Positions 1 to 64,000 of a stretch of 64,000 nt of DNA are shown piece after piece (position 1 is the stretch's first letter; each line of letters begins with the position of its first letter). The position numbers and the translations under genes were made by a program. Source of the DNA: Purpureocillium takamizusanense (Eukaryota > Ascomycota > Sordariomycetes > Hypocreales > Ophiocordycipitaceae); contig NC_063068.1 of assembly GCF_022605165.1 (NCBI RefSeq), positions 2,728,001 to 2,792,000 on the forward strand. Reading direction: 5' to 3'. The notes under the pieces were generated by a model. It searched no databases and was not told where the DNA came from. It saw only the letters and a program-made list of their open reading frames with translations.

Positions 1-1
1 A

Positions 2-772
2 CGCGATTTTAAAGTTGCGCAGCGAATGCTCCAGAGCGGGGAACTGGCATCCCAGGTGAAGCAAGAGGGCGATTCGATCAGCGACTGCGCCATCTGCTGG
101 ACGGAAGCCGAGAACCCGGTACAGACGGCCTGCAAGCATGTCTACTGCGCCAGCTGCTTCGAGAACCTCTGCCTTGACGGCGTCAACTCCGGTCCGCCTG
201 TCCGGTGCCAACGCCATGCTGGCGATGCTGGCACGTGCGGCGAGGTGGTTTCGCTGACCGAGCTTCAGGCGCACCTCCCATCCGCGGCCTTGGAAGATAT
301 ACTGGAGGCTGCTTTCTTAACTCACCTCAGACACAATCTCAACCAGCTGAAGAACTGCCCCACTCCCGATTGCGGGCAAATCTATCGCGCGGCGAAGGCA
401 TCGGAACACCAAGACAGCGCAGCTGGCACGGATGAGAGCCTCTTATTCAAATGCCCCTCCTGTGTCAAGGCCGTATGCACGGCATGCAACGCCTCACATG
501 ACGGTCAGACCTGTGCCGAATACCACTACCTCGCATCCGACGATTACAAGGCACTGAAAGCTCTCAAGGCGGAATCCGGCATCAAAGACTGTCCAAAATG
601 CGGGGTCATGATACAAAAGTCTTTCGGATGCAATCATATGACTTGTACCGCTTGTAATGCCCATATTTGCTGGGTGTGCTTGGAGACGTTCTCTTCGGGA
701 CCTCCCGTGTACGCTCATATGGGGCAGAAGCATGGCGGAATCGGCATCGGCTACTATCCAGGATTGGCTTAG
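2..772 (+). CDS. RBR-type (RING-IBR-RING2) E3 ubiquitin ligase, 3' part
   Basis: The reading frame is open at the left edge of the window, so the true start lies upstream; the first in-frame ATG here is at 26. The visible part carries a RING1-like cluster beginning CAICW with a later CKHVYCASC, then an IBR-like Cys/His block (FKCPSC, CTACNASHDGQTC). RING2 follows as CPKCG, then GCNHMTC and CWVC. In RBR ligases the cysteine just before NHM is the one that accepts ubiquitin from the E2, and it is present. The protein ends shortly after RING2. This is inferred to be a HECT/RING hybrid ligase of the Ariadne-like class; the substrate is unknown. Because the N-terminus is missing I cannot tell whether it is a stand-alone RBR or the tail of a larger protein, for example a helicase-RBR fusion. 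Confidence 0.8.
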   Translation, partial: RDFKVAQRMLQSGELASQVKQEGDSISDCAICWTEAENPVQTACKHVYCASCFENLCLDGVNSGPPVRCQRHAGDAGTCGEVVSLTELQAHLPSAALEDILEAAFLTHLRHNLNQLKNCPTPDCGQIYRAAKASEHQDSAAGTDESLLFKCPSCVKAVCTACNASHDGQTCAEYHYLASDDYKALKALKAESGIKDCPKCGVMIQKSFGCNHMTCTACNAHICWVCLETFSSGPPVYAHMGQKHGGIGIGYYPGLA

Positions 773-1717
773 AAGACGGACCAGATTGGTATGAAAACCC
801 ATCAGCGTATACTTCGTACTTCTTTGCTAGGACAGCAGCAATGCGACAGCCAAATCCATGTTACTTTCGAGGTGCCAGGAATCTGCGTTGATTATGCTGT
901 GGTAGGATATGAAAACCACTTGGTTGCGACCTCACACGAATGCTTATTAGAGATTGAGCGAGTTGATAAACGAAAGAGTCTCGCTAACTAATGAACGGCA
1001 CTCAGCTCAGCAGGCAAATTGAACATTGAGCGGCAGTCACATGACCTGTTGTTCGTTTGCTGTGACCAGGCGGCCTTCTCCACCTGATGTGGGTCCCCGG
1101 AACCACCCCTTGCCAACCTAGGAAGTCACGGGATAGCGCGTATAAGTCGTCCCCAAGACGCCGTTGCCAGCGCGACGCACTGAATCTATATCCAACACCA
1201 TGGCACCCGCGTATTGCGCGAAGTATGGGAGCGTGCGAACGCTACTTAAGTGAACATAAAACACATGCTCGTACCCAGCAGCCGCGAGAGGGGCGAATGG
1301 CCTAGTGGTATAGTGCTCTCTACGTACACTTTCCACAGGGCCGTTCGACTCGCGGTCTTGCGAGAGAGGGCGAAAGCCTTTTCGGTCTTCGTAACCTAGC
1401 GCTGGACCCTACAGCCTGTTGCGGAGAGAAAAAAGCGAACTTGAGGGGAAGCGCGCTCCCTGATGACGGCCGCTTTCTTGGCGGACTTGGCCCACCCGTT
1501 AAGTTTTGCCACTTTGGCCATCGTTTTGCTGGTCTTCCTCGTCGGTTCCTTTCCCCTCCTCCCTTTTTCCTTTGCTTTGACTTTCCTTCGCCTCAAGTGC
1601 TCGCTGGTCGAAGCTTGGGCAGCACCACCGGGATCGATCAGAGGTATCCGCAGAATATGAAAATGAGCTCCCACGACTCTCCAAGACGAACAAGGCTCAG
1701 AACGCCTTGGACGGCCC
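773..1717. other. Intergenic, converging gene ends, with a Pol III-like element
   Basis: This separates the RBR ligase (+) from the P450 (-), whose 3' ends converge. No protein gene is supported. It holds one copy of the dispersed nine-base motif (810-818) and a tRNA-like A box/B box pair near 1298-1351. Confidence 0.6.
1291..1383 (+). ncRNA. tRNA-like element with A and B boxes (degenerate or pseudo-tRNA)
   Basis: TGGCCTAGTGG at 1298-1308 fits the Pol III A-box consensus (TRGYNNARNNG). CGTTCGACTCG at about 1342-1352 differs from the B-box consensus (GGTTCGANTCC) only at its two ends. A T-run follows near 1379-1382. However, the acceptor and T-arm stems do not pair well, so a functional tRNA cloverleaf cannot be drawn. 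It could be a tRNA pseudogene, a tRNA-derived short element or chance. Confidence 0.25.
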
Positions 1718-3352
1718 CTAGGCGGCACACCTCCGAAGTCGGACATATAGCGGCCCCTTGACCCAAGATAAGCGGACAGTCTGGTCCTCTTGCCAGCCCT
1801 CCTGCCCCGGACAGGGGGTCATGTCTAACCGATACAGAATCCGAGCGATGGTGTAGCGCAAATGGTGCATCGCCAGAGCCTTACCCATGCAGTCGCGGGG
1901 TCCGGCGCTGAACGGCTTGAAGACGGCCTTGTTTTCATCGCGAAAGCGCGCGTCGTAAAGGGGATGCTCCTTCGACAGCCATCGTTCGGGTATGAAAGAC
2001 TCGGGGTCAACAAAGTGCTCTGGGTTGCGAAAGGTCGAATACTGATGCACCGAAATGCGAGCCTGGCAGCAAGCACTTTTGCGTTAGCAGAGGCCATCCA
2101 TCCCAAGCCAAGCCAAGAAAGCGCGACAGGGAAGAGAGAGCGCGCTCACTCCTTCGGGAACATATTTGCCCTCGATGCAAGTTCCGGGCGATGTTCTAGC
2201 CGGCAGCTCGGCGCCCGGCGGGTAAATTCTCAGAGCCTCGTTGATGGCGGCCTGCATGTACTCCAGCCTGGGGACGGAACGAAACGAGATGTCCTCCTCG
2301 GCTTTAAACGCCGTTCGGATCTCGCGGGTCAGCGTCTCGTATACGTTGGGGTGCTGGAGGACGTGGAAGAAGAAGCCGCAAAGCGAATTGGCATTTGTCT
2401 CGCTTCCGGCGAGGACGAAGATGGGGATGTTTTCCATAATCTCGGGCATAGACATTGCGTCGACGCCGTGTCGCTTTTGCATCATGTGCGTCAACAAATC
2501 CTGCTTTCCGTCGATGGCATCCTTTTTCTGCTCCGTGAGCTCAGCCGCCACGGCCCGAACGCTCTTTCGAAAGTCCCAAAGATGCTGCGCCTGCCTCTTG
2601 ACGCTAAACGAGTCCGCAATGAGCCCCAAGACCGGGTAGCACTGATATGCCCGGCGTGTCGACATGCCCCGAATCCCTTGTCCAATCTCGAGCACCCAGG
2701 GGTGGTAGTCGGCCTTGTCGAGACAGCCAAAGGCCTCGGAGAGGGCGAAGTCGCCAAAGGTATCGAACGCATCAAACGTGAGCCAGTCGACGATGTTCAC
2801 TACCTCGGCTCTGTCGGCTCGCTCTTCGAGGCGACGGAGCAGCAGGTCTGCATGCAGCGCGAATCTCGGCTCGTGCGCCGCCGTGGCCGAGTCGCGGAAG
2901 GCCTCGCCGAGATGCCTTCTCAGTCGGCGATGGAGCTCCAGAGGGGCGTCGGTGATGCTGTGGTTCTCCCCCACGCTGACGCCAGCGAGCTTGGCGAACT
3001 CCTGCTGCCCTTGCCTGCGGTGCCCGTACACCTGGGGCCAGGCCACGGCGCCGTCGACAGCCAGGTGGTTGGGCCCGATGCGCACGACGTTGCCGTACCT
3101 GCGGTGGAGCTTGCCGACCGTTTGCACGGTCCAGGTCCCCCTGAGATAGTTATGGTAGACGTATGGGGCGTAGAACGCGGCGAGCAGCGGCGGGCCCGGA
3201 AACACGGAGAGGGGATGGAACCAGATGCGGTATACGGCGAGGGAGACGAGATATGCCGCGGCCTGCGTTCCTACGTTATCACTCGAGATTCTGGGCACCA
3301 CAACAGCCCACCCCAGAATGGCGCTGACGAACAAACACAAGCAAGAGAGCAC
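1718..3352 (-). CDS. Cytochrome P450 monooxygenase (CYP65-like)
   Basis: Two exons, 3352-2150 and 2062-1718, are joined across an 87-bp phase-0 intron (GTGAGC...CTGCCAG, with a CTAAC branch point), giving 515 aa, the normal P450 length. A hydrophobic N-terminal anchor precedes the hinge FHPLSVFPGPP. The I-helix has LAGSETNANS, the K-helix ExxR is EALR, FIPERW follows, and the heme loop is FKPFSAGPRDCMG with the axial cysteine. The exon junction reads VPEG-ARISVHQY, which fits the family. The overall pattern resembles fungal isotrichodermin C-15 hydroxylase-like (CYP65) enzymes of the ER membrane. The substrate cannot be read from sequence, and no other biosynthetic gene lies next to it, so cluster membership is not supported. 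Confidence 0.9.
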
Positions 3353-4504
3353 ATATTCCTAGGACACTGTATCCGTCGTTGGCTACAAGCCAAGGGTTGA
3401 GAACGTGGTCCATGGCGGACGAGTTCAGGGGCAACGCTGGATAGAGGCGGTAGCAGGGAAAAGGGCCAGGAATAGCTGGGCTTAGACGAAGCAGACTATT
3501 AACCGTTTCCTCAAGCCGCCCGTGGCCTTTTATTCCCCGCTGCCTGTGTCACCATCAGACGACAATCCTACGTATATAATTACGACTACCGCTTAAATGT
3601 TCCGTCAAAGGGGGGGGGGGGTCGCTTGATAACACGGCAGCAACGGACGTGAGTAATAGCTCCGGGCCTTTTGACATATGCATCCGTATAAACAACTTGC
3701 CGAGCAGTGGGGAGGAGGAAGAGGAAGGAGGAGAGAGAGAAATGAGGGGGGATGGTGGGCAATGGTCGCATGCACATGCATATCCCATAAATTGCAAACG
3801 GCCAACGCTGCGACGCGACGCGGCCCTTGCACCCCCTCCCTTTCGCGTGCTTGGCCACAACGGTCAGCAAGCTACGACGGACGAGAGCGGACTGAGACCG
3901 GCAAAAACGGCATAAAGGGCTCCAGGCTGCAGGGAGTGCTCACAAGCGCGAGGCTGTGCGACGACTTGGGAGAAGGTGATCAGCGGAGGACTGGCAATAG
4001 GGCCGTCTGAAGTGGCGAGCCTGGTCCGCCGTGATGGGGGGAAGGCGAGGGGGCAAGCCGTGTAGTGTCTGTTTGCAACGCAGCTCGAGTGAGTGTCTGC
4101 TTTCGTCCATGACTCTCGTGCCCTCGTGAAGACATCTGGATAGATAGATATACACACTCTCCTTGTCCTATCAATCTACACGGTAATGCTCTCTCCTATC
4201 ATGGCCGAGTGTCATGCCATGTCATGTCATGTCATGCCGGCCAGCACGCAACTCGAGATTGCTAGTACCTGTACCCAAGAATGATGATTCGATTCCGTCC
4301 CAGTCACTGCTCCGCGTCCAACTCGCGTCCTGACTGTGAACACCATCCAGTGATGCTTTATGCGTTGCACTAATACACCCCCGGGGGCCGCAAGGACCCG
4401 CTCACCAGCCCCAAGACCATACATTATATATACTTGCAAGGGAGAGCGGCGAAATGCCGCACCGCATTGCCATCCCTGTCCTTGATCTCGCTGTTTTATT
4501 CCCA
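3353..4504. other. Intergenic: P450 promoter side and actinin 3' side
   Basis: No gene is supported. There is a 12-base G run at 3610-3621, purine-rich GGAGGA repeats around 3710-3750, and a short ATGTC-type repeat near 4210-4235. Confidence 0.6.
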
Positions 4505-7442
4505 TCATCGGCCCATGCCGTTCGTCTTTGTATCCCGCCGCGGGCTCGCCTCGCCGACATTGGTCCTGTCTTGGAGCACGCCGCTTGGCACGTCTGTCGC
4601 TGCCCCCGTCGCCGCTGCCGCCCGCTCCTCGTTGATGAGCTTCTCCATGAAGGAGATGTAGTCGTACTGCGGCTGGCCACGGTCGCCCGACATGTCTGGT
4701 CCCTTGTGCGGCGGCATCATCTCCACTAGCTGGTCAATCACCTCATCCGGCACCAGGCTGTGCCGCAGATCCATCTCCGTCACGTACGGTTTGCCATCGG
4801 CCACCTCCCGGAACGACTGGAACACCTGCTCTGCCGTATTCTGGTCCTCCGTCACGTCCACCATGAACCGGATGAACTGCTCAAACGTGACGTAGTCGCG
4901 CCCGTTGGACGTCTCCACAAAGTAGTCGTGCATTTCGTCCTCTGAGAAGACCAACCCCAGAGACGCCAATGCGGCGCTGAACTCTAGCTCCTGCAACGAG
5001 TTGGTGTCGTCGCGGTCAAAGTGCCGGAACACGCTCTCAAATTCTTCGAGCTGTATCGGCGTCAGGTTCGTCATGTTGCGTGCCACCATCTGGTTCTCCA
5101 GGAACGACAGCTTTTTCTGCACCGACGACTTGACAAGCCCCAGCTCGTACGACAGCTCATCGTACGTATACGTCGTGAAGTCGTTCTCCTCGATGTTGGC
5201 CTCGGTGCACTTGGCGTCAACGGCCGCGATGGTCTCCAGGTACCGGTCTAGCGGGGCGAGGTTGTCGCTTAGCTTCCTGACGTGATGCAACTGATCCTCG
5301 ACGTCGCCGTCCAGCCCGGAGATGGCCAGCTGCATCGTGTTGAGGGCCATGGCGAAGTCGTTGACCTTGTCCGCAAAAGACTTCCGCAGGGCGTTCTTGA
5401 TGCTGCAAGGGGTGGTGGTTAGCCTCGTGCGTTCCGCCGGTTCGTGCAACGGTGACCTGCTTACTCTCGAATTGTCTCGTTTATCAGCTGTGCCCGGGTC
5501 ATCTCGGCCTTGGCCAGCGTCGCCCAGTCCCGCTCCAGCACCTCCAGCCGCAGCTCGGCGGGCGGCTCATACGGGCGAAGCCGGTATGTCCCCAGCTTGG
5601 TCTTGATATTGCCCAGCAACGTGGCAAGGTCGCTCTTTTCCGCCACCCACTCTCGCTTGAGCCCGCGCTTGTACTCGGCGAACTCAGCAGCCTGCGCCTT
5701 GGCGTCAGCATACGTGCCTTCAAACTTGGCTCCTTGCCACTGTTCGACCTGGTTGCTGAGCGTCTTGAGGAGCTGACGCATGCGCCGCTCGTAGGCACTC
5801 TGCATCTCCCAGGCGCCTTGCATGTTGTTGACGAACTTTTCGACGCGGCGACCGGCGTTTTCGACCTTTTCCATCTGAGAGAAGGCATGGAACCAGTACG
5901 CTATATAGGTCATGAGACTTCGCTCGTCAGGTTTGGGAACATCGCACACATCTTCAACGTCGAGCAGTTTGGGGATGCCGATCTCTTCGTGGGCAATGTC
6001 AAAGGCGAGCTGCATGTTGCCGCGGTGGTCCGACTTGTCCAGGGCGTCAAAGTCGATGAGGTCGGGTCTGTGGATGTCGAGCAGGGCACAAAACGCCAGC
6101 CCGTCGTTCCAGCTGGCGCTGAAGTCTCGCACTTCGACCTCGTCGTAGCATGCTGTCTTTCGCTGACACCAAAGCAGCAGGCCTTCCTTGGCTGACATGC
6201 CCTCTTCGTTGATGTCGCTGATGGTGAAGCGCAGGATCAGCGTCCATATTAGGCCGAGGACGATCTTGCGATTGCCGTCGACGACATCTTCGGCACCGAT
6301 ATTCGTCATTTGAATACCGCGGGACTTGATAAAGTCCAGGGCCAGGTTGGCATTTTCGAACTTTTGCACGCGCAACTTCGGTTTCGAGGCGTAGCGGCCG
6401 AGGGACTCGTTGGAGAGGCATTCGAGCAGATGGATGAGCATCACCTGGCAGGTCAGCACGGAGCTGGGCGGCTTCGCGTCGAGGGATGTAGCAACTTACA
6501 CCATCGCTGAGGTCGCTGACCAAGTCCTTGACCTCGAGATCCCGGGCATCAAGCTTGGTATTCAACCTGCACAGCGTCGCGTGAGCAGCCAGCGGACACG
6601 ACGGCCCCGCCGATGCGGGCGAGGGATAAGGGGGGTGTTACGCACCATTTTGTGAACGTCTTTTGCTGGACGGTGATCCAGCGCTGCTGTTCGGTAAACG
6701 TCATCCTCGTGAGAATCTGGTCATGCGGCGGCTCGAGGGCTGCTCGGGCGTCGTCGAGGGGGTTGCTGGTGTTGCTGGTTGTGCGATGGGCAGCGTTGGC
6801 GCTCCCACTGGAGCCTCTGTGACGCAGCCAGGGCGCTCTCGCCGCGTCCTTTGTCTTGTCGGGGCCCAACGGCGGCGGCCTGTTGATTCCTGACCGCTGC
6901 TGGCGCGCTGCATGCAGCAGCTCTTTGTCTCGCCTGCTGCGGTTGGTGGGGACGGCCTGCCGACGACGGCTTGGGGGTGCGGCCTGCTGGTGGTGGTGGT
7001 CTCCTGGCCCGTCTGAGTCGACGACGCTGGTGGCAGACGTGGAGACGCTCGACTGTGTGGGCGAGCGGGACGGCCTGGATTGATGCGTGCGCGTCGTCGA
7101 GGAGCTGCAGTCGGAGGTGTACGAGTGTCTGGGGTTGCTATGTGAGAACGAGTAGGGAGGAGCGACGCCGTCGTCGTCGTTGTCGCCGTCGCACGTGGTG
7201 GTAGTGGTGTTGATAATAGCACCATGTATGGTGCTGCTAGCACGGATGCCGCTGGCGCGGCAGCCGGAGCACAGGCATTGGGGCCCCGGCGGCGAGCTGG
7301 AGCCCGAGGCGAGTAAACAAAATTGGGGGGATCGCTCGCCAGATTCCAGGTTGCCGGGCGGCGGTGACGCGCCCCGCTGGGCGCGGATGACGGTGCCTGG
7401 GGCGAGTGCCGGTATTGGCGGAGGCGCGGTGCTAGCGGCCAT
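4505..7442 (-). CDS. Alpha-actinin (F-actin crosslinker)
   Basis: Four exons, 7442-6646, 6566-6500, 6444-5465 and 5402-4505, are joined by introns of 79, 55 and 62 bp; the reconstructed junctions read KWLNTKL, SDGVMLIH and TIRDIKN. It contains two calponin-homology domains (VQQKTFTKW..., then LLLWCQRKT... and FSASWNDGLAFCALL), a spectrin-like helical rod, and C-terminal EF-hand-like segments (FDRDDTNSLQELEF). The product should crosslink actin filaments at the cytokinetic ring. With the ATG at 7442 (strong AAAAATGG context) the protein is 913 aa, with about 245 residues of Ser/Thr/Pro-rich sequence before CH1. The ATG at 6704 would give 667 aa, close to the usual family length. Identity is firm; the start is not. 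Confidence 0.88.
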
Positions 7443-8762
7443 TTTTAGGGGCGGAAAGCCCACTCAGGCCACTGTTTGCGCACCACCGCAGGAACCGTAG
7501 GTTGCACGGGGGTGGTGCCAAAGAACCCTGCTTGCTGGCCGTGCTTAGGATCCAGAGTCAAACTCGGTTGGGACCCCGTGGGCTTGTGAGTGATGCGCCA
7601 CTGTTGGTGCTGCCAGGCCCCTCTTCAAGGCAAGTTTTCAAGGTTGCAAGGCGGAGGGGCAATGCGGGCAGAGCTGGGGTCCGACGTGCGTATCGATAAG
7701 ATGGGCGAACCTCGCCAAATGCCTGCTGCCTCGCACGACGAGCAGCGATCCATATGTCGACCTGCCTGTCGATACTCGATAGTAATCAGCTTCTCTCAGG
7801 TTCACGTCCAAAGGACCGCCGCCGTCTTCTTTTCTTTTGTTTCTCTCGACGAGATGGATGATTCAGGCAGGTGGCGTCGGGGTTCGGACGGGCAAAGCAA
7901 CGCCTCCCATTGTTGATGTTGACAAAAGAGCAGCGCAAACAACAAACGGCACAACAGCCGCCATGCGGAGACGATTCCCGGACAACAACAGACGACGCCG
8001 CGGGGCCGTTTATATGCCAGCCTCGTCCTCGGTGGCGCAGCTTTCAGTCCCAGACTCAATGCGCATGTCCACATGACGCAACGCTGCTGCGACGCCCGAG
8101 GGGGACGTTGGCCCCAACTCTGAGACAAGTCACCCCCGAGTCGATCCGCCCTAGCGGTTCGTTTGGGTGACCCCGGTGTCGGAGACGATGATGGCGGGGC
8201 GGTGCTCGATGCAGTCATTGGCGTTCATCGTGGTATTGCAGGGCCTCTTGGAGCCGCTGCGTCATGCCTGAGTGCCCTTGTCTACCATGTGTGCGCTGCG
8301 TGATTGCTCTGTCGCCTCACTGGTTCTCGTCTCATCATGCGCCCAGGACAAACCTTTGGGTGTGTGTCTTGACTCGGTCCATCGTCCGTTGAACGCACTG
8401 GGAACATGCCACTGTTCAGATGCCCGAACCTTCGGAACAGTTCGTCCCGTTTCAGATTCACAGGTGCTCGGCAAGTCTAGAGGCATGGCCTTACGCGGCG
8501 GCGACAGTTCCGCCACCGCTGTTCAGATGGCGGGCTCGCCTGATGATACTGAACGAGCCCAGCTTCAAAGACCGTGACGCAACTTTTTGTTATCGGTCAA
8601 CCTCGACGGCTGCTCAGAAGAAGGTATAAATGACCCATGGCCCTGCAATACATTGTCATCGTCTTCATTGTATCGCAAAGCCTATTGTTGCTGTGAAAGT
8701 CACTGTTGTTACGAACTCCACTGTTGCGAAATCCCAATCTTGTTCAAGAACATCTCACAATC
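7443..8762. other. Divergent promoter region (actinin / velvet-like gene)
   Basis: About 1.3 kb between two divergent genes. No protein gene is supported; reading frames here are short and lack family signatures. It must contain both promoters and leaders. Confidence 0.6.
8625..8631 (+). promoter_or_regulatory. TATA-like box upstream of the velvet-like gene
   Basis: TATAAAT lies about 130 bases before the ATG at 8763, a plausible TATA-box distance for a fungal gene with a short leader. Position and sequence are the only evidence. Confidence 0.35.
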
Positions 8763-9404
8763 ATGGCAGGAAATCAACCAGATATGAGGGTGGGCCTCTT
8801 GCCCTCGGTTCAGCCCATCGGCGAGAAAATTGTTCCGCATATCACCGTCTTTGTCCGAGTGCCCGATGAAGAGGCCCTTCGACCGCACCTCTACCAAGCC
8901 CGCCTGGAGCTCGCCGTCGTTGACGGCAGACGGCTGGAGAAGAACCAGTCTGCCCATGGCGTCGACTCGGTCCTGAGTGGTGTCAACGTAGTTCCCCTGA
9001 GCGCGACCTTTTCAGGCAAGATGTGGTTCGCCTTTGAGAATCTCGAGTTCCGACCTGCAGCCGCGGGGCACACATATCAGTTGCGTGTTAGCGTCTGGAA
9101 GAGTGCCCATGACGAGAAAACCAACATTTGGAAACAGCCCAGCCTGCTCACTGACGTCCTCACCAAGAGCGTTGCCGTTGTGCCGGCCGGTCGGCCTGTA
9201 GAGCGCCGCATCAACGATGAGGTGCACGAATGGGACAAGGGGACTGTTGAAAGTGTCCTGATTGTACGCAACAGGGAACCGTCGTTGAGCGTGGAGAACT
9301 GCGTCGCCATGTGGCCGCGGCCAAAGGCGATCATGCATGCGGAGCTCGACCAGGGTCCCTGGGCGGCCACGTCGTATAGCAGGAGCTCTGCGCCTCCCTC
9401 TTGA
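8763..9404 (+). CDS. Small velvet-domain-like protein (divergent)
   Basis: A single exon of 213 aa; the start is chosen at 8763 for its ACAATCATGGC context. No standard motif is obvious at first reading, but the order of segments resembles the velvet regulators (VeA/VelB/VosA/VelC). These are HLYQARLELAVVDG (compare the PPPIVQL strand), LSGVNVVPLSATF, then KMWFAFENLEFR followed by YQLRVSVW (compare the F-x-F-x-DLS-x-R ... FRLRFSLF strands), and LLTDVLTKSVAVVPAGRP (compare TDVF...VYSAKKFPG). Velvet proteins are fungal transcription factors linking development to secondary metabolism. The highly conserved velvet residues are largely absent, so this is either a very divergent member or a look-alike beta-sandwich. 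The C-terminus has no recognisable domain. Confidence 0.6.
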   Translation: MAGNQPDMRVGLLPSVQPIGEKIVPHITVFVRVPDEEALRPHLYQARLELAVVDGRRLEKNQSAHGVDSVLSGVNVVPLSATFSGKMWFAFENLEFRPAAAGHTYQLRVSVWKSAHDEKTNIWKQPSLLTDVLTKSVAVVPAGRPVERRINDEVHEWDKGTVESVLIVRNREPSLSVENCVAMWPRPKAIMHAELDQGPWAATSYSRSSAPPS

Positions 9405-10087
9405 AGACTTCTGAGAACTAAATAAGATGCGGATAACGGCCGAAATGAATGACGACGGGCTGTGCAAGGGGCGGCGTAAACAGAGCGACGAACAATACCC
9501 GGTTGTCAGCCGATAGGATGGGACAACAACGCCGCTATGGCCATGTACTGCATTTTCACTAGCGTTAAGCCTACTGATTGACGAAGGCCTTGGTTTGCGA
9601 TGCTTTGACAGTGTTGCATGAAGACCATGCGCCGATCCCCCATGCATCCACGTCTAATGCACAGCTCGCCTCCCTGTTTTTCATAGTAGCAGTTAGCTAG
9701 CAAGATGAACACCAGGATCGAACACTGTGGACCAACACGTCCCATATGATACACCAATTGGCTCATGTCCCTGACAAGATTATATAGTGTGTTCGACGGC
9801 AGATGTTGGTCTACGTACTGCTTCGAATAAGATACCCGAAGCGCACATGCGGGCCTTGGACATGAAACACTCGATCTTCCCGGCTCATGATGCGGGATGC
9901 AACCTATCCCCTACTAGCAAAGGGCTGTGCCTTGGAGATAGATACAGCACGGCAGATAGGCGGAAGCGCCTAGTGCGATCGGGATGAGGCCTCACCAGGT
10001 GTCGAAGGGCGCGCAGTCGTTTTGCTTTGTCCATTGTACACTGATATCTTCAACGTATCATACACGCCAGCACACACAACCTGGGGC
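9405..10087. other. Intergenic between converging gene ends
   Basis: 3' flanks of the velvet-like gene and bL19m. I see no gene, repeat or RNA here. Confidence 0.6.
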
Positions 10088-10801
10088 TCATTTCCTTGCC
10101 TTCTTGCCCGGCGCCTGCTTTGACTTGCTCCGCAGCGCGTACCTCTCCTTCTTCCACGCATTGACGAGCTGGTCCACGCTGCCCATGTCGTGCTTCGGTT
10201 TGCGCATGTACGTGAGCCGGGCCCTCCTCGCGCGCTTCGGCCGTCGCCAAATGATGTCGATGCCCGTCACTGTAGGGCTGTAGACCTTGAACCACTGCTC
10301 CACGCTCGTCCGCATCATCTGCCCGCGCAGCAGGATCGCCGTGTCGGCGCCACGCCGCCGGATCTGGATGAAGGCTCCCGAGAAAGGCTCGCCCGTCTTG
10401 GTCGTGACCATGAGCACGTCGCCCACCTTGGCGCTGTCCGCGTGCTCGCGAGAGAAGAGCCGCGTTCGCGCCCCTGTCGGGTCGAGCGTCGAGATGGCCT
10501 GCTGGCGAAGGGCGGGCATTGGGTCCGGGAACGTGGATCGGACTGTCGGGACCTGTGGCCATATCTGGAATCGGCTGACCTTTTCCGCTTCGGCGCCTGC
10601 ATGAATTGATGGTTAGCCAGAATGTAGCGTAACGATGAACACCACCGGCGTAGACGCACGTTGTCTTATGGTAATGGCCTCCTTGGTCTCTGAAGGAATT
10701 GCAGCGGTGGCCAGGCATCTTTGCAACGCCCTCTGCTGTCTTGTTTGTCGTAGTGCCGCCTTGAGGCAGCCGAGAGGCCGCCTAAGGGCTGTGGTATTCA
10801 T
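10088..10801 (-). CDS. Mitochondrial large-subunit ribosomal protein bL19m
   Basis: Exons 10801-10660 and 10596-10088 join across a 63-bp intron (GTGCGT...CATGCAG, GCTAAC branch) to give 216 aa. The junction reads IRQRAEAEKVSRF. The N-terminus is basic and hydroxylated, a mitochondrial presequence. The core is that of bacterial L19: VGDVLMVTTKTGEPFSG, FIQIRRRGADTAILLRG, VEQWFKVYSPTVTGIDII. It ends in a Lys/Arg-rich tail typical of RNA-binding proteins. It corresponds to yeast IMG1 in the mitoribosome. It is transcribed divergently from a second predicted mitochondrial gene, with only 242 bp between the two ATGs. Confidence 0.9.
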
Positions 10802-11043
10802 GGTGGTTGGGGTTGGGCCGTCGAGGATCTTGAGAGTCGAGACGTCAAGAAATTCTAAGCCCCAAAGCTCTAGGTGCCGAAGCATCGTTTCGTCGACGGC
10901 CTGGGACCGATGGATTGTGGGGCGTGATTGGCCCGGCACATTCTTTCTCCGACCCACTCGCCGACCTGTCTCGCGCGCTGCTTCAAGCCATCCATCTGGA
11001 ACTTTTTGGCATCGCTTGTACCGGCCGCAGATACCAAGCAAAC

Positions 11044-12281
11044 ATGTCGAATCGAACGTTGACGTCGGCCCTCAGGTCGCTGGGCCGCCGCCGCGGGACT
11101 GTATCAGCACTGGTGCCCTGCCAATCGAGGCAATTCAGCGCCTCGCGTGCCCACGGTCCGTCTTTATGATGCTCCTCGAGCCGACTCTCTCGATCCTGGA
11201 CTGACGAGCCGTTAAAACAGGTGTCAGGGCCGTATTCGGCGAGACTGACAACAGCGACCTCAATGAAGTCCTTCGTACGATACAAGAGAAGATCATTCTC
11301 CCCGCATACCTCCCCAATAAGCAGCGCAAGCTGGTCTTCGACCCTAAGATGCGCTCCTACCTGCAGCAGAACCCGGTCGTCATCGAGGTCGAGGGTCTAG
11401 AGCACAAGTTCTCCTCCATCGACCGCTTCAAGGGCATCGAGAACTCCAAAGTGATCCTGGCCAAGGCTCTCGAAAATATGCACACGGGCGAAGACTGGGC
11501 GAACCTCGGCACTCTGCTGGCCGGGTACAAGAAGGCCGGCATCAAGCTCAAACCCGACCATTGGGGCAAGGTAGTGCGCGTCGCCGGCTCACGCGGTCAC
11601 ATTTACGTCATCATCGAGTGCGCCAAGCAGTCTGACAAGACCGGCCTGCTGCTGACGAACCGTGAGACCGTCGTGAGCGTGCTCGCCTTCGTCAACGGTA
11701 AGATCGCCACGAACCCCGGGGGTGTGGCCGAGGCTCGGCAGGCGCTGCGGTGGGCGGAATTGGTGCTGGATCTGCTTCAGCGGCCGGAGCACATGCTTCA
11801 GACAGTGCGGCCACGCGACAGGCTGCACTTTTCGCGCGTCGTTCGGGGCCTGGTTCTGTTCGCACGATCCTCGGCCGTCAAGGCCGAGCAGGATGCAGGA
11901 GAGGCCGTGGAGCAGGACATGGCTCTGTTACGGGAAGAGGTGACCTTGCTCGAATCTTTATGGGAAGGCAATGCGCCTCAGGTCTTGGCGACTCTGGAGG
12001 ATTTCGCCAAGCTCAATCCGACGCCTGAGAGGAGCAGCGGCACGCGGGTGCCGCAGGCACTCAGTGGTAGTTCATACGTACAGGTGCTGGCGCAGAACAT
12101 CAAGGGCATCCAGACAACGCGGGATCTACTCGGCGACGAGGCCAAGAGCCTGGCACCCGTCCAGGACGCTCTCGAGGAGCACCTTGGAGAGTTTGTGCAG
12201 ACAGCGCCAGGAAGGGTCAAGGGGTGGGAGGACGAGTACGAAAAGGTGGTGGGCAAGCGGCCGAGCTGGTCAAGCGCCTGA
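11044..12281 (+). CDS. Conserved fungal mitochondrial protein of unknown function
   Basis: Exon 1 (11044-11155) and exon 2 (11221-12281) are joined over a 65-bp intron (GTCCGT...AAAACAG, CTGAC branch) to give 390 aa; the junction reads RAHGVRAVFGE. The first 38 residues, rich in Arg/Ser and ending SRQFSASRAHG, look like a mitochondrial presequence with a cleavage site. The body is mostly alpha-helical, with paired amphipathic helices (for example WANLGTLLAGYKKAG and WGKVVRVAGSRGHIY) that recall PPR-like or ribosome-associated helical proteins, but I cannot assign a family. The divergent arrangement with bL19m suggests co-regulation with mitochondrial translation; that is inference. Its 3' end converges with cysteine synthase, 90 bp away. 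Confidence 0.82.
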
Positions 12282-12371
12282 GGGACGCGAGGGACTGTGT
12301 AAATTCTAACCCATTTTTGTACAACATACAAAGGCATCAAAGCGACGACCAGACTGACACAACCCAGCCGT

Positions 12372-13586
12372 CTATGGCAGCACTATATATTTTTCCAGGT
12401 GTTTGGGGATCGCACCGAGTAGCTTCTTCTCGGACAGCCACTTGCGGGAGAAGAGGCGGTCGGCGTAGCGGTAGGCACCGTCGCAGAGCATTGTCACAAC
12501 GGTGTGTCCCTTGCCGAGCTTCTCAGCCACCTCCTTGGCGGCGACGACATTGAGAGACGAGCTGGCGCCAAGGTAGAGCCCCTCCTCGTCGAGGCAGCGG
12601 TAGACCATCTCGATGCTCTTCTCGTCCGAGATGTGCAGCGAGCCGTCGACAAGGCCAATGTCGGGCTGCAGGTTGTCCGTGATGCGGCCCTGGCCGATAC
12701 CCTCGGTGATGCTCGACCCCGTGCGCTCAATCAGCTTGCCGCCGGAGCTGATGTACGAGTGCAGCACGCTGCCGGGCGGGTCGGCGAGGAAGCTCTTGAC
12801 GCGGCCGCCTGACGCGTCCTTGAGGTAGCGCGTGACGCCGGCAAGGGTGCCCGCCGTGCCGGTGGCGCAGGTGAAGGCGTCGACGCGGCCCCCGGTCTGC
12901 GCCCAGATCTCGGGCCCCGTCGTCTCGATGTGCGCGCGGCGGTTGGCCGTGTTGTCGAACTGGTTCGTCCAGACGGCGTTGTCGAGGCGCTCGGCGTGCC
13001 GGCGCGCCTGGTGGTTGTAGTTTTGCGGGTTGTCAAAGGCGACGGCGGGCACGGGGTACACCTCGGCGCCCAACAGGCGCAGCAGGTCGATCTTGCCCTG
13101 CGACTGCGTGTCGGGCATGTAGATGACGAGCTTGTATCCGCGCGACCGGCACACGTGCGCCAGCCCGATGCCCGTGTTGCCCGCCGTGCCCTCCACCACG
13201 GTGCCCCCCGGCCGCAGGAGCCCGCGCTCCTCGGCGTCCTTGACCACGTACAGCGCCGCCCGGTCCTTGACGGACCCGCCGGGGTTCATGAACTCGGCCT
13301 TGCCCAGCACCTCGCAGCCCGTCTCATCGGAGAGCCGGTTGAGGCGGATGAGGGGCGTGTTGCCGATGGCTGCGAACGAACGAACGAACCCCCTCGACGT
13401 TAGCGACCGATACTACCTCGGCGAGTTCGCCGCCGGGTATACGGCGAAAGGGGGGGACGACGGCAACGCACCTCCTGTCAGCCCCTTGGCGATGCCCTGC
13501 GCCTTGGACACGGCCAGCGTGTACGCGCTCGGCTCTGCTGCCTTGGCCGCGGCCACGGCCAGCCTCCGCGCGCTGTGTCGGAACAT
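12372..13586 (-). CDS. Cysteine synthase-like PLP enzyme, probably mitochondrial
   Basis: Exons 13586-13472 and 13369-12372 join across a 102-bp intron (GTGCGT...TTCGCAG) to give 370 aa. The junction restores [15 protein letters not shown], a hallmark of the family. The PLP-binding lysine lies in [11 protein letters not shown], the asparagine loop is [12 protein letters not shown], and the phosphate-binding loop is [10 protein letters not shown]. It belongs to the fold-type II beta family (O-acetylserine sulfhydrylase / cysteine synthase). The basic N-terminus ([17 protein letters not shown]) suggests import into mitochondria, as in the Cys12-type fungal enzymes. Filamentous fungi often have several such paralogs, so this may not be the main assimilatory enzyme. 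Wrong-frame readings on the opposite strand are GC-rich shadows. Confidence 0.9.
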
Positions 13587-14340
13587 GATGGCTTGGTCGC
13601 GCAGGAGTGAGCGTGACCGTAACCGTAGCGGATTTGGAAGCTACAGATGTCGTCAATTGGGTATGTTGAGCCTTCGTAAAGCCGCTCAGAGGACGTGCCG
13701 GGCGTTGGAGTCGCAGAAGAGACCGATGAGCCCGAGAGGCGTGGAAGAGCTGCGAATAGAGGACGTCGGTAGAAGGAAAGCATGGAGTTACATGGTGGTG
13801 GGGAGCCACAGGCGGAATCAATCAATACAGGGCGTAATCACGTCATTTACAGGGACCCAATGGCAAGTGCGCCAGTATCCGTGCCAATAGCACTACTCTT
13901 TATTTATCACCCCCGCCATCGTGCATCCCTTCTATCCATTCTTCAAGGAACTACGACGGGCGTTTAGGTATAAAGTTCTCATGGGAGCCCCGTTATTCGG
14001 ACTCTCTATTTACCCCAACCCCTCCCAATCACGCATCCACGGATGTAAATCTGGGACCGATAATGCGGCGTTTGCCCAGTATCGCGTACCGGAGGCGTCT
14101 TCCGCCAGTAATGACACCATATTTGGCGTAGCTTCCTTCGAAGGCGCAAGCTTAATGTCATGCAGATAGTCCCCCTGGCATTTGTCGCCAAGCAGGCGGA
14201 CCTCCAGCATGCCACGAACTCTTCGATACCTAAGGCTCTTCACCCGCTTCTTCCTTGCCGGATACCAGATAAATGAATGGTATTCCCGAATATAGTCGGC
14301 TTCCAAGCTCGGCTAAAGGTCTGGTTCGACGCACTGCTCT
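13587..14340. other. Intergenic upstream of cysteine synthase
   Basis: Holds the presumed promoter of cysteine synthase. A 98-codon frame on the minus strand (14306-14010) is open but shows no family signature, and I do not call it a gene. Confidence 0.5.
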
Positions 14341-15330
14341 CTCGTTTGCCTAAATGGACGCCAAGCTAGTGTTATAGACGAAGCATCCTAGAGTTTGCAA
14401 TCGAAACGGCATCGGAGAAGATCGGCGCGAGTAACTTGATCTAATAATGCAGTATAGCAAGCTGTCTTCTCAAAGTCTAGGAAAGACTATTCTGATCTAA
14501 TCTAGGCTAATACTATTAGATCGGGCGGTGCTAGAGACCCATAACTATATTTCTCAATATAAGTATGCGTATATCGTCGAATCTAGCCCGTAACCGAGAT
14601 ATCTCTAAGTAGCAAAAGAGCGAGCTACTAGAGTGCGACCTTCGGCCGATGCGAAGTAAAGGTTTTCACCGGAATTTCTAGCCGCTTCGCCTTAATTATT
14701 AAGTCTAAGGTATCTATAATTGCAGCAAGCATAGGCTCATAAGGTTACAATCGATATCTAGCTACTAGAAGATGCTCTACAAAATCGATCCCAGTAATGG
14801 CGGGTATAGGCTAAGGGTCATGAAGTATTATAAGTCCCGCGCCAACCGGCGGGTACCAACCTAGTCAGTATCGTTAAGCCCGTTAGAATCGTTCCTAATA
14901 AGGTGAGGAGGGGGAAATTATAGGCGAAGACCCATGAACCCATAGAATGGGAGGGAGCATTAGTGCTGCTAAGAATACCGCCTTGTACGGCGGCAGTACT
15001 GTGTAGTTCTGTTCAGCTCGATCCTCCTCTATTCCGAGACCGCATAGCCGGTAAAGCTCGAGCAAAACTCAAGCGCTTCCGAGGAGTTTAATGCGGCCAA
15101 GGCCTCCTCAGCCGGTGCTGGAGCCGAGAGAGCAATTCCTACCTTTATATCCATGGTAGCGGCCCATGGTGGTAATAACCTTCCCGGGGCGCTCTAACCT
15201 AGGTAAGGACATAAGACTGCACAGAGCCACCTTATAAGCGTAGGCGACGTACCGTCAAGATATAACGTCGGCTACCGGGGTATACCTCCTCTCTATGGTC
15301 GTAATCTACGGGAGCAATATTGCACGGGTC
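14340..15330. repeat. AT-rich, TpA-rich block, possible RIP-degraded transposable element
   Basis: Composition changes sharply here. The sequence is rich in TAG, CTA and TAT, carries stops in every frame and lacks any long open frame, unlike all flanking DNA. This is what repeat-induced point mutation leaves behind in old transposons of Sordariomycetes. I cannot identify the element type, and I see no clear terminal repeats or target-site duplication. Confidence 0.45.
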
Positions 15331-16060
15331 GTCCCTACAGCTCGAGAAGCCGGGCAGAGAGTACGCATGGCCAACACAATGTCAAGATAGCGGTGCTATT
15401 CCTTATCGTTGACGGTATGCCCATATGGCATGTTGCGGCCTCTACGGAAATATCGCAGGGAACGGAATCCCGATAACCTAGGCAGAAAGTAACGCGACGA
15501 CCGGAAGCAAGTGCAGGGTCCCACTCATGGCCGGTTGCAGTCGCACTTGTATGAAGTGATTCGCGAGAGCGCTGGCGAAGATGCCAGCGTGGTCTTCTAT
15601 GTAGAATACTGGTACGAGGCAGCTTGGATGGTGGGCGAGCGACTACGACTGCGTGAGTGAGGCCAGCAGGGCTGGCAGGGTCGTCGGTGCAGCCATGGAG
15701 GGACTTTGTGCGCGCCGGCGGCGTGGGTTGGAGGGGGAGGGGGGTTGCGACGATGGCAATGGAATGGTTGATTCGGACGGAGGTGCAGTGGTAAATTCGA
15801 GGCTTGACAGCTGGCCTGGACCCACTTGGGTGGGTGCAAAATGGTGGCCACTGGACAGTCACGAGACCCCAGGACAACACTAATCTATGCACCCCAAGAA
15901 GATGGACTCGCGTACTGTAGTCAAAGAACCTCGATTTTATGGTCAGAAGGCCGAAGATTCGGGATATAATAGCTACGAGGAGAAAGTCTCATATTGAAGT
16001 AGACTATGAAAAGTAAGCTTCCTCCGCCCTTACCCTTTGACCTGGTACTGATGTCTGTCG
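15331..16060. other. Intergenic, possible continuation of degraded element
   Basis: A minus-strand open frame (15892-15335) has a Pro/Ser-rich, gag-like look but no recognisable domain. Composition returns toward the genome average. No gene is supported. Confidence 0.35.
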
Positions 16061-16080
16061 TGACGTGGACGTGACTGCAC

Positions 16081-16345
16081 GGTGTAGGTGTGTGAGCGTG
16101 TGCTACAGAACCAGGGTCGAGTCTGCTAACTGTGTATGTGATTGTGTATATGTGTGTGTTACAGAACCACAGTCGAGACTGATTACCGTGTGTGTGTGTG
16201 TGTGTATGTGTGTGCGTGTGCTACAGAACCAGAGTCGAGACTGCTAACTGTGTGTGTAACTGTGTATATGTGTGTGTTACAGAACCACAGTCGAGACTGA
16301 TTACCGTGTGTGTGTGCGTGTGTGTGTATGCTTCAGAGCCGAGTT
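16081..16345 (+). repeat. Minisatellite, 118-bp period, with GT-rich spacers
   Basis: CTACAGAACCAG recurs at 16103 and 16221, and TTACAGAACCACAGTCGAG at about 16159 and 16277, a spacing of 118 bp in both cases. Each 118-bp unit is itself two related halves of about 58 bp. The halves share ACAGAACCA..GTCGAG..CTG and are separated by GTGTGT runs. A fifth, degraded half begins near 16329. Confidence 0.85.
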
Positions 16346-16420
16346 AGTACTGATAACAACTTGACTACTCGACTACTCAACTACTCCACTGCTTGGCCTC
16401 TCGCCTGCCTAACTGCTACC

Positions 16421-16525
16421 CTAAATGCTTGACTGCCTGACTGCTACCTTGAATGCTGGCTTGACTGACTCCTGCCTTGGCCGCTGGCTTGACTGCCAGC
16501 TTGACTGCCAGCTTGACTGCTAGAT
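16421..16525 (+). repeat. Short degenerate tandem repeat of GCTTGACTG type
   Basis: GCTTGACTGCC-like units recur irregularly, best between 16486 and 16522, where an 11-base unit (GCTTGACTGCC/A) repeats three times. The block follows the minisatellite directly. Confidence 0.6.
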
Positions 16526-17137
16526 CGAAGGCTAGATTGTCTGCTGGAGTTTCTAACTAGTAGTCAGTCTAGCAGTCGATGCACTGTAAATGCTATATTT
16601 CTGGTGGCTAACGGCGGCGCTGATATGATGCGATACGGGCCCGTATACTTCAGACGCATGTAGCCTCGTGCGCATCTTACGCTCCCCACCGATGAACCCG
16701 ATTACATCAACGATCAACGAGGGTTATCAATGCGCGATTATTTCATACAAGATTACCGCAACCTATGTGTGCATGTCGCACTCTCTATGGTGCATACGAC
16801 TATGCGTGCAACACGGCTGGTAGCTCACCCCGTATAAGATGTACGCGCATACTATGAGCTGCGGTCGACTGCATTGGGAGTCAACAGGACACAAAATGTT
16901 GGAACCGGTCAGACCCCATCGCAACGCTCTTGCCGTGTTCTGCAGATCTTGCACGTCTCATGACTGCCTCAAAGGCACGTCAGAGTGGAGGCAGAGTTAG
17001 AGTGGAGGTAGAGTTCCGGTCCATAAAGTGGTCGAAGTTCCTTCGCGCCACATCACATCTGGGTCAATGCAACTGCAGCCACTTGTGCCACTTCTCTCTT
17101 ACCAAATCATCGTATACACTTTGCCTCTGGAGACAAA
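16526..17137. other. Upstream region of the solitary P450
   Basis: Moderately AT-rich and non-coding. A short duplicated purine-rich stretch (AGAGTGGAGG...) occurs near 16982-17010. It presumably contains the promoter of the P450 at 17138. Confidence 0.45.
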
Positions 17138-18909
17138 ATGCCTTTGGTTTCTGCGGCCATATCTGAGATTCAAGCCCGAATTCTCACAATTGATTCCGAT
17201 AGAAACCGTCTCTACCTATCTTTTGTTCTGCTAGGCTCCCTCCTCTGCTTGACTTTTTACCTGGCATCTCCCTCCCGTGCGTCCCCTCTGAAGCAGTTCT
17301 CGGGCCCATATGGCTGGCCCATAGTTGGAAACTTTCTGTCAATCTACCGTCAGCGCACAGAGAAGATATACTTGGAGTGGGCATCCAAGCATGGAGACGT
17401 GTTCAAGATTCATCTTGGGTACACACCCGCCCTGGTGATCAATTCTGCGGCTTCCGCAAAAGAAATTCTTGGACGAAACTCGCAAGCTGTGGCATCGCGA
17501 CCCTCCTTTTACACGTTCCACACTGTAAGGCCCAGTTACCCAACATGAGTTTGAACAGGCGACTAAAACAGGACAAGATTGTCTCCAAGGATTTAGGAAC
17601 TACTATTGGCGCCTCAAAGCTCAACAGCAGCCTGAAGCACACCCGCAAAGAGATTGCGTCGGAAGGGAGTAAGCCAGCACTTAAAACGCGCCTGCGCGAT
17701 ATTGACCTAGAGACGCGTCATTTGATGCGGGATCTCGTCACGCATTGCGATGCTGGCCAAACCCCGGTTGATATGTACATGTTCATCTCAAGGCTGGGGC
17801 TGAGCCTGATGATGACGTTATGTTACGGCCGGCGAATGCACCTCGACGACCCTCTCACGGCCGAGATCATCGATGTGGAAGACCAACTCCTAGGCCTACG
17901 CAGCCCCTCGGGAAATTACCTTGACTATTTACCATTTCTGCGTAAATTGCCGTCTACTCCACTCGCCCGGAGAGCCGCGAGTCTAAGAGACCGCCGAGAT
18001 GCATATGTGTTGAGATTGAAAGAGGAGGTTGACGAGAAAATCACGATGGGCACATACGTCCCATGCCTTTACACCAAAAATCACTTTAGCCCCCATCCAC
18101 TCAGCTCTAGCGAAGTGTCAATGATTCTGGTTACCCTTGTGTCGTCAGGGCTCGCGACGGCGACGAACACGGTGCGATGGTGTATGACGCTGCTAGCAAC
18201 TCGACCGGACCTGCAAGACGCCGCCTACAAGGCAATCCGTGAAGTATACCCGACCGACCGGGAGGCTTTTGAAGCCATTGTGAAAGACGAAGAAGAGGTC
18301 CCTTATATCTCCGCGCTTGTACGCGAGACTCTTCGGTATGGCAATTTCTACCTGCCAGCTCTGCATAATTGCTCGGCCGACAGCATGATGCCCAACTAAC
18401 GCGATCCCTAGTGTATATTCTCCAGCGAGGGTCTCTCTTCCCCGAGCCAGTGTGCAAGAATTTCAGTACCAAGGAAAGACCGTCCCGGCCGATGTCATGA
18501 TCATTCACAATGCTTGGGGTTGCAATATGGGTAGGTGTACCTCGAGCGTGTGTGGATGAGTAGAGACGTGCTGATATTGATATTGTTGGAAGATCCCCGT
18601 GCATATGGCGATCCAGAAATCTTTCGCCCTGAGCGGTGGATTGAGAATCCCGACCTCCCACTGTTCAGCTTCGGGCTAGGCTATCGCATGTGCCCCTCAC
18701 TGCACTTTGCGCTTCGGGAAGTTTACACGATGTTGATGCGAATCATCGTGACATTTTCAGTTTCAGGCGCTGGGGTTCTTGATCCCCACCCAATATCGGG
18801 CTGCGGATCGGCACCGAATCTTGTCACGGGGCCGGAAAACGCAAAACTATTCCTTAAACCCAGGGACAGCAGCGGCATCGAAAGCATCCTAGCCTCTTAC
18901 GACGACTAG
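17138..18909 (+). CDS. Cytochrome P450, CYP504-like (phenylacetate hydroxylase type)
   Basis: At first sight this looks broken, but four exons (17138-17524, 17572-18335, 18412-18530, 18593-18909) with introns of 47, 76 and 62 bp give a continuous 528-aa protein. Junctions read TFHT-DKIVS, ETLR-VYSP and GCNMD-PRAYG. Features in order: membrane anchor (SFVLLGSLLCLTFYLA), SGPYGWPIVGNFL, SRPSFYTFHT, I-helix SSGLATATNT, ExxR (ETLR), PRASVQEFQYQGKTVP, FRPERW, and heme loop FGLGYRMCPS with the axial cysteine. The pattern matches the fungal phenylacetate/3-hydroxyphenylacetate hydroxylases, ER enzymes of aromatic acid breakdown. The usual glycine after the heme cysteine (CxG) is serine. It sits alone beside the AT-rich island, so lineage-specific duplication or transfer is possible. 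Confidence 0.85.
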
Positions 18910-19382
18910 GATTGTCGAGAAGCATTACTTATCCCTTTTTAGATTGTAAACTCGTTGCTCGTATTGAGACATGGCAGTGGACGGAACAATCGCTCGGAAA
19001 TTTGTCTTCGAGGGGGGCTATGGCTTAACGAAATGCCGCAACAAAGACGGCCGGGCTTCGTTCTAGTTTGTTATCAACTCGCGGATCTCTTAATACGAAG
19101 GGCAGTTGAGATACGGGGGCCGCCCCAGTGGGCTATGCCTGTGGCTCTGAGGTCCAAACCTGGCAAATTGGCCGGAGTCCCGCAAGAAATCGTTTTAAAT
19201 GAGCCCGTGCAATAGCATTCCATGTCATGCATGGTTTATTACCTACGTAGACAATCATAACGTTAGTAACTCAGTATCCAATTTTATATGCGAACGTTGG
19301 AGCAACCCCGCTTGTTCTGCCATGCTACAGTGCTCATACATATGCCCCAACCCTGCCCGTCCCGGAAGCCGCCTACCACAAC
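18910..19382. other. Intergenic between converging gene ends
   Basis: 3' flanks of the P450 and the RING-ZZ-SH3 gene. Nothing recognisable. Confidence 0.6.
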
Positions 19383-22279
19383 TCAAGGGCCCGGCTCCGA
19401 CGTCCGGACGTACGGCGCCGGGAACAATCCTTTCGCGCCCATGTATGTTCCGAAAAACCAGTCCCCGTTGACATCCTCAATCTCCCTCACTTCGGCCCCT
19501 TTGGGGAAAAGCAGCTCGTCCCCCGCCTCTTCCTTCGGGTACCACGACCAGCTGGCGTGTGCTCTCAGGCCCAATCCGCCGTCTGGCGGAAAACTTCGTG
19601 TGTACGTGACCGAACCGGCGGCGTCCGGAGCCGTTACCGCGACATCCTTGGTAACGAGTCGCTCCCACGTCTCGTCCCCTCTCCGCCAGGACCATGTCTG
19701 CAGTCCTTGATCCGCATGCTCCGGGCCTTCGTATGGCTCCGATCGCAGCACCCGTCCCCCGACAATGTCTCGCTCGACAAATCTCCACTGCCCGACCTTG
19801 CCATCCACGAACCCAATAACCGCCATCCGATGTCCGTTCAGGCATCTCCGCCAGCCGGAATGACCATTCTCAGCGCTAATTCGCCCTTGACCAACAAGAT
19901 TATTGTAGCACGAAGCGCAAATATCGTAGTCCCCCGGCGGTGCGTCTGGTACCAAGACGCTCGTGCAGCTGAAACAGTGATATCGCACCTGTAGCGGCGA
20001 AATGCCGTCCTGGCAAACGTCACATCTCGTCCGGAATGTAAGGGGCTTAAACGGTCCAATGCTGGTCGCCTGGGGTCCCAATAGCACCGTTGCCGCCGGT
20101 GGCCTGCCGGGTGAACGCGGGCTCCTAGGCCGGTTAAGCGACTGCGAGGCTTCATGCGTCAAAGGTAAGAGCATATGAGTGCAGGATCTACCCTGGTTGA
20201 CGCAGTCATTGCAGAAGCCCCAGTCTCCTTCGTTGCAAATATCGCAGCGCCAGTAACAATTGTTCGTCCAAGCAGAGCACTTGGCACAAAACGTGCCAGT
20301 CTCCAGCCTGCCTCTCGGGTCGTCCGTTGTCAACGTCTTTCGTCCGTCTGCACCTCCAGGAACCGTTGGCGGTGGGAGGTACCGACAAGCAGTTAACATA
20401 TGAGGGGGCGCGAGCGATTCGTCCTGTCGTCGTGCCTTTTCCCACTTGGTCCACGCGCCGTACCCAAACCCGAACCAGTACAGACACCCTTTCCCGGCCC
20501 GATAACAGTCGAGGCACATGTTCCACTGCCCCCCCGAGCAAATCGCGCAGTTGTAGTGCACTTCGTATTCAATGTGTCCCTTGCCGCACCTTGAGCACGA
20601 AATGGACGGCTCAGGATACAGCTGAGACCTAGTCCGTTGGTGACCGTTCCCCCCCGGGCTGCTAACGGGGCTCGACACAGCCGAATGTACTACGGCCAGG
20701 TCACTAGGCCGGTGTGGTCGGAGTGGCTGTATTGTCATGGTATCCGACGAAGTTGTAGGGCGTTCTTCTGTTGTCGGATTCCAACGCGGTACGCGGCTCG
20801 CAAAGGAAGCATGATATCCCACAGTTGCCGAAGTCGGAAGCTCACTCGGAGTATTGGCCGTGACGGGAACCGATGGGGTGCTCGAGCTTCGGCCTTCGCT
20901 AAAGCTATGCCGACCAGTCGCCGGGTCCGACGTCCGCGTCCTGAGCGCCAGGTCGGTCTGCGATCGTGCGGCAGGGCGTGTGTCCGAAACAGTTGAGAAC
21001 ACAGGAGTCGTGGCGCTGCGGCTACCGCTGGCCGTTCTACTTCTCGTCCTTCTAGTCGCATTCCGCACGTCCAGTGTCGCTGCATTCGACGGCGGGGGCC
21101 TGCTGCGGTCTTCAGATTGAATGCTTCCGCTGGCTGATCGAGAGCCACTTCCAGGACGGCTGCTAGCCCGGGCCGTGCTCGGGGCCCGTAACCTTGAGTC
21201 GGATGCGTTGGGTTCTGCAGGCCGCGACCCTCCGTTCTGGGCACCTGCATTATTTCTCCTGACAGCTTCCAGTCGGGACCGTTCCCTTTGCCGACGTCGG
21301 TAGGCTTCGGTGATGCGGCGGGCCAGCTCGTCATCTCGAGTCAAGTCAATATTATCCAGATCTAAGCCATCTAGCAGGCCTTCTTCTTGAATCTGACGCG
21401 CAAAGTCTTCGATCTCCCTCTCAATGTCACGCTCTGTCATGTCTGCAGATCCGATCAACGATCTCAAAGACGTTTGATGTTCGACTTGGTGGTGGCCACT
21501 TTCGCTTCGGTCCCGTCGTCGTCGTTCTCTCTCCTCTGTTACATGGCCAGAACTTTGGCTAGCACCGTCGTCCCTGCGCGGTCGTCGGCTGCCTTCTCGT
21601 GTTCGTCGCGAATGACCATCTGCGCTCTGGTTCCGTGACGATCGCGACCGCCCATCGGCAGAACGGCTTTCCCCACGCCTACGAGGCCTCCGTGGTTGCG
21701 GGATGCCCGTAGTAGCTTCCCTCAAGCTCATCTCCCTGACCTCGTTAATAAGCCGTCTGTCTTCCTCCTCTTCCCGCTCCTCTTCAGCTGTCCGCTCTCG
21801 AGTAGCCACTTTCGGGAGCACCTGGTCGCCCGGCTTGTACTTCTTGGCCATTTCCTCCTTGTCTTGCGCAGAGCGCGATTTGGTCGGATTCGCCGCGACA
21901 TACATGTCGAGCAGAGTGACAACGGTGGCATTGTGCCTCGTGTCCCGCACGGCGCTTCGGCATGATGGGCAGGTAAAGATGGTGTCGGACGGTGATGGTG
22001 GGGTCGGTGACCTCGTTACTTTCGCAGCTTGAAAGCTAAACCACTCCTTGAGACAAGCTCCGCAGAAAGTGTGCAGGCAGTCGAGAAGAGTCAGAGGCTG
22101 GTAAAGGAGCTCGGTGCATATCTGCAGGCTCGCGGTCGCAAGGTCAGCAATCAGTCGGAGCTTCCAGGCGTGGGCCTGGGCATGGGAAGCGGGCGGGGTT
22201 CAGAAGTCCTGCTGGAGATAGTACATACAGAGCACGTCAGTTCCTTTTCCAGGTCCAGGCTGGGCTTTCGAGAATCCAT
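19383..22279 (-). CDS. RING finger, ZZ-type zinc finger and SH3 protein, putative E3 ligase
   Basis: Exon 1 (22279-22229, only 17 codons) and exon 2 (22121-19383) join across a 107-bp intron (GTATGT...CCTGCAG) to give 929 aa. The intron splits the first zinc knuckle; joined, it reads LTCSICTELLYQPLTLLDC, a normal C3HC4 RING at about residues 15-70, closing with CPSCR. The start is the second of two overlapping ATGs at 22279-22283; the first is in the wrong frame. A long basic, Arg/Ser-rich disordered region (about 100-330) follows. Then come two to three ZZ-like zinc modules (CSRCGKGH..CAICSGG; CAKCSAW..CDICNEGDW; CDVCQDG..HCFSC) and a C-terminal SH3 fold (HASWSWYPKEE...GDWFFGTYMGAKGLFPAPYV). 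The role is unknown; the architecture suggests a ubiquitin ligase with protein-binding modules. Confidence 0.88.
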
Positions 22280-22891
22280 TCATGTTAGCCCGCGACAAGC
22301 CTCTCGAGTCCTATAGCGTAGGAGCTCACGAGGCAACGGGGGATGGTGTGGTAAAACGAAAATCGTCGAGGGGAGGCTGAGTTGTCAAGTCAGACCCCCG
22401 TCTGTGGTTGGCAGAGGCGGCCGTGGGGTGACTGGGGGGGGGGGGGGTTGTTCCTTTCTTGGCTGGCGGCGGGGCTTTCGACACCCAAAGTCACTGTAAA
22501 ATGGTGGCCGATGATGCCATGAACCCCTAGGTACCTATCAGAACGAGCTTGCCCACACTGCGCCGCCAGGCTCTGAATACGAGGCAGTTACTACTTCGTA
22601 GATTGGTTCGCATGCTTCCTACGACTGGTTCGGAATCTGTTGGCTCTTGTCTGCTTCCATCATGTCTCCCCAAGAAAATTTTGACCGAGAGTATCGAATG
22701 TCGCGTGTTCACTAATTCACATCATGTGCAGCTGTAGCAGAGGTACTTGTAGCGTCCTGCCGAATGTCACATGAGGGAACCCAAAGATCTCGATGCCCAA
22801 TGAATCAACTACTAGTCAGCTTCACTGAGGCCCATTCGAAGTCGCATCAAGGCTTCAATCGGCACCTAGCACTCCAGCTCGTGCACTCTGC
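22280..22891. other. Intergenic: RING-ZZ-SH3 promoter and enoyl-CoA hydratase 3' flank
   Basis: Contains a 14-base G run (22434-22447) and one copy of the dispersed nine-base motif (22592-22600). No gene is supported. Confidence 0.6.
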
Positions 22892-23819
22892 TCACGAGTG
22901 CGTCCACTCGGCCTTCTTCTTCTCGGCAAAAGCCTTCATGCCAATCTTCTGATCCTGGCTGCCGAACAAGCTGTGAAAGACGCGTCTTTCGAACTCGACT
23001 CCGTCCCGCAGAGGCAAGTCCTGGCTCTTGTTGACGACCTCCTTGCACGCTTGGACCGCCACCTTGGAGTATCCCGCAATCGTCTCGGCCAGCTTGAGCG
23101 TCTCCTCCATCAACGCCTCATAAGTCGGGAACGTCCGCGCAGCAACACCCCACCTCTCAGCCTCGGCACCGGAGAAAGACTTGCCCGTCAGGATGAGTTC
23201 CATGGCCTTGGCCTTGCCGATGGCGCGCGTCAGGCGCTGGCTGCCACCGGCCCCGGGGATGGTGCCCAGCTTGATCTCGGGCTGGCCAAAATTGGCGCCC
23301 TCCGTGCAGTAAATGAGGTCGCACATCATGGCCAGCTCGCAGCCGCCACCAAGTGCGTGGCCAGAGACGGCGGCAATGATGGGCTTCTTAACTTGCGTTG
23401 TCAACAGCGACCACGACTCGATGAAGGACTTGGTATACGCCTCGGAGAATGTCAGCGGCGCCATCTCCTTGATATCTGCGCCTGCCGCAAAGGCCTTCTG
23501 CGACCCGGTAAGGACAATGACTGAGGTATCGTCGGAAGCATTGAAGTCGTTGAGCGCCTCGTTGAGCTCGTTGATGAGCGGGGTGCACAGCGCGTTGAGC
23601 GCCTTGGGTCGGTTCAAAGTCACTACAAGCAGTCAGCCTGGAAATCGACACTCTGCTCTCATTTACCCCAAGCGCACCTTGACCAACGCCAGGCTTCGGG
23701 GTCGAGACCTGGATGTACTCGTAGGACTTGGAGCTGTAAGCTCGGACAACCAGAGGGAGGGTCGACCGCTGAAACGGGACCCGGGCGGCGACCGGGCGCA
23801 GGCTTCGGAAGACATTCAT
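22892..23819 (-). CDS. Enoyl-CoA hydratase, mitochondrial (ECHS1 type)
   Basis: Exons 23819-23678 and 23622-22892 join across a 55-bp intron (GTGCGC...CTTGTAG) to give 290 aa; the junction reads PGVGQVTLNRPKALNAL. An N-terminal presequence (MNVFRSLRPVAARVPFQRS) points to mitochondria. The crotonase signature is complete: AFAAGADIKEM for the oxyanion hole, and ALGGGCELAMMCD and FGQPEIKLGTIPGAGG, which carry the two catalytic glutamates. The enzyme hydrates trans-2-enoyl-CoA in mitochondrial beta-oxidation and branched-chain amino acid breakdown. The C-terminus (KKKAEWTHS) lacks a PTS1 peroxisomal signal, which fits the mitochondrial form. Confidence 0.93.
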
Positions 23820-24897
23820 CGTGATAATCGCGGCGACAACCGAGTTCAGGTTGTGTTGGAAAGCAGCGGCGCACTGAAGAGTCGGTGGATGAAGCGTCAA
23901 TTGAATGGCTGCGCCGATGCTTGGAGATTGATTGTTTGCGGGCTTCGGTTGATGAGCAGAGCTCGGCGAGTGGAAAGCGTCGGCTTTGAGCCGAGGATAA
24001 CAGTGACGTTCGGCGGGTCAAGCAGCGGTCCCTTAGCGGGAGCCTGTGGGTCTTTCGGGAGCGTCGCTCCACGGCTCTTCAGCTGTCACCATCACATCCG
24101 CAATCCCCTGACGCGTTGCCTGTCCAGCACATCAGCAATACCTATCGTTCGCTCGTCGTGTCGCGACCGTCGAATTCATTTTGCCAACCTGACATTGAGG
24201 CCACTTGGTATGGGCGGATTCCCTCGCGCCTGCCTCGAGAACTACCTAGTACGGGGTGAATTGTCGCCACATGGCTGGTCTGGCGTTGCTCCTTCCTCAA
24301 ATCCGTCTTCTTCCATTCGTCGATTGCTCTTTTCGGCAATCTACGTACGAAGTAGCATATTCCCTCAACTACAGCAATATGACTTAGGGGCACACGTGAG
24401 CCTCCGAGCACAAAAATGCTCCTTTAACGTACATTCACTGCCCATGATTGTCCCCAATGTTTGTTGCGTGGCCACGGTCCAATTGTTGCTTCGTACGGCG
24501 CCTCTGGGGATCATCGACTGTCCTGTCGGTATGGCGCAAGGCTGCAGTACCTGGCGAGCTGTGCTTTGCGAATCCAGAGGTGTCCTCGTCTGGGAAATTG
24601 GGCTATTCAAGTCTCGTAGATTCTAATCGACGGTGGAATGAATTTATTCATTGCGGAGAGTTGATGACCTGAGAAGCAAGCATCTGGTTGCAGAGTGTTG
24701 ACCCTGGTCCCTATGATGTCTGTGTGGTGGATGCCAACCGGAGCAGGCCTGAGATCTTTCGGTGGGACTCTCTCGTTTCCTTCATGGACCCACTCTAACC
24801 AATTGGCGCCACCGTCCAGACCCGGTTAAGCCTTTAAAAATATTATTATCGTCACCCTCGACATACTCGGATGGCTTTAGTCATTCAAATCCTCCAA
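23820..24897. other. Intergenic upstream of enoyl-CoA hydratase
   Basis: No gene is supported. One copy of the nine-base motif at 24346-24354 and a shorter relative near 24489 are the only notable features. Confidence 0.55.
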
Positions 24898-24984
24898 GGT
24901 CGAGTAGTATAACGGTTCAGTACACGGCCTTCACAGCCACGGTCCTCATCGGCCAAGATCCGGGTTCGACTCCCGGCTCGACTA
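24898..24984 (+). tRNA. tRNA-Val(CAC) with a short intron
   Basis: A cloverleaf can be drawn. The acceptor GGTCGAG pairs with CTCGACT (one G-U pair), the D stem GTAT pairs with GTAC around AACGGTTCA, and the T arm CCGGG-TTCGACT-CCCGG is perfect. The anticodon stem CGGCC pairs with GGCCA (one mismatch) only if about 14 bases (936-949 of this 24 kb block) are removed after position 37, the standard site for tRNA introns. The loop then reads TTCACAC, with anticodon CAC (Val). A seven-T Pol III terminator follows at 24992-24998. Isotype is less certain than the tRNA call itself. Confidence 0.8.
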
Positions 24985-25637
24985 AATCTTCTTTTTTTGG
25001 TGATTACATCTCTTTTTGTCCGTTTCGAGCGAATGCTTCCTAATGCTTCTGGTAGCATTCTGATTTCTAAAGTAAAGCTCTAGGATGGTGCGCCATTTAC
25101 GTCGCTTTTCCCCAAGACTACGGCGATACTTTTTTTTGCAGCCACGGATCGTCCCACGACGACAGACTCGGCATCCTACAGGGCTTCTCCCGAACCAGAG
25201 CAAGAAGCACGCCCGGCACCCTGGCAATTGGGAGCAGACAGGAAATCCAAGAGCACATAGACGCCAAGACAGTCTTTGAAAGTGAGACCAATTCAAGTAC
25301 TCGTACAGGCATAACCCACAAACAAGCCAGAATTCAAGTTATGCATATCTACTCAAACGACATGTGCGTCGGCATCGCGGCAGAGGAGTATGATCTGGTT
25401 GGTGGAACACTCCCAATGATGCCCGGGAAAAACTCAAGTTCAGCTTTGCAGATTATCCAGGCATTCTACTCTCGCTGCCTTTGTTGCATGCAGATTCGTC
25501 TCGTCAGTCACATGCCCCTCCCTCTCTTTTGCACCAGCACGAGCGCGACGTCCAGATCTATCACCCACGAGGGAGACGACAACAACGAGAGCAAAGTCTA
25601 CGAGTATAAACGTAGCGTTACGATTCACACCATGATG
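24985..25637. other. Intergenic after the tRNA
   Basis: Begins with the Pol III terminator at 24992-24998. A second T run lies at 25130-25137. No gene is supported. Confidence 0.6.
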
Positions 25638-26807
25638 TTAGTTCGGTGCGATGCTAGCTCCCTTCACCGCTAGACCATGACGCGACGGGGTTGCGTCGGG
25701 CGTAACCGGACACGGCGCCTCCAGGAAGAGCCTCAGCTTGTGAATCTCATTGTCGTCCCTGCCCGGCTCGACGACGCGGTCTATACGCCCGTCGTCAAAA
25801 GCGATGCCCCTCCAAAGCAGGATCCCCAACCTGCGCGACATGGCCACGCTCTCTTCTCCGCCGAGCACCAGCCGCCGCCGCCGCCCGTCGCCGCCGCCGC
25901 CTCCACCACGCGAACAGCCTCCCAACGTCGCAAAACGGTTCCAAAACCGCCGGCGCAGCTCCTCGTGGTCGTCAAAATACTCGAACCCGCGACCGGCCAC
26001 GTCAGCCCCTAGCAGCTCCTCGAGGCCATACAGGCCCAGCCCCAAGGGGAGCCATTCCCCCTCAGCCCAGTCGACCAAGCCCGTGAGCCTGCCCGAGGCC
26101 GGGTCGACGAGCACGTTGCTCGGCATCAAGTCTCCGTGCGTGAGACACCAAGGCAGCGCCGCGATGTTGTCGAGGTGCTGCGTCACAGCGGAGATGTGTT
26201 GCGCGAGGGGCTCGTCGTCCCGCAAGCCCTGGAGAAGCCGAAGGCGCCACGCTAGTGAGGCCCCTACTCGTCCCCTGAGAACCGGTAACAATTCCTCAGA
26301 AGGCCTTCTGTAGAGGAAGCTGGAGACGAAGACGTCGGCAAGGTCCTCGATGAGCCGCTTGCGTTGCTCACGCGTCTGCTCTTTCATGTGCGCTAGACTC
26401 ACTCCCGGCAGTCTCTCTTGCAAATAAACGTGCAACCTCGGCGCCGCGGCACCCATCATGGCAATCCCTTGGAGGCTTCCGATGTGCGCCGTCATGGGGA
26501 CCAAGGCACCAAACACAGCTCGAGCGTCGCTACATATGTCCATATTGAGCCTATGGGGTTCCGGGCGGAACTGCAACAGGCGATCGGTTGACACGAACAG
26601 CGTGTAGGAGCAATAGCCCTGATTTGGGGAGCGTTTGATGATCGCAGCAGGGAACAGCCGCCGAGCGGAGGCGTCGCATGCTTCAACAGTGCTGGGGCAG
26701 AGCCCGTTGCGCCGGAAGAAGGCGGCGATGCCCGGGGCGAGCTCCTCATCTTCATCGGCACATGCGGGCCGTGTAGTAGAGGGAACGTAATGAGCAGTAG
26801 TGGCCAT
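25638..26807 (-). CDS. APH-family phosphotransferase (aminoglycoside phosphotransferase fold)
   Basis: A single exon of 389 aa from the ATG at 26807 (AACATGGCC context); in-frame ATGs at 26816 and 26921 would extend it. The kinase core shows the APH Brenner motif LTHGDLMPSNVLVD (catalytic Asp, Mg-binding Asn) and the metal-binding GLVDWAEGEW. Upstream, YLQERLPGVSL is the hinge region. The N-lobe is short and divergent. Fungal genomes carry many such genes; their substrates (small molecules or proteins) are mostly unknown, and there is no reason to infer antibiotic resistance. A Gly/Arg-rich insert (GGGGGGDGRRRR) near residue 310 is low-complexity. It is a neighbour of a 2OG oxygenase transcribed in the same direction. 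Confidence 0.82.
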   Translation of the reverse strand: MATTAHYVPSTTRPACADEDEELAPGIAAFFRRNGLCPSTVEACDASARRLFPAAIIKRSPNQGYCSYTLFVSTDRLLQFRPEPHRLNMDICSDARAVFGALVPMTAHIGSLQGIAMMGAAAPRLHVYLQERLPGVSLAHMKEQTREQRKRLIEDLADVFVSSFLYRRPSEELLPVLRGRVGASLAWRLRLLQGLRDDEPLAQHISAVTQHLDNIAALPWCLTHGDLMPSNVLVDPASGRLTGLVDWAEGEWLPLGLGLYGLEELLGADVAGRGFEYFDDHEELRRRFWNRFATLGGCSRGGGGGGDGRRRRLVLGGEESVAMSRRLGILLWRGIAFDDGRIDRVVEPGRDDNEIHKLRLFLEAPCPVTPDATPSRHGLAVKGASIAPN

Positions 26808-27167
26808 GTTTGTCATCGAGCATGGATATGCCTTAGGACGATACATAACAGCAATACGCAGAAGACGGGAGCTGGAGGGCTCACGAGCAAGGCTACACAG
26901 GCAGTGGGCATCGTAAGCCATCGGCTCAGAGGCCTGGAGTCGCGGATGCGCATCTCCCGCTGGAGCTGACCCCTCCTTCTTCCGCCTGCAGACCGAGGAC
27001 TTATTTAGTCTGGCTCATGTGGACAGTTGCAGCTGCGGGCGAGGGACATTGCCATTGGACGCGGACATCAGCCTGGCTCATCTGGCATGCATGCTGGTGC
27101 ACTCCCCTCACATGGGCACGGCAGAGCGCTTTACACCAAAGTACATGGAATCGATTTGGCATTTAGG
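26808..27167. other. Short intergenic region
   Basis: Between the oxygenase 3' end and the APH-kinase promoter. Nothing else seen. Confidence 0.55.
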
Positions 27168-28410
27168 TTAGTAGGTGGCAGTCAGGCGTTGAACGAGATA
27201 CTCTCCGCTGTTGATGCCCCCGTACTTTTTGTCCTGTGGTGAGACGTATGTGCCCGGCAGCGTCTCGATGAAGCTGTCAGAGTTGGGGTTGCAAAAGTAT
27301 CTGATGCACCTGCCGTCAGCATGGGGGCACACGACATGTGTAGTAGTGTGTGGGTGGGTTCAAACGCACGCGATGCTGTACCGGGGTGGATACTCGACGC
27401 CCTCCTTGCGCGGAGGCTCGACGACGCGGTGAATAGTGCTCTTGATGGTGTCATTGCTCCAACGGGCGAGCAGGTCACCGGCGTTGATGACAACGGTGCC
27501 TTCGATGGGCGTGGCGTCGACGAACTGGCCTGTCGGGCTCTTGACCTGGAGCCCGCCACGGCTGTCCTGGAAAAGCAGGGTGACGGAACCGTAATCCTGT
27601 TTCGCGCATAACAGTGTAAGTCCCCGACCGCTCTGCTTCGCCAAACATGGATGGGCATTATCATACGCTGTGCTCGCCGGCGCGGACCTGACCCGGATTC
27701 ACCTTGAAGACGTCGGCATTGACGGCGGGATAGTGCAGCAGGCGGAGCGTGTTGTCGCCAACGTCGACAAAGGGCTCGAAGAAGCCGTCGGGGAGGCCCA
27801 TTCCCATGGCGATGGCGCGCATCACGTCACGGTGCATGGCCTGGCAGCGGGCGTGGAAGTCGAGCATGTCGGCGCGAAAGCCGTTGAGGCGACGCCCGCC
27901 CTCACCATCCTCGCTGGGCCAGGGGTTGGCGAACCTGGGGTCCGACTCGCGGCCGATCTCGAAGCTCTCTTTGAGGTCCGGGGCGGCGGAGCGGACCTTG
28001 TCGATGTCGGCGCTGTCGAGCAGCTGGCTGACCTTTTCGCGGCCGGGCGACGAATAGCCGCGGTTGGCCTCGGGCGTCGTCCAGCCGACGGCGAGCTTGG
28101 CGTCGAGCGGCAGGTCGAAGAAGTCGGCGGAGCGAGAGAAGGCGTTGCGCAGGACGTCGGTGGGGATGGCGTGGTTGCGCAGGTAGATGAAGCCGGCTGT
28201 CTGGAAGCCGTCGAGGATGGCGCGGGCGGTGGCGGCGCGTTCCTCAGCGGTGCCGTGGAGGAACTTGGCAAAGTCGATGAGCTGCGTTTGCAATGGTGAG
28301 TTTGCGTCGGGGCAATGACGGTGTGGTGAGGTCTTTCAATGATGTTTGGGATATCTCACGGGAATAACGAGCCCGTCCTTGCTGACGGCGGCGTCGTCAG
28401 TGGCTGCCAT
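27168..28410 (-). CDS. 2-oxoglutarate/Fe(II)-dependent oxygenase (isopenicillin-N-synthase-like)
   Basis: Four exons, 28410-28360, 28281-27667, 27596-27370 and 27300-27168, have introns of 78, 70 and 69 bp and total 341 aa. Junctions read GLVIP-LIDFAKF, EHS-DYGSV and RYSIAYFCNPN. The N-terminal DIOX_N part includes GFIYLRNHAIP and EANRGYSSPGREK. The catalytic double-stranded beta-helix holds the HxD pair in GEHSDYGSVTLLFQD, the distal His in STIHRVVEPP, and the RxS 2-oxoglutarate clamp in PPRYSIA. The family hydroxylates, desaturates or cyclises small molecules in the cytosol. It is divergent from the amidohydrolase at 30018 across 1.6 kb, so the two may share regulation; the substrate is unknown. 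Confidence 0.9.
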
Positions 28411-30017
28411 GGCGGAGAGGCGGGGTTTCTGTGTGAGTCGTATTGCCTCACACGTTTGTGAAAGGATCGCAGAGACGGACACAGTGGTCGAGGAGGAGTA
28501 GTCAATGCGCAAAGAAGATGAGCTCTAACAAGACGGACCTACGAGGAGAAATATGGTCGCAAAGTCCCGAGGCTCAGCTGGCATCATCCCACGAGCCGAC
28601 GCAAAAGTATAAAACGGAGGAGCTGAGGCGGCGAGGAAGAATAGCGCCACTTCATCCGGCCGGGCTGCTGTGCGACCGTGCCAGTGCCCACTCGCGCCGG
28701 CGCGGCCATGGCTGATCAAATCGGCTTCTGTCGTACCTATCAACAAATGGATCAATGTAGTGAGTGAGCGTCGCATCGACGGTGAGGCGCGGGGCGCTGT
28801 GCTTGGGGAGGGGGAGGGAGGTAACTACAGGATCCAGCTGGTAATGAATGGTACCATATTATTAGCGAGCACCTCGCGCACTTACATGAGCGCCCTGTTG
28901 GGCGTTTGACAAGCACGGAAGCACTCAACGGGCCCCCCCACCTGTGGGATCCAGTTCGCGGGCACCATTGGAGATCGCCGGGTGATAAGCCGCACCCCCG
29001 CTGCGGCCGCTAATATCCCCGCCCGAACTCATCACTGTCCAGGATGCCAGGATCCCAGTGGAGGACGGGCAGCGTCCGGGCGGCGGGCACCCACCTCATG
29101 GATTGATTTCGCGGCGCCGCACACCGCACTGCCCCACGTCCTCTGCCGGCGAGGGGCTCGTCGCCCAACTTCTGCGCACTCGGGAGGGGATTTCGAACAG
29201 AAATCGGACTATTCGGGCTATTATTCCCCCAGCGGCATCTCGCGATAGCTAACCGAGAGATCGGGGTAGTGAAGTACATTAAACAAATCGACCTCCGCAC
29301 TCACGCCGAAAAACTATCAGATGTTCCTATTCTTCCACGACGTCACGGCCCCGATCCAAGTTCCAAGCGTCGTCCGCGACAGTACCTTAGTACCTTGGTA
29401 GTACGTATTGCTTTGCATAAATTGTACTTTGTACCTGGTACTGCCTCGTACCACGCATGCACCCAGCCACCCATCATCCTTCCTCCCCTCGTTGCATCCC
29501 GCGCGCCGACCCGCCAAACCGCCCACGTCGTACCGCATGATCCTTTCGTTCATCTCAATCAACTCGAGTTGACACATCAAGGGCTAAACCCTCGGCTTCC
29601 AGTACAGAGTACGTCTACTCAGAACCACATCATGCTTGAACTAGGCACGTCTCTGCATTAGTAGGAGGAACCTAGACACGAGCCGTCCCGTCGTCTGCCC
29701 CCCTCCCCCGTTTTGTCTATCCCCATGTCTTGCCCGCTTCGGCAGCGAGACACGGATGAGAGGCACCGACCAGAGGCCACAAGCAGACGAAAGCAGGTCG
29801 GCGAGAGGAGTTCAGATTGCATTTCCCGGATGATCTCTCCTTCTTCTTCTCAAGCCAAGCTGACTATCATGAGACTTGTGCCAGTTCTGATACATCTCCT
29901 GTACGCTCCCCTCTGGACCACTGTTGGGAATGTGACACAACAGATAGACTGACCCCGCAACCCAGAAGCTCCGCCGTCGTCGTGGCATCCTCCTCTTGCT
30001 CACCGTCACCTCCCAAC
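28411..30017. other. Divergent promoter region (oxygenase / amidohydrolase)
   Basis: No gene is supported. Around 29380-29450 there is a cluster of TACCTTAGTACCTTGG-like palindromic pieces. Open frames here lack signatures. Confidence 0.55.
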
Positions 30018-31139
30018 ATGACTGTGGTCGACATCCACACGCACATGTACCCGCCCTCGTACATCAAGATCCTCGAGTCGCGGTCCTCCATCCCTCTCGT
30101 CCGGTCCTTCCCTCAGTCCCCAGATCCGCGCCTCATCCTTCTCCAAGCCGAGGTCGAGTCCCTCGATGATGCTCTCGCGAACAAACCTGGCGCCAAGGTC
30201 CCTGGCCGGCCTCTCACCTCCGACTATACCTCGCTCGACCAAAAGGTCCGCTTCATGGACGCCCACCGCATCGATGTCTCCGTCATCTCCCTCGCAAATC
30301 CCTGGCTCGACTTTCTCGACGCAAACATTTCCGGCAATGTCGGCGCCGAGGTCAATCAGGAGTTTTCCGACATGTGCGCCAGACATCCAGGGCGTCTCTT
30401 CTACTTCGGCACCCTGCCCCTGACAGCGCCCCTCGACGCCATCCGCGCTTCCATAGCTCAGCTCAAGACCCTCAAGTACTGCCGTGGCGTCATCCTTGGG
30501 ACCTCGGGCCTTGGCAATGGCCTCGACGACCCGAACCTGCTGCCCATCTTCGAGGCCGTCGCGGCGGCGGGGCTCACCGTTTTCCTGCACCCGCACTACG
30601 GCCTCCCAAACGCCGTTTGGGGCCCTCGGGCGGCCGACTATGGGCACGTTCTACCGCTCGCCCTCGGCTTCCCCATGGAGACAACCATTGCCGTCACGCG
30701 CATGTACCTCGCCGGCGTCTTCGACAGGGTGCGCGACCTGCGAATGCTGCTCGCCCATAGTGGTGGCACCCTTCCCTTCCTCGCGGGTCGCATTGAGAGC
30801 TGCATTCTGCACGACGGCCAGCTTGTCGCCGAGGGCAAGGTCCAGCCGGGCCGCCGTACCGTCTGGGATGTGCTCAAGGAGCAGGTCTATCTCGACGCCG
30901 TCATATACTCCGAGGTCGGCCTGAAGGCAGCCATCGAGGCGAGCGGCGCGGACAGGCTCATGTTTGGTACCGATCACCCGTTCTTCCCGCCGCTTCAGGC
31001 TAACGAAAAGGGTCTGTGGGAGAGTGTGAGCTTGAACGCCGAGGCCGTGACCAAGGCTGTGGGCGAGGGATCCGCAGAGGCCAAGGCCATCATGGGTGGC
31101 AACGCCGTCCGCATCCTGAGGTTGCATGAAGAAGCCTAG
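30018..31139 (+). CDS. Amidohydrolase (ACMSD-like decarboxylase/hydrolase family)
   Basis: A single exon of 373 aa; the start is placed at 30018 (CCCAACATGACTG) because the DIHTHMYP metal motif follows at once. The frame is open about 200 bases further upstream, but that part is not protein-like. Metal ligands of the amidohydrolase-2 family are visible: HTH near the N-terminus, H in FLHPHYGLP, HSGGTLP, and the aspartate in MFGTDHPFFPP. The closest known relatives are 2-amino-3-carboxymuconate-6-semialdehyde decarboxylase and gamma-resorcylate-type decarboxylases, which act on aromatic or muconate acids using one Zn or Mn. The exact reaction is not readable. A pathway link to the divergent oxygenase is only suggested by position. 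Confidence 0.88.
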   Translation: MTVVDIHTHMYPPSYIKILESRSSIPLVRSFPQSPDPRLILLQAEVESLDDALANKPGAKVPGRPLTSDYTSLDQKVRFMDAHRIDVSVISLANPWLDFLDANISGNVGAEVNQEFSDMCARHPGRLFYFGTLPLTAPLDAIRASIAQLKTLKYCRGVILGTSGLGNGLDDPNLLPIFEAVAAAGLTVFLHPHYGLPNAVWGPRAADYGHVLPLALGFPMETTIAVTRMYLAGVFDRVRDLRMLLAHSGGTLPFLAGRIESCILHDGQLVAEGKVQPGRRTVWDVLKEQVYLDAVIYSEVGLKAAIEASGADRLMFGTDHPFFPPLQANEKGLWESVSLNAEAVTKAVGEGSAEAKAIMGGNAVRILRLHEEA

Positions 31140-31291
31140 AGCCCAATAACCGCCCAGCTTCTAATCCGCTCATGTCGATTTCTTGCTCCCAAGTGATGAC
31201 GATTCGGTGCGTGCAGGTCGTAGAGCCATAGTTGTGTGTCTATTTGCGTCTGAGAAATAAAATCGCTTCGCTTCGGGGTATGATGGGTATC

Positions 31292-32128
31292 TCAAATGGC
31301 TGCCGTCTCGCGCTGGTACTTGGCCTCGGCGTCAAAAATCCTCCTCCGCGCGTCCTGGACGCCCTTCTCCGCATCTTGCAGCTCCTTCTCCGTCGCGCCC
31401 ACTTTCTGCAGGTTCCGAGCCGCCTGCACCGCGCGCAGCTTGTCGCACACGAGCTCCCAGTACTTCTTGCCCGCGTCGCCGTCCCCCTCGCCCGCTACGA
31501 CGTAGTTCCCCGGCACGGCGACCGCGCCGTTGGACGGCCCCGCGGGCGCCCGCTTCCCCAGCGAGGCCTTCATCTCCTCGCGCGCCTGCCGCCGACGCGA
31601 CTTCTCCTCCTTCTTCTCGCGGACCCGCCTCCGCGCCTCGGCCAGGTCCTCGACCTCCTGCGCGGCTGCCTCCTGCCGCCGTCGCTCCTCGTCGCGCACG
31701 CGCTGCGCCTCGGCCAGCCGATCTCGCTCCTCCTGCATGGCCGCGCGCTCCCGCTGCGTCTTTTCGCTGCGCGCCCGCGCCGCCGCCTGCTCCGCCGCCT
31801 CGAGGTCGTCGGCGAAACGCTTGCGCTCCTGGTCCATGGCCTGGCGCTCCTGGCGGCGAAGGAGCTTGGCCGCGGACGCGGCGTCGTAGGCGGCCCGCGC
31901 CGGGGGGTCCGCGAGCACGTCACGGGCGCGCTCAAAGAGCTCCCACTTCGCGGCGTCAAAGTCGGCGCCCGCCTTGTCCGGGTGGTACTTGAGTGACCGC
32001 TTGCGCCAGGCGCGATGGATGTCCTCCTTGGTAGTCAGGGCGTCGACGCCCAGCAGCTCGTACAGGTCGACATCCTGCTCGGCGTACTCTCCGGCCAACC
32101 GCAGCAGGTCCCGGTTGTCGTCGCTCAT
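31292..32128 (-). CDS. J-domain protein, Cwc23/Cwf23 (DNAJC17)-like
   Basis: A single exon of 278 aa. The J domain occupies about residues 20-80 (LYELLGVDALTTKEDIHRAWRKRSLKYHPDK), with the HPD tripeptide that stimulates Hsp70. A long, highly charged coiled coil rich in Glu, Arg and Ala follows (about 85-200), and then a C-terminal segment of the DNAJC17/Cwc23 type (YWELVCDKLRAVQAARNLQ). In yeast the counterpart is associated with the spliceosome and with disassembly of post-splicing complexes. A role in pre-mRNA splicing in the nucleus is inferred from this family. No RRM is obvious at the C-terminus. Confidence 0.82.
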   Translation of the reverse strand: MSDDNRDLLRLAGEYAEQDVDLYELLGVDALTTKEDIHRAWRKRSLKYHPDKAGADFDAAKWELFERARDVLADPPARAAYDAASAAKLLRRQERQAMDQERKRFADDLEAAEQAAARARSEKTQRERAAMQEERDRLAEAQRVRDEERRRQEAAAQEVEDLAEARRRVREKKEEKSRRRQAREEMKASLGKRAPAGPSNGAVAVPGNYVVAGEGDGDAGKKYWELVCDKLRAVQAARNLQKVGATEKELQDAEKGVQDARRRIFDAEAKYQRETAAI

Positions 32129-32681
32129 GATCGCGGGCGGGATGCGGCGAGGACGTGTCCGTCAGATGAAGTGGTGAGAATGGGCCAGCAGTGATGTGGG
32201 TAAGAGCGTGTTGAGCTGGGCTAGCGGAAGAGGGGCATCGAGGATTGGGGTGCCTAAGGCTCTGGGAATGAAACAAACGTGAAAACTCGGCCGCAAGGAA
32301 GACGCAAGTTTCCGAGACGCCAAGCAAAAGAGTTGAAGTGTGTTTGGCGTTGAGAACTTGAGAAGAACCAGGTGGTCCCCAAGGCGGCAGGCAGTTGAGG
32401 TCTCGTTTGGGTGATGAGTCAGCCGAAAATGGGTTACACGAACAATGGGCATCCTGGATCCCTGGCCCAGGCCCTTGTGGCTTTACGCTCCACTTGCAAC
32501 TACATTATTACTTTTGTACTGACAGGTTGCAACAAAACCATGCCCATTTAGAGGGCATAACGTTTGGTGATCGAAAAATATATCAAATTATCTAGAGGTT
32601 TCAATGTGGTATCTAATGTGCAGGTAAAACAAGCTTGGTCCTTCGTCATAGACAGCGCGATCCCCTCGTTCTCTTTGGCGC
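32129..32681. other. Intergenic: J-domain gene promoter and hydrolase 3' flank
   Basis: Nothing recognisable beyond the flanks of the two minus-strand genes. Confidence 0.6.
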
Positions 32682-34519
32682 TCATTGTTGGCGCCGCCTT
32701 CTGGGCCGTGACGACGGCTTCCGCCTCTTGCTTTTGTTCGCCCTCTTCTCCGCATGGTCAAACACGTTCGGCGAGCCACCCGATATGTCGAGCAGGTACC
32801 GCTCGTAGTACCCCAACGGCTCCTCCCACATGGTCCTCTGGTTCGGGTCCTCGGGCGCGAGCCTGTCGTCCCCGACGTACTTCCACACCCAGCGCTCTTC
32901 CAACTGCTCCCTGTAGAATTCACGGCCGCTCGCGTCCCGCATGGGAACATCCCGGGCGATTGTGACGCGTTTGAGTCGCCAGTCTGCGAGTGCCTTGCAG
33001 GTCCATATCGACTGATCGTTCAGGCCCAGTCCCTCGCACGCCAGGCGCACGCGCACGGAGCTATGGACGCTCTCGTTGGTGTCTTCCAGGAACTTACCCT
33101 TCTCGAGCTTCGTCTTGGGGTCGACCTGTCGGTAGACGCCTGGTGTCCGCGTCGTCTCCCCCGAGAGTTTGAAGAGGAGGCTCGAGTCCTTTTGGATTTG
33201 GCCCAGAGCCCATGGACGAATTGGCCGGTTGCTCTCGTAGATGGAATCCACGGCCCACTGCTGCATGGCTCGGCGGCTCTTCCTAGGCTTCTTTGCGTGA
33301 GGCAGCATGTAGAATTCCGTGGACTGCTGGATGATGCGGTCGAGGGATGGCCTGTCAAACTCGACGCCCACACTGGCCATCTGGTCCATCATCCCTGCAG
33401 CCCGTCAGCGAGACGAGCGGACCATCATGCGGCGACGAACACTTACATGCCAGGGTCGCGTTGGCAATGCCCTGGTCATCCCAGCCACCTCCACAGTTGC
33501 CATGGTTTCCAGGAAACCAGACCTGCCTAAGATCGGTCCTGAGCCTCATTCTCCGCGGGCGCTCCCAGACGGCAGGACTGAATGGCGGCCGTGTCTCGTC
33601 GAGAGCGAGCGCCTGAAAGGCGTGCTCTATCGTGTCGGACAGGGCCGTGTCGTGCCAGTCGTACGTTCATAGAGTGTTAGCCTGGCGCTCTTCTCAAAGC
33701 TCTCGGCGGCTGTTTTGAAGGGGAGACTTATTCGTCGTTGGACGGGCGTATCCCCACCTTCTCGAGCCAGGCTATGCGGGGGATGCCCAAGCTGCCGACC
33801 GTGTCCCAGACGCACACGGCCTTGATGGTGATGGGTGCGCCGTTCTGCTGCACGACGCGCGTGTAACCCATCTTGGCGAGGCGGACGCGGTACTCGTCGT
33901 CGGCATGCGGGCCCTTGGGCTTGTCCGGGAAGGGGCTGTTGGGGAACGGGTCGTCGTAGTCGTCGTCCATCCAGTGCTGCATATCCTTGAATATGGGGTA
34001 GAAGTGCTCGACGCCCTCGCGGGTGAGAAGGCCTAGGTTGCCAATCATGCCGGCGACGGAGCGCGCGGTGAAGGCGCCCCGGGAGAAGCCCACGAGGAAG
34101 ATATCGTCGCCGTCGCGATAGTTGGCGCACAGGTAGGCATAGGCCTCGCGGACGCGCTGTCCCGCTGTTAGCACCAGAACCGACCGTGCCGGGGGAAACA
34201 GAACAGAGGTGTTTCGCGCGTGGAGAGCCTCGCTCACCTCTGCCAGGCCGACGCCAAAGGCGCCGCCGGTGACGCTGTCCAGCATGTTGCTCCCGCTGCC
34301 GACGCCCGACTCGTAGTTGATGATTTGCAGGGTCCCGTCGGCGCACCGGCGCTTGAAGCAGCGCGAGATGCGCGTCACGTTGGAGGGCACCTGAAGGCCG
34401 CCCTTGCCGCTGAGGAGGCCGGGCTTGACGTAGCCGTAGTCGCTGTTCATCCAGGTGCCGTCGCAGAGCACGATGAGGCGCTTCTTGGCCGGGGCCGCTT
34501 CGCAGTCCTGCCAGCCCAT
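32682..34519 (-). CDS. DUF2235 alpha/beta hydrolase, with one apparent AT-AC intron
   Basis: Four exons are needed: 34519-34238, 34156-33732, 33664-33447 and 33394-32682, giving 545 aa. Introns 1 (81 bp, GTGAGC...GGGACAG) and 3 (52 bp, GTAAGT...CTGCAG) are canonical. Intron 2 (67 bp, 33731-33665) begins ATAAGT and ends TATGAAC. No GT-AG choice keeps the conserved reading NDEYDWHDTALSDTIEHAF, because an in-frame TGA sits just before it. The protein has the DUF2235 signature: KRLIVLCDGTW at the start, the nucleophile serine in LVGFSRGAFTAR, VWDTVGSLGIP, and FQALALDETRPPFSP. The family includes bacterial Tle1 phospholipases; the fungal members are of unknown substrate. The C-terminal 230 residues carry a lysine-rich end (KRANKSKRRKPSSRPRRRR), possibly nuclear. 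Confidence 0.85.
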
Positions 34520-35657
34520 GGCGGCGACTGGTTCGGTACTCGATGCGCACGGCACTCCCAAGAAGGTGGACGAGGTCAATGGGTAATACGAACGTTGCAA
34601 TCGTGATGCCAACTCGGGGGGGCTGGATGGAGCGAAGGGCCGATCTACAGTCAACGAGCGGCAAGATCCATCTGGAGGCGGAGGATGCCGTCACGGGAAC
34701 CAAGTACCCGATGGGCGAGCGGCGGTTAGGGTTCAGAGGCCTTTATCCACGCGTTGCCGCACTTGCTTGATGCGCGACGAGGGTGTGAAAGTGGAAGCAG
34801 TCGCAGCGCGTTTGCTCTCCTGCGCCGTCGTCTATTTTGGTGAGGTGGTCAGCCCAAAAAGAGCAAAAGGCGCCAGACGCGGTTCCAAATCACTGCCACA
34901 GGGCTGATTGTTATTAGTCGCTGCGCCGCCCCCATCGGGTTGGCCGCCAACTCGGGCTTTACGAAGTAGAATACAGTATAGGTACGGTACGAAGCAACGG
35001 CGTTCTTTGTCGACGGCTTCGGCACCACGCACCCGGTCGTGGGAGTTGCATTGTCGCCCCAGCTACACTGCCTAGGGCATCGTGGGCACCCGTCCCTCCA
35101 AATTTCCATGACTGGAAGCTCTACGGCCTGGCACCCACCCCCACGGCGAGTCCGCGGGCGCGCCGAACCAGCCAAGAGGAACGGTGATGACGATGGCTCA
35201 ATCCCCGAAAAGCCACTGGCCTCGTCCAATCTCATCCCTGGGTAGCCTCACGATGGTGCCTCGCCCCCAGCCGTAGGGCCGTCGGCTTGAGATCTGCAGC
35301 CCTGCGCCCAATGCAGTTACATTTGTCGAGTTCACTCGCTGCGGCTGAAATCGTGCAGGGCTTGCAGCAGTGCAACGACAGATGGGTTCGACGGACATTG
35401 GATTGTCTGTCTCACTGTCAAATCGGGGTTCGCCCAACCCGACACTCCACATTTAGCGACCCGTCCCGCTGAGGCGCAAAACCATCACCACAATCTGGTC
35501 CGCGTGGCGCCAGCCTTTGATGCTCCGAGGTACACCTGGGCGGCACAGTGCATGGCAGGGAAATGTGTATGCCTCGATGGAGAAGCCGTCGTCGGCTATC
35601 CTCTGTCGTCCTACAGGTACAATGTAGTACAAATGCAACAGCTTACAGATTATACAG
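34520..35657. other. Intergenic: hydrolase promoter and IBA57 3' flank
   Basis: No gene is supported. In-frame open sequence upstream of the hydrolase ATG (to about 34654) is likely leader. Confidence 0.55.
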
Positions 35658-36872
35658 TCATTGCTGCGAGCCGTCCAGCCCGCGTCGCAGCCACCCAGGC
35701 ACAAAGGCCTTGACCTTGAGGCTGCTCTTGCTCTCCTCCTCGCCCCATTCCAACACAAACTCGTTGTCCGGGGTGAATGTCGCGGCCGCCTGCTCCCCTG
35801 GCAGCACTACGTCCGTCATGATCTCAAGGCGGCAGAGCCCAAGTCCGACGTTGCCGATGCCGGCGAGCCACTTGCCCGCGCTGCGGCCCCGCTTGCCAAA
35901 CCGGCCGATGCTGGTCTCCCCGGGGATCATGTCCGCCGTGAGCCGCTCGACGGGCGGGTCCGAAGACGGCGACCCCTCGGGCTCGCCGGGCTCGTACAGC
36001 AGCGACTGCGGCGCCGCTTTGTCCCGCGAGTAGACCATGCACGGGAGGATGCGCTTGCGCACGACGCCCCGGTGCTTGGTCCGGATGGTGAGCTCCTGCC
36101 CGACGTAGCAGCCCTTGTGGAAGTCGATGCCGTTCATCAGCTCCATGTTGCTCTCCAGAGGCAGTGCCTGCTCGCGAATAATCTCGTCCTGGCCCTCGGG
36201 TACGCCATTGAGGTAGCGCCGGATCGTGTACGCGTCCTCGTTCGACTGCTCGAGGTCCAGCCCGGGCGTCTTGGTGCCGTCGAGCTGGATGACACGGTGT
36301 CCAAGTCCGGGCGCGCGAGGATCTTGGAGCACCATTGAAGACTCGCTCGCCTGGGGACTGAAGCTCGCGGTGTCGTCCCACGCGTGCCAGACGCTCGCCT
36401 CGTCGGGCGTGATATTCCGGACGGCGACTTTGGCCCGCAGCTTGTACCGCTTGATGTACTTGGCTAGCCGCCCCATCTGGCTCGCGTCCGCCTCTATCAG
36501 GAAACCATTATCCTCGACGGGGAGGCCCGAACCGCTGCTGAACGGATATATGAAGACGTCGTGCACCACTCGGCCGGTCGCATTGAGAAACCCCGTGTAG
36601 AAGCCATCCGTCCGCGGCAGGCCATCAGGCTGCGCAACATTGGCCGTGATGATGCCCTGTAAAAATTTAGGCGCGTCAGGCCCTGACACGGCCAGCAGCT
36701 GCCTCGATGGCAAGGCTGCGAAGCCTGACGACGGAGGTTTGGGCGGTGGCGAGGCGGGTGAGCGGGCGTTGGCAAAGGTGCGATGTTGCTGTCGTTGCTG
36801 CCGGCGACAGCTCGGGCAGACGGCGCGGCTGCTGGCCCGGGCGCCGAACGCGCGCTTGGCGACGGCGCTCAT
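35658..36872 (-). CDS. IBA57/CAF17 mitochondrial Fe-S assembly factor
   Basis: A single exon of 404 aa from the ATG at 36872; an in-frame ATG at 36908 would add 12 residues. It has an Arg/Ala/Ser-rich presequence followed by a folate-binding YgfZ/GcvT-like fold: SGFAALPSRQLLAVSGPDAPKFLQG at the N-terminus and the diagnostic KGCYVGQELTIRT motif around residue 255. The family, with ISA1 and ISA2, builds [4Fe-4S] clusters for mitochondrial aconitase, lipoate synthase and others. The cysteine of KGCYVGQE is the conserved functional residue and is intact. Length agrees with other filamentous fungal CAF17 proteins. Confidence 0.92.
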   Translation of the reverse strand: MSAVAKRAFGARASSRAVCPSCRRQQRQQHRTFANARSPASPPPKPPSSGFAALPSRQLLAVSGPDAPKFLQGIITANVAQPDGLPRTDGFYTGFLNATGRVVHDVFIYPFSSGSGLPVEDNGFLIEADASQMGRLAKYIKRYKLRAKVAVRNITPDEASVWHAWDDTASFSPQASESSMVLQDPRAPGLGHRVIQLDGTKTPGLDLEQSNEDAYTIRRYLNGVPEGQDEIIREQALPLESNMELMNGIDFHKGCYVGQELTIRTKHRGVVRKRILPCMVYSRDKAAPQSLLYEPGEPEGSPSSDPPVERLTADMIPGETSIGRFGKRGRSAGKWLAGIGNVGLGLCRLEIMTDVVLPGEQAAATFTPDNEFVLEWGEEESKSSLKVKAFVPGWLRRGLDGSQQ

Positions 36873-39800
36873 GGCGGAGCAGGATTGGCCCGGCGGCGGG
36901 CGAAGCAATTGACGTCGTGCTATGGAGGACTAGGCGATGCGGAGTGTCGCAGCGGGAAGAGACGCCCGTGCGATAGGAGCTCCAGGTGGTGGACTTTGTG
37001 GGTGCGGAATTTTGGTCAGCGGTTTTGGCGGAGAGCCGGCGGGCGGGCATGACACGCACGTGCCGTGGCGGCGGAGGCGCGTCGGCACCTCGAGCTCTGC
37101 CGACCTCCAGACTTGCGGGCTCAAAGCCCGAAACTCCGTGCCACTTCCATCGGCCAGCAAAGACAGGGAAACTTGTCCAATCATACCCGACACGACCACG
37201 GGAACCGTGGGGCGGGCCATGGCCTCGGGCGTCGGCGTGCTCAAGTGCCGATGACTGATTGATAAGACGCGCCTGAGTGACCATGCTCCGCGGACGACGG
37301 TGTGTTGCTGATAGGCGGCCGGTGCAGGTGCCAGACAGTCCTGACGATCAAATGACGCCGCGCCGTGCCACCGCCATCGCCGTGCCCCTGCCCCCTGATG
37401 CTATCTATTTCCCCATGGGGTGATTCGCAACGTGTGCCGTAACCGTGTCGACTCCGGCATCCGGGTCGCCCGGTAAGTAGGTATGTGTACGAAGGACGAT
37501 TTGCGATGAGGCCGATTGCGAGCAAGCAATGGGCGCTCCGGTATCTGGCCGAGTGTCTCGGGCACGGCACTTAATTCCGTGGACATTGCGACATCCCATC
37601 CGACCATCCGCGGCAGATGGCGAAAGCGAACAAGCGACACGCCCCGTCCGGTAAGCACGCGAAACCCAACGAACTGCTCCGAACAACGGAACCGGCCCAG
37701 ACGCATTTGCAGTCTTGACGAAACACCTTCCGGAAGGGATGTCTGCCACGAGACAATGGGTTTTCCCCAGCTTGTACGCCCCCCACGCGGGGGCCGGCGA
37801 TGTCGCTCTGCAAAGGGCGCCACCGGTCGCTCCGATGCCCGGCCCCACGACTTTTCGGGTCCTCGCCGGCAACGGCGGGGCGCGTCAGCGATCCCATGAC
37901 CAGCAGGTGCGGCGGGCGCGCGCATGGGGCACCAAGACTCGCGACTTGCAGCGGAGTTTGACGGCGTCCGAGGTCGCAAGCGGGATTGTCATTGATGTAG
38001 TACATCATCAAGACATGTGCAGCACGTACAGAACAGGCCGGGAGAAGGGGTGGCTCGAAGCAATGGACTTGGCGCACTGCGATATTGAATGGCTTGGTCT
38101 CCGTGCCGTAGCGATACCTACGGCGGCCTTGGATGGGAAACCTAGGTACTAACTTTCTACGAAGTAGTTACGTACCAACGTTACGCACCGGACTGTTCGC
38201 GTTCCGCCCGGGGGATGCACAATCCAGGAACGCCCAGGAACGCATCATTTCACGTCACGCGGAAGCCCCATCACCCGCTGCGAGACCCCCCGGACGTGAT
38301 GCCACGCACTCCCCTCTCCCTGCGCTTTGTCCGATGAGACAACGGGGGCGTGAGCATCAATCCGCCGCGGCCTAGCCTGGTCCTGCCAAAGTTGCCGGAC
38401 GCGGCCAAAGGAAGTGCTGCTCGGCGTCGCCAACTGTGACCGTAGTGTTATTACTAGTATAGAGGCCGTTGTTTGCTTTTCCATCGTACATGGCAGCCGT
38501 GAAACCCTTGGCACCTTGTCGGCCAAGCTTTTTTGCTCCGCACGCGAGTCAAGCAATCGGCTTGTCACTCAGGAACAGGCATCCATCTCGAATGAGGTAT
38601 CTATGCATGCATTCCTGTTCAAGGGCGGCCTGCGGGGGGGTCGTCGATTGCTTTTGATTCGAGTCTGATGCGCCGCGTGGCAGATGCGACGCAATGGCCG
38701 GGCTTGCGTGTGCACTGCCTGCTCCTGCGCCCCTGCGTGCAAGTTTGGGCGAGAGTACAAATACCAAGCAACTTAATGAGCGCTTGGCTCGCTGCCCGTC
38801 CGTCCATTCAGCTGGCCGTTCGCTCCCTGCGTGGGCGGCTAGACCAGTGGGGCCATCGCCGGACTTTTGGCGGGGTCCGATGAGGTGCCGTTGCGGCGCC
38901 CTGCCTGGGCAACGCCCACTACTAGCAGCCTCATCAACGGTCGCCGTGACTTGCTGCACGGGCTCAGCGGACACGCCTGGCAACTTAGTACGTACGAAGC
39001 ACCTCCTTGTCGCCTCCGATTCTCCCATCGAGTAACTATCGCTGTCCACCATCCAGCAGGTGTACCGCGAGGAACACAAGATCGTGCTCACCTTTGTCTC
39101 TGTTGGCGGCAGAGAGCGGGGACGAATGAACCTCTGCGGATAGCCTATCCGCCCAAACCTTCTTTCTCTCCGTGTCGCAAACATGATTGCTCCTCTGCTC
39201 CGTGCCTTCCAGGCTTGCCAGGTGCATCCCACCACCTCCGATCGTGCCTCGGGCACGGGCAAAGATCAAGGAACCCAATGATTGCCGCTCTCGCCAGCAG
39301 CCCCTCAATGAGGGCGGCGGACAGCACTCGTGACGCCACCACCGCCGCGGAACCCTCGCATTGTCTGTTGGCCGAGGAGGACTCCCGCGGTTTCCCTGCC
39401 CTCCAGCCGATTTCGCCTTTGTTGCTGCCGATGGCAAAGCTCACGACAAAAGGATGAACAGACAGGGCGCGCACTTCGTGTGCTCTGGTCGCTTGCTGAT
39501 GTGATCCGCTATCGGCTGACGTGACCACCCTCACGGCCAGATCGTGGCTCCTGGTTGGGCCAAGCAAAGTGCTGCTGCTGCTGCTGCTGCGCGCTGCGAT
39601 GCACGCACGCACGCACGCACGCTTCACTTCCTGCCAGACAAGACACACGCCCCTCCACGCCCCACCCCTCCCTTTTTGCCCTCCAGGCTGATGAATCAAC
39701 GCGCCTTTCAGTACCGCCTGCCCGCCCTGCGTGTCCCGCGCACTCTCCGAGCCGCCGAGCCCGAGCCCCGGGTGGGTCCGCAGTCACTTTTTTTTTTTTC

Positions 39801-40455
39801 CCTTCCTTCCTCCGCTTTCTTTTTTTCACACCTTGGGCCTGGCGGCGCTGCGTGCCTGCTCGGCTTGCTTTGATTGACGGACGCATGCATGATTCATGCC
39901 GGAGCCGCCTCTGCCCCGCTTTTCCACCAAGGCGGTGTCCGCGTCCCGCAGGGGTCGGAGTCACGATGGTTGCAAATGAGCAAAGAAGAAGAAAATTTCT
40001 TTGCTCTCATCACAGTCATGCGTGTCACTGTTGCGGAGAAGTGAAGTGCAAGTAGTAGATGAGTTTCAAATCGGCTCTGTTCAATTGTTCCGTTGTGCCT
40101 ATCTAGCGGCCCAGATGCCGACCGAACCCGCTGCCACTCTACCGTTGGCTTCAGCTTCTCCTGAGAGCCCGGGAGCGGCAATCGCAAAATGCAATGTATC
40201 ATTTGACATTTCCCCCATCATCATTGGTATATCCCTTGACAATGTGCTGTTTGTCCTTTCTAGAGTGGTGACCGTTCTCGTAAAACATGAACGTGAATGT
40301 ATGAAATCAAAAGTCGCTATTTTTAAAAACCAGTTTGCCCGCCATATGCCGTGAGGTATCATGCCCATGTAGAAGTAAAAAACGCCGTGCTATGCCATCG
40401 CTGCCGTAAAGAATTGAGACTGGAGAGAATTCGCTGGAAAGAGCTGCGTCGGAAC
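36873..40455. other. Long GC-rich intergenic region, microsatellites
   Basis: About 3.6 kb with no supportable gene; the open frames seen are typical of GC-rich non-coding DNA. It contains a (GCT)n block at 39571-39590, an (ACGC)n block at 39601-39622, T runs near 39787-39830, and dispersed motif copies at 38158-38166 (full) and near 37488 and 38993 (partial). An unannotated non-coding RNA is possible. Confidence 0.5.
39571..39622 (+). repeat. Two adjacent microsatellites, (GCT)n and (ACGC)n
   Basis: About seven GCT units are followed, ten bases later, by about five ACGC units. Directly visible. Confidence 0.9.
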
Positions 40456-41199
40456 CTAGTATACCGAGATGGCAGATACCAGGCCCGCGGGAGACCTCCG
40501 CGAGACGTAGTACTCTTCGTCGTACAGCGAACCCTGCTCCTTGGCCTCCTTCTCGGTGTAGGGCAGCAAGGCGTCGGCAGGTGATGGCGGCATCGACTCG
40601 TCGTCAGACTCTTCAGAGTCGTGGTCGGCGAGAAGCTCGGGCGGCGAGTTGGAGTGGGATGGTGTCCGGACGAGCTCGAGCTGGGCGTAGTCCTCTTCGA
40701 GGTCGTCGCCCATTTCCTGCTCGTCGTCGTAGGCGGCCACCGGTCGGGAAGTGACGACCGGCGTCCGGGCGGAGACGGAGACGGCGGGGGTCATCTCAAC
40801 GTCGTCCTCGTAGTCAAAGTCGGAATCGGAGTCAGAAGAGTCGGAGTCGTACTCGTCCTCGGGCTGCTCAGCGATGCTATCGGCCCACTGGACGTGGCGG
40901 GCGGCAGTCTTATCGCTTGAAGAGCCGCGAACCGACTGGTTGAACCAGCGCTCCTGCTCGCGCTCGGCATCGGCAAGCTCAAGCATCAGGGAGTCGAGGA
41001 GGTTGGCGTGCCCTACGAGCAGGCGGAGGTCGTGATCAGGCTGGGCCGCCTCGCGAGAGAGCTTGGCCCGGGCCTTGTGAGCCAGGTAGTAAGTCTGCGT
41101 GATGGACATGGCTTTCTTGGTGGCGGATCGGATGAGTGGTTGTTGCTTTCCAAAGGAGAAGCTTGCAGTTTGTGGTCGAGCAACTGCGGCAGTGGACAT
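40456..41199 (-). CDS. Conserved acidic fungal protein of unknown function
   Basis: A single exon of 247 aa from the ATG at 41199 (MSTAAVARPQTASFSFGK); an upstream in-frame ATG at 41262 adds 21 unlikely residues. The N-terminal third (about 25-90) is helical and looks conserved in character: TQTYYLAHKARAKLSREAA, then HDLRLLVGHANLLDSLMLELADAE. The remainder is disordered and strongly acidic, with a Ser/Asp run (DSDSSDSDSDFD), resembling CK2 target sites. I recognise no named domain. The pattern of an ordered helical head with an acidic, phosphorylatable tail suggests a regulatory or scaffold role, which is inference only. Confidence 0.75.
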   Translation of the reverse strand: MSTAAVARPQTASFSFGKQQPLIRSATKKAMSITQTYYLAHKARAKLSREAAQPDHDLRLLVGHANLLDSLMLELADAEREQERWFNQSVRGSSSDKTAARHVQWADSIAEQPEDEYDSDSSDSDSDFDYEDDVEMTPAVSVSARTPVVTSRPVAAYDDEQEMGDDLEEDYAQLELVRTPSHSNSPPELLADHDSEESDDESMPPSPADALLPYTEKEAKEQGSLYDEEYYVSRRSPAGLVSAISVY

Positions 41200-44100
41200 G
41201 ATGATCAAGAGGATCCGGAGATGTCTTCCGGAGGGGCGGGCTCGGGTTGTTATAAAATCCAAGCAACCAAGTGAGTTGCAGCGTGGACCTTGGCGTTGCC
41301 GAAGGGAGGGGGGTGTGCCGTGGTGGAGTTGTGGTGGGCGTGCGAAGTGGTGAGGGTGGGTCTTTTAGCGGGTGACTCAAGGCAGCAGACACGCCCGATT
41401 GCGGTGCAGGGAAGCCGAAACTGTGCCTGGAGGCGGTGATGGGAGCAAGCTGGGATAGTATGCGGTGCTGGCTCGCTTTGTCATGCAGACCGATGTTGAC
41501 GAGTGGGACTGTTGTCGTTGATGTGGTGATTGATGTTGAGCTCGCTCGTGTAAATGCTCGTCGTCGGTATCGAAGATGTGATGGGGAATAGAGATGTTGT
41601 GCCGGGATCCCGGGGGGGGGATCCGGATTCTTTTAACTCGGAGGAGGGTGAGCAGCCCGTCAGACCTACTGTCCGCATCCCGAGCCACGACGACGCCGAC
41701 GACGACGACGACGACGACAGCAACGCACACCCCGGCCGGGCTTTGGCGCTCGCGAACCCGAGCCCGCGCGCACGCAGGGGTGAGCGAGCGAGTGGGTTGC
41801 CGTAAGGGTGTGCGCAAGCCGTGGACATTCCGCACTGCCGCTGACTAAATCCGACGACTCTAAGCCCGCAAAGCCCGTTAGGCTCAGGCTTGCGGAGCCA
41901 AATCCGAGGTCTCAACAGCCGCGACGGAACCCGTGTGCCCGGCCACGGCGTCGCCGTTGGCTATGTACCCTCGCGCATAACGGTACTCCGCTCGCGGGGG
42001 TCGGCGGCTTGGAAATCCCCTTGACTGGGCCTCAAGCTTCACGCTGGCGCCGCGCCACGGGTGGGTGGAGGGCTCGTTTCTCCGAGCGGTATTCCTAATC
42101 AGCGTCCGCCTGGTGACGATGACTGATGATGGTGCGCCCGCGCCCTGTGATTCCATCCCCCCCCCCCTCGCCTCAGGGCACGTCATGCCCGCTCGGGGGC
42201 CTCTGTGTCCGCTGCGAGACCTACTGAAGCCGCTACAGTGACTGCCCAGCTGCCCTGATGCTCCTTGCCCCGGGGCACCTGCACCACTGCTGAGGTATGT
42301 CCGCCTATGCCCGCCCACCCGGCTCTGCTCCTGCTGCCGGCCGGCCGCCGTCCCATTCTTTTGGATTTCCAACTGCTTCCCCCAATTTCTCAGCATGTCA
42401 TTGCCTTATTCTTGTCTTTGGCGTCGAGACTAACTCGGTTCCGCGTCGAGTCAGACGCTTTGGCGTCGCCCTCGATGCACCGTCGTCTTCTTGCAACGCG
42501 TTATGTCCGCCATGGATTACTCTTCAAAGGCGTGATGCACCATGCCATGGTCAATCCCCGGGCCCGCTCCGCGATGCCGAATCGTCACACGCTTTGGGAG
42601 CAATCGTGCATGGGGCCCTGCCGCGAGGCGTGTCCTCGTCATTTCGACCAAAGCGAAACATGGCCGCACTGCCGATGCGACGTGTGTACGTATTGCGCGT
42701 TGCACGGCCCAGCAGACCTTCGCAACGATTTGCTGCATTGGGGGGATTACAGCGTGGCCGGTAATGGGCCGCATCGCTCGCCGTTTCTGGATTGCGGCTA
42801 TCAATCAGCCAGTGAAGCGTTGCTCCGCCTCCCCCGTGCGAACCTGTGGCTTGCTGCCCAGGTACTGGGAGGTCATGGGACCAGGCGTTGCAGCAGCAAC
42901 AGCAGCAGCAGAATTGGCAACGGCAACGGACAACGCGATGGATCCGAGAGCGAGGGCGGCACCGACCACAGTCCCATGGCAGGGGCGACGCTAGAACCGG
43001 TAGGGCTGAGCTGCGACGGCGATGACTCCTCCGCCTGAGATGCAGGGCCGCCACCCAGGCAGCTGCCATGCCCGGGTCGGGTCCATTCGAGTCACCGCGC
43101 CGACTCGCTTCGGGATCTGGCTGCGGCCACGCTCCAAAGCGGACCGCCATACGTGCCGCTTTTGTTGCCGCCAGTGCGTTTGGCGCCTGCATGGTTCGGA
43201 TTATGCCTGTAGCCTGCTGATTCACTCCGTCGTGAAGCACCGCTGCGAGCGATTGGCGAATGAGAGTGCAGTCGGCTCATGACGACACTCGATGGTGGTT
43301 CATGATGCCGAGTCCTCCAGGCAAGCAGGCCAACATGCGTCTGAATCATCCTGCTGTTTCGGGAGGTCGATGCAGCAAGCGATTCGACAAAGGTGACACG
43401 GCATCTACCTACGAAGTCGTGTGAACTGACATGACTGCCATGGGACGAGGTCAACAGGATGCAAGTATTCAGGCAGTGTCATCATTATCTCCAAGCTTCG
43501 CGACCAAGCATCAGTCTCGTTCCCCCCATGATCCGGCGACGGCTCGCAAACGGCATCTCGGCATTGCCCAATGCTGCAACAAGGCGTTCAACTTTCAAGG
43601 GTGCGAAAGGCAGCGCCACGCTACGCCAGACTGATGCGACGCCACATCTCGCTTTCTCGTGTTGCTGACAGAGCCCAAGACTGCAGTCGATGCGAGCGAG
43701 CCGAGCGTCGCCGAGACCCCAGCATGCCGTCGTGTCGGTCGTTTGGCTGGCCTCCCTACCCCAACCTGCCCGCACTGCCACGGCGCACGTAAGCAGCCCA
43801 GCCGCGGCGTCACCATAACGCACGAATCCGCGTCCGGTGTCGTGCGTCTGCCAGCATCACCACCAAACATAATAACGGCAGCCACGAGATGATGCGCACT
43901 CCCCCTCCCCACCCTGGCCTTTCTCTCAGGCAGACGACACGGCTGCGCTAGACGGCAGTGGGGCCAGCCCGAGTTTGGCCCTGAGGAGTGCCGTGGGTTT
44001 GGTTGCAGATGAACTCGTTTCTGGAAAACGAGCACAGCCTCGCTGCCAGGCACGAACCCGCGCCGCCGCGTGTCTCTGTGTGTGCCAAGAAGCGCCCAGC

Positions 44101-45475
44101 ATCCAGACAGCTGCTTTTGGTCGCCGCAAAACTAGTACAGGCATAGGTCCGTCTTCTGTTTCATATCAGGGTCGCCTTGCAGCGCTCCTGCCGTGCAACA
44201 AAATGGACGCCCGTCCGGCCCTCGGAATTGACATGGCCACCACTCAACGAGAGGCGCCGGTCGGCCGGCCTTTCGAGCCCCATTCCCATCATGCGACTCC
44301 CTTCTCGAACGATTCTGCGGCCAGTGCAAACGTTGTAGTATCCGCTTTCGGCCGGGAGCAGACTTTTTTCCTCTGTCCCGCATCGTGAAAGGGGCTCTCA
44401 GTGGTGGAGGCTGCCCAAGGGTCCCGGGTTTTTCAACATCGGACCCATCGCAAATTCCGGCGCCGACATCCACTCTCCAAGCCACGGCAAGCCACCAACG
44501 CCTTGAACAGGCCCGAAGCGCGAGCACGCCCACCTGCAGGGCTGGCTGGCTGCCCGAGAATGTTCTTTGCCCGACCCCGCCAGCTTTGTCAGTCTGACAA
44601 GGCTGAAGGACCCTGGTGCCCGTTGCCGTTGAACCCGAAGGACGGATTGACGTCAAGCCATGGCATTCATTCAAAGGGCTAGTACGAAGTACCAGGAACT
44701 ACGTTAGTCACTAGAACTCATGCCTTGGGGGTTCACGGAGTGGACCGGACATCCTCCGCTGGGTTGGTGGCATCCATCTTCCCGCGTCCTGCTCTCGCCT
44801 CAGTCCGGGTGCCGCGCGGGCCTTGAAGATAATCAGCCGGGAGAAGCAAGCATGGGGCCCGTCCTTCTAGAAGCCGTCCCGGGCACGTCACGGGTCCGGC
44901 ATGGTTCTGCGAACCTGACCAGGGTCGCCCGGTCAGGAGGGTCGTCCGGCCGGCCGGCCGGCATCCTTGAATGGTTCTGTAACAAGACAGTGATGCTGAG
45001 GTCACAATCCGAGCTTGCCGTGTCACCTGGTGCACGATCATACTACGAAGTGCACACGTACCGGGCTTCATTTCTGGCTACCCGGAGCCAAGCTCGGCAT
45101 TGCCAGGATTTCCCGGCTCGGGAGTCGGGACACACGATGCCTGCCTGACACCCAGGTATGCAGGGCTCCTTTGCCTTATGGCCGGCAACAACATCCACTT
45201 CGCTCCAAGCTGGCACGAGCGGCAGGGGACATATGAGTTGTCAGACTAAACACGGATGTCTAGCTAAATCATGCCTTTTCACAGTCTTAGTGCTACAACT
45301 AGACAGTATGAGGGCTTTGATCCCAGACCCGATGGCCGCCTGTACCCCGTGAATTCTGACCTCCTTCAATGGGCCCCTTGTCGAAATGCCCCGCGACGGC
45401 ACTTTCGATGCCGCGCCGAAACCGAACGCCTCCGACATCCTACGGATCGAAGTGTTCCAATTCACATCGCCCACG
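41200..45475. other. Longest gene-poor stretch, about 4.3 kb
   Basis: No gene is supported. Overlapping open frames on both strands around 42.3-43.2 kb cannot be told apart from GC-rich noise. It includes a (GAC)n run at 41689-41718, G/C homopolymers near 41612-41620 and 42161-42170, an (AGC)n stretch near 42890-42910, one full motif copy at 44693-44701 and partial copies near 43410 and 45044. Confidence 0.5.
41689..41718 (+). repeat. (GAC)n microsatellite
   Basis: About nine near-perfect GAC units, one interrupted by GCC. Confidence 0.85.
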
Positions 45476-46104
45476 CTAGAAGATGCCTTGGAGGCCCTGA
45501 CCTCTGGTCGCAGGATCGCCATGCCACTGTTTCTTGCGATTGTCGATGGAGAGTTTGTATGCCCACCCGCGGATCGAACATTTTGCCTTCTGGGGTGGGT
45601 GAGAATACCACAAGCACACGTCGCCGTGGTGTCTGCACTGTGTTAAGGACAAGTCAGCTCTCGCCTGTAGAAACGCCATACCCCCTCCCGAGTCTGAGTC
45701 TCCCCCGGCGCGGGCGGAACTCACGGGAGAATTTTCTTCGCAGGCAACGTGGAACGTCTTAGGCAACTGGAGTTCAGCAAGCAGCTCGTTCACACCGTCC
45801 ATGCTTGCGAATGCCGAGAAGTCCACCATACACTTTTGAGTCTGCACGTTGCACTTCTGTAGGTTGAGAGTAGGGGGGAAACCCCGTTAGCATCAACCTC
45901 CTTATACCGCTGCCATGACGCATGCATGCCCTCACGTAAGAGAATTTGCGTGGCGGGAGAATGGAAATGGGAATGGGAAGAGGGGAGTTTTACGGTAGTG
46001 ACGGCTGCCTCTTTCGTGGTTTTCGCCCAGAAAGCTTCGGCGTTTGCCCAGTCGGCCGGGGTCCAGTTGTCCCCGGGTCGCGAGAAGAGATCGGCGATAG
46101 ACGC
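45476..46104 (-). CDS. Small candidate gene, cysteine-containing, unknown
   Basis: Three exons can be joined without phase conflict, 46104-45898, 45856-45725 and 45637-45476, giving 166 aa. Introns are 41 bp (GTTGAT...CCTACAG, unusually short, CTAAC branch) and 87 bp (GTGAGT...AACACAG). The start MASIADLFSRPGDNW has an alternative 8 codons upstream at 46128. The sequence looks protein-like (TPADWANAEAFWAKTTKEAA; VDFSAFASMDGVNELLAELQLPKTF), with seven cysteines in the middle and C-terminal parts. A 63-bp in-frame GTAAAA...ACGTGAG stretch inside exon 1 could be a further intron. I do not recognise a family, and the gene could be lineage-specific or mispredicted. Confidence 0.4.
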
Positions 46105-47066
46105 CATCGCGGTGGCTGTTGGCTGCATGTTTTTTGTTTTTGTTTTTGTTTTCAGGCTGCGGGTTGGGCGATAGGGGAAGGAAAGTTGTAGTCTGTCGAT
46201 TTGTCGTCGGACAAGATCCTGTCGTGCACATCCCGCGGGGAGACGTGCGAGGGCGGCCGCCAGCTTTTATAAAGATCCCCCCCCCCCGGCCCATCGATGT
46301 GACTTCTGTTTGACTGACTATCTTGCTATATAGGCGGCCACAAGCTTTTGGCATATTGTCGTGTGCCAACTTGTGTGTCAGCGATACACAGGGGCCAAGC
46401 CGCTCGTCCCGACTCTCGTGCATCTAGAATCAAGAAGACAACCTAGCGTCTTCCCATGCCATTATCCAACAATTACTGGCTATGCAAAGATTGGCGTGCG
46501 CCCGGCGCCCCCCTCCCCCTCCCCCCGCGATCGAACCTGACAAAGGTAAAATACCTCCTGCACGGATCTGCTCCGGAGCGCATCGCTTACTGAACGGGCA
46601 ACGACGACTCGGCCCATGCGCGCGCGGGGTGGCCAGGTAGCGTTTCATGTCCCTCTCAGCTTGAGGCGCTTACAAGAAGGGATTGCCTTTGTAGCCAAGG
46701 TCAGGGCGTTAATCTGTAGTGTCATGTGCTCTGACTTTCGTGTGTATTTGTGCCCAGAACCAAGACTCCGGCATTTGACACACTGCCCCGATTTCTTGCG
46801 ATGGACTGGGCGCGAGGGGAGCCGTGCCATAGAACAAGGGACGTACCCATTGCGTACCATGTTGCTCATTACCTTATTCTAATTACATGGGGTAAAACAT
46901 AGTATACTGCTCTGCCCTTTTCCTTGCCCGTGGACAGTCGCACACTGACTGACACGTAATGGGAAAGGGGGCAAATCTGGCACGAAATATGACCTTGCAA
47001 TGCTCCGTCGCTATGTGTCACATCTAATTTGAATACCCCTAGAGAGTTCCTGCCGGAGCATGCCTC
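46105..47066. other. Intergenic: small-gene promoter and DBP8 3' flank
   Basis: Contains TTTATAAAG just before an 11-base C run (46277-46287), about 170 bases upstream of the small candidate gene, and a T-rich TTTTTG repeat at 46132-46151. No gene is supported. Confidence 0.5.
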
Positions 47067-48767
47067 TTACTCGGCCTGAAGCTTCTGCTTGGTTCTCTTC
47101 CTCTTCCCGCCGACTTCCCTACCTTCCTCTACCTCGAGCAACGCCTCCCGCTTCTTCTCGCTCACAATCTTGAGCGCGTCGCGAATGACTCTAGTCTCTA
47201 GATTGACGCCCTCCTCTTCCCAGACCTCGAGCTCGCGGCCCACGCGCTTCTCAATCGCCAGAACTAGCTCCACATCACGTTGGCCGACAAACGTCGCTGC
47301 TTCGCCCTTTCGGCCCGCACGAGCAGTACGACCAACGCGGTGGATGTAGTCATCCGGATCGCGGGGTATGTCGTAGTTGACAACGAGGCTGACTTCAGGA
47401 ATGTCCAGACCGCGGGCTGCCACATCCGTGGCCACCAGGATGCGGGCGGCTGAGGCACGAAATCGTGCAAGGTTGTCAGTTCTTTGGCGCTGAGGAAGCT
47501 TGGAGTGCAGCGAGGTGACCCGGTGGTCCAGGAGCCGGAGCAGGTGATGCAGATACTCGGCTGTCGAAGTCCTATTGCAAAAGATGATGACCGTCTTGTC
47601 CTGGTTTGCTTCCGTGAGGAGAAAGACGTGCAGGTAGTGCTCCTTGTGGGTGACGGGTATTTGAATGTGCGTCTGCGTGAGTGTCGTAGGGATGGCAAGC
47701 ATCTGGGTATCAACTTCGCAGACAAAGACGGGCGGCTTGCCCGGCTTCTGGGGCATATTCTTGAGGGCTCGAACTTCGGGGGTGATGGTGGCCGTGAAGA
47801 GTAATGTCTGGCGCTCCGTAGCGGGCGGTAACACACCCAGACATTCCTCCACGTCTGGAAGCATGCTGCCCGGCCCGGAGGCATGCAGTAACCTGTCCGC
47901 TTCGTCTAACACGACAAAGCGCACGCGTCGGAGCCCACAGACAGTGTCCTCGCCAGACGACCTGATGTGGTCTGCTAGGCGGCCAGGCGTGGCGATGACG
48001 ATGTGAGGCCGTTGGGACAGGGCGATGGCCTGAGCGCGCATATCCGATCCACCAGTCACGAGGATAGCCTTGAGGCTTTGGGGCGAGGAGATGGCCTTGA
48101 ACTGCTCGTATATCTGCAAGGCCAACTCTCTGGTGGGCGTCAAAACGACGCCGAAAATGGCACTTGGATCTTCTGCCCACTTCTGCAGAATAGGCACGGC
48201 GAAGGCAACCGTCTTTCCGGAACCAGTCCTGCTGCCGCCGATGCAGTCTCTGCCCTTTAGGATCTCGGGGATGCAACCCTTTTGAATGCCGGTGGGTCTC
48301 TTGATGGCCATGTTCCCGAGGGACTGCACGAGCCAGGGACGGACCTGAAGAGAGGAAAAGGTTGTATTTGGATCAAGTGGCGCCTGGATGCGATTCCGCG
48401 GTGCGGCTATGGTGGTGCCATTGGTGGCCGCCTGCGCCGTTCGCTTGACCCGCGACGGGGCTGCAATGGCGGATATGGCAGCCTTGAAACCCTCGAGACC
48501 ATTGACTTGATCGCCATCGTCCTCGTCCTCGTCGTCATAGGCGGCGGCGGCGGCGGCGGTTTGGAGCTCTGCGCGAGTGGCTTCGGCAGTGGGCGACGTC
48601 CGGCGACGCTTCCGCGAAGCGTTGTTGTCTAAGTAGTCAGACTCGCTAGATGAACCCGACTCACTGCGCATGCTGGCGGCGTCCGAGTCTGAGTCTGCGT
48701 GATCCATAGCAGCGCGCATCGTGGCCGTCGGGTTGGTCTGGGGGCGGCTCCCTGGTCGTGAAGCCAT
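47067..48767 (-). CDS. dbp8: ATP-dependent RNA helicase DBP8 (DEAD box)
   Basis: A single exon of 566 aa. After an acidic, serine-rich N-terminus (about 1-110) come all helicase motifs. These are the Q motif ([22 protein letters not shown]), I (SRTGSGKT), Ia (PTRELA), Ib (TPGRL), II (DEAD), III (TAT), IV (IIFCNRT), V ([10 protein letters not shown]) and VI (HRVGRTAR). A Lys/Arg-rich tail ends the protein. The phrase [20 protein letters not shown] is characteristic of DBP8, a nucleolar helicase needed for 18S rRNA maturation in the small-subunit processome. Motif III is TAT rather than SAT; this also occurs in other DBP8/DDX49 proteins as far as I recall. Confidence 0.93.
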
Positions 48768-51700
48768 AGCAGAAAATTTGGCGATTCTGCCGCCGCGAGG
48801 CGAAAGTCGGACAGAACGGGACCCTTCGGGGCAGGAAGGCGGTGGGGGCTAGACACTTACAGTGGGTGGGGTCCGGTGAGCGGGCCAGGTGGGGTTGACG
48901 TTAGGCCGCCTGTCGAGGATGGACAAGATTCAGGTACCGAAGTGTCTTGTCTTGAGGATGAGTGCTACTACTGGATTGAGAGGGTACGTACCGCAATTGA
49001 CAGTGCAGCGACATCCGCATCGCGTTATCGCCGCCATCCGACGTCGACAACGCCTGTGGGCGAAATGCTCGCGTCCGTTCGGCAGCGTCTGGGCCCGCGC
49101 GCGCACGGATCTGCAAGCGGCTGGTGACGCCGAAACGTGCAGCACGTCTTCGAAATTAAAGGGCGCCGCGTCGGCAGCTTCTTGCACCCATGTTGGCGGC
49201 TCGGCAGTGGCCAGCCTCGAGCCTGGGAAACGCGATGACGGGACCCCAGTACGAGGTACGTTAGTACGAAGTAGCACACAGCCAGCTGGCCGGCGCTGCA
49301 ACACCCTCAACTCGAAGCAATGCACCAAGTTGGACCGGGGCTGGTAGACGCGCGCTTGCAGGACCTGTGACGGGGGCGCTCCGCAGTATACTACTAGTAG
49401 TTCCGTCCGCTCCCCTGGGCTCAACCATCGTTGCTCTTGACCGACGGTTCAAGGGGTGAGGCGCCCGTCGCAGGGATGCCTTGCTCTCCTGACACGCCTA
49501 CCGTGTGGAGATTGGTCACACGGCGCTGCAGCTCCAGAGTCGGAAAGCCAGCGGGTTTCCGAGCGCGGCCTCTGTTCTGTGCCTGGCAGGACGACCAGAC
49601 AACATGACCACGAAAAAGTCACGGCAGTGGGCTGCATTGGCTGTGCCTTGTTTCCGCTGCCTGGCTGTGGCCTGAGAAAGTCGTGGAATTGTGCGTCCTG
49701 TCATCAATGGTGCTCTCCGGTTTGCAATCGGCCGCTTCGAGCTTATGCTTCGTACGATAGGTACAAAGCATTTCGTGGGTTCTTTCGAGTCATATGCCAG
49801 TGTCAAGGCTTCTCTGCGCTTGGAGCGTCTCTAGTTGCCACACGCAAGCGCGGCACGCGAGAGCACAGACGAAAGTGAGCGAGATCTCTGTCTGTCTGGA
49901 TCAGCCACGAGTCCTGACTCATGAGACAGACCGCTCATCACCGAGGAGAGGCAGCGGCGACGCAATCTACCGAGCAAGTTTCCCTTCACACACATACACA
50001 CGCACGCACGAAGGAGCAGTGCTGGACTGGATCCTTGGTAGTATTCCGTGCGACTCGCAGAGGTGTTTGGCCTTGCCGTCAGCGAGAGCGTGGTCAGCCT
50101 GTCTTTCCGATGCGTCCAGTGCACCCACCATCAAAGGCCTATCCCCTGTCCTCGGCTTCTGATGGGCTGGTCCTTGTCCCCATGCCGCACTCCCGGCTGC
50201 AAACAATGCGAGCCGGGCAGCCGGTGGACTGAGTCCGCCTCGTTCCATTGGCGAGCTGTGACGCAGGCTGATGGACTGATGGGAGCCCCCTCCCCCGGGT
50301 GGTGAATGTGAAGGACCAAAGTGGTCAGAGTCACCAACCGGGGGGGAGTACGACGCATTCGCAACATCTCAATGGCACTTTGCCGTCAGCCCAGTATCGT
50401 GATCCGCAGAGGCAGCGACGACTAATCGTCTGATCGTCCGTCCGATGAGGTCCGACATACTTCGTAGGTACGCAACGTCGTGGAGCTGACAGCGTCAGAG
50501 CCGACGTGGCAGCTGGTGGCCACGCCAGGATGCCAGGCCAGTCCCCCCCACTGTGCTTCCGGGGTGATTGGCGCCAAACGGCCCGCTGCCCGCCGCCAGC
50601 ATTGCCTGTTGTCGCCTGCCCGCTGGCCCCTGGCAATCACTCCCCGGAATGGTCCAGCCAGGGCTCCAGGGGCGCCAGGCCTCGCCGCTTCCAAGCCAGC
50701 CAGGGATCAGGCTGCCGCGAGCCCGCAGCTTTCATTGGGGGGGATGCCGATATTGCCCCCCCCCTCGGGGCTTCAGCGGCTGCCTCCAGTCGCTACGTAC
50801 CATCACGGGAGCCACTGGACGCACGGTGCGCAACGCCCCCCCAAGCCCAAGGTGTGCTGGGCGGGCAAGGGTGTGTGCTCGGAGTCCGGGGAGGCATGGC
50901 ATAACCGCGGGTGCTTGATGTGCACCGACTTTGGGCTGTATCATGAGGCACCGTGGCACCCACCCCTTTCGCTCTCGCCGTTGGTGGTGTGTGTGCCAGG
51001 CCAAACGCGCAAAGTACATACGCAACGATCATTACTCACTGCACGAAGTACTGCATCCCGGAGATCATCGAGGCGGGAGGCGGCCAAGGTCTAGTAGTGG
51101 CTGCTCTGCCAGCCAGCTTTGTCGGTCAGTGAGGTGGAGTCAATACCTACCGGCATCTCGCCCTAGCCAAGTACTTGAGGCAGATGTAGACGGTGGAAGA
51201 GGCCCTGGTGGGCGGGAGGACGAACCGACCGGCCCTGTCGATGCCAGCTTCGGGCCTCGACCGACCACCACCACCACCACCACCTCCTCCTCCTCCTCCT
51301 CCTCTTCTTTACTCCTCTTCCTCGACCCAACTGGCCGGTTACCGCCATATCGCTTCTTCCGGGGAGCGCCTTCCTACTTTTCGCATTGCGTCCCCGACCA
51401 TCTTCCTCATTCTTCGACTTTGCTACTAATCGCCTTCCCATCGCAGCAGCGTTCAGCAGGCCTTCTTCCCACCAAGGTAGCTGTCGTTGCCAAACTCCCG
51501 TCCCCACCATTGGGCAGTTCCCTCGTCTCCCACGGCTCGCCTCACGACCCTCGTCGCCGTAGCCGGCTCGGCGTCAAATAGACACTCGCGTCGTCATCTC
51601 TCGACCCAGACCTTGCCTTTACCTTTCGTGACGGCTGACGAATCTCGTTTCAAACGACACTGATCCCACGACGGCCCCGACCCCCAGCCAGTGTCGGACC

Positions 51701-52069
51701 CGGTCCACCGACTACTGCTGCCGCCGCCGTTCTGACGTCTTGCCGCCCCATTCTATCGTAGTGCGGTGCCACGACTTCTGGCGGTCTTTTCCACGACTTC
51801 TTGCTTTACCTGCATCGCCGTCACACCAACAGCCGCCGACTGTCCGCCCCTCATCAGCTCCGTGCAAGCTGCCTTGGCTGGGCGGTTCGACGCCATCATG
51901 AGCGACCCGACCTCGCACTCCCAGACCACCGAGCCACTCTCACAACACGTGCGTGACCTACCCCTATGTGCAGAGCTTTCCGGCCAAGTTCTCGCTGACC
52001 GGTTCTCATTAGCCGCTCTCCTCCTCTTCCACCCCAGCCTCGCTCGCAACCCCGAACCCTATCCCTCAA
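48768..52069. other. Long divergent promoter region (DBP8 / MAPKK)
   Basis: About 3.3 kb with no supported gene. Full motif copies at 49265-49273 and 50458-50466, a CCA/CCT microsatellite at about 51264-51305, and CT-rich stretches from 51280 to 51700 typical of fungal transcription start regions. The last kilobase is probably the MAPKK 5' leader. Confidence 0.5.
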
Positions 52070-53678
52070 ATGTCCTCCCCGGCGCCAATACTCCGCCCTG
52101 CCATTCCCGGCACGAGGGGCGGCGGTGGACGGCCGCCCAGGCTAGGCCTCGCCATCCCTCCCTCCCCGAACGTTAAGCCCGTCGGTAACCAGCCTGGGCA
52201 GCAGGCTGCCCCTCGGCCGCCGCTCCCGACGTTACATCTAGCGACGCCCATGGGCAGTCAAATAACTCCATATGAACAACCCCCTAGATCCCAAGGAACT
52301 CAGCCGGGTCACTCGGCAGACGGTGGAAGCGAGAGTAGTGCAGCCCACTCGAGGTCGGGAAGCTTCGGCCCCCTTGATGGGAGGGCGAGCAACCCGACGT
52401 CAGCTGGGTCCCAGTACTCGGCACTGTCGTTTGCATCCCAGTATGGCATCCCAGTCACGAGAGCACAAGGGACCCCGGATCCTGTATCCGCAGTGGGTTC
52501 AATGTACTCGGAGAGAAGTGAAGGCGGCGTGGCCATGGAGCGGGATGGCAGCCTGCAAGGGCTGGAGGCTTTCGACCAGCTGAGCCTCGACCGGGCGAGA
52601 AACGCAGACGTCGAGGAGCTTGACGATGAAGGATGGAGGATTGCGAGCATGGAGAAGCGCATCGTCGAATTAGGAAATCTGGGTGAGGGAGCGGGCGGTG
52701 CCGTCACCAAGTGCATGCTCAACGGCGGAAAGACTGTCTTTGCCTTGAAGGTGCGTGAGACGGGAGACGTTTGGGCTGACTCGGATGGGGTGAAACTGAC
52801 ACTGTCTTTGTCTCCAGGTCATCACTACGAACCCCGACCCAGACGTCAAGAAGCAAATTGTTCGAGAGCTCGGCTTCAACAAGGAGTGTGCCTCGGAACA
52901 CATCTGCCGCTACTACGGAGCCTTTGTCGATCCCTCTACTGCCACCATATCCATCGCCATGGAGTTTTGCGAGGGTGGGTCCCTGGACAGCATCTACAAG
53001 GAAGTCAAGCGACTGGGTGGCCGGACAGGCGAAAAGGTTCTTGGCAAGATCGCCGAGGGCGTCCTCAGCGGACTTACGTACCTCCACACGCGCCGCATCA
53101 TCCACAGAGACATCAAACCGTCCAACATACTCCTCTGCCGGGACGGTGCTGTCAAGCTGTGCGATTTCGGTGTATCGGGCGATTTCGGCACCAAGGGCGA
53201 GGCAAACACCTTCATCGGCACCAGCTATTACATGGCGCCGGAACGTATTACTGGCCAGTCCTACACCATTACCTCTGATGTATGGTCCACCGGCGTCACA
53301 CTGCTCGAGGTAGCGCAGCATCGCTTCCCGTTCCCGGCTGATGGAACGGAGATGCAGCCTCGCGCCGGGCTCATCGACCTCTTGACGTACATTGTGCGTC
53401 AGCCCGTACCGAAACTGAAGGATGAGCCCGATATGGATGTGTACTGGAGCGACAACTTCAAATATTTCATTGAGTGCTGGTAAGATGCTTGTCCGCCGGT
53501 ATGCGATCTTCCTTGCTAACAGACCCGCCTCAGCTTGGAGAAGCAGCCTCATCGCAGAGCGAGCCCGTGGAAGATGATGGAGCATCCATGGATGGTCGAC
53601 ATGCGGGCAAAACGGGTCAACATGGTCAAATACCTGTCTTTCGTATGGGGTTGGGACGAGACGCCTGCGGGAACGTGA
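52070..53678 (+). CDS. MAP kinase kinase of the cell-wall-integrity pathway (MKK1/MKK2 type)
   Basis: Exons 52070-52750, 52818-53479 and 53534-53678, with introns of 67 and 54 bp, give 495 aa; the junctions read FALK-VITTN and IECC-LEKQ. The first 200 residues are Pro/Ser-rich and carry [10 protein letters not shown]...[13 protein letters not shown], typical of filamentous-fungal Mkk1. The kinase domain has the glycine loop LGEGAGGAV, Lys in [21 protein letters not shown], and the activation loop ending [12 protein letters not shown], with Ser/Thr sites for the upstream MAPKKK. It should phosphorylate the Slt2-type MAPK in response to wall stress. The C-terminal [16 protein letters not shown] is also Mkk-like. 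A 14-base G run follows the stop codon. Confidence 0.93.
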
Positions 53679-54165
53679 TTGACCTGTTGGGGGGGGGGGG
53701 GGTCTCATTGCATGCCATAGCAGCAACGGAACAAGGCGAGGCGCGTGCTGGCCACCGATTAAACGGTCGAATAGCAGCATGGTACGGTCGCACTCTATGT
53801 AATGGCTAGACGAGCCAAGTGCAGAAGAAGGGATAAGGTTGGCCGAGGTCGGTGCTGAAGATAACGACTCGACTAAATGGAAGGCCGGGGCGAGAAGTGG
53901 CCATACGTCATGTCCATGTTCTTAATTGACACGCAGCATGCAGTTGCGTCGCAAAGGATGAGTGCTACAGCATCCCAGGAAAGTGCTGGGCTGAATCGGA
54001 GTTTGTGAAGGGTCATGCGTGCAAGGAACACATGGTGCCTGTGCCTTTCTTTTCTAGGGCTTTCTCTTTCTCGTATTACGAAGCTTATAGCGTATAGGAT
54101 TGGGCATCAAATGGTTGAGCTTGCTGAGGTCTAGTGGGGACACGTACGTCATTCGTGTCGCCGCT
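53679..54165. other. Intergenic between converging gene ends
   Basis: Contains the 14-base G run (53689-53702) just after the MAPKK stop and a partial motif copy at 54077. No gene. Confidence 0.6.
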
Positions 54166-56471
54166 TCATTCTTTCGTTTCCTTTGTAGGTTTCTCGCTGG
54201 CTGTCTCCTCCGGCGGATCGCCCATGAGCTCTCTCAGTGCGACGGTCGCGTAGGCACTGCTCCCCAGCTGGAACTTGACGACCGCCGCAATCTTGTCCGG
54301 CTCGGCAGCGGGATCTTGATCGGCCAACACATCGGCAATTGCATCCCCGCTCACGTTGTGAGCCGAACCCTCCCCACAGCCCTCCTCCGTCTTTGCGCGC
54401 TTGTTGGCGCCTTCGCCGTCGGTCTCGCCACGGCGACGCTTGCCGCCGCTACCGATGCCATCTCCGGCCAACTTGATGACATCGAGATCCGTTGGGTGCA
54501 TTTGCTCCGTGTCGTCCGCGTATAGCCGCATTTCGAGGCTTGGCTCGGCGAGGAACCGATGCATGAGCTTACGGTACCGGCCAGGAAGGCTGAACTCGCG
54601 GCGCAGGCGGCGCATGTTGTGCGGATCGAGCGCGCCGTTCTCCTCGCGGCCCATGAATTCCTCGTAGAAGCGGCCAATATCGTTGTCTGGGTAGCGCACG
54701 TCGTACCCCGGCGACGGGAGGACCACATCGTGAATGGTGAATCGCCCGCCGGTGGCCTCCTCTTCTGTGAGCGGCCGGGCACGAACAGCATCATCGTCGG
54801 CCTCATCGCCCGGATTGACAATCTCATCGCCGTCCTGGTCCTTCTCGGTAGCGGGTGGCGCGGCGTCGGCAGCGTCTGAGATGACGAGATCGCCCGCGAT
54901 GACCTTGTCTCCGTGGAGCTCCCACCGTCGGCTGGCAACATGGTTCCAGACATGCGACTGGTAAGCGTGAAGGTACATGGATCGCAGGCCCCTAGTGATG
55001 TGTGTCAAAGCGCCGGCGTAGTCCTTGAGCGCGCCGGTCCCCATGCGCGTCAGGTGGCGCAGGATGCACGACTCAGCCGTGTACCTGCCAGGTATGATGC
55101 GAGCGGCCTTGGAAACGTCCTTGCCGGTGAGAAAGAGCATGCAGGCATGGTGCCGGGCGTACTCATCACGCTTCATGGCCTCAGCAGGGACCTCGCCGGC
55201 TGCGGCTTTCGCTGCAATCTCAGGGTCGAAGCTGAGGAGGGCTTTGACGGCCTCTTCCCACTTGTTGCCAAGGATAAGCTTGCCAATTTCGTGAGTGCCG
55301 ATATCGTACGTACCGAAGCGCTGATGTCCAAAATAGTTGATCCAACCGTGCCGAGCCATGTGGTCCAGGGCTTCCTGCACTCGTCTCCGCATCCTCTCGA
55401 GGCGCACCGCAGTCGGGGTGTCGGCAGACTCGCCGACAACTTTGCAGTTTTTGAGGGTAATGACAAATTCGTTTCCGAGAAGCTGTCCAAGATGGATTGG
55501 GTCATCACGATACGCGTAGTCACCCGTCGCGATACCCCAGAGCTTGCTGTTCGTGCCAGCAAGGGCGCGTTGCCTCATATACCTAACGGAACAGCGTTGA
55601 GCAGTCGACGCCCGCCTATCCTTGGTTCCCGCATAGCCAATGGATTGTGGCTTAATGCGAAGCATGCGCGCGATCTGGTTGACTGCGTCCATGGTGTCGC
55701 GGTTGTCCTTGTAGAGCGTGAAGTGAAGGTATTCACCGGTAGGCTTGTCATCAGGCTGTCCGCGGGCACCGCGGTTGCGCTTTTTTCCCTTTCGTAACGG
55801 GACCTTGGTAGCCATAATCGCACCTGTGCCATCGGTGGACGTCTCGAGCCGGGATTTGAAAATGCGGCGCACCTCGCCATGTATTTGGCCGCGCTTCGAC
55901 TTGTCTTCCAAGGGACCAGAGCTGACAGACGCCACTTGCTGTCCTTCGGCAATCCCTTCGCCGTTGACAAGCTTGACAAGATCTTGGGCGAATGTTTCGT
56001 TGACGAGGCCGGCCAGGACGGCAATGTCGTCAGGTGAAATCTCCGTCTTGTGTTCCGCCGGAGTGGTAGCGGACGTCTGTGTCTCATCTAACGCTTCAAT
56101 TGTGGGAGCATCCTCTTCTACACCCTTTTCTGCTTTTGATTGAGGGGTCTGCTAGGCTCTTTATTAGTGTTTGAGAAGCGCAACCTCCCCGTTGGGACAG
56201 CGGCACACCTTGGATATCGGCTCGTCGTTCATGCCAATGCTGCTTAAGTGTACCACCTTGCCATCCTTGGTGATTTCGTTGACTTGAAAGTCGGAGAATC
56301 TACAGATGGTCAGAGAAACCCATCCGCCGAGTTCCGAGGTCCATATAGCGCTCACCGAACACGCTGCTCACCGGTCCAGACTATGGCCAATGGTGTTGTG
56401 CGCTGCGTGATGCCAATCAACTGAGAGTGCGACGCGCTTCCTCGCGTGACGTAGTGAGGCTGGTCCGCCAT
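54166..56471 (-). CDS. pus7: tRNA/RNA pseudouridine synthase PUS7 (TruD family)
   Basis: Exons 56471-56356, 56299-56209 and 56151-54166 join across introns of 56 and 57 bp to give 730 aa. Junctions read GEQRVRFSDFQVNEI and EPISK-QTPQS, matching the Pus7 N-terminal motif. The catalytic aspartate is in IGYAGTKDRRAST. Other TruD elements: NQIARMLRIKPQS, NEFVITLKNC, HGWINYFGHQRFGT, and LRSMYLHAYQSHVWN, with the substrate-binding Asn and Phe. A charged insert (about residues 440-480) is of the kind that enlarges eukaryotic TRUD domains. The enzyme makes pseudouridine at position 13 of cytoplasmic tRNAs, at U2 snRNA and in mRNAs at UNUAR sites. The 5' end is divergent from the SRA-YDG gene. Confidence 0.92.
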
Positions 56472-57100
56472 TATTAAGAAAATCACAGCCTTGTGTTGGC
56501 TATGTGGCTGGCGTTGACGAAGGTGCGAATTTGGGTACGACCAGACAACCTCTGTGATCGAGATGGCGCCGTGGGCTTGGGGCGAGATTTGCGACGGCTC
56601 ATTATGCCAGCAGAATCAAGCAAGCGGCCATTGAAAGCAGGCGGTCTGGTGCTAGCCAGCCGGAATACTTAGTTAGTCCTGCCCCGTAACGAGATAGGCA
56701 GGCGGTGGCTGGCACTTCCCAGCTGGGGTTTCCCGTCCCCTGCAGGGTAGCGCGATTGATTGCGACTTCAACCTCAGGTTTACTGGTTGAAAAAAAAATG
56801 CAAGCTCTAATATTGCTTGGGTAGGAGAGTCTGAAGGTAGTTCTTTGACGAGATTTGGCCTAGGAGGGCCCAACCCAGAGACTGCTCGTTCTTTCCAGGG
56901 TTCCTTCCGGTCGCTGTATCAGTTCGTCCTTCCATCCACGTTGCTCGTTCCTTCCTCCAGCCACATCGTGCCTAGTCACCTTGCCAGTGCGGCTGATATT
57001 CTGTTCTGGCGGCCTGTTCAAATACCCTGCATCTTTTGCGAAGGAAAAATCTCAAGTCTTCTGTATCTATAATACTCTAAGCGTCAGAACTCAATGCCGA
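56472..57100. other. Divergent promoter region (PUS7 / SRA-YDG gene)
   Basis: About 0.63 kb between the two start codons, including a short A run near 56790. No gene is supported. Confidence 0.55.
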
Positions 57101-58551
57101 ATGAGCATGGTGCCTCCTCTTCATCCTCACGTGTCAGGGCGGCGCCTCAGCATGATTGACCCTGGCAGCTCTCAAGTCTCCAGCCGCCGTCGCCGCAACC
57201 ATCGTTATGGCAACTCCAGAGACACTGATACATCCGGAGATGCATCTCAATGCAAGTCGTGCCCCGAAGAAAAGGACAGGATCTGTTCTCTGACGCAAGT
57301 AGGCATGACCTCCGGTGATGTGTCCCCAAAGTCGCCCTGCGTCACCCGCGGGCTTGGCTTGACCGAAGCTGCACTCTTCGAACTTTGTGATATTGTTCGA
57401 GCAGGGCTTGTCGGCGACAACAGCCCACCGGAGACGGCAACTGAGAGCATCACGACTTTCCTGGAAGCAGCTGCTATCGATGAGATGTGTAGTATCCCGA
57501 CCATCCCGCTGGGCACAATCAGGAAGACGCGTCTTGATAAGCTACTCATCGACATTCTCAGCCCAGAGAACCATATCGATGCTGGACCGTCTTACCCATG
57601 GACCCATGTGGAGACGGCGCAGAGGCTTCAGCGACAATGGCGAGCGCGCTTTCGTGAGCGCTTCTTTGACCTTGATCAAAGTCGATATCGAGCTCTATCT
57701 AAGACTGGTGCCCTACGGGGCGTCACGTTTTGCAATGTCGTGGAGCCTGATGGCGACCTGTGGCAGGCAGCAGCATGCAACTCGCTCTCCGAGGGCGAGG
57801 GAAACCCCCAGTACGAGCCTGGCTCGTAAGTTTCGGACTCCAAGGCGGGACGCACCGAAAACCCTACTGATAAAACTCGCAGCTAGTGGTTGAACATGGC
57901 TTGTGCTCACAGAGACGGCATTGTTGACAGCACGGTCGAGCGCGTGACAAAAGGTCCTCAGGGAGTTACGGCGCTCCCGCTGTTGAGCGGGAGCGAAAGG
58001 CTCTGTTCGCCTTTTGGGTCCGTCAAATACGCACGCGAAGGCAAACTATCTGAAATGCATCTGTGCCTCATCTCCCAGGTCGGGAAGCAGATTCGCATCC
58101 TGCGTGGGCACCGCCTTCGCAGCCCGCTTGCACCGAGAGCCGGCGTCAGATACGATGGATGGTGCGTGCGTAACTGAATGGTGAATGAAAACGCGGGCAC
58201 TGATAAGAGGACCACCGTAGGTACATCATCTGTCAATATGGCCAGAAGTTCAACGAGGAGACGGGCCTGAGCCGCGTCGAGATTACACTGGAGCGAGCTT
58301 CGGGTCAGCGCCCGTTCGATGACGTTGCCAAGGTGCCCCGGCCGTCGCAACTCGATGACTGGCATCTTTACGAGAAGTACGAAGGTGAAATAATTCGCCA
58401 GCGACGCGGCGAGCAGGGCTTCTTGGACTGGAAGAGAGCGAAAGCGGAGGAGACGATGGACCTCGAGCAATGGCGTCAGGCGCTGGAACTTGGCAAAGAT
58501 CTGAAGCTGGCGAAGCCGAGCAGGAGTACACGCTCGATGGTGGGAAATTAG
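57101..58551 (+). CDS. Divergent SRA-YDG domain protein
   Basis: Exons 57101-57825, 57913-58161 and 58221-58551, with introns of 87 and 59 bp, give 434 aa. The first acceptor (CTCACAG before AGAC) is the only one that keeps the frame past nearby stops. The C-terminal half of an SRA (SAD/YDG) domain is clear: QIRILRG, then APRAGVRYDGW, YIICQYGQKFNEETGLSRVEITLERASGQRP. Its N-terminal half (about residues 220-290) does not show the usual SIV..GGY..D...YTG.GG signature. The first 110 residues are Arg/Ser-rich and disordered. After the domain comes a charged helix (QRRGEQGFLDWKRAKAEETMDLEQW). SRA domains bind methylated cytosine in DNA in plants and animals; whether this one does is unknown. Confidence 0.75.
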
Positions 58552-58899
58552 AAACGAAAATGCACCATCAGCGAATAATTTGATGTCATGGCCTTCGAGG
58601 CGGCTGTTAATAAAGTGACATCGAAGGCTTCTGTTCCTGCCAGTTCGAACGCGCTCCAAGTTAAGCGAGGGGGTGACTGTGGGCTGCGCTGAGAGGCGCC
58701 TTAGCCATGAGAAAGATAGTAAATAAATTGCAATGCGATGCACTGCATGGCGACCGTCGAGGAAGAGATGTTGGCGGCGTCATGCCCCTCCAACCTCGAT
58801 CGTCATGGTGCATTTTCAGGGCCCAAGCGGGGCAGCCTGCACTTACCTCGTTGACTTTCCCCTCTCATCACGCAGCCCTCTCAGACTAACCGAGCCACC
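58552..58899. other. Intergenic between co-directional genes
   Basis: 348 bases: 3' flank of the SRA gene and promoter/leader of the parvulin. Nothing else seen. Confidence 0.6.
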
Positions 58900-59480
58900 A
58901 TGGGCAAAAACGACAAAAAGGGAGGCGGCGACAAACCCGCGGCCAAGGGCAAAGGCGGCGACAAGGATGCGGGCGGCGGCAAAGCCAAGGGCGCGCAGTC
59001 CATCAATGTTCGGCACATCCTGGTACGGCTCAAAGACAACCATCCCGTCAACATACCCAAGGCGCCTCGACCTATACTGACGTGCGAGATAGTGCGAGAA
59101 GCACGCGAAGAAGGAGGAGGCGCTGGCGAGGCTGAACGAGGGCATCAAGTTCGACGAGGTCGCACGCAACTTCTCTGAGGACAAAGCGAGGCAGGGTAAG
59201 CATCCCCAGCCCCTCCCAACAAATGCTGGCCTGTCCTAGGAATCGAGCTCACATTACACCTACACTCCGAAGGAGGTTCGCTCGGGTGGAAAAGTAAGGG
59301 CAGCTTGGATCCAAAATTTGAAGAGGTTGCGTTTGCGCTGGAGCCGAGCACCACGAGCAGCCCCAAGATAGGCGAGGCGAAGACTGGATTTGGCTATCAC
59401 ATCATCATGGTTCGTGTCTTCGAAGATGAGAACGCAAGCTAAGCGAACTGACATTCTGCTAGGTTGAGGGACGCAAATAG
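58900..59480 (+). CDS. Parvulin peptidyl-prolyl isomerase (Par14/PIN4 type)
   Basis: Four exons (58900-59022, 59093-59195, 59273-59409, 59463-59480), with introns of 70, 77 and 53 bp, encode 126 aa. Junctions read [28 protein letters not shown] and HIIM-VEGRK, all matching the family; the last exon is only six codons. A Lys/Gly-rich N-terminal tail (about 1-32) precedes the parvulin domain, including the conserved [14 protein letters not shown] and [13 protein letters not shown]. The Par14 class lacks the WW domain and phospho-site loop of Pin1, so it should act on general proline bonds. In human cells it is linked to pre-ribosome assembly. Length is close to the usual 131 residues. Confidence 0.92.
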
Positions 59481-59741
59481 TGACATCACCAGACACAGCA
59501 TGTAGTACTTCACATCCAAATACACTTTGCGTCACATGAAACAAGTGGCCAAAACATTGGTGATTTCCCTTGTTTTTTTGATTCCCGTCTCATGCAAGAT
59601 GGGCCAACCGTGAGGCCAGATACCAAATCCAGATGCCAGCCGAAAAAGGCTAGAGTACAACCGCAAAGTGTCGTTTCCGGCGGACCCAAAGCCAGCCCGC
59701 GCCTCTATACCCTTCATTTCAACGCCGTCCATGCAGCACGT

Positions 59742-60379
59742 TTACTGCGAGGTCTGGAAGTAGTTCAGGAGGATGGAGCGCTCCTGCGACTCCTCACCCC
59801 AGTCCTTGACAACGACGCAAGAGCAGTTGACAACCTTGCGAGCGTTGCCCTCACGGTCGAGGACGCCTATGCGCGGTATTAGCAAATCGAACGTCGGATG
59901 GACAACTCCGCAACCTTCTGAGGAATAACACCTACAGAGACCGGCCCACTCGCCGAGCTGCTTGCCGTCCTGAACCTTGATCAGGGGGATCTTGTGCTCG
60001 TCGCAGAGAGCGACGACCAGCTTCTTGTAGGCCTCCTCCTCGCAGTTCTCGTTCAGGACACACATGTGAGCCTGGCGGCGGTCGAGGGCCTTGGAAGCCT
60101 CACGGAGACCGCGGGCAAGGCCGTCGTGCATCAGAGCCAGCTTCAGGACGCCCTTGAGGGAATCGAGAACGGACATCTGGCCCTTGGGGGCGTCGGCGGA
60201 AACCTCGACCTCATCGGCGACCTCGGGGGCGTTGTTCTCTTCTACGTCCGACTGTTGGGCGGCACGTTAACGTCTGTCATCGGCGTCGTGCCCGAAGGCA
60301 GTCTGCGGGATGCGGCCAAGCAACCCGCAGCGAGCCTCAAGAGGGGGGCCACTCATCAGCGTTGAAGGAGGCTTACCAT
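59742..60379 (-). CDS. rps12: 40S ribosomal protein eS12
   Basis: Three exons: 60379-60377 (the ATG alone), 60251-59936 and 59866-59742, with introns of 125 and 69 bp; 147 aa. The first exon holds just the start codon followed by GTAAGC; the second begins TCGGACGTA ([14 protein letters not shown]...). Core motifs: [82 protein letters not shown]. It belongs to the small-subunit beak region. Its ATG lies about 0.7 kb from that of uS8 on the other strand, suggesting a shared ribosomal-protein promoter. Confidence 0.94.
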
Positions 60380-61084
60380 CTTGAATGTTTATCTTGTCGG
60401 GCGATCCTCGAAGATTGTAATATTTGGAGTTGAAGGGGGGGGAAAAGAGAGGGGATGGGTTCACTTCTTGAGCAGGGTGGTGGTCTGGATTTGAGCGTAA
60501 CGGGGATTTGCCGGCGGCTCCAAAGTGCGCACGCGATTAGGGCAATTTTTCGTGCACGGACCCACCAGGGCACACACAAGCGCTCGCGCACACACACCGC
60601 AGCAATACACCGATCCCCACTCTTTCTCTCCACCATCTGTTCTGCGGTCGACGATACTTTTTTTTCCCCCTCTGCTTCTCGACCACACTCTCTACCAAGA
60701 ACCAGTCCGACAAACACACCTGTGAGGTATGTATGATTCCAAGGGCTGACGGCGATCGGGATGCGGCAGGATGATGCCTCTATCAGCGGCAGGAGGAAGC
60801 AATCGTGAGCGCCGCCCGCGGTGAGGCGACTAGACGTCGCCGCCAGTCGTCGCCTTCGGCCCGGTGCGATTAGGTTGGCGGTGTCGCGACCGACGAACCG
60901 CGGCAGGCAAACGCTCTCGATACTCTTCTCTCCCTCAGCAATGGGCGGCAGAACCCTCCTCGACCGATCGCTGAGGGCACTCTCCCTGCTCATGGCCGCG
61001 CGAGGCTAACGTCGAGTCTTTGCTCCTGGCAGATACCTCATTTCCAATCCGACTTGAGAATCTCCGCCCGACAACACCGCCAAA
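60380..61084. promoter_or_regulatory. Bidirectional promoter of eS12 and uS8
   Basis: About 0.7 kb between two divergent ribosomal protein genes. It holds CT-rich tracts (for example around 60610-60690) that are common near start sites of highly expressed fungal genes. No reading frame here has a signature. I cannot name a specific factor site. Confidence 0.45.
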
Positions 61085-61718
61085 ATGGTCCGCACTTCGG
61101 TTCTCCACGATGCCCTCAACTCCATCAACAACGCCGAGAAGGCTGGCAAGCGCCAGGTCCTGATCCGACCCAGCTCCAAGGTCATCGTCAAATTCCTGCA
61201 GGTCATGCAGCGTCACGGTACGTGAGAGGTTATTCGAGAGCGCGGGTGCATTGGAATCGTCAGTTTCGAGGCCGCAATACCCTTCGGTATGATAACTAGG
61301 GCGACGGTCGACTCTGCTCCCACGGCCCAGCCCCTATAAGTTGCCGATATATTATTCATCTCCTGCGACGGCCCCGAAACTGTTGATTCCGCATCTCCGC
61401 CACTCCTTTTGACGCTTGGGGTCGTCGCAACATTCACTGACTTTGTGTGATTTTGCAGGCTACATTGGCGAATTCGAGGAGGTCGATGATCACCGCTCCG
61501 GCAAGATCGTCGTTCAGCTGAACGGCCGCCTCAACAAGACTGGTGTCATCTCCCCCCGCTACAACGTTCGCCTGGCCGAGCTCGAGAAGTGGGTTGTCAA
61601 GCTGCTGCCCGCTCGTCAGTTCGGCTACGTCATCCTGACCACCTCGGCTGGCATCATGGACCACGAGGAGGCCCGCCGCAAGCACGTCGCTGGCAAGATC
61701 ATTGGCTTCTTCTACTAG
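61085..61718 (+). CDS. rps22: 40S ribosomal protein uS8 (RPS22/S15a)
   Basis: Exons 61085-61217 and 61459-61718 join across a 241-bp intron (GTACGT...TTTTGCAG), the longest in the window, to give 130 aa; the junction reads QRHGYIGEF. The whole protein is nearly textbook uS8: [62 protein letters not shown], and [20 protein letters not shown]. It binds the central domain of 18S rRNA. Long introns near the start codon are a known habit of ribosomal protein genes and may affect expression. Confidence 0.96.
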
Positions 61719-63322
61719 AGGATGGATGCCAACCGGGGCTTAAAAGTACATGGGCATGGTCGGCGTTCCGGGAGGCCATGATGAACAGTGGCCGATGTTA
61801 TCAGCTGCCGTTGAATGTAGCGCACTTTAGCTCTCTGAATGGGACCTTAGAGGACGTGACGCCCTGCTTAAACTCGCGTAATCCGTGACTATGCTTGGCC
61901 ACATGCGCCTGGGCAGTCGTTTGCCGTAGACTGTCCATTGTGCGAAGTACGAAGTACGTGCCGGTTGATCCATGCGTGCATTTGAGACAGCACTCGTCCC
62001 AGTCCCAGCGAAGCTGTGACTAGACGCTTTCAGGGCTTTTCTGCGTTCGGTTTGGCCCCTACGCTTCATCGCACGCATGAAGGCATTGACGTCCCTCGTC
62101 ATAAATGGCGGAACACAGGATCGAATGCAAGTTTCTGTGAGCCGTTCAGATGGGTGGATGGTTTGCTTGGAAATGTCTGTTTGTCGATTTGCGCTTGCCT
62201 TGCCCTACTGAACCTTGCATTCCCTCTGGACGGGAATTTCCAGGCTGGGACTGTACCTAGGCCCCAGGCGGTAAAGGTACTACCTTAGTACCACCTTAGT
62301 ACCCTTAGCATCGTACCTCAGCAACATTGCAGGTGGTGTCAAGCACTGTGACCGGGAGCTCTACAGCGCAATAGCCGCTAAAATGCCCACTATAATGAGG
62401 GCTGGTACGAATGGATAGCTGGACGACTGCTTCAGCTGGGGTTCGATCCGGTAGTCGATTCATTTGACAAGACTGTAGCGGATCGCACAGTCAGTCGCGA
62501 GTGACTGAGCCAATCGAGCAATCAATGCAGCAGTCGTTCCCAATAATGTCGGCCAGCAGTCAGGGTGGGGGTTAGGGTTATTTCAAGCCGAGCGCCAACT
62601 TGGTTGGTCCAACGCTCAATCCAGAGCGAGCAAAGCACGAGGCACTGTTCGTTCGTGCACTGATGAGGCAGCAGCCAGTTGCTGCGTACCGGAGTACGTA
62701 CCACGCGCTGAACGCGATGGCATGCGGGCGGGGGCGTGGGCGCCGGGAAGCGAGCCCGCTGAAGACGGGAGGCTGCCTTGGCTGCCTGGGAGAGGCGGCG
62801 TTGTTCTGGAGGGCGGGACTGTTGACGGCCTGAGCGGTTGCGCTGGTGAAAAAGTGGCTGTCCCTGGGCGTACCCCCCCTGTCAATGGGCCGCCTGTCAG
62901 GTGCTGGCCCGCCCCAAACTCAAACAGGGACAGGCCGGGACGGGACCGACTGAGCATTGGTTTTTGGTTCCTTTGGCTCCTCCTTGGTTCCCTGACTTGA
63001 CTTGGCCTGGCCTGCTCCTAGCCTGGCCTGGCTGTTCGTTGGCCTGGCACCAGACGAAGTGCCTGTCGCCCGTGTCCGCACCTTTCCTTCCACTGTACCT
63101 GTATCTACCCAACCCGACCGAGAGAGAAGGCGCTCGTCGAATCCGCACTCTCCTCCCAATCGGCCGACGCGCCGGAACGCCATGGTCTCCTCTTCGCAGC
63201 TTTGGTAGCCGACTCCCCCAATTCTCCTCCCCAATGCGACGACATTCGACGAACACAGCTACATCAAAGCAAAGACCCCGTCCGCCTTGGCGCCGATGCT
63301 GAATCCCACTTCCCAGCAAATC
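61719..63322. other. Intergenic: uS8 3' flank and CAP10 promoter
   Basis: No gene is supported. A full motif copy at 61948-61956, a cluster of TACCTTAGTACC-like pieces at 62274-62325, and CCTGGCC-type short repeats around 63003-63045. Confidence 0.55.
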
Positions 63323-64000
63323 ATGCGACGCCGACAGACCCTGGCGCTGTTCGGCCTCGTCTTGCTCGCCCTCTGCTTCTACACAGTCCTCCGCCTCGAC
63401 GACTCGCGGCTGGTGAGGGAGCCAGTGTCCCGCAAAGGGCCGCCACCGGAGACGAAGACGGGCGAGAACAATGGCGGCGACAAACCCAAGTCCGTACACT
63501 GGGAAGAGGCGCCCCGTATCCGTGGGGGCCCTAGACCAAAGTCTGTCAGCGGGACTGGCTCGCATCCCATCTGGTTTCTCATGAGCGATGCCCAGCGCGA
63601 GCATGACCAACTCATCAAGAGGCAGTCCAAGACGCTGGCAGATGCTGTCAAGGAATACCGCAGGCGGTACCAGCTGTCCCCACCCCCCAACTTCGACAAG
63701 TGGTTCGAGTTTGCCACGGCCAACAAGGTCCAGCTTGTCGACGAGTTCGACACCATCCACGACCTCATCACGCCCTTCTGGGGCCTAAAGCCCAAGACGA
63801 TTCGCGCGAGAGCCAAGGAGGCCCTGGGTTTCGACAACGCGCTCATCGGCGTCGCCATCCGGAACCATGCGGTCTCTCATATCAGCGGCGGCCAGGAATG
63901 GCAGCGCAACGCCACCGAGGGCATGATGGCCAAGTTCGTACAGTATCTGCCGGACATGGACTTGGCGTTCAACATCCACGACGAACCGCGAGTCGTCGTT
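63323..64000 (+). CDS. CAP10-type glycosyltransferase (GT90-like), 5' part
   Basis: The frame stays open to the window end: 226 aa are visible and the catalytic part lies beyond. The start has a short basic tail and a single membrane segment (ALFGLVLLALCFYTVL), i.e. a type II Golgi protein. A disordered stem (about 30-75) follows, then the family-typical region YRRRYQLSPPPNFDKWFEFA, LVDEFDTIHDLITPFWGLKP, and GGQEWQRNATEGMMAKFV..LPDMDLAFNIHDEPRVVV. Fungal relatives include CAP10-like and beta-1,2-xylosyltransferase proteins that decorate glycans. Donor and acceptor cannot be inferred from this part. Confidence 0.88.
   Translation, partial: MRRRQTLALFGLVLLALCFYTVLRLDDSRLVREPVSRKGPPPETKTGENNGGDKPKSVHWEEAPRIRGGPRPKSVSGTGSHPIWFLMSDAQREHDQLIKRQSKTLADAVKEYRRRYQLSPPPNFDKWFEFATANKVQLVDEFDTIHDLITPFWGLKPKTIRARAKEALGFDNALIGVAIRNHAVSHISGGQEWQRNATEGMMAKFVQYLPDMDLAFNIHDEPRVVV

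What the first reader, a model, noticed from the sequence alone, without database searches (positions are those of the whole stretch)
33665..33731. Apparent AT-AC intron in a DUF2235 hydrolase gene
On the minus strand the conserved reading NDE/YDWHDTAL is interrupted by 67 bp that start ATAAGT and end TATGAAC, with a CTAAC branch point 10-15 bases before the end. An in-frame TGA lies two codons before the Tyr codon and no AG acceptor falls between them, so no GT-AG or GC-AG choice restores the conserved block. The donor resembles a U2-type donor with G1 changed to A, not the U12 ATATCC consensus. AT-AC introns of this type are rare in fungi.
Basis: partly seen in the sequence, partly recalled or inferred. 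Interest (0 to 1): 0.75.

Follow-up and report, generated by a model that had tools for sequence, protein, structure and literature searches.

The report
Conserved AT-AC intron in fungal hydrolase
A fungal enzyme gene carries an intron with the rare end letters AT and AC instead of the usual GT and AG; protein records suggest that many related moulds share it, and many of their database gene models go wrong at exactly this spot.

Summary
On the minus strand, 33731-33665 (67 bp, ATAAGT...GAAC) interrupts a PF09994/DUF2235 gene (exons within 34519-32682). Of 41 GT-AG and 46 GC-AG frame-keeping pairs tried, none keeps YDWHDTAL; of 47 AT-AC pairs only this one keeps NDE-YDWHDTAL. A 93%-identical protein on a 2,034-bp contig, joined at all three intron positions (so probably cDNA), reads SNDEYNWHDTALSD, as AT-AC splicing predicts. 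In 21 of 203 proteins a model enters exon 3 with Thr before Tyr/Phe, the codon made by intron AC plus one exon base. A Nemania model keeps the whole intron, 51 nt by back-translation. Best reading: an old U2-type AT-AC intron, shared across Sordariomycetes and removed by the major spliceosome. Two U1-like loci have normal 5' ends; minor snRNAs were not detected, without positive control. The kind is known; the inferred deep conservation and repeated misannotation are the new points. The +1 A is seen as DNA only here.

The parts
34238..34519 (-). exon 1 of the PF09994/DUF2235 gene (ATG at 34519)
   Evidence: spliced product hits PF09994 at 290.5 bits
34157..34237 (-). intron 1, 81 bp, GTGAGC...CAG, phase 0
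   Evidence: 117 of 120 listed homologues show no large gap or insert at this junction
33732..34156 (-). exon 2, ends ...AACGACGA (NDE, phase 2)
33665..33731 (-). intron 2, the AT-AC intron, 67 bp, ATAAGT...GAAC, phase 2
   Evidence: junction agrees with P0001; read-through Thr test; break control
33676..33681 (-). branch-point motif GCTAAC, putative branch A at 33677, 12 nt before the intron end
   Evidence: same spacing possible by back-translation in P0013, P0037, P0128, P0130
33447..33664 (-). exon 3, starts G|TAC GAC TGG (YDWHDTAL)
33395..33446 (-). intron 3, 52 bp, GTAAGT...CAG, phase 1
   Evidence: 118 of 120 listed homologues show no large gap or insert at this junction
32682..33394 (-). 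exon 4 with stop codon TGA
   Evidence: CDS of 1,638 nt with stop

Best explanation
Intron 2 (33731-33665) is a genuine U2-type AT-AC intron. Shown: the sequence, the reading frames, the lack of a GT-AG or GC-AG alternative in the range tried, and the protein-level signs of conservation. Inferred: the major spliceosome removes it. By inspection U1 can pair with +2 to +6 (UAAGU) of the donor, and U2 with the GCTAAC branch site. The second step uses AC, 12 nt past the putative branch A, because the A at +1 is matched by C at the last position (the known first-last nucleotide interaction) and no AG lies between the branch site and AC. Excision joins GA to G (Glu) and gives NDE-YDWHDTAL. Retention would end the protein at once, since the codon after NDE reads TAA. 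The same intron, at the same position and phase and with an AC end, appears to be old in the Sordariomycetes (Hypocreales, Microascales, Xylariales by protein evidence). Gene finders that do not try AT-AC therefore cut conserved residues out of many database models.
For: 0 of 41 GT-AG, 0 of 46 GC-AG and 1 of 47 AT-AC frame-keeping pairs keep YDWHDTAL. P0001 (93% identical, 544 aa, longest contig 2,034 bp, joined at all three intron positions) reads SNDEYNWHDTALSD. Junction 2 is gapped in 58 of the 120 homologues listed by the first search, against 3 at junction 1 and 2 at junction 3; among 53 named Hypocreales models 41, 2 and 2, and 6 more are altered without large gaps, so 6 of 53 carry the expected junction (residues). 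In 21 of 203 proteins Thr (ACN) stands before Y/F where a model enters exon 3 from a non-conserved stretch (14 of these among the 120 of the first, unseeded search); a CAG|G end would give Arg. P0192 holds a 17-residue insert exactly at the junction against P0088, implying a 51-nt intron RTAYGT...CTRAC...AC. A branch-to-AC spacing of 12 nt in the window is also possible in P0013, P0037, P0128 and P0130. P0039 (Thr, block cut out) and P0023 (Glu, block present) agree at 522 of 529 aligned residues. Two U1-like loci carry ATACTTACCTTG. In yeast, AT-AC is reported as the most efficient pair after GT-AG (PMC6726248, passages).
Against: No RNA from this species was available. The +1 A is read as DNA in one genome only; in relatives the first intron base cannot be told from protein, since GAA and GAG both give Glu. 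Exceptions to Glu/Asp/Thr among proteins with the motif: P0053 (Cordyceps militaris, Gly), P0134 (Met), P0188 (Trp), P0158 (Gln); the first may be a species with another 3' end. The back-translation found no branch motif in 15 of the 21 Thr models, and its match in P0101 lies in exon sequence; in P0013 the match may straddle the model's own join. P0121-P0123 cross the junction yet read into intron 3, so some lineages seem to lack this intron. The second and third protein searches were seeded with broken models (Thr masked as X), so 21 of 203 is not a frequency. The minor-snRNA searches had no positive control, and U1 itself scored below Rfam's cut-off, so a diverged minor RNA could be missed. 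Some annotation tools do accept AT-AC (PMC4084796, passages).
Confidence: 0.9

Rival explanations
1. The true intron is an ordinary GT-AG or GC-AG one with a shifted junction, and the protein of this species lacks the conserved block.
For: 41 GT-AG and 46 GC-AG frame-keeping pairs exist in the range tried, and many database models of relatives lack the block.
Against: None of these pairs keeps YDWHDTAL, which the 93%-identical P0001 keeps, with one substitution (YNWHDTAL). The cuts differ between near-identical proteins: P0039 lacks the block and P0023 has it, with 522 of 529 aligned residues identical.
Confidence: 0.04
2. Base errors or recent mutations turned a normal GT-AG intron into an unspliceable one (pseudogene or sequencing artefact).
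For: Donor ATAAGT is one change from GTAAGT.
Against: The 3' end would have to have changed too (GAAC against an AG end). The rest of the gene is open and of full length. The AC end seems shared by many genera, by the Thr test.
Confidence: 0.03
3. It is a U12-type intron removed by a minor spliceosome.
For: AT-AC ends and a branch-to-3' distance of 12 nt.
Against: Donor ATAAGT is not ATATCC and the branch site GGCTAAC is not CCTTAAC (consensus quoted in PMC3033335, passages). U6atac, U12, U11 and U4atac gave no match in the 35.6-Mb assembly while U6 and two U1-like loci did; only the best candidates were scored and there was no positive control for the minor RNAs. Surveys find no convincing minor introns in Ascomycota (PMC10639083; PMC2846911; passages).
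Confidence: 0.02

Closest known systems
U2-type (AT-AC II) introns, e.g. human SCN4A intron 21 (named in PMC2831892, passages)
   Same: AT-AC ends with a U2-like donor (G at +5; A at +4 and T at +6 named as improving it)
   Different: Fungal, 67 bp, with a CTAAC branch site, in a lineage for which surveys report no minor spliceosome
AT-AC junctions in Trichoderma longibrachiatum RNA-seq (69 of 14,305; PMC4324775, one section read whole)
   Same: Same order of fungi; branch A to 3' end peaks at 11-14 nt there, 12 here
   Different: A bulk count; the section read has no gene-level or conservation analysis, and the junction table is in a supplement that could not be read here
AT-AC protointron in yeast SUT635 (PMC6726248, passages)
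   Same: AT-AC used in an ascomycete without a minor spliceosome
   Different: Found in a non-coding RNA beside GT-AG use; here it is a coding intron that seems conserved
PF09994 / DUF2235 (Pfam name now T6SS_Tle1-like_cat)
   Same: The host protein matches the whole model
   Different: A fungal protein; the relative P0001 has no sequence match among solved structures at E 0.001. I take the bacterial effector name not to describe its role, which was not tested

Membership tests
U2-type AT-AC intron | AT at the 5' end and AC at the 3' end | tested here: met
   genomic sequence and frame test
U2-type AT-AC intron | U2-like donor (A4, G5, T6) rather than U12 ATATCC | tested here: met
   ATAAGT; criteria from PMC2831892, passages
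U2-type AT-AC intron | Ordinary branch site at ordinary distance | tested here: met
   GCTAAC, 12 nt; peak 11-14 nt in T. longibrachiatum
U2-type AT-AC intron | Spliced in vivo at these ends | tested here: inconclusive
   P0001 has the predicted junction and looks like cDNA, but is from a relative and its genomic ends are unknown
U2-type AT-AC intron | Depends on U1/U2/U6 | not testable with these tools
   needs a splicing assay
U12-type intron | Donor ATATCC and branch CCTTAAC | tested here: not met
   ATAAGT and GGCTAAC; consensus quoted
U12-type intron | Minor snRNAs in the genome | tested here: inconclusive
   0 of 4 families matched; U6 matched over its cut-off, U1 below its cut-off; no positive control
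PF09994 protein | Pfam model over its cut-off | tested here: met
   290.5 bits against 27, positions 1-287

The most novel reading that the evidence does not exclude
The intron is a 'trapped' relict: an AT-AC intron at least as old as the Hypocreales/Xylariales split, perhaps a former U12-type intron that crossed to the major spliceosome when ascomycetes lost the minor one. It cannot easily revert, because both ends would have to change at once. Its immediate in-frame stop on retention might also make weak splicing a dosage switch.
Probability: 0.15. Interest if true: 0.75.

Novelty: new member of a known kind. Interest (0 to 1): 0.5.

Why it matters
It gives a named locus where a non-canonical intron, apparently of the major spliceosome, seems to have lasted across much of a class of fungi, so the published idea that U2-type AT-AC introns become 'trapped' (PMC2831892) can be tested by comparing genomic DNA. 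It also suggests that an intron class left out by many gene finders spoils most of the Hypocreales models examined for this protein (47 of 53) in the same place; other genes may suffer alike.

Tried and rejected
GT-AG and GC-AG alternatives were enumerated and rejected. A compensating U1 was sought: the two U1-like loci found have normal 5' ends. A U12 route was rejected (see rivals). Paralogues: the L002 stretch was read by eye and shows no comparable intron at the like place; L001 was printed but its junction was not analysed. DNA of relatives: one scan of genome contigs (5 pattern matches, none confirmed) and one of viral contigs (none) with P0001. A solved-structure relative of P0001, to place catalytic residues: none at E 0.001. 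A genome-wide count of AT-AC introns was considered and dropped, because by a rough estimate of mine, run in no call, chance matches of so short a pattern would swamp it. No structure was predicted. Papers: ten searches (one search found none); no listed title is about this intron or gene. Passages were read of PMC7072748, PMC3033335, PMC4324775, PMC10639083, PMC9597501, PMC2846911, PMC3577648, PMC4084796, PMC3951366, PMC11719821, PMC3091305, PMC3584512, PMC6726248 and PMC2831892, and one whole section of PMC4324775; no supplement was read. PMC11719821 and PMC3091305 matched only on enzyme-domain names. PMC3577648 names AT-AC among the 0.31% of 2,604 F. graminearum introns with other non-canonical ends; the genes are in a supplement not read.

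Full report
What is there. The window lies in a 35.6-Mb, 14-contig assembly (G000). On its minus strand a four-exon gene runs from 34519 to 32682 and encodes 545 aa, matching PF09994 (formerly DUF2235) over the full model. Introns 1 and 3 are ordinary GT-AG introns of 81 and 52 bp. Intron 2, at 33731-33665, is 67 bp and runs ATAAGT...GCTAAC...GAAC.

Why AT-AC. In the upstream frame a TAA follows GAA at once; in the downstream frame a TGA sits two codons before the Tyr codon with no AG between them. In the range tried (donors -150 to +70 nt of 33731, acceptors to 150 nt past the junction) there are 41 GT-AG, 46 GC-AG and 47 AT-AC pairs that keep frame without stops; 0, 0 and 1 of them keep YDWHDTAL, and that one is 33731/33665. 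Six further AT-AC pairs keep DWHDTAL but lose NDE and the Tyr. A one-base shift (TA-CG) would also give Glu but matches no class known to me.

Support from expressed-looking sequence. P0001 (93% identity, 544 aa, 11 member sequences, longest contig 2,034 bp) reads ...GIRPSNDEYNWHDTALSD.... All three intron positions are joined in it although the window species has introns there, so it is most simply cDNA; that is an inference. P0006, P0023 and P0070, also on contigs of 1.8 to 2.7 kb, read across the junction in the same way.

A control on database models. In the first 120 homologues listed (of 3,545 found), junction 2 has a gap or insert of 4 or more residues in 58, junction 1 in 3 and junction 3 in 2. 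In the 53 named models among these 120 that I assign to Hypocreales by organism name, the numbers are 41, 2 and 2. Six more of the 53 have few gaps but an altered junction (P0008, P0013, P0017, P0021, P0028, P0037), leaving 6 as expected: P0003, P0019, P0020, P0024, P0029 and P0031. A caution: species may lack introns 1 or 3, which would make those junctions easy. In near-identical Trichoderma-like proteins, P0039 lacks the block and P0023 has it, with 522 of 529 aligned residues identical.

The threonine test. If a model enters exon 3 from inside the intron, the codon before Tyr/Phe is made of the last two intron bases and the first exon base. An AC end gives ACN, threonine. Of 203 proteins listed by three searches, the residue is E in 106, D in 4 and T in 21; 30 were classed as cut at W, 29 as cut further down, 6 had no anchor, and 7 were other (K 2 and R 1 are mislabelled cuts; G, M, Q and W one each). 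The classes are by pattern, and a few complete variants fall among the cut ones (e.g. P0171, P0180, P0202). By the names given, the 21 T models are from Claviceps, Emericellopsis, Stylonectria, Fusarium, Clonostachys, Cladobotryum, Trichoderma, Neonectria, Lomentospora, Parascedosporium, Hypoxylon, Daldinia, Nemania, another Xylariaceae, one Aspergillus, and two unnamed records. The Aspergillus case (P0162) is the only one from its order among the T models and may be chance. Masking the residue in the queries avoids favouring T itself, but those queries favour broken models; 14 of the 21 come from the first, unseeded search. Exceptions are P0053 (Gly), P0134 (Met), P0188 (Trp) and P0158 (Gln, an otherwise complete model).

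Inside the relatives' introns. P0192 (Nemania bipapillata) keeps the entire intron...KRCTHE-YVFLGCYLLNYKLTNLT-YQFYNT... against P0088 ...KRCTHE-YQFYNT.... By back-translation this is 51 nt, RTAYGT at the start, CTRAC near the end, AC last. P0017 (NDE-YV...) and, less surely, P0008 (NDE-Y then W) also suggest RTAYGT donors. Among the 21 T models a branch motif could be back-translated in six: P0013, P0037, P0128 and P0130 at 12 nt from AC, as in the window; P0192 at 10 (and, by a second reading, 6); and P0101 at 9, which lies in exon sequence and is chance. Fifteen gave none, as expected if the model's acceptor lies past the branch site, but that was not shown. Whether the first base is A or G cannot be read from protein, as both give Glu; this is the main gap.

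Which spliceosome. The donor has A4 G5 T6, the features cited for U2-type AT-AC introns (PMC2831892, passages), and is unlike ATATCC; the branch site is unlike CCTTAAC (PMC3033335, passages). U6 matched over its cut-off. Two U1-like loci, below Rfam's cut-off, carry a normal 5' end ATACTTACCTTG. U6atac, U12, U11 and U4atac gave no match, with only the best candidates scored and no positive control; surveys report no convincing minor introns in Ascomycota (PMC10639083; PMC2846911; passages). In yeast AT-AC is reported as the most efficient pair after GT-AG (PMC6726248, passages, citing Parker and Siliciano 1993, which I have not read).

Novelty. AT-AC introns of U2 type are known, and AT-AC junctions are reported in Hypocreales (69 of 14,305, PMC4324775; Fusarium graminearum, PMC3577648). 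I found no paper on this intron in ten searches (listed under Tried and rejected), which cover open-licence papers only. The new points are the inferred depth of conservation and the repeated damage to gene models.

Limits. No RNA of this species and no DNA of relatives could be fetched. Some lineages seem to lack the intron (P0121-P0123), so it is not essential.

Noticed in passing
window 31292-32161, minus strand: A J-domain-like ORF (by eye) lies next to the gene on the same strand; two Fusarium culmorum models (P0126, P0127; PF00226 plus PF09994) join the two proteins, which suggests shared gene order and a fused annotation.
   Followed up: partly
proteins P0121, P0122, P0123: These ORFs cross the junction without a break (with a slightly different PFYDE/PFYEE block) yet run into the intron 3 donor (LACK), so a lineage without intron 2 seems to exist.
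   Followed up: partly
protein P0053 (Cordyceps militaris): Enters exon 3 as KLG-FRWHDT, not with Thr; the intron's 3' end may differ there.
   Followed up: no
L006 and L007 (G000 C7 and C8): Two U1-like loci, both with ATACTTACCTTG at the 5' end, below Rfam's cut-off (about 46 bits against 69.5).
   Followed up: partly
L001 4264-4319: A run of 56 G in the assembly.
   Followed up: no
window 24898-24984, plus strand: An 87-bp tRNA match, long enough to hold an intron.
   Followed up: no
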